A stretch of DNA of 64,000 nt from Nymphaea colorata. Lineage: Eukaryota; Streptophyta; Magnoliopsida; Nymphaeales; Nymphaeaceae. The first letter of the stretch is position 1. Each line of letters begins with the position of its first letter. The position numbers and the translations under genes were made by a program. Location: contig NC_045138.2 in assembly GCF_008831285.2 (NCBI RefSeq), positions 21,671,934-21,735,933 on the forward strand, in the 5' to 3' direction. The notes below the pieces were generated by a model. That model was not told the origin of the DNA. It did no database searches and saw nothing but the letters and a program-made list of their open reading frames with translations. Below, piece after piece: positions 1 through 64,000 of this stretch.

Positions 1-532
1 CGGTGAAACTCAACAACCATTTGGATATCTCTAAAAAGCGATGACAAATCTTGGAATTTTTCATACAGAAGTATATATTGCTTCCAAAAAAATTTAAAGC
101 CCCTAGGTTTGCAGATGAAATTTATCTAACAAAACATGTATCCTCATTTTGATTTTTTTTTTTTAAATTACGAAGACAATATGAAATTTCTAAAAACAAG
201 TATAAATATCAGTTCATCGGTATTTTTGCCCATGTTCATGTTTATTTTTCCTCCTCAGCAGGGCAAGGCTTGGGCAGTCTACATCTGAACAACTATATAG
301 CACAAAACTTTTCTTTGATTTTCATATGGACATTTATGAGTAACTTTTTTTATTTATACATTAGAATCCCTTAAAAGTTCAAAATTTTATATATAACATC
401 CCTTAACTAGAATTTTCTGGCTAGAAACAAAGACAGCCAACTTTTTTAGGCACATGAGTATCAGCCAATCATCAAAGTGCGACCTGCTAAGATACTGAAG
501 TCACAAAATTCTAGGAGTAGGGAGATAGCAGT
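1..532. other. AT-rich intergenic sequence, no gene seen
   Basis: No open frame with recognisable protein content and no RNA gene was seen. The stretch is AT-rich with short homopolymer runs. If the candidate exon just downstream (533-783, minus) is genuine, this would be its 3' flank, but I see no clear polyadenylation arrangement. Confidence 0.4.
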
Positions 533-783
533 CTAGTTATCACACAGAATCCCTTTGAAGATCTCCATCAAAGAGGGGACGTTGGTCTTCTTTCGAAAAA
601 GCTGAGTCCACAATAAAGAGCACAAACTCCAAAGCGATTTTGCAGGCAACGTACAGTTGTCGAGGTTATCTTGGTATGAGGATGGGGAAAGCTTCGTGAG
701 ATCTTCAAATTCAAAATCATACTCATACTTAGCTGCCAGCATGAGGTAAAGTTCCTCCATTCAGCTACGGAGATAGATTTCAT
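533..783 (-). pseudogene. candidate terminal coding exon or gene fragment, unrecognised
   Basis: Reading the minus strand, a good splice acceptor (…gtttggcag at about 786-784) is followed by a frame that reads EIYLRS, a TGA stop, then MEELYLMLAAKYEYDFEFED and on to a stop after 75 residues (ending FKGILCDN). The composition looks protein-like: acidic and aromatic residues, leucine-rich, with the segment LWSLCSLLWTQLF. A second overlapping frame from the ATG at 783 is open for 71 codons but looks less protein-like. I do not recognise the family. It could be the last exon of a gene whose upstream exons are lost or unseen, broken by the TGA in what may have been a Trp codon. It could equally be a chance ORF. 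No upstream exons were found. Confidence 0.25.
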
Positions 784-2424
784 CTGCCAAACTTGGAAGA
801 AGATGATAACTTAGTTAGACCAAGATGGGAACGCAACTTGTCATCCACAAATGGGCATCTTAATGTCCTCAGTACTACTCGTGAGACAAAGTTGTCACTT
901 TTTCATCAGTAAAAAATTTTTCGTGAGACAGTTTTTAAAATTTTCATTAGAGCAAAAATATCATTTTTTTATGTTATAAGTGATTTTTATTTTAAAATTT
1001 ACATGTAAATTTTTTTATAATTTTTTTTTGAGGTGGGGCCAGGGCTCGTGCTGACCCTACCCTACCTTGGCTCGTGCTGACCCTACCTTGGCTCCACCCC
1101 TGCTTTTCACTAACTAGTGAAAAGGTTTTTCCTTAGAGTAAACTAAGTGTTCTTTAAAGACACTTTGATAATAGTAACACTTTATTACTATATCATGTTC
1201 GAACATGAACAAGTATTTCATAAATTTGTTTTATTTTTTAGGGCAGATTCATCAAACAATAATCATGTGTTGGCTGTTGCCGAACGAGTTCCCAAAGTTC
1301 AAAAATCATCAGAAAACAAAGCAAATATGACCTTGTCCAAATAATGTAGCTTACATTGGAAGTAGTGCTTGTGTTGAGTCTAATGGCCCCCAGCAAAATA
1401 TAAAATACTTACACTAGAATCAACCCATTATGTAGTATCTCTACTAAAAAGCGTAGTTATTTAAAATACATTTTTTCTGAAAAAATCCGTTTTATTTATA
1501 CTTCAAAAATAGGTCACCGATGTAAAATGGCAAAAAACCTGTTTTTTTTTTTTAAAGATGGTAAAACAAAAACACATCAACAAACATGATATATATATAT
1601 ATATATATATATATATCATTTTTGGCATTCTCTATTATGACATTTTTATTTCATATTTTTTGCATTTTATTTTTAGGATTCTTCCTTTTAACTTTTAAAA
1701 ATTTGCCGAGATTTTTGTGAGAAAAAGATTTTGCCATATTGTACCTGATAAAAACTTGGTTTAAAGCCACAAACAATATTTACGACTACTAAAAATTGAG
1801 GAAATTTTTGATGATCTAGCAATTTCTTCCCAATCAACTTCATGAGGTTGAGGAATGCTGAGCAACTTGGCCACCATCCAGGACTTGAAAAATGACAAAG
1901 CCCTTTGGTGCGGCTGAAAATACATGAGTTCACACAATGGTACCGGTTCCATGGGGGCATCACTAAAAAGTAATACTCTAAGCACTACTTTTTTCTAGGA
2001 AGATCAAAGCAGACCGCCCTGTACTCTAGAAGGATGAGAGGTTGAGTGAAAGCTTTGGCCTTTTTCAGGCAGTGGGGAACACCCCACTCAGGCAAAAGTC
2101 TTTTTACTGAATATGGGGTGCAAATATTTCTCTAGGTCCCAAATGAAGGCTTCCAAATGAAGGCTTCTATGCAAAGAAACTAAGCAACAAAAATATTTCT
2201 TTATGGGTTAAAATAATCAGGTGCCATGCACATAAAAGAAAACCTCTTCATATGACAAATTTATCTACCTCGGGAGAAGGTGATAGTGTATAAGAGCTCA
2301 AACAAATAGAGTCAAGTATGTGTTCTCTTGTTTTAAAATGCAACTATAAGCATGTATATATCCATTGTAAACCTTCCGAAAGATTCCAAGATGTCACCTT
2401 CTCTATGTATGTATAAGTATGTAT
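784..2424. other. AT-rich intergenic stretch with a TA microsatellite
   Basis: No supportable gene. At about 1043-1089 a short imperfect tandem repeat (unit beginning ggctcgtgctgaccctacc) lies inside a segment bounded by gtggggccag and tggctccacccctg. This resembles the ends of the GGGGCGGAGC-type MITEs found elsewhere in the window. Positions 1589-1616 are an uninterrupted (AT)n tract. Short ORFs at 1147-1344 and 1688-1985 have no recognisable content. Confidence 0.45.
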
Positions 2425-3375
2425 ATCTGCTTGTGTATGTCGGAATATTTTGACTACTGCAGTTTGTCCTCGATGTGGTGCTATTGAGGAAAATACTCTG
2501 CATGTCCTCCGAGATTATAGTTCTTCTCAAGTTATATGGGCTGACTATCTTCATGGGGCTAAATTGTTAGAGTTTAACATGGCTACTTTGGAGGTTTAGC
2601 TGAGTAATAATATTTCTAGGCATCGCTTTTTGGTTAACAATATGATTCTTTGGTCTATTTTTATTTGCTTCGCTTGTTGGCATATTTAGCAATGGCGAAA
2701 TCGAGTTGTATTTGAAGAAAGTTTTTCTTGGTCTGATGATGTTTTATTTCACATAGCTGCTTCTATTGGAGAGTTCAGAAATTATATGGCCCAACTTCAA
2801 TTATCTCAACAAAAAGTTCAAACCTTTATTGCATGGATGTCACGTCTCTTGGGTTTTGTTAAGTTGAATGTTGATGCAGTTATTAGAACAAATCCAGGAG
2901 ACTTAGCGACTGGTGGTTTATATCGCAATAATAATGGAGAATGATTATTTGGCTTCACTTGTCGTGCGAGTTATGGTCATATAAGTAAAGTTGAACTTAT
3001 TACTATTCTTCATGGTTTGAAATTGGCCTGGGAACATGGCTTTCGTAAAGTTATTGTTGAACCAGATTCCTTGTTAGCTGTGAACAAGGTTCTAAAAGAC
3101 CTGCAGCCTCGTGATCCTTTATTCCATATAATGAAGCAGTGTCAAGAATTGCTGTGACGTGATTGAGAATATGTCTTATGTCATACGTACAGAAAAGCTA
3201 ATATGTGTGCGAGTTTTCTTGCCACATGGACCTTCCAAGCATCTTTTGGAGTGACCATTCTTACCTATCCACCAGGTCATTTATATCGATTGATTGAAGA
3301 GGATCTGATTTGTGTAGCTCGACATCGTATTATAGTTAGTTAATGCGGTTCCCGCTCCTATGTACCAAAAAAAAA
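2425..3375 (+). mobile_element. 5'-truncated LINE remnant (zf-RVT + RNase H domain)
   Basis: The forward frame reads through a zinc-binding RT-linker motif of the plant LINE type (AVCPRCGAIEENTLHVLRDY, Cys-x2-Cys … His), then a hydrophobic and tryptophan-rich linker. An RNase H-like region follows with KLNVDAVIRTNPGDLATGG, a middle segment (LITILHGLKLAWEHGFRKVI) and VEPDSLLAVNKVL. This order is typical of plant non-LTR retrotransposon C-termini. Several in-frame stops interrupt it (for example after NNNGE, near 2942, and after CQELL), so it is dead. It ends in an A-rich stretch from about 3366, as expected for a LINE 3' tail. The RT core and endonuclease are absent, consistent with 5' truncation. 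Confidence 0.8.
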
Positions 3376-4203
3376 AGAGAAAAAGAAGATCATAAAAAAC
3401 TTCGAAACACTAGTAATTTATCCAGGAATAGCCAAAGAATTGAAAATTTTCTCAAGAATCTTTGAAAAACATAAAGAATTCTATAAATTAATCATGTAGA
3501 ACAGATGCCTGCAACTGGTTTGGGAAATCTAAGAGAAAAGAGAGGGGAGTGGGAAAGGGAGGCTGGTTGTTTCATATAAACATGCCCACATGCCATACAA
3601 CTAAAAAAAAAAAAAGCTCGAAGAAGTGCAGCAAAGTGGTTGCAGTAGGCTGTTAGTTCCATTCCCGTACATATACATAAGTCACAAAATCGTGTCTCTA
3701 ATGTTTTAGTGACATCGAGACAAAAAGTGAAGGCCGACTCTCATTTGATTTCCATTGTAAATGTATTTTTTCCATTAATTTTTACTATCTTATTGGTGGT
3801 TAATCATTCACACTATTATCAATAATATAATTGAAAGTACTTAGATCGGTAATTGGTGCTCAATTGCGACATTATTGAGAATAAAACTGCAAATGATTTG
3901 GATACAGATCAGCTCAATGCATTGAGAGTCAAATCATATGCGAATATTGTACAACAAAAAATTGACAAAATCCTCGAAGCTGATTCAAAAAGCAAATTAA
4001 TTTATTCATATGATTAATACAATATACCAATTGCCAACCAATACAAATAGGACACATACGTAAACAAATTCGCATTAGTGCATGCACGAGCATGCACACA
4101 CATACACATACTCACACACAATATTCAGGCATAGTACATACAAACAAGTTCTTGCAATACATCTAAGTATTTTCCAAAATGGATGTTTGGGCTTCTCACA
4201 AGA
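3376..4203. other. intergenic, no gene seen
   Basis: AT-rich sequence with short A runs and CA-rich repeats around 4085-4140 (cacacacatacacatactcac). It forms the 3' flank of the GASA gene, whose stop codon is at 4204-4206. No other coding or RNA feature could be supported. Confidence 0.45.
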
Positions 4204-6214
4204 TCAAGGGCACTTGGGCTGGTTGCCGTGAGTCTTGAGGCTGGCATAACAAGGGCAAACATTCTTGTGGCCGTAGGTGCCGGGCGGCACACAATTGCAC
4301 CTCATGCAGCATGTTCCGCAGGCTCTAGTGCACACGTTCTTCCTTGATGCCTCCCTACATCTCCTTGCACATGCAAAGTTGCAATCTGACCACCCACATG
4401 CCAAACAGACCCTAGTTATAAGTGGAGTCAGAAAATTTTTGGCTGAGGGGCACTAATCGATCTCTCACTTAAGAGAACGAGTGATTGCAGGGCACTGACT
4501 CAAGTTTACTGTGGGCACCACATGCAATTGGACCTAGCTGAACCTAAGTCGAGCTTAATCACAATGCAAGATTTCAAGAGTTGGCATGGGCAGTCAGTCA
4601 CACAGTAGCTCTGCTACTGTAAATAACCAAATGACTAAATGTGTACACGTACAAATATGTGATAACTAGTTTATGACGGTGGCAAAGCCATAAAAATTTA
4701 TATGGGGAACTTGTTCACAAATTTCGGTATTGGAAGGGGCACTCATATATACAACAGGGTAAATATATATGGGCCGGAGCTAATATATGGCTGATTCTTC
4801 TCGAAGCTTATTTGTGCCTTTTGATGAAGGAATTAGGATTAAAAGGTTTTTCTTTTAAATTTTATTTTTCCATGCTTAAGAGGTAACTATGTGAGAGCGC
4901 TTGGAAAAATATTATATGAGTGTTGCATGAATCTGCCCTAAAAAATTGGAGTTAAGATGGACTAACGGTACACTGTAACACAGGGGCAGAGCCAAAATGT
5001 CATCTTTAAGGGGAGCAGACAATCCTGCAACCACTAAATAAGATTTTTTGAAAATTTTTAATAGGGGCCAACTCTTATTTTTTTTCAAAAGTTTTATAGG
5101 ACCCAACTAAAATTTTTGCATAGAGGGTTCCAGCCCCTATTGGCCCATCATTACATCTGCCCCTTTTATAACTTAATGTTTCGTAAATCTACTCCAATCT
5201 TTAGGTAGATTGTTAGAATACTGAGAGTATGTTCTTATTTCCAACCGCCCTTACATATAACCAGTTAAACTAACATGATCAATTAGTTTCTCATGACGTT
5301 GCAGCAAGAGTTTTAGGTTGACCATATACTAAAAGGGATGCAGACTTGCATAAAAGAAGAAATTTTAAAAGCTATTAGTTATTTCCTCAAGGGGCATGGT
5401 GTAGCTGGTCTGACCAGCACATAACTAAATATAAAATATTAAAAGCTATTATATATGCATATTATAGGTTTTTCTCCGAATTAGTTCTTTCAAGTTACTT
5501 GCTCCTTTCTATTTCTGCAGGGAATTTTATAGTTACTATGCATGGCAAGTTTGTTTCAATCTCAAAAAAGAATATATATGGGGTTGGAAAGACAACATTG
5601 GTATGGATGCAGGTGCCACTGAACTTTTTTGTGATGAAAAAGACATAAGAAAAGGAAATTATTATTTATTGGTGTTGAAACCTATGCCCATTTGTAATGC
5701 TGTTCCCTACATTAGGCCAAGAAAAAATTTCTATTTTGTTGCTGGAAGAATGACTATTTTGACAGAAAGATTAACTGTATGAAGCGAGTCAACGAGTCTA
5801 GGGAGTCTCTTGTTCTCAAAAACCAGTGGGAAAATGCTAATCCGATTGGAAAAGTGGAGGGGCTTTGGACGACACATTGAAAAGAAAAAAACTATTGGTT
5901 TCGCGAAATTAGCCAGGTTAAAAGCCTAGTTTCAAACCTTGGTTTGCATGTGTTTGAATGACAAAATAAATTATAGGTTTGTCGACAAAAAATCAGTTTT
6001 GCTTAAAAAACTTAAAGAAAGCAGGTCTTTCAAGTTCTTTATGAAAATAAGGTTTTATCTTGGCAAAACCAAATTTTGATGTCTACTTCAAAACCAGGTT
6101 TTGGTTTTGATTTTGAAACCAGTTTTTTAGAATATTTGGGTGCCATCAGACTGAGTTTAAGGAAAACCCAATTTTGAACGAAAGATATTGGCTCTTCGAT
6201 TGAAAACTCTCTGT

Positions 6215-6260
<46 letters not shown>

Positions 6261-6713
6261 AGAATACAAGATGCAAAATACAACAGAATCTGACGGCAGT
6301 TCACAGATACGTACTTATCTTATGTCGATGAACCTTCTTATACAGCGCCCCTTCTTGTTCATTCCCGTGCCCCTAAAATATACAGGACATCTATAAGCCA
6401 AGAAACGCCATTTTTATATACAATGTACACGAGAATACACTGGCACGTACCAGCTGCTTTCCCGTGGCATGCTGCTGAGACACATCTGCAAACGCCTGCA
6501 ATTTTCAAGTTTTTTTCCATATACATTAGAAGCGTGACGACTGGGAACTAACACACTAAACGGGTAGAATTGTGCTGCTGCTGCTGCAGCCATATCTCCT
6601 TGTTGGAAAGTTAGTGAAACCATTCTTAATTGTAAACACAAGTGAAATTAATGTACCTGCAGAAGAAGGAGAGTGAGGAAGAGAAGAGCACAGAGGCGTC
6701 TGCAAGAAGACAT
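4204..6713 (-). CDS. GASA/Snakin-type secreted cysteine-rich peptide (spliced)
   Basis: Family role: gibberellin-regulated GASA/Snakin peptides are secreted, disulfide-rich, and act in growth and antimicrobial defence. Exon 1 (6657-6713) encodes MSSCRRLCALLFLTLLLLQ, a clear signal peptide, ending CAG|gtacat. Exon 2 (6451-6495) has acceptor ttgcag and donor gtacgt and encodes AFADVSQQHATGKQL. The terminal exon (4204-4385, acceptor gtggtcag) carries the whole GASA domain. It has twelve cysteines in family spacing, with ACGTCCMRCNC, VPPGTYG and CPCYASL motifs, and ends in PKCP. Exon 2 ends in phase 0, whereas the terminal exon needs one base to complete Asp (G|AT). So a small phase 0-to-1 exon in the 2-kb gap, or an alternative donor just 3' of exon 2, is still missing. 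The intron holds a MITE and a GA microsatellite. Family assignment is firm; the internal junction is not. Confidence 0.82.
4981..5165. mobile_element. MITE, CAGGGGCRGAGC family, in GASA intron
   Basis: The left end reads caggggcagagcc and the right end is the inverted gatgtaa…catctgcccctt, giving roughly 11-bp terminal inverted repeats around an AT-rich 185-bp body. It lies wholly within the long intron of the GASA gene. The same end motif occurs at 18207-18411, 21948-22114 and 60125-60570. I did not find a clean target-site duplication here. Confidence 0.5.
6216..6256. repeat. (GA)n microsatellite in GASA intron
   Basis: About 41 bases of uninterrupted AG/GA dinucleotide. It lies in the large GASA intron, about 200 bases from exon 2. 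The reverse strand reads as a poly-Ser-Leu frame, which is a repeat artefact and not a gene. Confidence 0.95.
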
Positions 6714-6758
6714 GTCTGCAGAGCTGGTAGAGTGGAGATGCAGAGAGACGTAATGCCA

Positions 6759-6768
6759 CTATAAATAG
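6759..6768 (-). promoter_or_regulatory. possible TATA box of the GASA gene
   Basis: On the minus strand the sequence reads ctatttatag, about 50 bases upstream of the GASA start codon at 6713. A TATTTATA core at this distance would leave a leader of only about 20 bases, so the spacing is tight but plausible. The same bases read TATAAATA on the plus strand, so orientation rests on the neighbouring gene. Confidence 0.4.
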
Positions 6769-7209
6769 AAACTATGAGGGAAGTCCCCACACCAGGATAG
6801 TGTTTGCTCCAGGATCTTGTGGTTCACATGGAGGTGACCATGCCAGACGTGTCGTATGCATGTACTATGGCATCTTCTTTATCACTCACTCTCTCTCTCT
6901 CTCTACCAGATGGATAATGTGCATGTCATAATCAAATAAACATCATTATGCACCATACTGCTGGGAACAATGGCGGTTCTGATACATCCTCCACTGATGG
7001 CAGTCACTAACATCATAAATTGCTGTCTTTGTTTTCATGGTAGTCGTCATTATCATGTGTACCCATTAGATTGCATGTTTCTATCACAAGGATATGAGTC
7101 TTAAAGAAACATTCAAATGTATATGTCATGGAAATCAATTGCTCCAGACCCATTTGCAATCCTGTGCCTAAATCTAACTGGCTTCTCTGCCTTTTATTCA
7201 GTTCACTAA

Positions 7210-7644
7210 TTATTTGGGAAGCAGAACCAAAGATAGTAAATTAAGATGATCAGTATATATGCAGATTTTAAGTCTACTAAGGATCAGGGAGATCTGTTTG
7301 AGAAGATTCATTAACGTAACAGAAAATGTACCGTGACTATCCAGAGTGATGCACGCGCCATCGTCACCTAGAGCATCCTCTGCTTGATCATGGCTGTCTT
7401 TCATATCTTCGTTCCGGTGATCATCATCGCCACTACCATCATCATCATCGTGATCATCATGAACGACAGCATCAGAATTACTGCCAGAGAGGCAGTGCCT
7501 GTCATGGGTAGTGCCCAATCGCATACAAGTTGCACCGGTAGAAGACAAAGTTTGTTTTCCGAACAAGGACGAGGCGCTGATGGTGTCCACTTCAAGGGAA
7601 TCACCTAAAAATATCATAGAGATACCACTTTCACCGGCCCGCAA
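7210..7644 (-). CDS. possible acidic ORF, 144 aa, unrecognised
   Basis: This is the longest open frame in the region upstream of the GASA gene. Residues about 60-95 are dominated by Asp and His (DDHDDDDGSGDDD, then HRNEDMKDSHDQAEDALGDD). They are preceded by a Ser/Thr-rich segment with two Cys (LGTTHDRHCLSGS) and followed by a leucine/isoleucine-rich tail. GC content is higher here than in the flanks, which is mildly suggestive of coding use. The acidic run comes from a gatgatgatgat-like repeat, so the open frame may simply reflect low-complexity DNA. Overlapping frames on both strands are also open. I recognise no domain and see no clear splice partners. Confidence 0.2.
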   Translation of the reverse strand: MRAGESGISMIFLGDSLEVDTISASSLFGKQTLSSTGATCMRLGTTHDRHCLSGSNSDAVVHDDHDDDDGSGDDDHRNEDMKDSHDQAEDALGDDGACITLDSHGTFSVTLMNLLKQISLILSRLKICIYTDHLNLLSLVLLPK

Positions 7645-7904
7645 AGAAAGGAAAAAAAAAAAAGAAGAGTTTTTCTCTCACAAATCCCTTTTTGTGTTGC
7701 AAGATTTCCCCAAATCATCTTTTCGTTTTGGCGTTTATCAAATCTATGGTCATCGTTTTTTTTAACTTTAGTCTCTAACCATACTCCGCGGGGTCACCAT
7801 TAATAAAATAACAAAGGCTGGTAGACAACTTGGGCAGCTTGATGAGCAAGATGGCATTGTTGCACTCGATTAAAAGAAGATGCTTCTCGCTCTCCCTCTC
7901 TCTT

Positions 7905-8085
7905 TCTCTCACCTGAAATCTTTATACAAAGTATATTAATAGGCCCCCATGGCCCATGTTCGGGAGTCCTGGGACCAACCTGGAATACCATACAGCATTT
8001 AACTGCGATCCCACAATTTTATGAGAATCGAACCAGTGACATGTTTTTTATGCAATCGTTCGCCCATCCAACTATGCTATGCTCG
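7905..8085 (-). mobile_element. tRNA-derived SINE
   Basis: On the minus strand a Pol III box A (tagcatagttgg, 8079-8068) matches the consensus TRGCNNAGYNGG. It is followed 33 bases later by a box B (ggttcgattct, 8034-8024) matching GGTTCGANNCC. The spacing is that of a tRNA-related promoter, but the flanks do not fold as a full tRNA gene: no matching acceptor stem or CCA-proximal end. A roughly 120-base unrelated body follows, ending near a GA-rich stretch (about 7905-7870). This arrangement is typical of plant SINEs. The family and exact 3' end are not determined. Confidence 0.6.
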
Positions 8086-8099
8086 TTACCTCCTTTAGC

Positions 8100-11000
8100 G
8101 TGGAATAAACATTTAGTAGTTTTATTTCTTTATTAAAGAGAAAAGTGCACCAGCACACACCCATAATTCAGATCCTGCTAATTTGTCAAGAGGCAGAACC
8201 ACATGTTGGCTTGTGCAGGGGTTGCCGACACATTCTCATGTGATCAACTTATTTACATATCACAAGCCTTGTCTATTGCTTATTATATATATAAGTACCA
8301 CTCAACTATTTGCTCATTTATATATGGTGCCGAACTTCGATCATTTTACCATGTACTTGAGGGTGTAAAATTTTTGGATCAGTGCCTTTTAGCCAAAATT
8401 TTTTGCATCCCCAACTGTAAAGGGGGAAAAAACTCACTACCATGTGCACTCAAACCATTTACACCTCCAAGTACCTGCTGAGGGATCAGTCTGCTATTGT
8501 TTGATTTTTAGGGGCTGGAGTGGACAGTTCTGCCACTGGTTTGAAAAAAGCAGAAGAATAAGCTGGCAAAAACTTGTAGAGTTCAAACTTTATCTATCAA
8601 GGGAATGGCTACATCAGAAAGTAAAATGGACTTGCAGTGTCCATATTTGTGTGAGGCAGTTTTCCTTATGTCAAATCCTAATTGTATGGTGTATTCAAGT
8701 TTCCATATCCTCCCCTTTATTGCCTTTTGGACACTATGCACTCCCAACCTCCCCTTTATTCCTTGCCTCCCCAACAGGGCAAGGAATAAAGGTGAACACA
8801 GCTGGGTCATGGGGCCCAAACTTTAAAGGCTATCTCTCTCATGGATCCCAACTGCGCCAGCTTGCTGCCATTTAAGGACACTGCTTGTTTCTTTAACCTT
8901 CTAAACTAAAACAGGTCAGTACTCACGTTAATTAGCTTCAAGTCCTGTGGAATGCAGTTCTCACTTCGTTATGGTGCTGCACCTTTGTATGTTTTTTTTA
9001 AAGGAAGTTTGCTTTAGAAGCATTATGTCACCTGCTTATTTTTAGGATCCCAGTATGGCATCAGATTGGTTTTGGGCAATGGAAATGCTTGCTTTTTTGA
9101 TGTATCTGCCAAAAAGGAAACCATAAAGCTAAACTTAATACTTTCTGGACTCCCCATTTTTATTTACATTACTTGTTTCCAGTATTTATTATTTGTTAAA
9201 GCAACCAAAGCTCATATTAAGTTTTTTTTTTTTTTTTGGTTTGATGACTCCATTAAAGCTGGGCTCGGGTCAGAAGGCATTGCAGCCAGCTCACCCAGTG
9301 CTGGTGTAAAGAGGTTAGATTCCACCCCTAGGGTTCGTTCCTGTTTTGAATGCTCAGTGCCCATAGGAATCAGACTAACTTATTAACCAGCCAAGCTGGT
9401 TATAATATGCACTGCTAGCTCAGTATATTGTGCATTAGGTGGTATAATGACCGAAATATCCCCAGTCAGTGAAAAGAAGAGACACCCATACAAGGACAAA
9501 AAGGGTAATGAAAAAGTTAAAAGTCTAAAAAAAAATTTCTTAAAAAATGCCTAAAATACCCCCACGTTCCCTTTTTTTTGGGGTGCATGTCTGTTTCGTA
9601 TGCCGCCATGGTGCACGCAACTCAGTCTCATTAACGAGGCAGTTGGGTTCACCAGCTTTGCATGTGGCTTCATCCCTAGGGCTAAGACTTGATCAAAGGT
9701 ACAAGTTTAAGGAAGAATAATATAGCTATGTTGCTCTTTTCTGTTCTTTCTATCGCTGTTTCTCAGAACCAATTTCATGAAATTCAAAATTCCGAGGTAA
9801 AAGTTTATGCAAGTTACAAAATCTCTACAGTAAAAGAAGCTGATCGATTCCACAGATCCAAAAAATGTATGCAATTGCCAAAAAACCGGAAGAAGGCCTC
9901 CTTGGGCTTGAAGGCTTAAAGTCCAACCAGTAGTGGAGGTGAACAGAGCGCTTGTTTCCTTCGTCTGTCTTCTTCTCTGCAACGACGGTCGTCGCAGCTT
10001 CTATCGGCTTGGTAAGTTCCAAACAAACAACTGGCTGGTCCCACAGAAGCTGTTCCTTCGCTGGCTATCTGGACAGGCCCACCCCACCAACCTACCACCA
10101 TCGCCACTCATGGCTGGCTAGATAGCAGCTAATATGGCTTCCGCCAGTAAGATACATTAGAAGGACGACAGCGAGAACGGGACTGCGGAAGCAACTGCAT
10201 TCATTTTCCGATCTTTCTTCCATCACGATCGATATCTGTAGACGACATTTCCCTTCAGCAGTAGTCTGAACAGATGTACTTGTTTATCTTGGGATGAAGG
10301 AAACATTGTGAAGAAAAGAAATCTGTGATGCTAGTTATATAACTAATGGTGAAGAAAAGAAATCTGTAATGTATTTAACAAAATGGGAACAGCTCATACT
10401 ATTTTTTTTTTTTTTAATAATGCCTATACCTGGATATGAATAACCTTCTTAGTTTTTCATGACAAAGAAGAATATTCCCACCGTGACGAATTTGGTTATA
10501 TGCGTCACAGTGGTGCACGAAAATAAATACCCATGTTCATACTTTAAAAAAAAAAACTATTTGTAAAGATAAAAAATAAAAACAAAACTCTTTGTAAAGA
10601 TAAAAGATGAAAATGTAAAACAAGTAAAAAAAAAAACATTTTTTAAAGTACAAATATACCCATTACTACTTTATTGTGTACCGTGCGAAACGGCCACTAA
10701 AGCTTTTCTCTCCCGTCCTCCTTGTGATCCAGAGCTACATCCCTGCTAAGTAGTGAAATAAGTGGTGAGATAAGAGTATGCTATAGGAGCATAGAGATCT
10801 CTACGTGCTTAACAACCTTCTTCATTTAAAAAATGATATGTATGCATACCAATATTAATAGTTAGATATAGAAAATATCAACGACTTCACAAGACAGGAC
10901 CAAATTTGGATGGAAGAACCGAGACATGCCTAAGCTTTGATTCTTTCCTTCAACGGCGCGCCGAAATTACATGGACAACAAGTAGATAAATAAAAGAAAT

Positions 11001-11558
11001 CAAAATTTAAAGTTTGTTTTTATTATTTTATGAAAACTTGCGCTTTTTGAAAAAGAAAAGTGATAGGATGTACAAAAACATAGGCCAGCTTCTTTATAAT
11101 GTTGATTCATGTTAAAGCTCATTTTGTTAGAGGCCCTAGCGAAAAATAAACGTGTATATATATATATATATATATATCATTTTTGAGATGGCAGACTTCA
11201 AAATTTCACGAAAACCTCAGTTGATTTTTTTAACAGTAAAAAAAAGGAGTTCATAGAAAATAAAATGTGAAAATATTTAGTAAATTATAAAAAGTAAAAA
11301 GCACGAAAAAACATGAAAAAAATTAGGAAAACCTAAAAAATATTTTTTCTTTTCATTTTGAAGCTTTTTTCGAAAACACATGTTTTCCCCCTTTTTTTGG
11401 ATGACTTCTTTCTATTATTTTTTATGCTTAGTTCCAAAGAAACGTGTTTCTTGTGACACTGCTCTATGGACACTGCATGGTACTTTTGCTTCCTAACTAT
11501 TCAGGGGCAGGGCCAGCCAAATGCAATGCATCGGTTAGTTTGCCCGAGGATGACAGCG

Positions 11559-11656
<98 letters not shown>

Positions 11657-13114
11657 CTCAATGTTGTCATGTGTCGGATAATTGCCGGACGGCTAAAGTT
11701 TAAAATTTGATGCTAAAAAAACTATAAGTTGCTGCCAAAACCACTATAAACCATTGCTACATGACTAATATCAATTTAGTAACTGTTTTTAGTGACATAT
11801 TTTTAAATTTTGGCAACATTTCAAAATAACGTATATATTAGGGAGCGGATTTGTTACCTGATGTTGGAGGCTATTGTTGGATGGTTAAAAATAAAAATTT
11901 ACTGCAACATATGCCATCAATGTTATTAAATATCATGAACTGCTGTCGCATGTATTATAAACCCTTGATACATATTACATACATTGGGGAGTTTAAATTT
12001 ATTGGATGTTATCGTATGGTTAAAACTTAAAAATCTATCACTGAAAAAAAAAAGGTACCCACGAAGGGATAATGAGTAATAGTTTATAATGCCAATGGAT
12101 GTTTAATTTTTAACTATTCAGTAACATGCGAAATCCGACAGATTTGAACCTTCTTCTTCCTCCTCCTTTTTATCCAGTTTGTGATGTATTTAACGACTAA
12201 TTTTTAGGCCTTGTTTCGTAAACCTTTTTCTTTTGAAAACCTTGTTTTAGTGTCTGGATAGCATAACAAAAACCATGTTTTCTTTCTTTAGGTTTGGATG
12301 ACCAAAAATTGGTTTTTGGAAACAAACTTCAGCTGAATGGTAGTTGTGAAACAGTAATTCTAAATTATAACTGCAAGGCTAATGGAAACTATCCTCATAT
12401 AGTTAATCACAACTAACAAATAAGTAATCAAGGCCAATGACAAACAGTTCTCTTCGAAGGTGCCCTTTAGTACTTGGTAGGTTTCTAATCACGACTAATA
12501 AACAGGTAATTGAATCACATGTAGCTCAATTCATGGTGATTGAAGGTTCTTTGGTCTGAGTTGTTAACACAGTTATGCCCCTGTATATGTTTGTAGTACT
12601 TATTATCCTTGTTTGCACTACTTATTGTCCTTATCTCTGGTATATGTTCTATTCTTTAAAGCACTAAAATATAGTTAATTCTTGATTTTAGTATTAAAAA
12701 ACAATCATATGTGACTTTGTATTTTCAATGGCAATGCTATATATATGCTTCACACCACATGAAGAAACGTCAAAAATGTTGGTTTCTATGCAGCGGAATG
12801 GTGTCTGGCATCTGCTGATCGACTCTCTTCTTTGCAGCAGGTTCAATACCAGCAGCGTGTCAACCATAGCCTCTTTGGGGTTACAAGAGGCAGCACTTGT
12901 GAACAAATAGAGAGGAAGAGGAAGAAGACATAAACAGAAGCATGTTCACGGGTTTGCTTCTAGGAGGCGCAGGCTTGGCTAATCTTACGATTAATCCTAA
13001 GCAAAGGATAAGCTGAGCTATTATAGACCGCCTCGTAGGCTTTCAATGCCCAGCAACCGACGGTTACAGCCAAAAACATTAATTTTCTCAATTAATGGAC
13101 AGTTTTCTTATTTA
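8100..13114. other. intergenic AT-rich region with microsatellites, no supported gene
   Basis: No gene could be supported in these 5 kb. A GC-richer island at 9930-10200 contains a strong donor-like G|gtaagt at 10011-10012, but no convincing start codon or partner exon. Around 9240-9400 there is a segment with ggttcgttcc, a weak box B-like match. Poly-T/poly-A runs are frequent (9221, 10400, 10540-10640). An (AT)n tract lies at 11156-11177, and the large (TA)n(GA)n tract is listed separately. Short ORFs here have no recognisable protein features. Confidence 0.45.
11562..11656. repeat. compound (TA)n(GA)n microsatellite
   Basis: About 70 bases of uninterrupted TA followed directly by about 25 bases of GA. 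The forward ORF that crosses it (poly-Ile-Tyr then poly-Arg-Glu) is a consequence of the repeat. The TA half is self-complementary and should extrude or slip readily. Confidence 0.97.
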
Positions 13115-13154
13115 ATCTTGTAACTGCAAGTGGGCCCTCTTGCAGTTACAAGAT
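13115..13154. repeat. perfect short inverted repeat (hairpin), 16-bp arms, 8-base loop
   Basis: The left arm 13115-13130 (atcttgtaactgcaag) is perfectly complementary to the right arm 13139-13154, with an 8-base spacer tgggccct that is itself partly palindromic. The 12-base inner part runs from TGTAACTGCAAG to its exact complement ending TTACA. It lies at the left edge of an AT-rich repeat-derived block. It could be the end of a degraded element or a relic of inverted insertion. No gene is nearby that would make it a regulatory terminator. Confidence 0.85.
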
Positions 13155-14074
13155 GTAGAGATTGAGTTCAGGGCCACTATCCAACATCTCCCACTTGGCC
13201 ATGAGTTCGTCACATTGCATCCACTATTTGTCAGTTTCCTTAATCTTTAGTTACGAAGTTTTTCATAATTGGTTTGTCCATCGTAACTTGAATTTTTGTT
13301 CAAGGATTGTAGCGAGGTTTTCCTTTCAACGGTTTTCCAACGCAACCTTTTAAGTAGTCAATATATTTCACATTAGTTATAAGGTTTTCTTCATGCACAA
13401 GTATTTCTATCGTAACATGTTAAAACTTAGTCTCATGTGGACCACAAGCTTTACATAAAAAAAATCAAGAATCCTCTTGATAATGATGCTAGCAATCATG
13501 TAAGCATTTGAAACATACATGCATATTCTCTTCTTGTGCAACAATGAAATCAACCTGGACCACTTCACAAAGAGGCAAACCACGATTTTCTTAGCCTCAT
13601 ACGGGCTACATGCTTAACAAATAAATCATTAGAAATTAATTTTGTTAAAAATGATAGCAATCATATGAATATATTTTTTGTTTCATATATATGAAAAATA
13701 TTTAATTGCCATAAAACATGGCCAATCTATACTTTCTTAATGTATACTGACAAGCCAAATTAAGAGCTTGTATCAAGTCCAACACACAAACTAATATACA
13801 TTAAAAGCACATGGTATATTTTCCTTTTATTATTTTTCACAATTACTCAACTCCTTTAATAACAGGAGTTCCAAAGCATTCATGCAATACATTACCATAT
13901 GACAAAACAATATTAACTTTTCAACATAGCAAAGGGCATATTCAAGTGTGCTCCCACTTATCAAATATTTACATAGTCATCAACTTGATTAGCAACGCCT
14001 AATCTTGATTATGACTATTTAACAAAATAAACAATTAACTCATAGTATATCATACAAGCACTTTTCATCTTGTA

Positions 14075-14938
14075 TAGTTTTCATCAATATACTCTCTCAT
14101 GGAAGGAATTTCATTTAACTCATCAAGGTCAATACATAGCTCTTCCAATAAATGCATGCATCAATAAATCAAATATCTCATTTCAAGTATTCTACAAGAT
14201 GATCATTGAGATCACTAATAAGCTTCTACTGGTTCATTACCAAACTAATTCTTAGTCGGTTCATTACCTGACCGTTTATTAGCATATTCAATCGATCAAA
14301 CTTGATCATCAAATGAATAGATGGTTCTTGTGCATGCAACAATGATTTAAATATGACCATGAAGCTCTTGACCTTCGTGACTATTGTCAATGTCTGAAGA
14401 ATAAAAGAATTTGGACTCAGTTGGTTAGTTTCCTAACTGATCCATAAATTAATCCATAAGGTGATCAATGAACTCATTACCCAGTCGGTTCATTACCTGA
14501 CTGATCCTCAGACGAATCTTGCACAGTTGGTTCATTACCAAATAGTTTTCATCAATATACTCTCTCATGGAAGGAATTTCATTTAACTCATCAAGGTCAA
14601 TACATAGCTCAACCAATAAATGCATGCATCAATAAATCAACTATCTCATTTCAAGTATTCCACAAGATGATAATTGAGATCACTAATAAGCTTCAACTGG
14701 TTCATTACCAAACTAATTCTTAGTCGGTTCATTACCTGACCATTTATTAGCATATTCAATCGATCAAACTTGATCATCAAATGAATAGATGGTTCTTGTG
14801 CATGCAACAATGATTCAAATATGACCATGAAGCTCTTGACCTTTGATAAAAGAATTTGGACTCAGTTGGTTATTTTCCTAACTGATCCATAAATTAATCC
14901 ATAAGGTGATCAATGAACTCATTACCCAGTCGATTCAT
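14075..14938. repeat. tandem duplication A, about 468-bp unit
   Basis: The segment starting tagttttcatcaatatactc at 14075 recurs at 14543, and the two copies stay aligned for about 0.4 kb with few differences. The second copy lacks a stretch near 14385-14400 (cgtgactattgtcaatgtc) and is shorter at its right end. Copy 1 ends with cagttggttcattaccaaa, a phrase that also recurs within the units and probably provided the homology for unequal exchange. Confidence 0.85.
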
Positions 14939-14940
14939 TA

Positions 14941-15444
14941 GTTGGTTCATTACCAGACTGATCCACTGAATAAATTAGATCATCCAGTAGATCGATATGA
15001 TCTCCCTCTAGATCATTGTCTTTGGTATTATTATTTGAACACCTCAATTTCATGCATAAAAACATTATATACCCTACCTTTATTTGGGTATCCAATACAT
15101 ATGTATTTGCAAACATATTATTTAATTTTTAAATCTACATTTGACATGCATTCTTATGTCCATTCATTACCAGACTATTCCTCAGACAATTCATGCTCAG
15201 TTGGTTTCTTGCCAAACTGATCTCTAGTTGGTTCATTACCAGGCTGATCCTCTAAATAAATTAGATCATCCAGTAGATCGATATGATCTCCCTCTAGGTT
15301 ATTGTCTTTGGTATTATTATTTGAACACCTCAATCTCATGCATAAAAGCATTATATACCCTACCTTTATTTGGGTATCCAATACATATGTATTTGCAAAC
15401 ATATTATTTAATTTTTAAATCTGCATTTGACATGTATTCTTATA
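14941..15444. repeat. tandem duplication B, about 286-bp unit
   Basis: The segment starting gttggttcattaccag at 14941 recurs at 15227 with an offset of 286. Copies match closely through the AT-rich run ending in …catttgacatg. The right end of copy 1 carries an extra interval (15160-15226) with further gttggttc-like words. Together with array A, this makes at least four tandem segments built around the word ggttcattacc. Confidence 0.85.
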
Positions 15445-17670
15445 TCCAAAGATTTCAATATGGATCTAATTAGTGTGCACTTCACGATATTTATGAGTGT
15501 TATAATACACCTCATGGCAAATGTTAAAATCAAATTTATTCTAAAGAAGAACTTGCTTAGTAGCATGATAACATAGTTCGATCCACAAATGAACAAATAA
15601 CATAATATGCTTGGATCTAATATAAATAGGATATGGATGTTTAACTGTATATCTATATATATATATATTCAAATCTGAATCAAAGCTGTATGTAAGGTGG
15701 ATTTCAAGCAATAAATAGATCCAGTTCCAAAAGCCGCATGAATATAGAGATTCAGATTATATTAGCATAGATCCAAACTAATAATATTAACAATACCACT
15801 AAAATGAATTTAAAACACATGATCCTCATTGAAATATTATACAATACGATTCAACAACCATATTTGGATCATTGCTAACACATCTCTCTTTTGAGAAAAA
15901 AACAAGTTATCATGTACTAGCACTTTAGTGCTATAACGCTTCAAATAAACACATTCTTACTAATAAGAATTTTGGTCCAAGAGTGTTTCATTACATCTGT
16001 TGAACATGAATTAAGAAACAAATTCATTTTCTTAAGAAATAGAAGCAAATGAAGCTTTATTCAATAATTCTCCAGAATAACCTTTGAATCTAGAATGATT
16101 AAACATGATAACATTTATTGAAACCAAACAAACAGGATAGGAATTTTTCCACATATTCAAACAAGTCAGTTTAGATTTGAAGCTAAACTTTATGTAATGT
16201 GGATTTCATTAGTTCAAATGTAGAAATTCAGATCAAACTATCAATATCTACAATAAAACTAATCTGAATTTCAAAAAACAAATGATCCGTATGAAGTATT
16301 GCATAACATCATTTCAATAATCATGCTTGGATCTCAACAATAGTACAATTCTTGAACAAAGTGAAACAAGAAAAATTTCTTTCCTTGAGATGATGCAAGT
16401 CTGTACCCATATCCATCACCCTTAAAATGAAGACATTCAAATTCATATGGGTTTCAATTCAAGAGTATTACATTGCACCTCTTGAATATACATTTAAAAC
16501 AAGTTTACTTCACCAATGGAATAAATAAAGCCTTGTTCAATAACACTCTCAAATGATTTGAATTTATATATACTAGCCATCTTTGATAAGGGAAAATAAA
16601 ATTTTATGTACTAGAACTTATAGTACAACAGATCCTCAAATAAAATATTTCATTAATATGATTTTCATCATGCTTAAGAGTGTCACCTTACAAAAGGCAA
16701 ACATGATGATATATTGTATCCAGTGTAAGTATGGGTATTTGGAGCCAATGATCCAACCAAGTTAATCTAGATCTAAATTTATCATGAACCCAACAACACA
16801 ATGCTATGTGGATCTTACCATGTCTAAAATGTACAACTCGTAAAACCATTAGATCTAAAAATTAATGTTCATCATAATATGTCTAGATATAATATAAACA
16901 AGATATAAATCTTGAATAAGTCAAATCATATCATGCTCCAAAAAAGAGCAACGATCCAAATTTAACAACTAAATTGCTATATAAAACAAAGTTTTGGTCA
17001 TATCTAATATCAGCATGGACCCAAAATGTCAATGAATATTCGTAAAGCAAGTATAATAACATATATTAAACCAACATAAATAAGATATGGATTTTTAACC
17101 AATATCCAAACCAATTGAGATATGAATATGTAATGATCACAACTAAACACAAATATGGAACTTAAGTACAATCAGATCTAAAGCAAAAAATCCAAATGAT
17201 TATCTCGATACAAATCATACTAATGTGGATCCACACACAATGATATCAACACTAGAATCAATATGTACTTAAACAAACAAAGAAGATCCAAATACAAATC
17301 CAATATTAACATGTTTCAACATAATATCCATATCCAAATATGATTTTAGAACCGTCATTGGGTCATGTACACACAAAATAGAAATTGTATAAGTATACAT
17401 ACATGTTAACCATTTTTCTGTTTTGGCCAGTTCTCATGCTCCCACTTTTGAAGTCATTTTTAAATTAATTTCATGACAAGTATAGAACAATTAATACATG
17501 GAAAGCAACAAGGGGAATAACACATGAGAAGATCTCCAATAACTTTCTAAGGTATCACTTAAAACAAGGAAAACTCAATATTAAATTTCAGACCGTGAGC
17601 TTCCCTTCTCTTTTTCAAAGTTATTTTCATAACCCTTTTTGTACATTTTTTATAAGCTGGAGTGTCACCT

Positions 17671-17816
17671 ATATGCAATTGTACATAAAAACTCTGATTT
17701 CTGCCGAAATTGCAAAACAAATTTCTGAAACCCTCTTTCAGCAATTTATAATAGCTCTGAGGGCATCACTATGAAATTTCATATAACGTTCTGGGTTTTT
17801 ATGTACAATTGCATAT
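17671..17816. repeat. inverted repeat with 24-bp arms, possible MITE fragment
   Basis: The left arm 17671-17694 (atatgcaattgtacataaaa followed by actc) is inverted at 17793-17816 with one mismatch, enclosing about 98 bases. The interior includes aagggaggg-type words but no coding potential. The arrangement is that of a small foldback element. No target-site duplication was identified at the arm ends. Confidence 0.6.
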
Positions 17817-18206
17817 AAAAATCTTTATTCATGTTATACATAGAGACGTTGATGCACTGAAGAACAAGATAGAACATGCATGCAAGCATTTTTTTTTTGT
17901 GACGGCAGGATATTTGAATTTTCTGTCTGTCAGTCTCTCTGACAGTTAAGGGTTCTTCAAGTATGTATTTAATTTAAATTGATTTTTAGCAACATTAAAT
18001 ATGGATACATATAAATCCTCCACACCCACTCTCGCCGTGGATGGTTAGGAGGAACTACGTAACCAGCTTTTACATTGTCGCTTTTCTTTTTCTGTTTTTT
18101 TTTTAACTGCTAATTGTGTAAATCTTCAAAGAATGAATGCACTCTATTGTCAGCCGTTGCAATGCAACTGTCCTCCTCAGCAATCTCACTATGCATCAAT
18201 CTTCCA

Positions 18207-18411
18207 GTGGCAGAGCCAATGTAGGACTGGCTTGGGCCCTGACCCACCTTAAATTTCTTTTTTAAAAAAAATTAAAATGTAAATTTTAAAAAAATTTACT
18301 TGTTCTATATAAAAGGTTTGAAAAATGACATTTTGGCCCTAGTCAAAATTTAGAAACTTTAATTCGGCTTGACTAATGAAAATTTTTTGAATCTTCCTTT
18401 GCTACCAAAAG
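18207..18411. mobile_element. decayed MITE, CAGGGGCRGAGC family
   Basis: It begins cagtggcagagcc and shares an internal block with the copy at 21948-22114 in the same order: an A-run, atgtaaattt…, tttacttgt, then tttgaaaaatgayattt, and gtcaaaatttagaaacttta. The right end is degraded. The shared interior, not the ends, is the main evidence that the two are copies of one family. Confidence 0.6.
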
Positions 18412-18999
18412 TTATAGGGGACAATTTCTTCCAGGGATGATTATTATAATAGAAAAATTTTAAGGGTGGGTTTGAGGTGATCGTGTATGGATCGAACTTG
18501 TTTACAATTTTCTTTGTTTTCATGCATCAATAATTAAGTTATTTATTGTTAACTTTAGACTTTCGTAGTTGATGTTAGTAGTTAAGTAGGTATATATATA
18601 ACTGCCATTCACAGATACGACAAAGAATCTAGCTCCACCAGTTTTACACAAACTTATTATTTTCACAATTATTTTTAAAAATGAATTTGTTCATGCATGA
18701 ATGGTACTATTCTGTTTCTTGACTGTGCAGATAGATCAATGCATTATCGCATTTGAACGTTGGTTTATTTGACAGTGAAAATAATTCAAGCGCTGCTGAT
18801 TAAGCAGCAAAATTTTAAAGATCTTGAATGATGGAAATTCCATATTTTTATGAAATCTCATTACAGATTTAGATTAGCCGGTCCAAAATGGATTAATTTA
18901 TACGTTTGAACCATACAGATAAAAGTTCATACAAGTAAATGACTTATAAGCCGTAACTTTTAGGAATTTCACCCACAGACATTGCACTAGCTCCTTTGT

Positions 19000-21947
19000 C
19001 AGTGATTTTCATGTGAGCCTACACGGGAAGTTATGTGCCAAGTGGTGCATTAAATTTTGTTGCATATGAAAATGTGCCACATGCACAAGAAAACATGACA
19101 TAACATGGTCCTACTACAACATTTCTTGCCCTTTTTCTGGAGATGCAGATGATGCAGTTTCATTGATCAGCCTTAAACAATATTGTTGGGATAGCTCAAT
19201 TGTGAAGGCTCATGTGAGCTTGCATGGGCAATTGCTCTCACAGGTTTAATTTATATATTAATACCTCACAATCATTTATTTGTTTATGTTGTCTTGAGAA
19301 TATAACATTATATTTCTTAATGTTGGCCTTTTAGGTAAGCAAGAGGTTAACAATTCACTGTTCGGAAAAGAGTTTAGAAAACCCTTTTATTCCCTCTACT
19401 TTAGGGTTCTTGGGTTGTGTCGGTATCAACAATGACAACAATGCAAAGACATAACACCCACGTGCATCCTATTAGAGACTTTTTCCTTTACATGCTCCTA
19501 ACTCGACCAACTAAGCCAATTACTGAAGTTGATCATAGAAAGTTGCCAATTACTGGATCTGATAAAAACTGTAAAACTAAGCAGTTAAATGTAGAGTTTA
19601 GATCCAGAACAGCTATTGTCCAAGTCTGAAGTTAATATGATTTTATAGATAACTTGAATACATAGTCATAAAAAACACACTTTTTTAAAAAAAAAAAAGC
19701 ATTAAAATTGTGAAAATAAGTGAGCCAAAAAAGGCAAAAAGAAATCATGTTGTTTCTTTTTAGCCATTTTTTATGTTTTTAATGCCAGACCGCACGTTTC
19801 CATTTTTGAATTTTTATTTGTCGTTTATTTATTCATTTTTATATTGATTTATTATTTTTCTCATTTATTTTCAGACTTTTAAAATTTTTAACAAAATTTA
19901 CCATATTTTTTTTATTTTTTTTCTTTTTTCAACCGTATTATACATGAGAAAAATCCCAAAATCAATATTTGTGACCATGTTCAATCCAATATGAATATGA
20001 ACCAAATCTATTACACAAAATCAAAATCTGATATGAACTGTATTCAGATTCTATTGCGTTACGGATCTGAAAAATCAGAATCTGTTGGCGTTAGGTCCCT
20101 GCATAACCCCTGCTTTACCAATCGAATCTGTCCTAATCAAATCAAATAGACGCAGATTTGATTAATCTTAAGAAAGGACTTAGCTAGACCCATTTTTGTG
20201 AAACTGAACGGAGCAGTACTTGCTTCGGAGCGAATATTTACATGTACCCGGGTCTGATTTTTGTTGGATATTGGACTCAAATCCAGACTCAATTGACATA
20301 TAACTGGATACTCTGGTAGCTATTGTTGAGCAGTTTGAAAAGATGTTGGACTCCAAGAACTATGGACCCACCTGCCAAATATTTGTCTATATAACTCAAA
20401 ACCCCACAAAACTCAACACTTCATTTCAAATCAAATCCTAATCCAAACCTCACGTACACCAATACCAGAATCAAATCTAAAAGTCTGCTTACCTAATCTA
20501 TGGATTTTATCCAACCTAGGCCCAAACTGCTCCCCATGACAGAATACATTTAAAGATCCTATTTGGATCTTAAATACTAATGTAATATTTCTCCATGACA
20601 GAATACAATATTCATGTTAGTTACATGGATATTATTACATTACTTAAAAGAGGTCATAATGAGTGCTTGAAGTTGGTTAAATAAAAGGCAGCTTAACGTG
20701 ATCCTGATCTAGAGTATGGCTGGCTCCTAATAGGAACCAAGTGGTTCTTTATTTTGTATAATATAATATTTCCAAGACAAAAGAAAAGCATATATTAACG
20801 TTGAATTACACGCATCAAATGACTATTTATTTTACCGTATTGATCAAGTTATATTGAATCAAAAGCTAAATAAAAGCGATAAGGATGAGATGGGTTTAGA
20901 ATCATACTTTTCTATTTAGTATTATTATCTTATCACAAACATAACCTCATTGTCTAGTTCAATTACACGCATTAATTTGAATTTCAACTAATAAAAAACA
21001 TCGGGGAATGCATGGATTTAAGATGTACATGATAATGGATTTTATGCATCATCACCAAGTACCACCACCTAGCCTGATCTTGAAGTGAAGAAAGAAACTC
21101 TGAGTTGTTATAGAGTTATTCATGATCTTCCTCTTCTTCTGATTTGAAGAAATTTAAAAATCAATGAAACTGTAGAAAAGATAATACATGTTATTCAATT
21201 GACTATAGATTATGCACATTATTGTCAATGAAAATCACATGCAGTTCATATCATTTAAACAGTAAGTGTTTTTCAATCAGTAAGTGTTTTTCAATCACAT
21301 TAGTTCGTTTATCTTTGATTTGATTTCTTTTAGGCGATTTTTCAAAACTGATCGTGTGACAGTTCTACTCAAAGAGGTCTAACATAAAGCTGATGCATTT
21401 TTTGGCCTGGTAGGTTTCATTTCTTGATGCAATGAATTCATGAGAGCACCTGTGGTTATATGCAGCTTTAGGTTTTGGTAAATATGTTCAAATTGAACAT
21501 GCAATTTGGCTCTAAACACTACGTACTTGTTTCCGTCTTTAACTTCTGTTTATATAATGATACTCTTGCTGTTTAATTAGTTTATTTCCAGTTGCTGCAA
21601 GTAAAGTTCCCACATTGAACATATTTCATGACAAGCTTATTTCCAAAGGAAATTAATCTTCTATCTATGTCCAACATAGGGCAGTTTATGTGAAACATTA
21701 AAATGTTGGATGATAGAGGGGGCATAATGAGATCTATTACTTGGAAATGAGAACTATTTAATCCTCTTATGACTTGGACAACAACCACAAATAATATTTT
21801 ATCAAACATTACTGTAATGATTAAATTAATATATATCTCCATTGACCAAAAGCTGTTTACAAGGGATGCCACTTTCTCCCTTTGCTGTATTCGTGAAGGT
21901 CCGACATGAAGAAAAGGCATTGTGGACACTATCATCGGGGTGATAGG
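19000..21947. other. intergenic, AT-rich, no supported gene
   Basis: No gene supported. Around 19200-19640 the sequence has faint similarity to 62860-63230 (gcaattgc[tc]c[ta]caca, then a gggttcttgggttg/gggtcttgagttg word, then gtcggt), perhaps an old shared repeat. Around 19980-20500 words such as gaatctga and atccgat recur, a pattern also seen at 61480-61770. The 155-aa minus-strand ORF at 21582-22049 runs into a MITE and has no recognisable domain. Confidence 0.4.
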
Positions 21948-22114
21948 CAGGGGCGGAGCCTGCACCTCAATTTTTTTAAAAAAAATTACATGTAAATTTG
22001 AGAAAATTTTACTTGTCCTATATGCAAATTTTGAAAAATGATATTTCAACCCATGTCAAAATTTAGAAACTTTAAGTCGGCCCCCCTCATGAAGAATGTC
22101 TGACTCCGCCCCTG
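21948..22114. mobile_element. hAT-type MITE with imperfect 8-bp target duplication
   Basis: A 167-bp element with terminal inverted repeats caggggcggagc (21948-21959) and gactccgcccctg (22102-22114). Flanks are gtgatagg on the left and gtgatgag on the right, an 8-base duplication with six matches. An 8-bp target duplication with a CAGGG start is characteristic of the hAT superfamily. The interior matches the older copy at 18207-18411. It is non-coding. Confidence 0.75.
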
Positions 22115-22278
22115 GTGATGAGGTTTTGCAGCATATGAAGCTCCAACACAAATGCAGAGTGTTAACTATTACCAACTCAAAGTAAAAGCATAGCTAGTAT
22201 CACCGACACAATAGAAATCATCGTAGTTAAATCTGTGACATTGGCGACACTCTAGCTTTTCACGTCCGGTGATTCTTA

Positions 22279-22292
22279 TTTTTGTTGTAGTG
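22279..22292 (+). mobile_element. possible CACTA-type transposon right terminus
   Basis: The sequence …cttatttttgttgtagtg ends exactly as the right terminal inverted repeat of many plant CACTA (En/Spm) elements does, the complement of CACTACAAC. I found no matching CACTACAAC left end nearby and no transposase, so this is at most a solo or degraded end. Confidence 0.3.
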
Positions 22293-23553
22293 ACAACATA
22301 AATAAAAAAAAAGTGAGGGATTTAAGGAGCTAATATTAGAATGCACATTGTGGTTGTTAATTGGACATTTTCTTACATTTTATAAAGATATCTGGAAAAT
22401 TGGTATCATAGGTTAATGAGAAAATATTCTCCACAAGAACAAGTCATAACTAAAGTTCAATTCTTATCAAATCAGCCATGCAGATGGCACTTACCTGTTG
22501 GATCTTAATTGGAACAACTAAAAATTTGAGAGATTCAAGGTTGCCTGTACACAGTTGAATCGATTAGGGCCAGAATTCTTTTGACAGGGATAGCAATAGC
22601 GGTTGTGATCCCAGTTTGCAGCACTCACAACTTTGTTAGCTTCTTTCATTCAATGAAGCATGCTGAATCGGGTCACTTTCAGCATTTACTGAACTTGACA
22701 CAATCAGAACTTATCTAATTGCATTTGTATTTAGACTTGAAACATTCAGATCTTTATTCAATTGAATTCATAATCCGACCAGCATAACAGCCCCCATTTA
22801 TATCAAATCGACTAGGAATTTGTTGGATCCTTAAGACTGCGTACTGAATCTGAATCCATCCAATTAGTTATCGAAGTGTAGGCTACTTTGCTTGATAGTT
22901 TATCTCATTAACTATCTTCAAATTCAATTGTTACTAGTCAGCGCACCAATCAAGCAATCGCTTATGCAGCTCTCAAGTTTCCCTTCACACACAGATCCAT
23001 CTAGGAAGATGACAACCGGCGGCAGCTAATTCCGACCACATACTTGGTTGGAAGTGAAGGGGAAGTCGTTTCAGGGAATATGCCTTACGAGAGACTTCGA
23101 AAAGGTCCACCGGAAACCACAACCCAATCTTGTTCTCTAGCAGAAGATGGCCTTTGTCCTCTCTCCGTCGGTGTGGAAGAACTACGTGGTCTCCTCCATG
23201 CCATAACTTAAAATTAGGGTAGAGAAACGACCCGTGCAGTTAACGGGAGAGGAGTTGCAGAGTAATGGAACGGGCAGTCATGGCCCGCCTGTTGAGCGCC
23301 ATACGTTCTGAACCATACGTGGTTAGACCCACCACCTTCATGTGGTTTATGAAACCTTTCTCAGTTTGGTCCATGATGCTAAGTTTGTGGATTCTAAGGA
23401 GGCTAAGCAAGTAAAGATTGGCTCATGGAAGTAGAAGAAAGTGATAAGTGTGAACAAGAATTATCTACCATCTTGAAGCCTGCACTTTTATATTGTGCAT
23501 GCAGTTCGACCAGCCCGGTGTGAGTATACTGACCGAATCTCAAGAACGGTTCT

Positions 23554-23767
23554 TAGGGCGTTTGATGTACTCAGAATCATAGAATTTTAGAATCAAAATG
23601 CTCTATTTTTAAGAACTTAGAATTATTAAACAAACGAGGTACTTTGTTTTGGGAATAATTGGGAAATTGAAGCCTGGAGTTTTGACTCCATTCCAATTTG
23701 AGAAAGAATTATGATTCCAGAATTTTCATTCTTGAATTAAAATTCTAAACTATCAAATGCACCCTTA
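23554..23767. mobile_element. MITE, TAGGGNGTTTGATG family, copy 1
   Basis: The left end tagggcgtttgatg is matched in inverted form by the right end ctatcaaatgcaccctta, enclosing about 210 bases rich in gaattc, attccaga and aattttagaat words. Two further members occur at 34000-34414 and 35501-35688 with the same ends and interior vocabulary. No clean target duplication was seen. Confidence 0.6.
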
Positions 23768-23857
23768 AACTTCCTACATGAAACTGACTAGATCTCCATT
23801 TTGTAGGTTTACCTCACATGAGACTAGCTAGATCTCTTGAGTAAGACTGCCAATAGG

Positions 23858-23882
23858 ATATATATATATATATATATATATA
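23858..23882. repeat. (AT)n microsatellite
   Basis: About 25 bases of uninterrupted AT dinucleotide, roughly 600 bases upstream of the PsbS start codon. Confidence 0.95.
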
Positions 23883-24403
23883 AACGTGTTGTTGGTCTAG
23901 AAGCCTAGAATGTCATATTTTGCTTTGTAAATGTATGACTATTAATCGAGCACATAAACGACTGTATTTAGGCTGACTGGGGGACCAGTGAAAAATTCAA
24001 TATCACCAAAAAGAGGTGATGTTGAATGTGGGCTTCGCTAGACTTCTGCTGACGAATTCGCTACCTGTCGACCACCTTGCGGTCGACGTCTGCGGTTCAG
24101 ATTCAGTATCATGGAAACTGGGCTCCGGCGAGGTCGAAGCTGAAGGACAAGTGGCCCGAGAGAGACGACCTCCTTCTTGTGAAGTGTTCAATGAACCGAT
24201 CGTACCAATTAAATTCCGGAAAGAAAAAAAAAAAATGCATCCCATGGTGTTGGAGGAACGAAGCAAAAGGAATGGTCGGTTCTCCTCCGCCTCCGGAGAG
24301 GGAGACGTGGTCGCACCAGAGCCCGTCGCCCTGATTCACCATATCTTCTCAACTTGTTCACGTCATCACTTCCCCTTCTTCTACCGATGCACACTGGCCA
24401 TCG

Positions 24404-24411
24404 ATATAAGA
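24404..24411 (+). promoter_or_regulatory. probable TATA element of psbS
   Basis: The sequence gatataagag occurs about 85 bases upstream of the PsbS start codon. It gives a TATAAG core at a plausible distance for a leader of roughly 50 bases. This is a positional inference; no other core element was identified. Confidence 0.45.
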
Positions 24412-24494
24412 GCACGTCTGGCCTCAAGGAGCAGGAAGCAGAAGAAGCGAGCTAAAGCTGAGAGGCGGAGTCTGACGCTGAACTTAGAGAAGAC

Positions 24495-25855
24495 ATGGCT
24501 GCTCAGTCGATGCTCGTCTCCGGCAGGGCCGCCGGCCAAGTTCTCGACTTGAAAAGGGAGCCATTGGTCCAATTCCGCACCCACCTCCGCCGGGTGGCCC
24601 TCCGTCCTCCTAAGTTCTCGGAGTTGATCAACCTTCCTAGTGGCTTGCTCCCTCCTAGCTCTTCCGCGGCCGCCTCAAGATGCTCCCCTCTCGCCATCTT
24701 CAAATCCAAGGCCAAGGCTGCACCTGTCAAGAAGGTATCGTCTCATTTGCTTCGATTCGTGTCCCTTTTTTTTTTTCTTTTCTTTTCGAACAGAAGCTGA
24801 AGTATAAGAGCAATTGAGACCAATTTAGTGCGTTGGACTCTTGGGCCCTCGGTCTTGTGTTTTTCTTCTTCTTTTTCTATTTTTTTATTTCAAGTTGAAG
24901 ATCTTAAGTTTCCATTCTCCAGAAAAAGTGGAGAAGCTCTTGTTCACACAATTTACTTATAATTCATGTCATGTTTTTTCCACACGAGAAGGTGGAGAAG
25001 GAGAAGACCAAAGTGGAAGATGGTATCTTCGGCACATCCGGGGGAATCGGCTTCACCAAGGAAAACGAGCTCTTCGTTGGTCGTGTTGCTATGATTGGTT
25101 TCGCGGTATGTTTTCTTTTTCTCTGTTCTTGGGACAGAAGTTGGCAGAGAGAGGTACTAATGCACGGAAGGAACGTGAACAGGCTTCTATACTGGGAGAA
25201 GGACTGACAGGCAAAGGAATACTGGCTCAATTCAACTTAGAAACTGGAATTCCAATCTATGAAGCAGAGCCTCTGCTCCTCTTCTTCATCCTTTTCACCC
25301 TCTTGGGAGCAATCGGTGCGCTGGGTGACAGGGGCCGCTTCGTCGACGACCCTCCTACCGGCCTCGAGGGCGCAGTAATCCGACCAGGCAAGGGCATCAG
25401 AGGAGCTCTCGGACTTAATGAGGGAGGTAAATAACATACAATTCTGCTGTTCTTCTTCATAAATTCAAGAACGCTGATTCCTGATAAATGATGGCATGGA
25501 ACCAAGATTCGATGAACTGTTATATGGAATGCCACCATTGTTTTCTTGGAACAGAACCCTGGAGAAATTAGTTCATGCATATTGATATCTCCTATCTGCT
25601 TTTCTTGAAGGTCCTCTGTTTGGATTCACCAAGGCAAACGAGCTCTTTGTTGGGAGAATGGCTCAGCTTGGGATCGCTTTCTCCATCATCGGAGAGATTG
25701 TTACAGGAAAGGGGGCTCTCGCTCAGTTGAACATCGAGACAGGCGTGCCCATTAATGAGCTTGAGCCGCTGGTTATCTTCAACGTGATTTTCTTCTTCAT
25801 TGCAGCATTGAATCCTGGAACCGGCAAATTTCTCACCGACGAGGAAGAAGACTGA
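24495..25855 (+). CDS. PsbS: PsbS, photosystem II 22-kDa photoprotection protein
   Basis: PsbS senses low lumenal pH in the thylakoid and switches on energy-dependent quenching (qE) of excess light. Four exons: 24495-24734, 24992-25105, 25183-25426 and 25611-25855. All junctions are GT-AG and in phase, giving 280 aa, close to the family's usual 265-275. Residues 1 to about 75 are a Ser/Ala/Arg-rich chloroplast transit peptide. The mature part shows the two internally repeated halves: GIGFTKENELFVGRVAMIGF … NLETGIPIYE and FGFTKANELFVGRMAQLGIAF … NIETGVPINE, with four membrane segments. The lumenal pH-sensing glutamates (Arabidopsis E122 and E226) are present as E138 and E242, the same 104 residues apart. 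The acidic C-terminus ends DEEED. An acceptor three bases earlier (exon 2 from 24989) would add one Lys. A small difference is AQF in place of the usual AQL before NLETG. Confidence 0.97.
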
Positions 25856-28800
25856 AAATGTTTTGTCACAGGTGATGGTCGAAAGTGCCTGTTTTAAATG
25901 GTCACACTTGCTTCTTGTGTACAAATTTTGAATTGGGGAAGAGAGTGGGGAAAGTGACTGGATGATAGGTGGAGAGGGAGTTATTCTTGCTGTAAAAACC
26001 ATGGAGGCATCTGATGCCATTGATCTATGAACTCGCAAAAGAAATCTGCTACTTTGTTCAAAATGGTCACATGCAATAGATCAAGAAACCTGTTTGCATC
26101 CCATTGTGCATGTTTATATGTGTGTATATGTTCGTAGAAGAGAGAGAAAGCAAGAGGAAAGTCACATTGTGTTTGTGCGGACAGCAGAACCATTATCTAG
26201 AGTATTAATGCACTAAATTCACTTAAATAGGAGCGGAGCTAGGTTTTTTTCAAGGGGCGAGCCAAACAGTCTAACCTCTGGATGTTCGGGCCAAACTAAA
26301 TATGAATCCAAACAACAATTGGCTGGGTGGAGCCATGGCGCAAGCGGCCGCCCCTCCCTCCGCGACCACGGCAGCACCGTGCAATGTTGTGTGTGAGGGC
26401 CTGGCGCAACTGGGAACAATAACATCCCATGCATTTAGAACCAGTCCTGTGTGCACAGCCATAGTTCCAGGTGAGGGGCGAAATGCCCTCCTATTGACTC
26501 GTGAGTGGGCCAATAAGGGGGCTTTTGCCTTTTTGGCCTCTCAAAGTGGAGTTGACATACCAAAAAAAAATTAAGTCATATTTTTTAAAATGCATATGTA
26601 AGAGGGCAAAATGGTCTTTTTGTTTAAATGGGTCCGGCCTTCATTTGGGTCGTTTTGGGCTTGTTTTACATCCGGATTAAGTTTCCTTGGTTGCCAAAGC
26701 ATCCCAATAGATGTCCATGGCACAGATCAAGGATTAGATACACTTTTGAAGCTCGAAACAAGTTTTAAAAGTTTTTAGTGCAAGGTTGGGGTGAAAACAA
26801 AAGAAAGTTTTCTTTACCCGGGCGATGCTAAATAGGGTTAAAAATTGTTATCTTGATCTCAAGATTCTCGACTTCTGAATTTTGAGTCCAAATTCTCTAT
26901 TTGGATCTAAACTTTAATTTTTGATATAATTTGGATCAGGGAGCGGCTTTATGGATCCTTTTTCCTAATTTGGACTTGATTTCATTTATTGGGTTCGATT
27001 ATGTACTTTGTTTGGTACTTTCGGCTTGAGGAGTGAATTTTGGATCTAGGACTTGGATTTGGAACTAAATTTGGTTCTAAAGTTGGATTTTGGATTTAAA
27101 CCATGCACTTAGATTCGGATATGGGTCTAGAGATATGTTTTGGTTGTAGAGTCGAGATTTGGACTTGGATACAAATCTAAAGGCCTGTTTTGGATGTAAA
27201 GTTGGATACAGATCTAAAGGCCTGTTTTGCTGTGAGCATGGGTCCAGGGTCCAAAGTTAGATCTAGAATATTGTAAAAATGATTGAAATTACTAAGATCA
27301 TATTTGAATATTTGAAATATAATCTTTTTGAAAAAAATTAGGGGTGATGTCAAACCCAACAAAAGGGGGCCTTCAACCACGCTTCAAACAGGAAACGTCA
27401 TTGAAGACTTACTTTTAGTAACGTCTGACTGTGAATGTCACTGAAGACCCACGATATCACTCTGCCCGACATCAGTGGGAACCTTCGCTTATACTTTTCA
27501 TATAGCATCACTGAAAAGTAGGCTTAATTGCATTTAACGTCATTGAAAACCATTCCTTCACAGATGACATCTGCCTACATGTCATTGAAGGCCGGAATGG
27601 GCAATAAACGTCATTGGAAAGGAACTTGTACTATATATTACATGCTATGTGGAAAAAAAAAAAACCAAGAATGAATTCTCAACCAGCAAATGAATAAACG
27701 AAAAAAAGAAAACAAAGTATTAATTCTCAACCAACAAATAGAATGATGCTTCATTGAGTGGAGCAAGAACATAAGCTAAATGATTTTATGAGCTCATTAA
27801 CCCTATTATATCTAACTTCTACCCCTTCTCCATATAATAATTTTGTATGCATTGAAGGTTGTCCTTCTTTACATCTAAAGCTTCCAACACAAGATCATCA
27901 AAGTCATCTCCACCAAAAGAATGTCCAGATGGATGAATTTTTATCGAGGACATGAAAAATATTAGTAAATGCGACAAGTTTGAGCAGTCAAAATTTCAAT
28001 TTTAGGGCACATTTGTTACTCATTTGTGTGTCTTTGTCATAGCCTTTTTATTGCTCTTTATGATACTTTACTGTTGCGTACGTTACTGTAAAATTAAAAT
28101 ATTTTTTCCTTCCTTTGAACTTTCAATTAGATTTAACAATTGGAGGGCTTCCTTAGAAGTACATAGCACTCTCAGTAGGACATGCCAAAAAAAATTATGA
28201 CGCAGTTAAGCAAATATTCAAGGATGTACTTAGTAAGCTTAAAATACTTTTCTTGGCTAATATATAAGAAAGTGCTTCACATTGTATAATGTCGTGCATT
28301 TACACGACATTATGTCCTAAAGTGTGGTGACTTCACCAAATGAAACCCAAGGATTAGCAATTGATAACTCAAATCTACATTTCCGACACATTATTTGCAA
28401 TTGGCGGCGGTAAAGTAGACCAGTTACTAGCAGCACCAAAATAAAAGTGGACTTAACTCACATTGAGACAAATTTTAACTCGCCCCAAAGGACATAGCTC
28501 AAACAGGCAGACTTGGAGCATGTTGGAGGTACGTCTCCAGTTCAAAACCTGCAGGGAGCAAAAGTCCTCTCCAGTAAGGGGGGTGGGTCCTATGCACAAG
28601 TAAAAACATACAGAGTTCTTGCCACCTAAGTCACTGAAGTTGTCGATCATGCTTGTATCCAAGTTGCAATCTACAGAATTTCTTAAGCCACTGTCCGACT
28701 GCCATTTTGTGTGTTTTTCATCGCTGTTAGTTGCTCTTGTATTAGATTACACTGAACAAACAATGCTTCTTTTGACAGGGAAACCAACAACTAGTTACAA

Positions 28801-29338
28801 TAAGTACTTGTTTCACTTCCAACAGCAAAGTAACATGGCCTGCTTGGGACTGTGATGAACATAATTTTTGTCAACTGTTTGTAGATAATGAACAAAAAAG
28901 TATGGTGCACAATTAAGAGAGAACCAGCTTTTGTATCTGTCATCCAACCTGTTATATTTGTTATTTCTTTCCGCAGAGCGGCTTGTGTTTAGGGTGCCAA
29001 GAGAGAGAGATGTCTACCATATGATTTCTTACTTTATTGTTCCATGAATCTAAAGATTCAAACAGTATCATCCCACATTTGCAATCTTGTACCTCCAACG
29101 CAGATTCCACATGTTGGATTCGTCAAGGAACCAAACAGCATATTCCTCCCAACAAGAAGTGGATTCATGTTCTATATTCTATATATATACACTTACAAAA
29201 AGGGGACATGAAACAACTTATTTAAACACAAACTTTTTACAAGCTTCAGGTAGAATCTAAGGGACCTATACATACAATAAATGGTATGCAGCAGGTTCTA
29301 AGCACAACCAATGCAGAGCACTAAAGAGGAGGCTATGA
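25856..29338. other. intergenic between PsbS and the receptor kinase, no gene seen
   Basis: The PsbS 3' UTR occupies the first few hundred bases. From 26225 a ggagcggagctagg motif resembles the left end of the GGGGCGGAGC MITE family. 26330-26520 is GC-rich and open on both strands but has no recognisable content. 26850-27260 is low-complexity sequence with recurring ttggatctaaa words. 27390-27625 carries a spaced repeat listed separately. Nothing else is supported. Confidence 0.45.
27385..27625. repeat. interspersed repeats of a TCAYTGAAR word
   Basis: Six variants of (g)tcattgaag or (g)tcactgaag occur in 230 bases: aacgtcattgaagac, aatgtcactgaagac, catcactgaaaagt, acgtcattgaaaac, tgtcattgaagg and acgtcattggaaag. 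Several are preceded by aacg or acgt. Irregularly spaced short motifs like this occur in the subterminal regions of CACTA and Mutator-type transposons, but no terminal repeats were found here. Confidence 0.55.
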
Positions 29339-31882
29339 TCAGTTCACTAAAGATGTCGATGATGAAAAATTTTGTTCTGGGTTCATCGCAGAAACAGAGG
29401 AACCAAATGCTTTGAAAGAAGGAAAAGAAGAGAGTGGTTGTGCTGAAGCTGCCATGGTCGAAAGCGCACTCACAACACTTGCACTGTTACTCCTGTAGCT
29501 GGGAGCCGCATCTATGGGACTTGGAGTAGGGGGATTCTCCATAACAAGTATCCCTTCCAGCATCTGCACTACCTTCCCCATATGCGGCCGTTGAGACGGC
29601 TGCTCCTGTATGCACCAGAAGCTCACCTGTACCGCCCTCAGCACCTGCTCCATATCTGCCTGCTTCAAGATTCTATTGTCTACGATCCTTTCAATGTTTC
29701 CTCTCTCAAACTCCTCAAAGGCCCAAGAAGAGAATTTCTTCATACCAGTCTCCTCACTCACATCAAAGTTTCTGTGCCCGCTGATCATCTCCAACAACAC
29801 CATCCCGAAGCTATAAACATCAGATTTGGACGTGATGGGAAGATTGGCACGCCATTCTGGAGCCAAGTACCCCCTTGTTCCCCTGACGCTGGTTAAAGTT
29901 CGATACTGATTGTCCTTGTGATTGATAAGCTTAGCCAGGCCGAAATCGGAGACCTTGGCATTGTAGTTATCGTCCAAAAGAATGTTTTCCGGCTTGATGT
30001 CGCAGTGAACGATGCAATCTCTGCACTCCTCGTGCAAGTACGTGATCCCCCTTGCAGTGCCTAATGCTATTTTGAACCGAGCATCCCAATCCAGCCTCGC
30101 AGCGTTCTCTGAGAAGATGAAGCTATCGAGGGAGCCGTTGCGCATGAACTCGTAGACCAGGAGCCTGTGCCGACCCTCCGAGCAGAATCCGATCAACCTG
30201 ACCAGATTCAGGTGGTGGGTGCTGCTAATGGCTGCCACCTCCATCCGGAACTGCTTCTCTCCTTGTTCTATCCCTTCCAATCGCTTAATGGCGACGATGG
30301 TCCTGTTGACGAGCGTCCCTCTGTACACCTGCCCGAACCCCCCTGCGCCGAGCGTCTCCTTGAACCCCTTGGTTGCTTGGTGGAGCTCCTTGTAGGAGAA
30401 CTGAACCGGCGCGCCGGAGGCGTACTCCAGGAGCGCGTACTGCGAAGACAGCCCACCGAATTTGTTGCCCCTCCGGCACAGCCACCACCACAACACCGTT
30501 TCCAGACAGATCAAAGACGAGAGTGTAGCCACGATGACGACGACGATGAGACCGACGCGCAGCGCCGGATGAGGAAAACCCCTCTTGCCAGGGCCACCGG
30601 CGGAGGCCATGTCCGGGTTGAGGACGCCCAACCCACAGACCTTAACGAAGGAGGTACTCGGGACAACCGAAGACTGGTAAGCACTGATGAAGTTTTTTAT
30701 CTTGAAGAAGCACCGCCCCGACCCGTTATCGAGGGAGGTGGAGCCGGAGCATGCGCCGCCGGTCCTCAGGCAGTTTTCCTTGCAGGGAGAGAAGGGGATG
30801 AAGAAATACTGGTTGATGTCATCAGTGTCCGGGGGGTAAGTAAGGAAGATCGTGTTCTTCAGTTCAAGCATGGTGACATTGTCGGGGCAATCCCCAAGCA
30901 GCTGCTTCCTCTTGCAGCCCTGCCGCGGGTCGCCGGAATCGACGGGAACGAAGTCCTGGGAGAGGCAGGTGCACACCGGCTTTGTGTCGTTGTAGACGCA
31001 CATACCATTGTTGCCGCACCACCCGTAGACCAGGCACTGGTCCTCCACGGCTGACCACTGCGGGCTCAGGCTTTTGCCGTCAAGGCTGTATGCCCTGAGG
31101 TTGCCGTCGGAATCCAATCTCAGGAACCTGAATGTCACGGACCCCGACGAATAGTCGCTGCTGTAAATCCATTTAAACGGAGCCAAGAAGGAAGGATTGA
31201 CCAGAGACACGACTCCGTCTATGTCCAACACCAGGGCAGGTAAGGTGAGCTTTCCGGCGATGCTAGAGTTGGAGATGGACCAGTACACGATGGTGTTGTA
31301 ACTGCCCTTCCAGTTGAGGCGCAGCTCGACGTTTGACTTGACGAACTCGAAGGAGTAGGGGCCCGACCGGAGGGTCTGCCCCGCGAGGAACTTTTGTTGC
31401 TGGACCAGGACGTCGGCGGGATGGCTGAAGGTGTCCCACACCGTGGAGGTGTCGTTCTTCAGAAAAAAGTTGCCGGAGTCGTCGACAGCAGCGACCGACA
31501 CGCCCTTGTTCCCCGTACGGGACTGCCACACAACTGTGCCGGAGCCGTTGAGGAGCCGGAGATTGCCGTCGGAGGAGAAATTAAGGGAGGCACCGCCATC
31601 GACCACTGCGGGGGACGCGTCCCCGGCTGTCCAGACGAGTGTGGCAGAGGCAGAATGAGTTACCCCAGCGACAAACAGAGAGGGGTTCTGCTGGGATTTG
31701 GTGAAGCCGAAGGAGAAGGTCTTGCTGGGGGACATCCACTGAGTAGTGTCCGACGGGCGGAGAATCGTGCCGAGGGGGACGTCCGCACCGCTAACCAGCG
31801 CCGGAGCCGTGAAGAGAAGCCCATCCGGTGCTCCCGCCATCACCACCATCACCAAAAAACAAAAACGAGTTGTTGCGGCCAT
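29339..31882 (-). CDS. G-type lectin S-receptor-like Ser/Thr protein kinase (At1g34300 type)
   Basis: A single-exon, 847-aa plasma-membrane receptor kinase. I start at the ATG at 31882 because it opens a hydrophobic signal peptide (MAATTRFCFLVMVVMAGAP); the frame extends 76 codons upstream to an ATG at 32110, but that extension is Cys/Ser-rich and would bury the signal. Domains: B-lectin/S-domain (about residues 34-150, motifs FSFGF, LVWTAGD, GTVVWQS); S-locus glycoprotein region; EGF-like Cys cluster (about 281-307, DQCLVYGWCGNNGMC); PAN-like Cys region; transmembrane helix (about 444-469). The kinase has GAGGFGQVY (512-520), VAIK Lys533, HCDIKPENIL with Asp628, SDFGLAKL with Asp646, and APEW (674-677). 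The catalytic loop has Cys before Asp, so it is a non-RD kinase, a class often tied to immune signalling. All catalytic residues are intact. Overall it closely resembles Arabidopsis At1g34300. The ligand is unknown. Confidence 0.95.
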   Translation of the reverse strand: MAATTRFCFLVMVVMAGAPDGLLFTAPALVSGADVPLGTILRPSDTTQWMSPSKTFSFGFTKSQQNPSLFVAGVTHSASATLVWTAGDASPAVVDGGASLNFSSDGNLRLLNGSGTVVWQSRTGNKGVSVAAVDDSGNFFLKNDTSTVWDTFSHPADVLVQQQKFLAGQTLRSGPYSFEFVKSNVELRLNWKGSYNTIVYWSISNSSIAGKLTLPALVLDIDGVVSLVNPSFLAPFKWIYSSDYSSGSVTFRFLRLDSDGNLRAYSLDGKSLSPQWSAVEDQCLVYGWCGNNGMCVYNDTKPVCTCLSQDFVPVDSGDPRQGCKRKQLLGDCPDNVTMLELKNTIFLTYPPDTDDINQYFFIPFSPCKENCLRTGGACSGSTSLDNGSGRCFFKIKNFISAYQSSVVPSTSFVKVCGLGVLNPDMASAGGPGKRGFPHPALRVGLIVVVIVATLSSLICLETVLWWWLCRRGNKFGGLSSQYALLEYASGAPVQFSYKELHQATKGFKETLGAGGFGQVYRGTLVNRTIVAIKRLEGIEQGEKQFRMEVAAISSTHHLNLVRLIGFCSEGRHRLLVYEFMRNGSLDSFIFSENAARLDWDARFKIALGTARGITYLHEECRDCIVHCDIKPENILLDDNYNAKVSDFGLAKLINHKDNQYRTLTSVRGTRGYLAPEWRANLPITSKSDVYSFGMVLLEMISGHRNFDVSEETGMKKFSSWAFEEFERGNIERIVDNRILKQADMEQVLRAVQVSFWCIQEQPSQRPHMGKVVQMLEGILVMENPPTPSPIDAAPSYRSNSASVVSALSTMAASAQPLSSFPSFKAFGSSVSAMNPEQNFSSSTSLVN

Positions 31883-33999
31883 TAACAACCACAGAAGACA
31901 GCGGCGGCCGCAGCTGCAGGGGAGCGAGGGGAAGATGGTGGTGGAGGAACAGTAACAGCAACAGCAACCGTTATAGCTATAGCTCTTCGCCAAGTCTGAA
32001 GGCGTCAACCGAAGGATCGACGTGCTGGAGGTGAGCGGGTTTGCCGCCTTGCCGGCCGCGCAGGGAAAGACGAAAATCACTTCCCCATTACTCACGCGAC
32101 TTGGACTCAAATCTTACCCCCTTTCACTCCTTTTCTCGCTTCCCTTTCCAATTTAATTTCCGTCTCGCGGCACCGTATCGTATATCTGCCGTGCAAATAC
32201 ATCTTCACGCTGCCGGAATTTTTGGTTGTATTTCCCTCGGAAAAACAACTATTCGTCTGAGATGGGAAACTCTTCTCTCTAAGCCCGGCAAATACGCTTT
32301 CCTGGTAAATACGCCTTCGCATTATACTCAAATAAACCCGTGACGCGCTTGTGGGAAGAAGAGAGAACCACACACTGAGATCCAATCAGAGTTCACCGTG
32401 TGAGAAAAGAATACAGAAGTGCTCCTTGTTTTTAAGTTGTTTTACTCAAATTCAATTATATTTGTCTGGACTGCTTCGTCTGTTTGAATGACATTCGTCG
32501 TTGAATAGCAGAAATCTGACATGACTTGAATGGTTAAATTGGTGACGTAGAATATTAGCTTTTGAGTTGAATTATTGTTTGGATTTTCATCAAATCAGAG
32601 TCACGTAAATCAAAATTTATACAATGAAATTGAGCTAAAAAATCAACTCCATGATTTGAAAAAGAGGAGAACAAACGGTGAACACAAATAAAAATTGTGA
32701 CGTCTATCGTTTAAGAGAAGTAAGAACTCCATGATCGATCCATTTAACCATTTTTTATTATAAAAATAAAACTGAATTAAAAATCATTCCGATGAAGTAC
32801 ACGCAAATTCATAAGAGTTCATAAATAAAAAGCAAATTATGGGGATAGTCATAGAATTGGAGTTGTCATCCTGTGAAGAGCGATGGTGCCCCTTGGTCTA
32901 TGGCAGGGTCACTATCAACCCTTGTTAGACAGCGAAGGTGGTCGGAGACTCGCGCTATTAAGAAAGGGTCGACGGCGATTTGGCGAACCTCCACCGGTAA
33001 TATGGGTTCAACGACGCTACGCTGGTAGCCAAGAGTGGATGGCGGACCGTCACGAGGTCTCGCTGATAGTGAGGGTCGACAGTGGCTTGCCGTCCAGTCA
33101 GGGTTGGCCTGGCCTGGCTTGGCAAAGAGAGGCCACGGTGACATGTATCTTTATTTTCTTGACAATTTTTTAATTAAAAAAATTGTTTGGAAAGGGTGAT
33201 TTGATATTTTTGACATATTATCATAACATTTTTCTTAAAGCAATATGAAAATTTCATGCAAGTGTCAAGGGCATTATTTGAGGAGTTTGAAAAATTAGTT
33301 ATTTATTTATAGGTGTGAGGGATTTCACAACTGTCACTCGATCCTTTATTCTTACAGAACACAAGGCCTCACTGGTCACTTCTACCTTGAAATTGTAATT
33401 TTTTTTTCTGGTTCAAATTTATTGTAGAAAGTTATTTAGCTCAAATCAATTAACACTTCCCTTGAGCTTGAGTTAATGAATGGTTTCCAAATAAGTTTAT
33501 GTTTGATTGTTTTCAAAAGCTCCAATGCTTATCTCAAGAAAAGCTCTGAAACTCGTGAAGCGTTAGGCACTGATGTTGTCTTTGTGCGAGATTTTGGTTG
33601 GAGAAAATGACATTTATTGATAGACTTTCACAAAAAACAAAGTAATGTGAAAAAAAAGAAAAAAAGGAAGGCGGTGCCAAATTGCCAATACAATTTTTTC
33701 TCAAGATTGGCGTCTACTTTTAAGTGCATCCGGTGTAAAATTTTGAAAAATAACGTTTTGCCATTTATATTTTTTAAAATTCTAATTTGGCCCATGTAAA
33801 AAATTTTAAAATGAAGTTGTCTGCTCAAAAAAATTTAGAATTTTTATTTAATCAAACAATTATCATGGTAGGCACCTCCAATATCAGAATTCTAGCTCCC
33901 CTTCTGGCTAATGTGGCTATGATCTGGTATAATTATCAAAGGCAGTCGGTTTTAGTGCCATGAATTACATAAAGCTCTAGAAAGGAATGTGTTTTCACT
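31883..33999. other. upstream region of the receptor kinase, no further gene seen
   Basis: 31883-32110 keeps the kinase frame open and is probably 5' leader. Beyond 32110 I see no TATA element I would defend. 32870-33150 is GC-richer and open in overlapping frames on both strands, but the translations are low-information. 33600-33840 has A-rich tracts and aattttgaaaaatracgttttg words shared with the MITE interiors at 18207 and 21948, so it is probably a degraded copy. Confidence 0.4.
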
Positions 34000-34414
34000 G
34001 GGAGTGTGTTCGATGGCTTTGAATTTTGATTCTAGAATTAAAATTGTGGGAACAAAATTTTATTTTGAATTGGAATTGAAATGAAAATTTCAATTCTAGT
34101 TTCCCTTTGTGTTTGATTGTACCGAATTTTTATTTCAGAACTGAAAATAAAATGTTTGACAAAACATGAATTAAAATTTTGAAATTGATAAATTAAAACC
34201 ATCATGGCATGTGTCTCGAAGAGATAAAAAAAATTCTAAAATTCTGGAATCATAATTCCACCCCTCATAGAATCACAACTTTAGAATTTTAATTTAAAAA
34301 ATGTGCCTATAATTCCAAAATATAATTCTTTGTTCGACAATGCAATTCCCAATTCATCAAAAATAAGAATTTTAATTCTAGAATTCCATAATTTCGGCCC
34401 CATCAAACACCCCT
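34000..34414. mobile_element. MITE, TAGGGNGTTTGATG family, copy 2
   Basis: The left end gggagtgtgttcgatgg is complementary to the right end ccccatcaaacacccctt, with a 415-bp AT-rich interior full of gaattttgattctagaatt-type words. It belongs to the same family as 23554-23767 and 35501-35688 and is the longest of the three. It is non-coding. Confidence 0.6.
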
Positions 34415-35500
34415 TAAAATTTATGTGAGGAACTAGAGGACATAACTTTATGCAATAAAGAGACTGTGAAGTCTTAATATATCTTGTTACATTTAATCAG
34501 CCAAAACTCTTCAAGAAATTTAAATGAGTTGGCACAAGTATATAAATACTAGTAGTTAAGGAAGGTCACTCGTATAAAAATATATGCTTATGTATGAAAT
34601 TTTGCAATGTTGATAATGACCCCATTTATAGTTTGTATAAGGGATAACACAGTTATTATACTAGAAATAGACTAACATAATGGCTTAGAGATAAGTAGCC
34701 TTCACTTCTCTCTTTGGATGAACAGGAGGGAGATCCAACCATCGTTTTAGAACATTATTTTCGATGAAAAAAACAAGGAAAACTTGAAGATAGATTGCGA
34801 GAGACAGAAAGAAAAGCGTGGCTTTTAGCAAAATGAGCTTGTCAAAAATCCCAATTGGCAGTAGAAGAGCCGAGTTTGAAATGGTACTTGAGTCTAAATT
34901 GTGTAAACTGTATAGTAGAACTTATTGTGTTCATAACTTTAACTATGATGATTTTAGCATTCATTTGAGAGTTGGAAACAAGGTCTTCCACAACGAAAGT
35001 TTTCTAGGCCAAAAAATCATATTTGTTCCAAAAAAGTGTTGAACAACATCAAATTTTGCAAGACTTGAGTTAAACTTAGTTGTATTTAGTATTGAGTAAA
35101 TGTCAGTTCATGAAACATTCTCTTTTTCTAAAAAGTAACAACCCCTAAGGCATAATTGTTCATGACAGAGGTCATGACTAAACAAGCTTAATACCAGGAA
35201 ATAGATACTTGAAAATGTTATGGAGAGTGAGAATGTTTGACTTCTTCTGGAGTCAAACTTTGGCATTGTCAAGGTAAGCTAAGCTAGCTTTGAGATTTCA
35301 ATTTTATGAAGAGATATTGTTTCAACTTTTGTGAGGTTAACTATTTCAAGACTAAGAAATACGAGACTATCTTAAAATATTGGTAGTGACAAGTAAAATG
35401 CAAAAACACCAAAACAAAATTACTTTTTGCATGATATTGTAATCCTTCAAAGAATATTTACTTATTTTTTGCATGATATTGCCCTAAAGAGAGATGAACA
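34415..35500. other. intergenic, no gene seen
   Basis: AT-rich. The short forward ORF at 34818-35042 (74 aa, ending VPKKC) has no recognisable domain and no upstream promoter. Two copies of atttgcatgatattg-like words occur at 35427 and 35465. No other structure was found. Confidence 0.4.
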
Positions 35501-35688
35501 AATCTTTATAATTCTATAGTCATAATTCCACCCCCTTAGGTAGAATCACAATTCCGAAACTTTGATTAAAAAATGGGTCTACGATTCCATAATCAAAATT
35601 TTTCATTTGATAACACAATTCTCATTTCATCAAAAATGAAGATTTTAACTCTAAAATTTCACAATTCCGGTCTAATCAAACACCCCTC
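35501..35688. mobile_element. MITE, TAGGGNGTTTGATG family, copy 3 (right part)
   Basis: This segment ends ctaatcaaacacccct and shares its order of words with the right half of the 34000-34414 copy: cataattccaccccc, tagaatcacaattc, aaaatgggtct, then aatcaaaatt. The left half and left end are missing, so it is a truncated copy. Confidence 0.55.
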
Positions 35689-35939
35689 TAGAAGAAAATA
35701 TATGTTTGGGAATAGTTTGTAGACAAGCAAGATTGATGCCAAGCAGTCGTGGGGGCAGCAAGAAGTTAGTCTCCTTGTTAATTGGGAAGTGGAAAATGAC
35801 AGAAAAGTCCGTCTCTTTTCTCAGAATTGGAAATGGGGAATCCTTTCCTACCTAATTACCGTGGAAGATGAATATGTAGTAGATTGTTGTCCAGCCTCCT
35901 TGGCTTCAGCATAATAAGGTGACTTTGCTAAATGATGAA

Positions 35940-36245
35940 GAGGATAGAATGACGTGGGGTAACAAAGAGGTGGGGAATGTCAAAAGAATGGAGATATATC
36001 ACAACAGTAGAGTACCATGAGTTATCAGAGATCAAAACAAATTTATTTGGAAAAACATTGCAATTCCGAGGGCATAATGGTGTCTTTATATTGCCTTAGA
36101 GGATAGGCTAGTCACCTTAAATAGACTAAAAAGACTTGCGATTGCTATTGTGAAAAGATGTGAGGTATGTAAGGGGGAAGAGGGGTCTATTGAGCATCTC
36201 TTTTTGAGATGTAAAGTTGCAAGGAAGGTCTAGAACTTTTGAGGA
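35940..36245 (+). mobile_element. LINE remnant (zf-RVT linker domain)
   Basis: A forward frame reads KFIWKNIAIPRA, a stop, then ALEDRLVTLNRLKRLAIAIV and KRCEVCKGEEGSIEHLFLRC, a near-canonical plant LINE zf-RVT domain (W-rich stem, CxxC, EHLFLxC). It breaks off at ARKV followed by a stop. It is a second, independent LINE fragment; the RNase H part seen at 2425-3375 is absent. The TRIM described below is inserted about 600 bases downstream. Confidence 0.75.
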
Positions 36246-36612
36246 GGAAATATGAATGCAACATCAATACTCTGCATTTGTCATTAGGAATAAGGTGGAG
36301 TGTTCCACGAATCTATCCCAAAATCAGAGTGTTTCATGAATCTACCCCAAAATCAAGGTAGAATCATAGGACACTTGAACATTAATTTCAGGAATAGTAT
36401 GCAATTGGTTCATGAATGTGACAAAAAAAATAGAGCGGATTCATGAAACAGTTTAAACAATGTTGTATTAATCTGCCCCAACATTTGCGACAAATTCATG
36501 GAATAGTTACAAACTATTACATTTGCCAAACAGGGTCTAACGGGTCATTCTGGTAATTGGAATATTCTATGAGCATCCTATGAAACTGCTTAATAAAGGG
36601 TGGCAGATTCAT

Positions 36613-36982
36613 GGAACACTAAAACTAAGTGTCTATAGATCAGGACAAGTTTATGAAACATTCACAATGTAACACCCTAGAAGTTTAGTCTCGTATCGAA
36701 GATTGTGAAGGATTTTCAATGGCTTATAAAGGGAGGCCATTAATGAGATGATTGTCCTGGTTCCTAGCCTTTTTTAGCATTGGAACCGAAACTGCTAGGA
36801 ACACTAAAACTAAGTGTCTATAGATCAGGACAAGTTTATGGAACATTCACAATGTAACACCCTAGAAGTTTAGTATCGTATCGAAGATTGTGAGGGATTT
36901 TCAATGGCTTATAAAGGGAGGTCATTAATGAGATGATTGTCCTGGTTCCTAGCCTTTTTTAGGATTGAAACCGAAATTGCTA
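36613..36982. repeat. 185-bp tandem duplication spanning host flank and TRIM LTR start
   Basis: The unit starting ggaacactaaaactaag at 36613 recurs at 36798, offset 185, and both copies end …gctagg. Each unit holds about 55 bases of host flank followed by about 130 bases of the TRIM LTR beginning TGTAACACC (36668 and 36853). Because the unit includes LTR sequence, the duplication must postdate TRIM insertion. Confidence 0.92.
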
Positions 36983-37044
36983 GGGGGTGGGTTAGGATCC
37001 GTCGAACCAGGGGCCCGAGCCCGGGAGTGGGTCGGGTTGTTACA
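36853..37044 (+). mobile_element. TRIM 5' LTR (192 bp)
   Basis: It starts TGTAACACC and ends GGTTGTTACA, so it has TG…CA ends with short inverted termini. It is preceded by CACAA (36848-36852), which recurs directly after the 3' LTR at 38924-38928 as a 5-bp target-site duplication. The primer-binding site follows immediately. The LTR is far shorter than in autonomous elements. Confidence 0.92.
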
Positions 37045-37120
37045 GTGGTATCAGAGCAGTTTCAACACTCGGATCTTGGGTCCCACACGCGCGGACGCGT
37101 GTGCCTTAAGGGGGGTGGAT
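37045..37120 (+). mobile_element. TRIM internal domain: PBS and PPT only, 76 bp
   Basis: 37046-37057 is TGGTATCAGAGC, complementary to the 3' end of initiator tRNA-Met and the standard plant retrotransposon primer-binding site. 37109-37119 (agggggggtgg-like, purine-rich) is the polypurine tract, directly abutting the 3' LTR start at 37121. No coding sequence lies between, so the element is non-autonomous and depends on another element for mobilisation. Confidence 0.92.
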
Positions 37121-38923
37121 TGTAACACCAAGGGCTGCACACGAGCCGAGTCAAGCTCGAGCTTGCCCAGCTCGAGCTCGACTCGGCTCACAGAGCTCGA
37201 GCTCGAACTCGAGTCGAGCTCCCTGACACAAGCTCGAGCTCGACTCGATTATACAGAGTCGAGCTTGAACTCGACTCCCTTAACTCGATTAACTCGAGTA
37301 TGTCTTGTTTCTCTAAACTTGAAACGTACAAGGCGACAAGAAACCTGGAAATGAATGGAATTAAGGGAAGGATCACCGGTTCTTCCATGCGCCATTGAAG
37401 CAAATGATTCATCCACTTCTTCCTCAAGCAGCGTCGTCCTATCTCTTAGCTCCAGCAAGCTCCACGAGGCATCCTGCCAAACATCTTCATCATCTTCACA
37501 TACATATCTACATACAGACGCACACACATAGACACACAGTCCCACACACAGAGGTGCCTCACCTGGAACAGGGGAAAAAGAGAAGCGAGGAAGCCAGCGG
37601 CAAAGAAGAGGGAGCAGAGGATGAAAACAAGCGGTAGACCCACATGCCTCCCGCAGTTTTGAGAGGAAGCCACCTTGCCCTTCACTTTCATCTCTCTCTG
37701 ACCTTCTTCTTCTCAGGCAGCACAGCAATTCGGCCTATCTTCCAGTATACTAACACAAGCTAATCAGAGACAGAGATAACTAAGGAATATCCCTGCACAA
37801 AGCTAAAGAAAATTGGCAGTTCCCTCTGTCACCGCTCTTCCTTGCCCGTGAAAGCCGCCTCTTTGATTCGTTTGGCTTACCTTCCAAAGGAGGCTTACCT
37901 TCCAAACCCCGAACAACCAAAATCAGAGAAACGAAGTGGAGATGGGGTGAAAGAGGGGAAGTGAAACGATCTTACCTGTGAAGAAATACGATCGACCAAC
38001 GGGCTTTGTGATGAGAAGAGAATCGAAGGAGCTTCAAAAGAACACTAGGGTTTCAGGGAAAGCCCACCACCTCCGTCTCGACATTCACCTGCGAAAAAAG
38101 CCCAAAACGTGTATGGCAAAGCTTCAAAAGAACCCTAGGGTTTCAGGGAAAGGCGAGAAGAGAGCCTAACCAGTATAATGGCCGAACTCTGCCGAATGGA
38201 TGGTGGTGGTCATGGCGCGTGCGGCGGTGAGTTGGTGTGGGTGGTAGAGAGGAGAGAGAGCGGCAGTGAGTCGGTGCGGTCATGGGCCCTCAGCGTTGAT
38301 AGACCCTCAACGAGGGTTCTCTGAAACCCTCATCGTTGAGAGACCCTCAACGAGGGTTCTCTGAAACCCTCGTTCAAGAGGGTTTCTTTGGAAGCCTCGT
38401 TGAGGGCTTTAGAGGGTTGAGAGACCCTGAGAGAGAGAGAAAAAAGGAGGGAGAAGTCGAAACGGCAATGTTAAAAATGTAAACGTAATAAACAAAAACC
38501 TAAATCGGTGAATCGGTAGCCCAGTGAACCGGTTCATATAATTAAGCTAAACGATTTTCAACAATCGAAACGAGTCGCGCATAAACGAGTCTAGTTCTTA
38601 CAACTCGAACTCAACTCGTTTAATGTTTCGAGTATATGCTTAAACTCAAACTCGACTCGTTTATAAACAAGCGGAGCTCGAGTCGAGTTTTTCTGAGCAA
38701 GTTCGAGTCGAGCCCGAGTTTGCTCGACTCGTTGTGCAGCCCTAGTAACACCCCAGAAGTTTAGTCTTGTATCGAAGATTGTGAGGGATCTTCAAGGGCT
38801 TATAAAGGGAGGCCATTAATGAGATGATTGTCCTAGTTCTTAGCCTTTTTTAGGATCTTCAAGGGGTGGGTTGGGATCCGTCGAACCAGGGGCTCGAGCT
38901 TGGGAGTGGGTCGGGTTGTTACA
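37121..38923 (+). mobile_element. TRIM 3' LTR, split by a hAT-like element
   Basis: The LTR begins TGTAACACC at 37121-37129, is interrupted by the insertion 37130-38744 plus its 8-bp duplication, and resumes at 38753 (ccagaagtttagtcttg) to end TTGTTACA at 38923. Counting the target once, it is about 180 bp. A deletion of about 12 bases relative to the 5' LTR lies near 38863 (taggatcttcaagg against taggattgaaaccg…). CACAA at 38924-38928 completes the target-site duplication of the whole TRIM. Confidence 0.9.
37130..38744. mobile_element. 1.6-kb hAT-like non-autonomous element nested in the TRIM LTR
   Basis: Terminal inverted repeats are aagggctgcacacgag at the left and ctcgttgtgcagccct(a) at the right (TAGGGCTGCACAACGAG when complemented). 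They are flanked by a perfect 8-bp target duplication GTAACACC (37122-37129 and 38745-38752). Subterminal regions are dense in ctcgagctcgactcg words in both orientations. The interior has no transposase. It contains an approximate 40-bp direct repeat (38301 and 38341, agaccctcaacgagggttct). Eight-base duplication and a YAGGG terminus point to the hAT superfamily; the autonomous partner is not identified. Confidence 0.88.
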
Positions 38924-40455
38924 CACAAAGACTTTTTTGGATGGTGGTTCACAAAGATATCTCATTTCGGTCAAGTTAGACCTAACCAATTATTGTCCCT
39001 AGCACTCCCAACTTAAATTAGTCAGGTTTGCTCAAGATCTTATGAAGTATGTGGGTGGATCTTCAGAGCCTCCACTAGAGTTCATTACTAGGCATGGGCA
39101 TCAGGCCAGGCCCCAATAATTTTGTGTTGGTAATTACTGGCCCCAAATCGGGGCTACCCACTATTGTCGAGCTGGATACCGGGCCGTGACAAGTATATCC
39201 AAGTTCCGGCCCAGACCATTTTTAACCCATTAAATGGGTCGGATAGGGCTGGATGGGCCCTACTTTAAAAATCAAGAGATGTTTCGTTGTTTCTTTGTTA
39301 ACCTATCATGGATAGACTTTCAAGTTGGATAGTATACAAATTCACTACAAAGAATTCCAGTTTAGTCAGGTATTCAAATGCATTATGTCGCCAATGTTCA
39401 AATAGAAATCATACATAATGATTTGGGACATGAGACCAAACACAATGCCATTAGGTTATAAAATAATTTGTTTTTCTAGGATCTTGCTAGTTAACATCCC
39501 TTCACCTACTTGGAACTCATGTTGATGATCAAGTAAAGAAAGTAGGAAGCATATTACCACAGTTTCAGAAAAATGTAAAATAAGAACCAAAGAAATGTGT
39601 CTACTCCCGTGTAACATATAAATAACATAAAATTGCAAATCCTTAGGCAATAGTTGCAAATCCTAATGCTTGTCAGCAATAAGAATGTGATTTTAAGGGT
39701 TCTGAATTTATCATATGGTATGGAGTCTAATATATGCAACATTGATCAAATTTGCAGTGTAGGAATCATAATTGAAGCTCATGGAAGCAGTTTTAATATG
39801 ATGGTACACATTGCAAAACTTAAAACTACATAAAGTAATAAACATAACATGTTATAGTTTAAAGATTCCATCTAGATAACATGCTATCAACAGTCTAATT
39901 CATATAGAACATCAACATTCCAAGAGTTGTACATATCCCAAATAACATGCTATCAAGAGTTGTACTCCATATAGTTTTACATATGCGAGAGTTCCAACAT
40001 TTTTTCATATGCAGGAGTTTTAACACGTAATAATTTAATATGAAGACTTCTTCCATTTCATAGAAATCACTCACAAGTTCATACGCGATTCCACTTCTTG
40101 AAAGATATTACCTACAATCAATAGTTAATTCACAAATTACATAAATAAAATGCTAAACACTACAAATTGAAAAAGTTTTACCATGGTAATCATGCATTGG
40201 ATCAGCATTCTTTATCAGAATTTGGCCCTTCATCATGAAAACTGCAACAAATATCAGTGTAAGCATACTATTATGTTAACATATAAAACCAATTAGATTG
40301 AACTATAAACATTTACATTTTAAACAATTTTCGTTTATTATGAATCCAGCTCTACGTGCAAATTAATGCTTCAAAATTTTCAAAAGCGGTTAAGCATCAC
40401 AAGTTCATTCGCGATTCTGCTTCATGAAAGATATTACAAAGATTGCTAATACATC

Positions 40456-43008
40456 TCAAGCCATCTTGGCTAAAATTTTATATTTGTTTTTATTTTTGGT
40501 CTTCCACCAAGATAATATGCCGAAGTCTTCAACAGGTGCAATTTCTTTCATTAGATCAGTAAAATATTTTTTCATATATGTGTGAACCGTTATATGAGTT
40601 ACAAAGCTAAAGTATGCTTTGAAATCACATCTAGACACACTTCTATACTCTTCAGTTGCAATCATGGTACTAGTAGATGTATTGTTCATTTGCATATCAC
40701 TTGTGTCATTATCATCATACAAGTTTTTGTAGCTAACATACAATTCATTAAAGGTGTATTCTATGACCTCATATACTACCATCGCATCAGGTTGATCCAA
40801 ATTGTTAACCATGTACTTTATGTATAACAACTTGAACCTAAGATAAAAAAAAAATGCAATTCCAAATAGAATTTATAGTTCTTCAAGTATTTGTCAAATT
40901 TTCTTACATTTTGTATGCAATACTTGAACTCAGCTCGTTAAAGCTCGGCTCGAACTCTAGTTCGAGCCAGCTTTTCTACTCGATGAGTCAAGCTCGAGTT
41001 AATGGTTCAGCTCGTTTATTTATTGAGTCGAGCTCACGTTCGTTTAACGAAGCTCGCTTAACCGAACTTGGCTCGTTAGCTCGAGTTGAGAAATGGATAT
41101 TGTTCTTCCGTGGATGTGTCACTTTCTCATTCTTTTTATCTCTTCACCGACTTTCTCTTCATTCTCATGAACCCCCACCGGCATCACTTTCCCATTCTTT
41201 TTATCTCTCTTCGCCGGCTTTCTCTTTGTTCTCATTCTCATGAACCCCCACCAGCCACCATTCTTCAAAGTCAGGCTACAACATCATCAAAGCTAAGGTA
41301 CACGCTCTCGGCCTCCCTTATCCCTCTACTCTCCCATTCTATCTTCCCCTCTTTAATCACTCTCTCTCTCGTTTTGCCTGAGCCTTTCCCTCTACTCTCC
41401 CCCACTGATCTCACACTCCCTCTCGTTTTGCCAGAGGGAGGCTTTCTGGAACCCTTGCTTGAGCGAGGGTTTTGCCCAAGCGAAGGTTTCACTCACTCCC
41501 TCGCTTGGGTGAGGGCATGCCAAAATTTGGGGTTTTAGAAACCCTCACTTGAAACTCTTGTGTTGGGTGGGGGTTCCTCGCTTGGCGGGTGAGGGCTTTC
41601 GAAACCCTTCTCGTGGGTTCTAGGTGGGGAAGAGGCAGCAGCTGCCTGGCTGAGTTCCGATGGCATTCACATTGTTGGCAGCAGTAAAGACGGTGATTGG
41701 GGGTGGCAGTGGTTTTGGGTTCAAAAGCACAGAGAAAGGCGATAGTGGTGACGGTGATAGATCTCCAAGATTCCAAGGCGAAGCAGTGATACGAGTTTGT
41801 GGAGCCGTAATCGATTCGAGCTCGAGCTTGGTGAACTCGGGCTCGACTCGGCTTGTGTTCACCCCTATACACAATGACTACACAAATGCTGGTAAATTGA
41901 TGCAATTTCTTCCAAGACAATATTAATTGTTATCCACTTAGTGGCAGAGAATAGATTTGTTGCATTATAGAATAGATGCATGAGACCACTCATTCTCAAA
42001 AAGCAAAGATACATGATTAAAATCACACGAAACCAAATAATGAAAGACACCTTTGAATAACAACGCATTTCTCAACATTATAAATATAGAGTTATATCGG
42101 CTAGGGACATCATAGTTTAAAGTTTTTTTCTCATCCAAACCCATTGCCTTTATATGTTGCTTAAAAACATGTAGTGTTTTTTGTGATCCTCTTATATATT
42201 TGACATTATCACGAATTTTTGGGATTGCGTTATCCATATCATTCATAACCATGAGATTTATAATATATGCACCACAACGAATATGAAAGTGCTCACCTCT
42301 CAATGGAAATGAAATATTATTTTTTCTTTCTATGGTTTTTCTTAGTAGATTTTTCCACTATCATTTGTTGAACGGTTATCAACAGTAAAAGAAAACAACT
42401 TCAATTGAATTTCTTACTTAATAGTACTGTAGTCTCATAAAACGTCACATATAAAACTTGCATTATGTGTTGGAGGCACATGTATAAAATTAAATATATG
42501 AGGGTGCAATTTCCAATCTCTATTAATGTATTGGGTTGTCTAACATAAGTATCATAACGTCTATTGTGAGGACCACATATCGAATATCAATGAAACTCAC
42601 TACGCATGATTATTTACAACATGATATCTCATTTTTGTCTGTCTTGAAAATTGAATTAACCTCTTTTGTAAGTGTTTTCTAAAAATGGTACAAACCTTGA
42701 ATCGCAAGCCTTTAGAAAATAGTTATGATATTCGTATTCTATAAAACTGAAAGGAAGCACATGCATTATTGTACACTTAGTCATACATTTTCTTATATTT
42801 TTTATATGAAATTTCTATGGGCATAAAGAAGTTGCACCAGATTCACTAACTCTAAATGACAAATTCGTTGTTTTTCATCAGTAACTTCCTTTTTGACACA
42901 TATATCTCTATGTTGTTTGAAGTAACTAGTACCATTAGCACTATGTTTACCTAATCGTTCACTACAATGTTTGCATTTTCCATATTCTTTTTCCTTAAAG
43001 TTTACCAA
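40456..43008 (-). pseudogene. hAT-superfamily transposase, disrupted
   Basis: Read on the minus strand, pieces follow the order of plant BED-finger hAT transposases. A BED zinc finger lies near 43000-42910 (GKCKHCSERLGKHSANGTSY, then FKQHRDIC). The catalytic-core piece is LRGEHFHIRCGAYIINLMVM … IRDNVKYIRGSQ with SRYNSIFIMLRNALLFKGVF (42303-41965). After the nested insertion come VRKFDKYLKNY (near 40900), KYMVNNLDQPD, and the start of the hAT dimerisation domain (ILSWWKTKNKNKYKILAKMA, followed by stop, then DVLAI). Frameshifts and stops separate the pieces, the zinc finger-to-core section is heavily decayed, and the C-terminus ends early. It cannot encode an active enzyme. Confidence 0.85.
40922..41867. 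mobile_element. hAT-like element nested inside the hAT transposase
   Basis: The insertion interrupts the transposase just before the FDKYLKNY motif. The right end complements to TAGGGGTGAACACAAGCCGAG, with ctcgagctcg subterminal words like those of 37130-38744. The left end is degraded (ttgaactcagctcgttaaagc). Flanks tatgcaat (40914-40921) and tacacaat (41868-41875) agree at six of eight bases, consistent with an old 8-bp duplication. The interior has imperfect ccctcgcttgggtgaggg-type repeats but no protein. The transposase reading resumes on the other side, which supports the boundaries. Confidence 0.7.
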
Positions 43009-46000
43009 TGTGAAGTCATTTCATACCATTGAAGTTTTTTTTCTTCATTGAAACTATTTTCCTCTCAATAGATGAAAAGATTTATTTTCCTCCATATCTA
43101 TAGTCAATTGATATTCTTCATTTTCAAAAATAGAAGACACAACTTACTATTTGAATAGAATCAAATACAACCTGAACACATAAACACATGAAAATGCATG
43201 AATGTACGCATTCAATTCTAGAGCTGAAGAAAAACTAACAAGATTCATGTGAAATCATTTAGTATATCAAAACCTCAGAGATTGGAAGAAAGTTACAGAT
43301 CATGTATATAAAATCATTCAGTAACTAAAAGGCTAATCAAATTCTTCTCAAACATTAAGAAGAATTTTAATAATCAAACAAGTGATTAACCGCTCCTTGC
43401 CCCCGAATTTTAGGAGATTGATGCAATATTCAGCTTTCTTTCTTCAGTTCAAGAACTGAATGCCTACATTCAAGTCTAATTACCCATTGAGTTAGGTTAT
43501 CACTTTAAAGGAGGTACCTCTAGCATTATCACTAAGTCACATGGGTGCAAGCAAAGATGAAAGCGTGGGTATAGTGATATGAGTTTGGACATTGCAATTT
43601 TGCAAAATGTGCTACAAGGGTATGAGTGCATACACACGAATATACATAGTTACATTTTTATAATTGCAATTCTAATCGAGCATGATCCACAAAATTTGAT
43701 TCATCCTAAATACTGTTGTAAAAATATAAATAAAATCTGATAATATCTCAACATAGCAATGGTCACATGCTGCACACTTGGGGCATTCAAATTTGATCTA
43801 ATTGTTCTTCTATTTAGCAAAATTATAGTAGTTTTCTTGGATTCAAAAAGTGATAGCCGTACTAAAACAAACAATGCCAATGTAAGAAACCTTCTAGACG
43901 TTAGTTGAAGATTATGGTTAGACACTTAGACTTCTTGTAACATGGCATGACTTGCAGCATTGTATCTATCTAGGATTCTCCTTACACTGATCAGCAATAA
44001 ACATGACTTCTTGGAAAATTGAGGTTTCTAGAGATTAAATAAGTGCATGGAATTAAACTGAATGAGTACAGAGAAAATCTGATAAAAGAGCTCGGACTGA
44101 AGCAAACTTACACATATGAATACACGACAATTAAATGGTAGGATAAAGAAGACACTTCCAATAGTGGAATTCCTTTTCCTGGTTTGTTCATCTGAAGACT
44201 GTGATGTCCTGTATTATTTTCAGTACACTAAGCTGAATAGCTAAAACTTTGAAGAATATTTAGGTGGAAACTTACGTAGAAGACTGGGTTGGTTCTTATG
44301 TATGAACAACAAAACTAAAGTACTGTTCTGACTTGTTCATCTCCCTCCCAAGTGGCAATAATGAAGGAGTGTTTCTTGATGCATCATGCCGGTTTTTTTC
44401 TTAATTTAATCCCTAAAGGTGCCATCAGAAAATCCTACCTCAAACCTCTCATCAAAGCCAGTGGTCTTATCTAAGATCTACTATTTTTTAGGTTGCAGCC
44501 TGGCAAGTCATGTAACTGCAAATCTATAATTCAATAAATGGCAACAAGCACATAAATTGGAGCAAATAGGTGTTGTTGTGCTGAAGTTGGTTTTAACTTT
44601 TAGGCTTTTAGCATGGGTAGGATGTCTGGGCTGCAATAGTACCACACATCAGTGCTTATGATGTAGATGTCGTAATTGATCATATCCTGCATTATGGTGA
44701 TTACTTCATTAATCATCTTTGGACTTTTTCGCATATTAATGTCTCTAAGCATTCCTTAAGTGCATATAATTATTTTGGAGAAGCATAAAATTGCTTGTGA
44801 AGCTGCAGGAAATGTGTGACGCCAAACACAGGCAGCCTGCTTGGTGGCTTGGAAATCTTGACATCAACCGGACAGGTTTCTTTTTAGGAGCAGCTATGGT
44901 AGCAGCATACAGCTATAAAAAATAGTTTTCATTTGCATGGGGCATCAACAGAAGAAACAAATTGCAAAGACAACCAGGAAAACAAAATAGGAAAAACAGA
45001 GAGACGAAGATTTGTGAAGCAAATTGCAATAGAAGTAAGCTGCCCCACAAAAAGATGTCAACCAGGAAAAGCGAAATACCTTGGTCCTCGATGGGAGGGA
45101 GTGTAAAGGGGTTGGTGAGGCAGGCACGGCCGGTCGGCGAAGAGCAGGGCAGTAGTGAAGTGAGGCAAACGTTCACTCAAAACATATTTAAAATTGAAAA
45201 ACAAATGATAAAAGCCTGATCTTGCAGGCCTACTAGGTCTGCTAACCAGGCCCGGGATCGGGTACCCTGCGACGGCCCAGGCTCGGGTCAAGCCGGGTAT
45301 CGGGTACCCTTGGTGGCCGGCCCGGTGCCCAGGCCTATTCATTGGCAATGAGTCATGCATGCTTACTTAGACACTACTTTTTGGAGTCCATATTGTAAGT
45401 GGCAAGTGCAACTCATGAACAACACTGCAAAAAAGATGGCTGTCCATAAGTGCATCAACCATGAAAGGCCTACTATAGCTAGTCAAACTGACAGGCCAGT
45501 GAAAATTCAGTCGTGAGAACTATTTTGCATCCTCGACCAGGTCAATTGTGCAAGCTGTTTCTTGTGCCTAGCATGTGCAACCCAATTGCAGGAGCATGAT
45601 GAGGATCCTGCCCCGTCATGAATAGAGGTCTTCGCAGGAAGGGTCAATAAACCTTGGCCCGGTGGATGAATCGTGGCCTTGTTAGGCTTGATGTCTTTTC
45701 GACATAGCTAGACATTGTATAAACACAAGTTTCCCGTTGACTGCTTTATTTAACGGCAATCTGACCTTGTTTACAGCCTTAAAATTCTCTTCCTACAACA
45801 CATTCCCGTCGATACAAGTTTGCTATTTTTCCATCGCTTCCGTCTAAATCAAGACAAATAATTCATGTTAAAAAGTGGCAGCACGAAGTATCGCAACGTC
45901 TACGCCACTTACGAAAAATTGGATGAAGGGCCCACCCATGAAGTCAAAGTCATGCATAATAATCAATTTTGAGACACTACGATTCATCTAGGCTCGTAGT

Positions 46001-46241
46001 TTCTAACGCGAAGATAAGAGGAAACAAAAAGAAACAATTTAATTGGGCGGAGATTTTGGTTGATTATATTCTCTTGTAAACTCCTTCAGCAACATTATAA
46101 ACATGGTATCTGTAAGCACACTTGTACCGTCCATCAGTATCTCAACTAATAAAGCCACCAGGAAACAATACAAGTGATCACTTCAATGATCCTCATATTT
46201 ATTTCTTTAGTTCTAAGACAAAATACTGCTATACACTCAAA

Positions 46242-49200
46242 TTAGCCCCTCAAAGAATACTTTTTTCCAGTGAATGCTTGAAATTTAGGTTCTTCCTTTG
46301 GCGGCTCTGGTTTGGTTTCTTTTCTGGTAACCTGAAAAGGGAAAAAAAAATCCTGAGTGAGAGAGAGAGAGAGAGAGAGGGAAAGAGAAAGAGAGACAGA
46401 GAGAGAGTTGTATCATGACACGGTACCTTGTTCGCTTCCTTAGTGACGGCACCTGCATTGGAGCCAAACACGAGCTTCCCTGGAGTAGACCTAGTTGAGG
46501 AACCACCTTTTTGTTGCGAACTGTTTGAAGACGATGGCATGCTCCCTGCAGCGGCAGGGTTAGATGCAGGTGCAACTGAATGCTTCAAAGGTTTCCCATC
46601 CAAGCGCCTCGCAACACCAGTGAATGCACTGAACTTTGGTTCTGCCGCAACAGGTTCTTGCTGCTCTGCACAGGAGAGCCGGATACCAGTAATGTCAGAA
46701 AGACATGGATACTTCGGTGAAAGAGCCTTCCCCACCTGATCTTGATACGACATGAAAAAGGAACTAAAATATGGCCTTGACAAGCTAATCAATTTACTAA
46801 TAATGGTACACCAACAAGCTACAAGAACAGGTGACATGATCAGTGCCTCTTGGCCCTTATCCACTGACATGTATAATCTGCAGGGAATAGTACAGGAACC
46901 TATATACCCCTCAAACATCGAGTCATAACATAGTCAAGCAATTCATCCCGTATCAGCCCCTTATTCAATAAAATAACATTACAAATTATTTTTTTCACAA
47001 TTTAAGCAAAAAAGCACTTCCAGAATACTGATATAGTGAGAATTGAGATGACAGATACAGGCTAATTCTCTGTTTATTTTGTAAAATGATTCACCTTAAA
47101 CATAGACATGCAGCTAAAAAATCTGCACTTTGCAATGAACACTATTACAGCAAGAAAGAATAAAATATCTAAAACAAAAGCAGCAAGCAATATTTCCACT
47201 GCAATAGTCTAAAATTTTATACAACTAATTATTTCCAACATTTCAGCATACTGCAAATAAGATAGAGAAGTTATTAATGGCACGTCAATTCATGGTGAAC
47301 CCACTTATTCAATATCCAGAAATATTCTTCTTTCAAATCTTTAATGCCATATATCTTGCCAAATCATGCTGACCCCATAAACATTCTCTCAGACAGAATT
47401 CGTAATAAAAAAGAAACAACCACTGACACATGCTCGATGCCCATGACCAGATGCATCAGGCTGTTGAACACACATTTGGATGTTGACAAAGCATGCATGA
47501 TGTCAGAATACCAGATTGGCAAGAAATTTAACTCTTGGAATATAGACTCCTTGTCATTAGAAGCAAGGTTTAATCACTTAATGCACCATTGTCTTAATTC
47601 AGTCTTTCCCACAGGGATTTTCAAAAAATCCAGAAAAAATGAAGTATATGACTAGATAATACCAACTTCATATTGTAGAGAAACCTAATGGGAAAGAGCT
47701 CATGTGATCAGCAAAAACCGACGCCCAAATCTTCAGAAGGACACTTACAGACCCATTCTATGCATCTCATTATCAAAAAGAAAGCTCCTGTATGATATCT
47801 TTCCAGATGGTAAGATGTGAATTCACTTGGTTTGAGTCCCTGCGAGGCCGAGCCAACTCCTTCATACACTATTTTATGTCAATGGCTCAAACAACTTTGG
47901 TGCTGATTTACACTTTTTCCTTTGACGGCACAATTGCAATAGATCTTTCATGTTCTGAGACATCCAACATTTGAACAAAGTCTCATGTTCACGAAATTCA
48001 AAGCTTATGTGCAAGCAGTGTTTGAACATGCTTGAAACTTGCTGAACATTTCATGCGTAATGACAGTGCCTTTCGTTCTTTGGATGGACGGTTCATGTCA
48101 ATAAGCGGGAGGGAACTACAACTACAGGTGCAAGTGTGGTAGCAACTCAACAGGGCATATAACCACCTTCATGGAAGAGTCACTTGAGGATAACCAAACC
48201 TAGCATCATCCTCCAGATATGATCATCATCCCAGTTCAAATAACTACACCACATGATTCTATTGGGCAAGGGCACATAAAATGACGTTGGCAAAAAAAGG
48301 AATTTAGCTATAGTGCTATACAAATAATGTGGCAAAGAAAATCCTAGAAAGGTTATTTACTTACACAGATACAGTATTTTTTAAGTTTTTAATTTGCTGC
48401 AGGGTACATACTATACCCGTTCTTGAAGCATATTTTCTAATGTAAATATTAGCACTGTTTTTCACTTATCAAAGATATATATAACATCAAACGAAAGCAA
48501 AAAAAGTGCAAGTAGAAGGGAAAAAATAACCTGCAGCAGGCATGTTGCTTGATGAGGGAACAGTGGAGGGGGCTGGTCTTTCCGGCTCTTTATAATCAAG
48601 AGGAGGCGCGAAATCTACTTCACAATCTGTCTCAATGATACTTATCGCTGAAGAGGGCTTTGTCTCAATGATATCAATGTAATATTTCTTATTATTGTAT
48701 GCAACCATGATACTGTCACCAGTGGTCAAACAGGAGAAGTTCCGCAGTGTTGTTTCTAAGCTGAAAAAATAAAAATACATGGATTATTTCCAAATTCACC
48801 AATCACAATCTAGAGCAGGCATCACTCACTCGCACATACTAGTCACAGAGCCATAAAATTTAATCAACAAATACAGAGGAACCTTGTTTCCTGAACGAAG
48901 ATGAGATTCTAAATAAGAACATGGTGAATCCATTCATCTTTAACATAAGATTTGTGGATACAACTGCAAGAAAGATATCTTGGATCTACTCAATGAATTG
49001 TAAAAGATGCAAGGCAAGCCCTAAAGAAAAGCTGAAGTTACACCAGTGACCATCAGTTTTGACAATTTCTTATAAACTTTCTTCTTGGAAGCTCTTCCAG
49101 CAACTCATTTCAAATTAACCTTTTAAATTTGTTTTCTGAGCAAAAGGATAAAGAAAGCATATCCTTTCAAAATATCAACATCAGCAAATATATTGTAGAT

Positions 49201-52200
49201 ACATTATGCATTTAAAGAAACATTAAAACTATGATGCTGCTATATATCCCAGAGCCCAAAAGAATTCTAGAGACGTGAGAAAAAAGCATCAATGATTCTC
49301 GCTAATGGACTTCCCTAATTAAGTATGTTGAGACATTTGACATGCACATCAAAACCAATGAGACTTTACACTTGTCAAGTGGGTTTTGATGCCCTTAAAA
49401 TTTTGATGGGCATATAGATGTTTTGGAACTGAAGAATGAATTCTAATTCACTGATACTTTTGGTTGTTTATTTTGTATAAACACTAGAAGCTTTCGCTAC
49501 TCTGAACTTTGAAAGCAAAAGAAAACATCTGCTTGAAAACTTTTCAGGGAATAACAGATTTATCACTTCCAAGTCATAAATTTGGAATGGCCAAGTTTTT
49601 CAGGTACGAGTTGATTCAGGAAGATTGAAGAAAGACCAGCACGGGAGGCAAAGACATGCATGAATTTAAGTGACAAAGAAAGGAGAAGAGAGAGAAGAAA
49701 GAGAGGATGAGTAGACATAAGAAAGATAAGAAGGATTACAGATGAGCCATTTCTTTTTCCATATCAACATCCCCAGAATTTCTGGCTGAATCATGTGATC
49801 AGGCTATCTAAAGCTGATACAATGCTAGATCCTCAACTACATTTTGCAAAAAACGGATCTCAATATGACTTGAGAATCCAAGCAAGACGAACAAAAAACT
49901 TGGATTTGATTTTGATGAAGAACAGGCTGAAACAAAGGAAGATTGGATGATGAAACAATACATATTGATCAGTGAGCTCTAAAGAAAGATTGGACAGTGA
50001 AAAAATATCTTAATTAGTGAACTCTAAAACGTATTAGACAAAAAAACCACCCTTCCGATAACAAGTTAGGGTTTTGTAAACAAGGAATGAGAAGAACTAA
50101 ACCAGAATTAGGGCCATAAACCTCTAGAAGAAGAAAATTAGGCTTTTTGACAATGGATTTTGAAGCAATTAGGGTTTTGTTGACAAATTGAGAACCAGAC
50201 AGAAAAATAGAATGACTTTGCCGCAGAAGTAGAGAAAAATCAAAAGAAGGGAAGCAAACACAGGAGTATAAAGAAGAAAGGGAAGATTTCTGATTTACTC
50301 CTTTAGATATTCAATTGAAGATCTCTTTGGAGATACCTTTTCAAAGAACTCACAACCTACACTGTTTACCGTGTCAGACTTTGATGAATCGGACCCGATG
50401 TACCACTGTAGATTGTTCCTGCAAGGAATCTAGAGAAGAGGACTCAGGAGCCAAAACTCATTGCAACAATTCAAAGGGCCATGACTTGATAGTTAATTCT
50501 ATACTTTTGAGTTCTGATAGTGATAGGTTACAGACAGTATAACATGGATTGATAACACCCTCTGTTACATATTTATACTACAAGTGAATAAATTGTGTAT
50601 CGATCCGGAAAAGATTTGGATCTAGATCCAGCATATCTTAACAGCTGGAACAAAGTAGTATGACTGGACCATCATTTATATAGCATAAAGATGAATGGAG
50701 AAAGGACAACCCAAAGTTCCCTAGAGTATACGATCAAGTTGCAGATACATCAACAAATTATCAAGAGCACATGCTTACTTAAAAAGTTATACATATCAAA
50801 CATAATGTACAACTAGAAGGGTCAGTGTGTATACTGTAAAGTCATGTGCAACTAATTTTGATAGTGTCCTATTTATTGTTTTTTTTTTTACTTTGGTTTG
50901 ATATATTTAGTGCCAAAAGAATTACAGCTTTTATGTTTCAGAAACAAGAAAAAAAAACCTATATTTATATGGAAAAGGAACCATTTATTAGGAGGCTCCT
51001 ACAAAAGTACGAAGCCCAAAAGTGCAGGCCACCTACCAGAATCAAACAACAAAACATAAGATTGTTCCTCTTTGATTTGTTTGCACTATCCATATGTATA
51101 TGACGTTGATTGGATGTAACACACAAAGAACTGCACTTACATAGCTTTTGGGTTTGAGATGTCCAAAAAATCCTTAGTATGTGGCTGTAACTTTACATAT
51201 GTCCCTTTTGGGAGAGTAGCATTTTTGACACGCACTGTATCTCCCTCTTGCAAAAGCATGTTTTGCATCATCTGCCATAATAAAGAAAAGCAGTTAATTT
51301 GAAAAGGGCTAAGCACAATCTTGATGTTCCACAGTAATGTCCGTTGTATATAATGAGTATCTTTCTAGCATACCCAATATGGCATATAGATCATGCCTTC
51401 CTCCGCAATAAACTCCAACACACCACAATGAGAAATTCGTTCCGTTGAAGGATTATGCAGCTCAAACAACATTGGGTAGTCGATATGCAAAGAGGCTGCA
51501 GTGAAAATTTTTTAGTAGCTCTAAAAATATAGAGTATGGATGGAGAAAACAACATATAGATGTAGAAATAACTATTCTATCAGGACTACAACATGCAAAT
51601 GTGTTGACCAGAAATGCTGGTCATTGGACGTTAACAATTTCCTCCAAGTGCACTATGTTCATGAGCTTAAGATAGCAAATTGCAGTGCACAAGAAGACAC
51701 ATTGACACATGCAAATGCATGTAAAAAGTCATGCATGTGCACAAATTTATATTCATGCACGTGTATTTTTTCATGGCTCTTTTGGCAAAAGCAAAATCCT
51801 GAAAATTTTATGGTTCTGATAAGCCATCAAAAAAATATAAATACTTAAAAACTAAAGTACCAAATCCTGAAATAATAAAGAAAGAATAAGCTTCAGCTGA
51901 CTTATGCATAGAAAAGACAGAAATGTTGCCAAATAAAAGAATAAACTTAGACAAAAATATTCAAAATCTCAAATCAGAATAAGAACAATCGAATATAATG
52001 ACAACATTGTATAACATTAAGTTGCTACTTAAAATACTGTTCAACATGCCCATCATTTTGAATATACCATTAGACTTTCCTTTTTAATTTTTTTTCTCTG
52101 TCACACTAGTGCAGGTGCACTAGTTTTCAGGAAAACCTGGATGCATGTCCAGCAACTGTGTTCGTGTGCTTATAGAATAAGCTAGCATAAGCAATGTTAT

Positions 52201-54714
52201 CACTGGCGTAGCGTATCGCGTATCGGTCGGGCCGACCTATACGCCGTATCGTAACGTATCGTAACGTAACGTATCGTAAAATTAATTTTTAAATTTTAAA
52301 AATTAAAAAAAAAAATCCAAAAAATCATAAAAATTCCAAAAAAATCCGAAAAAACAAGTAAAAATCAGAAAAAATCAAGAAAAAAGTATTTAAAGGAACA
52401 TTCATCATTCATGTATATGATTATGAAGTATGAACTATGAACTATGAAGTATGAACAACACATTCCAAAATAAGAAATCAGACATTCAAAATAACATAAT
52501 AAGCAGCTGAAGAGAATTCGATTACATCACAATTCATAAGTTCAAAAGTGAAAACATATAGTTATCAATCATGATTCATTCAAGTTTCAACAACAATCCT
52601 CGTCAATCGTCATTTCCATCATCATCTTCGTGATCATCTTAATTTTCTTCATTAAGTGCTTCTATCCCCTTTGTTGGAAATGGAATGTCACCAACATTCC
52701 ATTGCTCTCCAGCCTCCCCTTCTTCAATAATCTCTGCTACTCCTTCAAGGTTCAAAAAATCAAGATCGTCCTCAAGGTCATCAAGTATTACATATTGGTG
52801 TTAGAAACCAAAAAACCCTCTTTCTCCAAGCTTCCCACCGTCCCGAGACTCCCCACAACAAGAAATAAAGCTTCTTCACCGGCAAATCTTGATGCAAATG
52901 GAGAAAATCTCTCCCTCCCACGTCTCTTGCAGTGTTTAGAAACAATAGAAGAGAGAGAGAGAGAGGAGCGTAGGTTTTAAAAAAAGACGCAAAAAAGGGG
53001 CCGTCGGGCCCCATTTTCATTTTAACCCCGTATCGTACGATACGGGGCTGTATCGCCCGTATCGTACGATACGGGCGATACGCGTAAGATACGCACGCGT
53101 ATCGTGCGTAATACCTGTATTGTATCGTTTTTGTTGATACGGACGATACGAATCGTACGATACGCGTCCGTGTCGTACGATACGGAAAACATTGAGCATA
53201 AGGACATATGCATTTGAATTAGAACATAAAATAATAACCACCAATTTTTATGGCCAAACCCACAAAGCACCAAGAGCACGCCCGACTCAAACGCAGCAGT
53301 TTATTTGCAGCATCCATGTAACAGCTTCTTTTACTGATTTTAATAAGTTCATTCAAGAATAAGTATACAGCAAGACAAAATGAAGCTGGAAGTTGCCTTA
53401 CCAAGCCGATCAAGAGCTGATGGAGGCATTATAACTACAAAAGCACCAAAAAGGAAAAGATATCAGCAATGAAATGTGAAAGTAGTGAGAAAAGAAAAGG
53501 AGTTGATAAAGAGAATAACTTACTTTTGTCACCACTTTCCAAGTGTGGCTGCATTAACAAGGATAGACAAATGGTCAGATCAATAATTTAAAAAAAAAAA
53601 ACTAATTATATTAGTACTAGATACAAGAAAATGAAAAGAACCAAATGGCACTTTCTATCTAGGGATTAAGTTGGTTTACAAGAAGCAAATAAACTCCATC
53701 AAGTTAGATATGCATGGGACTGCACCACTGAAACTGTTTTGAAACCTATGCAAGTTCAAGAACAACATGTCCCTGGTACAGGAACTTCCAGATTCCATCT
53801 TCTCTTTCATGGAGAAAAGCACCTCTTAAGGTTAATGATCATGTTGGTCATCAGTCACCATAGTCATCCTAGTGAATAATATGCATAAAAGTGCATGCCA
53901 ATGAGCAACAACCTACAATATGTACATCATAAGTTCAGATTTATCTGTTCCATAAGCTATTTATTTGTATGGCCATGTTTCAGTTCCTGAATCTCGTTCT
54001 TCATCAAAAATTCTCATTATGAGATACTTCTTTGGCAGATGAATGCCTTTTGGCATTTTCTCTTCTCCATAAACATTTATACTAAGCATGCCAGGAAAAC
54101 AACAGCCTATGTTACTGCAGTATGTGCATAAGAAAATGCCAACTACCTCCTCAACCTATTTATTCCTACAGACCCACTCATTAACTTTGCAAGATTGGAA
54201 ACTTAGATCATCTGCTTTCTTTCCTCTTTCAGTTCATTTCCCTCAAATCACTTTCTTAACGCCCAGATACACACCAAAAGGTACACCAAACATTCCAATT
54301 TCCAAGTACTGTATCCATGAAGTGGAGCACCTAGCAGACACAAGAAGACATCCTTTCCTTGAACTATTTATTCTCTCCTTTAGACACTTTTTTGTTACAA
54401 AACCTTTTAAGTGTATGCCAGTGTCATGTCTCCACCTAGACTCCCAAGCTGCGTTGTAAACCTCTAGCATATGATCAATAGCCATGTCATAATACAACTG
54501 TCCGGGGTGCAGTTAGTGAAGACCATCTCATTGAATCAGTGTTGCAGAGATTGAGAATTAGTTGCCAAACTATGCATTAATGTGGTAGGAAAGGACTAGC
54601 CTTTTGTGGGGAAGTTACTAGATCCAAAAGAAAACCAACTGCAACTAGTCAATGAAGAAGGTTGATTGTTTCTTCTTGGAAATTTTTTTGACCTTTTTCA
54701 ATATGTTGAGAAGG

Positions 54715-54745
<31 letters not shown>

Positions 54746-56687
54746 CTCTCTCCCCCCCGCCCCCCACCGCTTTTCTGTGTTTTAAGTTTTTTTTCCTGCC
54801 GAACAAGGTTCTTTCGGCATGTTTCAGTACTATGCTTCTGCCTCAGCACTTGCAATATTTTTTCCTTTTTTTTCCTAAAGATAAAAAGCATTTAGACCAG
54901 CTCAGGTAGGCTCATCCCAGTTAATCTTGAACAGTTGAACTACTTGTGAGTTGTGACTGACTTCTGATGTTAACCACCTAGATTGACAAAGATACCAAAT
55001 GAAGAGGAGTTTTATACTTCTAAGATTGGTAGAAGCAGTTTTTACCATCTACACAATCCAACAATAATCAAATCCCTAGTTAACTCATTCTCTTTTATTT
55101 CAAAAATAATAATCTGGTCTTTGGCAGTGTCAGGTTATATGGCATTCACAAAATTTACTTAATTAACAAAGGAAGAATTTGATGCACACGAATGATACCA
55201 TGATTAATGAATCTATTGGCAACATGAACAGCCCAAGAATCACATAAAGATACAGTGAAAACTCAAAAAATGCTAAATCAGTTCACATCCGATTTTGCGA
55301 GGTCATGTCAGTTAGTGTATCTACAACATACAGCATGGCCAAAAGTACAAGGGAAAAGAGAGAGAGAGACCTTATCAATAAAAGATGCTGGATAACATCG
55401 ATAAGTTTGCTCAAATGACATTCCATGGTAACCATAACCTTCAAAAAACTGCAACGACAAAACAAAAATTAAGCCACTTACAAAGAAGAGAGCCTATCTG
55501 ATTAAAGAAAGAAACTTATTTGTCACAAAAGGTGACATGGAATTTTACTAAAGAAGATGCCATGCTTCAGCAATACCTGCAAAAAATAATGTGACTACCA
55601 GCTACATAACATTGTATTCCACAAATAACGCCAACCATCATATTGCATAAAAAACAAGAACTTTGATTCATTTGTATAGAAGGATTTCCAAGTAACCTTT
55701 CTCTCTCTCCAGCTTTCCTCACTCCTTTTCTTATTTATGTTATTATCAAAGTTGGCCTTTGACTAGGACTCAGCAAGGTGTTGAATAAGCAAAACGGCTA
55801 GTTCTCTAATCATTTGACCTAGTCCAATGGCTATTTTTCTTTGGTATAAATGTTGAAGGAATTACTCTCGTTTGTAGTTCTATGCTTCACCAAGCATTCT
55901 TGGCGGCTAAAAAAGTCCTTAAAATCTTTAGTTGCGGACCATTTTTGCAGGTGAAATCCAAAGTTGACTTTTCACAAATTTCACAGCATACATCAGGATA
56001 ATGTACACGACGGTAATATGGCTCACTAGCATGGAAAGATAAGAAAAGGCAAATCAGTAAAAAGTGCTTAATCGTTTTTATTGTAGGAAGATCTGGCTGG
56101 TAGTCCTTCTTATTGGCCATTTCATCTAGTCCTATTTTGTCAACCACATACCAAAGTCAGTACGAAACTATGTTCTATACAGTTATTCTCACGCTGCTCA
56201 GTTATTCATACATCCTTAACCCCATAAATTTACCCATGCAACAATGGGAATATATTGATCACATAAGTAACAAATAAGATGATCACATACTCCAATATTC
56301 GGGTTCATGGAACACTCGCAAAGTGTTCCAACTGCCAAACGACCCCTACGTATCTCTCTCAATATATCAAGGGAATCACGATATAAAATCAAGAAGAAAG
56401 CAACTCTAACAAAGTTGCATAGACTTGAGAGCGGTATCCGTAGATCTAAGCTACAGATGGCTAATGTATATCTACTAAATATGTCCCAGGACACAGAAAT
56501 AATGGCCATCGAATGAGACAAAAATTTGAGCGCAGGCCAACCCAAATTGGGGAAAAATAAAACCACATATGCAGATACCCAAAAATCCTCAAAATCAGAA
56601 GGCCGGAAATTTTGTATGGCAACCATGAAATCGGAACCCTAAAGGAGGAGTACAGAAGAGCAGAACTATCTGTGAGTCTCTCACCAT
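46242..56687 (-). CDS. UFD1: UFD1, ubiquitin-fusion degradation protein 1
   Basis: UFD1 with NPL4 is the adaptor that delivers ubiquitinated substrates to the CDC48/p97 unfoldase in proteasomal and ER-associated degradation. Coding exons (minus): 56687-56685 (ATG only, donor gtgaga), 55448-55371, 53548-53524, 53434-53402, 51495-51374, 51271-51141, 48760-48531, 46665-46427 and 46331-46242. Phases fit throughout, giving 316 aa. The N-terminal double-psi/UT3 domain reads [84 protein letters not shown] and [20 protein letters not shown]. The Ser/Ala-rich tail carries the conserved short motifs [26 protein letters not shown] and [15 protein letters not shown]-stop. A non-coding leader exon ends at 57133; leader exon 2 is about 56779-56685. 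The 5' junction is inferred; all other exons are firm. Confidence 0.95.
46358..46407. repeat. (GA)n-rich microsatellite in the last UFD1 intron
   Basis: An interrupted GA tract of about 50 bases fills most of the 95-bp final intron (46332-46426), whose donor is gtaccg and acceptor ttttcag. On the transcript strand it is a CU-rich tract just upstream of the acceptor, where it may serve as an extended polypyrimidine tract. Confidence 0.9.
52192..53194. mobile_element. 1.0-kb hAT-like element in a UFD1 intron
   Basis: It is flanked by a perfect 8-bp target duplication AGCATAAG (52184-52191 and 53195-53202). Termini are caatgttatcac at the left and ggaaaacattg at the right (CAATGTTTTCC when complemented). 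Subterminal regions are packed with cgtatcgtacgatacg words, several perfectly palindromic, on both sides. The interior is AT-rich, with an acidic-coding cat/gat stretch near 52600-52640 but no transposase. It lies in the intron between coding exons 4 and 5 (53401-51496), in a position that leaves both splice sites intact. Confidence 0.85.
54715..54741. repeat. (TC)n microsatellite in the UFD1 intron
   Basis: About 27 bases of uninterrupted TC, followed by tgtttctctctcccccccgcccccc, in the intron between coding exons 2 and 3. Overlapping open frames on both strands (poly-Ser-Leu and poly-Arg-Glu) are artefacts of the repeat. Confidence 0.95.
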
Positions 56688-57300
56688 CTTTTTTTCTTTC
56701 CGTGCTCGTCCAAACAGCCTCAAGGACGAAAAACCGAATATCTTCCAGAAAAGAACAAAAAGGCAAAGGATGCTTGTTCCTGCAGAAAACCTAAAGGATC
56801 AGAAGACGCAACCAAGATAGGCACCGATGGAGCCCCAACAACCAAAGATATTCATATATACTGTTGTTAGTGATTTTTTGACAATGGAAAGTCGAAGAGA
56901 GCTAGGGAAAAGCAAAACTAATTTCCTCAAAAATAAAAAATAAAAAAACTTGAAAAATTAAGAAACTGCAAACAATTAAAGAGGGTGCACAAATAAGAAC
57001 TGATTAGAACAGATTCTCAAACAGCCCACTGCAAAGCTTTGCATCGGGGCTTTGCTCGTTCGCTTCAATGCTCTCTTCATTAAGCCATAGGGGGGAAACT
57101 CCCCACCCTGCTTAGTGAGAAAAAGCACACACCTGAGAGTACCAACTCCAAGTGAGGCAGTAAGTGTTGTTTGTGATAGGTATATTCACTTTGGAAGGCA
57201 GAAGCTCCGGGTTCCACATGAAGGAAGGAAGGGGAGGGAGAGAAGGGGATCGAGAGAGAAAGGGAGGTGTCGAGAGCAAAAGAGAGATAAAGTAGGATAC
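56685..57300 (-). other. UFD1 5' leader exons (inferred)
   Basis: On the minus strand a leader exon ends at 57133 (ctctcag|gtgtgtgc). A second leader exon could run from 56779 (acceptor ttttctgcag) to 56685, ending in aaaaaaagATG|gtgaga, so the start codon is the last triplet of the exon. This restores the conserved Met-Phe-Phe start of plant UFD1. The leader also contains an ATG at 57219 opening a 29-codon frame up to the first donor; it would stop within exon 2 and so acts as an upstream ORF if both exons are joined. The transcription start is not visible. Confidence 0.5.
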
Positions 57301-59232
57301 TTTGAGACTATCGCCGCTGCCCGCGACGGAGACGGTGGCCGGAGATGGACACCCTTCAACGCAGGCGCAGGCAGATCCTCCGGAGCAGACACAGGGAAGG
57401 TAGGGACGGAGAAGGGGATATGGTTATATACGCACGGATCTGGATTTGATGTTACAACCCGGAAAAGTGCTCGGACGTCCTTGGTTCGAGCTCCATTAGT
57501 TCGTCAACGAAGTCAGAGTTGGAGCCGAGCTTGCTCTAGCTCGAGCACAAATGCACCCTTTTAGTTATGCGATGGTTTGATACATTTTATAAAGTCTTCT
57601 GGATCATACCTAGTTTTTTATTTTTACATTTTAAACGTTTAAATCAATCTAAAACATTTGAAATTATCTTATAAATTTAAAAATCAAAAAATAACCAACG
57701 GACGATTATTATACAGTTTGGTACCAATAACAACATCTATATACAAAATTAGTCTCACTCATTTAAATACGATAAACACAAACATTATTGGATGTGAATA
57801 AGAGGTACGATAGAAGATGAAAAGCAAATGCATGAGTATTTTTTTATTTATTTACAACTTCTATGTCAAAAAATGTAAATCAACTTAAAAATTATATTTT
57901 CTCTATTATGTAGATTGGATCTTATAAAAATTTGCAAATCAACAATCCAACTCTTTTACCTCATAAACTTTTACTTGCATACATATGAAGGAAGGAATCG
58001 TTATATTATTTTATAAGCTTTTAACAAGAAGATTACACCCTTACGCTTGGTTTGATGAAAGAAAAAAAATCGTACATATAAGGCAGTGTCACTAGTATCA
58101 GCCTAAATCGGCCTGTTTGATTGGAATGAGCAGATTCAAGCACATCCGTTTTAACATTTTTTAATATCTTAAGGATTTTTTTTTGTTTAAATATGTTTTT
58201 CAGAAAATGAATTTTTTATTGTTTTTAACTGATTCCCAATCCATTCAGATGAAAATTTTAAAATGAAACGTCCTTAAAAAAGCAAAAGGAGAGGAAATTT
58301 GTATAATTAAAAAATTTGTCATTCAAGTCGGGAAGCAAACTCGGAAAGCAAAGAAAACAAAAGAAGTGGTTGGGCTATAGGGGCAAAGTTAGGATTTTTT
58401 TGTAGGAGAGGGCCAAACAGTTCATGGATCGGGTTAAAAAGAGCGACCGGTCAGGCCAAATTAAAAAATTTAATTTTTTCAATATAAAAAAAAAAAAGAT
58501 TTCTGCGCTCACGAGGACCATCGCCCAGGCAGCCCCCCGTTCGGCCACTTCAATTATCCGAGGTTACGCTTATGCGTTTTCTATCTAGTTAGGTGTACCT
58601 ACTTTCGAATATATTCAATACGTCACCGGACGTTCTCGTGTCCAAATTGGTGAAGGGCGTTTGTTTGGGCCCTCAACATAAAACAAGTAAACCATAAAAC
58701 AAGAACTCCGGCGTTCCGCACAGCGACTTACCAAACAAACGGGATGCGCAAAGCGTTCACGAGACAGGGCTGTTCCGATTGCACGACAGTAACAAAACGA
58801 AAAAAATTTATCTAAGAAGCACATATGTACAAAATTTAAATTGAGACGGGAAAAATATATGAAGTATTTGATAACTCTAGAAAATTTTATTTCAGTATGA
58901 TCTTGAAGTGCATATATTTTGCTTGTAATATTATATTTGCGAAGACGTTTATTTTTCATATTGTGTTGTTGAAACCGGGGCCCAAGGAGTCAAGCATGAC
59001 GATGCAGCCATGCAGGGTGACCTGTCCCCCATTGAAATCATAATCACTTAATCCTAAACTGGTCGAATCGGGCCCGGCTGGGCTGACCCGGGCCCGACCC
59101 GGGCTAGGTTTTTCTCGACAACGACCTGACCCTGACCGACCCCAGGCCCATTTACGCGCTTGGTTTACATATATTGGTAACTGTTGTCGACAACGTTCGA
59201 AGCTGAATGTTGGTAACAGAATGCCGTTGAGA
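57301..59232. other. intergenic between UFD1 and tRNA-Pro, no gene seen
   Basis: 57420-57560 has ctcgagc-rich sequence ending agctcgagcacaaatgcaccctttta, similar in style to the ends of the hAT-like elements at 37130 and 40922. It may be a solo end next to the UFD1 promoter. 58376-58500 resembles the ggggc…ggatttttt MITE type. 59060-59160 (gggcccgacccgggctagg) resembles hAT subterminal sequence. No coding region is supported. Confidence 0.4.
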
Positions 59233-59304
59233 GGGCGTTTGGTCTAGTGGTATGATTCTCGCTTCGGGTGCGAGAGGTCGCGAGTTCGATTCTCGCAACG
59301 CCCC
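59233..59304 (+). tRNA. tRNA-Pro (anticodon CGG)
   Basis: A 72-base intronless tRNA gene. The acceptor stem GGGCGTT (59233-59239) pairs with AACGCCC (59297-59303), with discriminator C at 59304. The anticodon arm is ctcgc / ttCGGgt / gcgag, with anticodon CGG at 59265-59267. The T arm is gcgag / ttcgatt / ctcgc. Internal boxes A (tggtctagtgg) and B (gagttcgattc) are intact. It matches the nuclear plant tRNA-Pro family closely, so function is likely. Confidence 0.96.
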
Positions 59305-59313
59305 CATATCCTC

Positions 59314-59319
59314 TTTTTT
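59314..59319 (+). terminator. Pol III terminator of tRNA-Pro
   Basis: A run of six T residues lies ten bases after the tRNA 3' end, the usual signal for RNA polymerase III release. Confidence 0.85.
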
Positions 59320-60053
59320 ATATTTATCGCATTTTCTTCGTTCTTCTCTGAAATGAAAACGCAAATCTTAGAGTGGGGCACACAAAATCGGAGGCATCAA
59401 AGCCTTTGATTACTGATCTAAAATCGCACAAAAAAACCAAATGCGAGTGAAGCAAAACCCATGCACCAAATCAGATCCAAGATTCAAACCCGGGGTTGGA
59501 GAATGCTGTTGCTTTAAGCGTGAAGTGAAAGTCTTAACTACATTGGATCAGTTCTTGATTCTCTAACAGATCCAAAATAGTGGTCCTGGATCTGAACCGT
59601 TTGCTTCCTATATATCTTTAGTTCAGAACCTCACGTGGAGTTACCCAAGAAAGGAATAAAGCGTTTGGGGACAAACAAAACAAAGCAGAGAAAAGTTGGT
59701 TCACATAGATTCGCTCTCATCTTTAATATCTAGTCGTACAATTCTTGCCCCTCTTTCTTGAAAAAGAATTTGTATAAGGTTACTTCAGACGGTAGGAGTC
59801 ATGTCTTACTTTGGTGCGTTAAATGATGGCGAGCACGACACTTGAGTTGAAGGATATACTAGGATATGCCTCCAAACCCAAAGCAAACGATAACATTAAA
59901 AGCATGAGGGTATGACTTTAGAAGTTTTATTGAAAGGCAACTTCCCTAAGCAAACATTATATAAAAAAAACCCCTAATTAAACAAATTGACTTCTTCCAA
60001 ATTTCATTCTTTGGTTCTATAAGAAGGTTAGCGTTTAAGAAATCTGGATACTT
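59320..60053. other. intergenic, no gene seen
   Basis: Moderately AT-rich sequence without recognisable coding, RNA or repeat structure, apart from a short cccggggttgg segment near 59490. Confidence 0.4.
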
Positions 60054-60565
60054 GCTGAGCGTTTACGGCCCACGAGATTTCATGAAATGTGGTAATCTTG
60101 TGGTCATAGCGTGATAGAGTCCCTTGAGGGGCGGAGGGAGGGGGAGGGCCATCTGGGCTATGGCCCCACCCCAGCCAATTGAAAAAAAAAAGTACATTGA
60201 AAAAATTTAAAATTTTTAGTTGTGTCATGTATTGTTTGAATTCAAATTCAGTTTGACCATATCCAGATCCAAATGTTAAACTCTTGCCCCTAAAAAAAAT
60301 CTTAGCTCCGCTGAGCCTTTACGGCCCACGAGATTTCATGAAATGTGGTAATCTTGTGGTCATAGCGTGATAGAGTCCCTCGAGGGACGGAGGGAGGGGG
60401 AGGGCCATTTGGGCCATAGCCCCACCCAGCCAATTGAAAAAAAAAATTACATTGAAAAAATAAAAAAAATTTAGTTGTGTCATGTATTGTTTGAATTCAA
60501 ATTCAGTTTGACCACATTCAGATCCAAAGGTTGAACTCTTGCCCTTAAAAAAAATCTTAGCTCCG
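60054..60565. repeat. 256-bp tandem duplication carrying a MITE
   Basis: The unit starting gctgagc[gc]tttacggccc at 60054 recurs at 60310 with about 93% visible identity. Each copy contains a GGGGCGGAGGGAGGGGGAGGG left end (60127 and 60383) of the GGGGCGGAGC MITE family. Only the second copy has the complete right end, agctccgcccctg at 60558-60570. The MITE is flanked by gtcccttg (left, copy 1) and gtctcttg (right), an 8-base duplication matching at seven positions. The first copy stops abruptly at the unit junction within agctccg. Confidence 0.85.
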
Positions 60566-61836
60566 CCCCTGGTCTCTTGGTAGAAGAAATGTTAATAAAA
60601 TCTGTTTATGGAAAGATCATATAAAAAGTTGCATTTGCAGTAGAATCATTTTATATTTTGAAAACTATGAATCCGGAAAGGAATTTTAGGCAACCCAAAA
60701 GATTTTGTTGAAAGAAGCGATAATTAAGCAAATAATTGTTTGCAACTTGGAACAAGAAAGTCTTAATTAATCAAACGATAACAGTCGTTCAAAATTTGTA
60801 GGGTTTAGGATATAGAAAACTTACCCATGCAAACAACCGAAAAAAACTTTTTAAGATAATCTTTTACTTATTTTTCGTTTAAGGTTTTAGATAATTGTTC
60901 GCTGTTAATCTTTCCTTTGCCTTTTCCTTTTTACTTGACATTTTTCTGATAACCACCTACCTTTATGAAAACGACCCAAAGAAACTTTAAGATAATAATA
61001 CGGCAAGCCTTAAGATTTTATTTAATGTTTTCAACTTGGCAACTTCACATTCAATTTCTGTTTCCTGCTCACGACGCACATATAACGGCATCAATAAGTT
61101 GCAGACTTGTTAAATATTAGACTTTTAGACTGGGTTTCAGTTTTCACACTATTCATTTTAAATATTTTTCGCTTTTTTTTTTTTTTTACAATATGTCTTA
61201 TAAGAGACGTAACATTTACATTCAAAGCATTATATGAATCAATAAAAACTGTCTTCTTTAGGTGTGCGCATAGGGTTTGATAACCAACGACTAGATATGT
61301 TCATGGTATCTCCTGAAACTAATCTGAGATGACAAACTAAATGAAAAACAAATAGATATCAACATTGTAGTGTCAATGCCTTAGAGAGATTTAGAGCGAG
61401 AGATGAGCAGCAAAGGAACCAAAGCTTGAGATGAGAAGCGAACGTACACAAACAACAGGATCGGAGATGAGCAGGGATGTCAATATATCCGAAGACCAGA
61501 TATCCGACCGAACTGTTCAAAAAAGATCGGATATATATATATATATATATAATTCAAATTGCGTTCAGATTTAAGAAATGACATTTGGATTAGGATTCAG
61601 ATGCACATAAATATCTGATGAGATTCAGATAGGATTTATCTTTAAGCAAATGTCCTACATCTAAGGTTCTTATATTTTGAAAATTAGGCCAAATTAGGCT
61701 CAAAATTCAGATCAGATTCGGATATTAATGTGAAAATCTGATTGGATTGTAAGAATTCGGACTCAAATATGACTTTCTTTGTTCATATCAAAATCGAACA
61801 TGGGGTTTAGTGCCAAGCAAACTTGACTATAATATT
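60566..61836. other. intergenic AT-rich sequence, no gene seen
   Basis: No coding or RNA gene supported. 61480-61770 is rich in atccga and gaatcaga-type words (gatatccgaccgaac; gattcggatatt), a repeat vocabulary shared with 19980-20500. A (TA)n tract lies at 61527-61551. Confidence 0.4.
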
Positions 61837-62030
61837 ATAGACATTAAGTGGATATCTAAAACAGAATGGCACGCTGATGGGTCCATAGCTTGATACTTAG
61901 CTCGATTAGGAGCTAGGGGTTTTCTTCAAGGAACTGGTGTAGACTATACAAAAACATTCAGTTCCACCGAGAAGCCGACCACCGTGCCGCATAAATGGCT
62001 GCTTACCAACTGGATTCTTTCTCAATGGTG
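61837..62030 (+). pseudogene. Ty1/copia reverse transcriptase fragment
   Basis: The forward frame reads DIKWISKTEWHADGSIA, stop, YLARLGARGFLQGTGVDY, then TKTFSSTEKPTTVPHKW. It follows the start of the copia RT domain in order: KWV(F/Y)K.K, ADGSI.RYKARLVAKGF.Q, GVDY.ETFSPV.K.TT. One stop replaces the Arg codon after IA, and the remainder of RT (including the YVDD motif) is missing. No LTRs were found around it. Confidence 0.8.
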
Positions 62031-62473
62031 TTCTTAGTGAAAAGACTAAGTTAAACACCTAGTTGCAGAGGACAAAATGACAATTCCTTAGTAAGCTTGA
62101 ATGTAGATTGAGAACCTAGTTTATTCGTTTATTTTCCAAATTTGTGAGTGGAAAAATTTTGAGGCCCACACCACCTGAAGAAAGAACGGCAGAGTTATGT
62201 TTGAAGGCCAAGCCACTTCTGAAGATCGTGCCACTTTCAGGTGGATGCATCGGGCTGATTCCGTTATATATATATATATTGATCTCCCAAGATCAAAGCG
62301 CTAAGCTGAAACCTTTCTGTTGTTAGACTTTGTCTAATCATGACTGCCCGATGCAATGCACCAGGTGTATGTGATTAAACTTACTATATCTGATGCATGC
62401 ATTGGGCCATATGCTGTTATAGGCTAGAAGATTTCTCAAACCAAGCCCGGCTGTATGGAGAAATCTATAAATG

Positions 62474-62560
<87 letters not shown>
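62474..62560. repeat. palindromic compound microsatellite (TC)n(TA)n(GA)n
   Basis: About 22 bases of TC, then about 35 of TA, then about 30 of AG: the two outer blocks are reverse complements across a self-complementary centre, so the tract is a near-perfect 87-base palindrome. Open frames across it on both strands are artefacts. Confidence 0.95.
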
Positions 62561-62563
<3 letters not shown>

Positions 62564-62599
62564 TGCACAATGGCAGGCATCACAAGTATTGTAAACTGC

Positions 62600-64000
62600 T
62601 GTTATATGTTTATATGTTTATATGGTTATAAACTTATAAAATTGGGTATATAACAGTTACTTGCCTAATGCCTACTCATGTTATCAGTAAGATTGTAAAA
62701 TCTGAAATAAGACAAAAATATACCTATGACATGGAATAACAAGCAAAAAGCTTTATAAAACATGGTTTATATTAAATCAGTATTCATGAACTGATTGGTT
62801 GTTCACATTTTGTTAAAATGATCTTTCACACAAATTTAAGTGGTTTAGTTAATTGTCTCCTGTCCAAATGAGTATTGCATGCAAGGCGCGTGTCTTATTA
62901 GACATGTGTTGGCGGCCATCCGCATTCACTTTTTGTGGGCTTGTACGGGCAATTGCCCACACCTGCTTGGATCATTGTAAAGGGAGCTGGAGTGGACTGT
63001 TTTGGGTGAGCGAGAGGGTCATCCCACCACCCGAAGCGAGACCCGAAGGCCCCTCATTCCTCCTGCCTTTGGGGTCTTGAGTTGCGTCGGTGTTAGTGAT
63101 AGAACGGTGCACTCTTTAACTTGGATGTCGCGCCCTGTCACCTTAAGACACAAGACGCTCATGAAAATCAAACTAGAGACCTACTTTATAAAGGCTTTTA
63201 ACCTGACCAGTTAAGCTATGTCCCTTGAAGTAAAGCTTTGACATTTGACAGTCACACATTGACAGTCACACAATGAGTTTTCTTCAGGTTTTTGAAAAGA
63301 GCATTGTGATACTGATACCCGTTTTGGTACATGAGTTGATGGGTTTCATCCAATCTCCTTTTAAAACTGATTTGACTAAAGCGGTTCTTTTTTGCTTTTT
63401 CTTGCTTGAGAGTATGCCAACCGAGGGTGGATGATTCCCTTCATCTTTTTCATTGCCCGAAGGTTTAAAAGGAAACTCTTACGAGCTTTTGACTGACGCT
63501 CATAACTGCATTAATTGGTGTGAATATTCCCGTCGGTTTACTGGGACAAAGAATTGACGTCTCCCCTCCACGACAAACAGTGAGACCTTCTTATTCAACT
63601 TTCATTAACGGCGCAATCGCAATTAATTCCAGCTAACTGGGGAACCTAAATAGAGACGCCGATTGATTTTTAATGGAGCCCATCTCTTCGAAGCTGGGCA
63701 TTGACTTCACTCATCTTTTGGACGTTGGAGTAGTTGGTGGGTGTATTTTTAAAAGATTAAAAACACTTTCGTATGCTTTATGAATATATCAGACAAATTC
63801 ATAGAACACAGCGGAGATTTCACTCTTAAAGTGGGATCCCCATCTATGTTTTTTCGAAAAATGATTGATATCATAGGCAAATTTAGGGTTTGTTTGCATG
63901 CATTTGAATCTCTTAAAAGGGCGGGGGCGGTCAACATCCACGAAAGTTTTTTTTTTTTTTTTGTTTGAAGTACACCACACCTTGGATTGACTAAACCTTT
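62600..64000. other. intergenic, no supported gene
   Basis: No gene supported. 62860-63230 is GC-richer and shows faint similarity to 19200-19640, perhaps an old shared repeat. The final 250 bases have short ORFs on both strands and a T16-18 run near 63946, but no recognisable product. Confidence 0.4.

Follow-up and report, generated by a model that had tools for sequence, protein, structure and literature searches.

LTRs of a high-copy TRIM family in Nymphaea colorata carry a probable host-matched, U6-like promoter of RNA polymerase III

Introduction

Some TRIMs carry the promoter of a small-RNA gene in their LTRs. Cassandra has an internal promoter of 5S origin (type 1), and its RNA starts and ends in the 5S segments, with 18-bp repeats (PMC10886601). 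Cassandra mirrors the promoter changes of its host (PMC10853983). The promoters of the TRIMp3 elements Helenus and Ajax are tRNA-derived (type 2) or 5S-derived, and the elements are flanked by 5-bp TSDs in plants (PMC10886601). The TRIMp3 account of Kojima 2024 deals with internal promoters of the 5S and tRNA kinds and raises 7SL as a speculation (PMC10886601). The maize TRIM Wukong has 230-bp LTRs, a 72-bp interior, 5-bp TSDs, elements of 3-7 LTRs and nested insertions; in the main text of its description the word "promoter" has 0 occurrences (PMC4528315). TRIM arrays and nested insertions are already known (PMC4528315, PMC4717578). In a large TRIM survey, "promoter", "snRNA" and "TATA" have 0 occurrences each (PMC4717578). 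The published upstream sequence element (USE) of plants is RTCCCACATCG, and it lies one helical turn nearer to the TATA box in snRNA genes of RNA polymerase III (pol III) than in those of RNA polymerase II (pol II) (PMC9845283).

The TRIM described here resembles Cassandra in its tandem arrays and in an LTR with a pol III promoter, recognized here by sequence and spacing. The Cassandra promoter is internal, whereas that of our TRIM would be external, composed of a USE and a TATA box (type 3). With Helenus and Ajax it shares a small-RNA-gene promoter in the LTR and 5-bp TSDs, but neither a tRNA-derived nor a 5S-derived promoter was found in its LTR. It is like Wukong, with which it was compared by description, in the size of LTRs and interior, the TSDs, elements with more than two LTRs and nested insertions. 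The USE variant and the gap class of the LTR are those of the U6, U3, 7SL and U6atac genes of the host, and for U6 the distance to the start agrees as well. In contrast to the host U6 genes, which end in T7-T9, the LTR carries T5-6, with no structural RNA known downstream.

Results

A TRIM nest in the window

The window is the whole analysed stretch of 64,000 nucleotides (C1:21671934-21735933); the genome searched comprises 407,766,735 bases in 783 contigs. The boundaries of the nest were established by direct sequence reading and a repeat search. Both agree with the three layers proposed in an earlier note on this DNA, namely a TRIM, a 1615-bp hAT-type insert in its 3' LTR and a 185-bp tandem duplication. 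All features given below lie on the plus strand, except for the insert, which has no strand assigned. The 5' LTR (36853..37044, TGTAACACC...TTGTTACA), previously put at about 190 bp, measures 192 bp according to direct reading, the repeat search and family members. It is followed by a 76-bp interior (37045..37120), which was read directly and has related places elsewhere in the genome. The PBS TGGTATCAGAGC occupies positions 37046-37057 and the PPT AAGGGGGGTGGAT positions 37108-37120. The 76 bp that had been given as the distance between PBS and PPT is correct for the whole interior; since the interior already includes both, the distance between them is about 50 bp. The first 9 bases of the 3' LTR (TGTAACACC) were read directly at 37121..37129, and its remainder was located at 38745..38923 by direct reading and the repeat search. 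The CACAA target duplications reported on both sides of the TRIM were read directly at 36848..36852 and 38924..38928. A second left CACAA at 36663-36667 is a copy produced by the tandem duplication. Without the insert, the TRIM of the window is about 450 bp long.

The 3' LTR is split, as had been stated, by a 1615-bp element (37130..38744) with a perfect 8-bp duplication: GTAACACC lies on its left at 37122-37129, inside the first 9 bases of the LTR, and on its right at 38745-38752, where the remainder starts. A genome search with the insert gave 2162 candidate places, 40 of which were scored, and 123 listed matches. Among these listed matches, base 1615 is the exact end of 25 others and base 2 the start of 20; two other listed places, C3:24032971 and C9:15494981, cover the middle of the insert (about 193-939). 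The insert is a non-autonomous hAT transposon, as evidenced by the 8-bp TSD, the TIR AAGGGCTGCACA / TAGGGCTGCACA and the many copies of the family that have common ends. It is like other such transposons in the 8-bp TSD, short TIRs and high copy number, and we found no difference from them; the one long frame tested for transposase (37249-37734) had no Pfam match.

The tandem duplication also proved to be as described, a piece of host flank plus the start of the LTR. Its first unit (36613..36797) contains 55 bp of flank and LTR bases 1-130; the second unit (36798..36982) shares GG with it at the junction. The two units differ at 7/185 sites. Alignment of the two LTRs of the window, proposed earlier for dating, showed 17/180 differing sites (14 transitions and 3 transversions) and a 12-bp gap, which corresponds to a K2P distance of 0.103. 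At plant substitution rates of 0.7-1.3e-8 per site per year, a range not calibrated for this lineage, the TRIM insertion would date to roughly 4-7 million years ago. The TRIM probably preceded the tandem duplication, the units of which have diverged less than the LTR pair (7/185 versus 17/180, Fisher p 0.035; p 0.13 when the comparison is limited to the LTR part, 6/130). The proposed order, with the TRIM first and the hAT and the duplication after it, is consistent with this difference and with the position of the hAT inside the 3' LTR.

The TRIM family across the genome

A genome search with the LTR and the interior, as the earlier note had suggested, found many further LTR-interior-LTR copies. 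The 5' LTR gave 942 candidate places, of which 40 were scored, and at least 78 matches. The interior gave 527 candidate places, 40 of which were scored, at 95-100% identity. For the family set 30 loci were cut and 54 LTR matches extracted; 49 of them were near full length, and 40 of the 49 were distinct. The copies have a period of about 266 bp, LTRs mostly of 188-192 bp, and the same PBS and PPT as in the window. The boundaries at 36853 and 38923 recur in other genomic copies. The termini are TATA in 16/19 rows and TACA in 3/19, the window element being among the latter. A perfect 5-bp TSD was present in 13/19 rows with a recognisable terminus, and in shuffles of the right ends at least 5 matches occurred in 3/2000; the test left out 11 rows without a recognisable end, including the tandem units on C3 and one three-LTR element. 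Among the six misses are two 5' LTRs that the script left without their 3' LTR, and one of these is the window element. Three elements of the TSD set carry three LTRs.

The family thus has two short LTRs (within 100-250 bp), a small total size, a PBS after the 5' LTR, a PPT before the 3' LTR and, with a 76-bp interior, no coding capacity. The description of this element as an extreme TRIM did not hold. Wukong has a shorter interior, Helenus-1_SMo combines LTRs of 120 bp with an interior of 85 bp (PMC10886601), and the total length of FRetro129 is 292 bp (PMC3281118). The exact LTR-PBS pattern had 0 matches in viral contigs. An interior hairpin was considered and rejected, as folding was no better than in shuffles (z -0.50).

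The LTR contains a USE and a TATA box at constant spacing

The earlier reading missed a promoter layout in the LTR, composed of AGTCCYGTATCG, 26 bp, TATAA[A/T], and then ATGATTG. The full order is TTTAGTCCYGTATCG, 26 bp, TATAA[A/T], about 23 nt, ATGATTG, about 15 nt, and T5-6. The USE AGTCCYGTATCG is exact in 34/40 distinct LTR copies, as is GTCCYGTATCG, and its gap to TATAA[A/T] is 26 in 40/40. From the end of the USE to the G of ATGATTG there are 54 nt (22 copies), 55 nt (14) or 56 nt (1), with 37/40 copies scored. The T5-6 run begins 30-40 nt past the TATA box in 39/40 copies; relative to the predicted start it lies 14-16 nt downstream.

In the window, the 5' LTR carries the USE as AGTATCGTATCG at 36872..36883, with 2 changes from AGTCCYGTATCG; further copies at 36687-36698 and 38763-38774 have 1 change each. 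TATAAA follows 26 bp past the USE at 36910..36915, and its other copies lie at 36725-36730 and 38801-38806. By analogy with the U6 spacing, pol III would start at 36939, the G of ATGATTG 55 nt past the USE, and at 38830 in the 3' LTR. A T6 run at 36955..36960 (38846-38851 in the 3' LTR) is a candidate weak pol III terminator.

In the 350,185 bases examined, the USE and TATA at gap 26 occur outside the TRIM LTRs at 2 sites, and both are U6 genes. Within the window, the 20-base form of the USE with at most 3 mismatches is confined to the three LTR copies, where 0.02 would be expected, for a pattern picked after the LTR and U6 had been seen. The USE/TATA columns are no better conserved than the remainder of the LTR (minor-letter frequency 0.037 versus 0.029 in 40 copies), in a test that took the best-scoring and therefore the youngest copies. 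T-runs are not depleted either: there are 1.94 runs of T>=4 per predicted transcript and 2.07 in shuffles.

In principle the LTR could rely on an ordinary TATA promoter, the match to the USE being a relic or without function. The nest taken by itself is ordinary, and so are all its structural layers, arrays and nesting being familiar in TRIMs (PMC4528315, PMC4717578); the motif shows no excess conservation. We nevertheless regard this as quite improbable. It leaves unexplained why a host-matched 12-base USE stands at exactly the U6 spacing to the TATA box and the start, and why the 20-base form is confined, within the window, to the three LTR copies (a post hoc pattern).

Using Rfam at gathering thresholds, we found one match in the window, a tRNA at 59233, and no 5S. 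No tRNA-derived segment was found in the LTR at default thresholds. Membership in Cassandra was rejected, since a 5S rRNA-derived LTR segment was absent at Rfam gathering thresholds, and membership in Helenus, since a tRNA-derived one was not found at the thresholds used.

Host small-RNA genes share the USE and define two gap classes

An Rfam search of the genome for U6 gave 48 matches, five at 111-113 bits and the next best at 82. The five high-scoring genes carry AGTCCYGTA at exactly -66, and the motif end to +1 is 54 nt. The motif was absent from 25/25 lower-scoring U6 loci that were cut from the other 43 matches. The departure from the published RTCCCACATCG is identical in the host U6 USE and in the TRIM LTR. 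The USE-TATA gaps of the U6 genes, which were not preselected for gap, are 24-28 when the hexamer most like TATA is taken; one gene (L031) has a tie and another (L035) has TATGAA.

We searched the genome for the USE and TATA at two preset gap ranges. Because the ranges were preset, what the U3, 7SL, U6atac, U1, U4 and U5 genes found in this way test is identity and not gap. At 24-28, with the TRIM core and a dispersed repeat excluded, there were 23 hits versus 0 in the reversed control. The gap was 26 in 20 of them and 25 in 3; by spacer, 8 were TRIM variants and 15 non-TRIM. Nine of these 15 were read: U3, three 7SL, U6atac, one snoR114-like and 3 without identity. Rfam Plant_U3 and Plant_SRP were matched; U3 scored 108 bits and U6atac 92 bits. 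The three 7SL matches (69, 56 and 28 bits) are cut-off fragments below the gathering score of 105, and the snoR114 match (27.5 bits) is below that of 45. At 33-39 there were 94 hits versus 2 in the reversed control: 47 rows belong to one dispersed repeat, 43 (at 40 sites) are of diverse sequence and lie mostly in clusters, and 4 are others. Eight of the 40 sites were read as U1 (140 bits), U4 (two), U5 (two) and U2-like (three), with gaps of 33-35; the three U2-like sites were not reported by Rfam at E up to 0.1. The gap is thus 24-28 in U6, U3, 7SL, U6atac and the snoR114-like gene, and 33-35 in U1, U4, U5 and the U2-like sites. U2 loci had been considered as the pol II control and were dropped in favour of these gap patterns, as family and DNA searches yielded mostly U2-like fragments. 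AGTCCYGTA was found upstream of 0/12 loci from the DNA search, with one loose match, AGTTTCGTAATA, at -91; one locus from the family search (L066) carries exact USEs.

Since a gap of 26 falls in the 24-28 class, the promoter in the LTR would be gene-external (type 3), with the spacing of pol III genes. The USE and TATA could also form a real promoter from which pol II transcribes the TRIM, as in canonical LTR retrotransposons. TATAAAGGG resembles the pol II TATA context and would serve pol II well as a TATA box, in human cells the type 3 promoters of pol III are active with pol II too (PMC6023835), and the early T-run would hinder pol III. Against this, the gap of 26 in 40/40 copies fits the host pol III class and lies outside the pol II class of 33-35. 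We consider pol II transcription unlikely, though a more serious candidate than a functionless USE. In our reading, the core of the nest is an old copy of a high-copy TRIM family, the LTR promoter of which is probably of the host-matched type 3 snRNA kind and driven by pol III.

Discussion

The host U6 promoter layout in the LTRs suggests that this TRIM family borrows pol III. USE-binding factors and TBP would recruit pol III to the 5' LTR, and the G of ATGATTG there would be the first base transcribed. Pol III would often read through the weak T5-6 run 14-16 nt further on and would then cross the PBS and PPT. Such read-through in the first LTR would be permitted because T5-6 is a weaker signal than the T7-T9 found in the five U6 genes. 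Transcription would end at the corresponding T-run of the 3' LTR, giving an RNA of about 286 nt whose two ends share a repeat of about 20 nt, which parallels the 18-bp repeats of Cassandra RNA. In 17/18 distinct units the predicted transcript holds two runs of T>=4, by position one per LTR. The weakness of the T5-6 run relative to the U6 terminators and its presence early in the 5' LTR too were counted against pol III use, as was the fact that the data come from one genome. Weak T5 termination could also yield read-through RNAs that feed three-LTR arrays.

The PBS, PPT and 5-bp TSDs suggest reverse transcription and integration of the usual LTR type, carried out by a partner element. The RNA of about 286 nt would be reverse transcribed from a tRNA primer, presumably initiator Met, and integrated with enzymes that an autonomous element provides in trans. 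The copy in the window would afterwards have been split by the hAT transposon and changed by a tandem duplication at short homology.

In the open-licence literature we found no LTR element with a USE or a U6-type promoter and no paper pairing 'GTCCCACATCG' with 'retrotranspos'. We lean slightly towards the view that this is the first LTR retrotransposon family with a type 3, U6-like pol III promoter, which drives an RNA of about 286 nt bounded by the LTR T-runs, and that the element tracks the lineage-specific USE of its host. By sequence and spacing, the USE-26-TATA arrangement gives the LTR a putative pol III promoter, the mark of TRIMp3. A type 3 promoter in an LTR would add the third pol III class to the TRIMp3 idea, which has so far dealt with promoters of 5S and tRNA origin. 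If this is true, the TRIM would stand beside Cassandra (type 1) and Helenus (type 2) as their type 3 counterpart. Because the host USE departs from the textbook USE, the family may offer a case of promoter co-evolution. Transcription of TRIMs other than Cassandra has been little examined, and the question becomes testable with a U6-type promoter that matches the host's own. If the reading is true, many U6-like promoters would be dispersed in the genome (942 candidate LTR places, at least 78 matches), which would matter for the annotation of small RNAs.

TRIM family copies and other features of the window

In 16 of 19 rows of TRIM copies with a recognisable end, the LTR termini are TG...TA and not the canonical TG...CA. 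The copy in the window, unlike most of these, has TG...CA termini. A larger tandem array was observed on contig C3 (C3:26775242-26779517), where a TRIM and its flank occur five times with a spacing of 958 bp. Elsewhere in the window, a remnant of a hAT dimerisation domain lies on the minus strand at 40456-40872 (Pfam, 3.4e-05), and positions 41812-41866 carry an end sequence akin to the end of the 1615-bp hAT-type insert. The minus strand of the window also holds, at 29339-32113, an open frame of 924 aa for a lectin receptor-like kinase, whose domains are B_lectin, S_locus_glycop and protein kinase. A tRNA-Pro (CGG) gene lies on the plus strand at 59233-59305.

Other loci with the USE-TATA layout

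The genome search for the upstream sequence element (USE) and TATA at a gap of 24-28 bp gave repeat-like putative RNA genes, L100 (C6:24311815), L101 (C10:5341421) and similar rows. These loci carry USE-26-TATA, the GTGGGAGACCTC motif and, further on, a T-run; compared with Rfam, they gave no convincing match. At locus L106 (C7:16116700-16116950), USE-26-TATAAA is followed by a long hairpin; miRNA models match this locus weakly, on both strands.

A second dispersed repeat of about 400 bp, with GGTGCGGGTGC-like ends, is exemplified by L089 (C14:6230300), L090 (C11:1063800) and L091 (C12:22301340). It accounts for 47 of the 94 rows of the search with a 33-39-bp gap. This repeat contains USE-26-TATAATATAT and so has a U6-type layout too.
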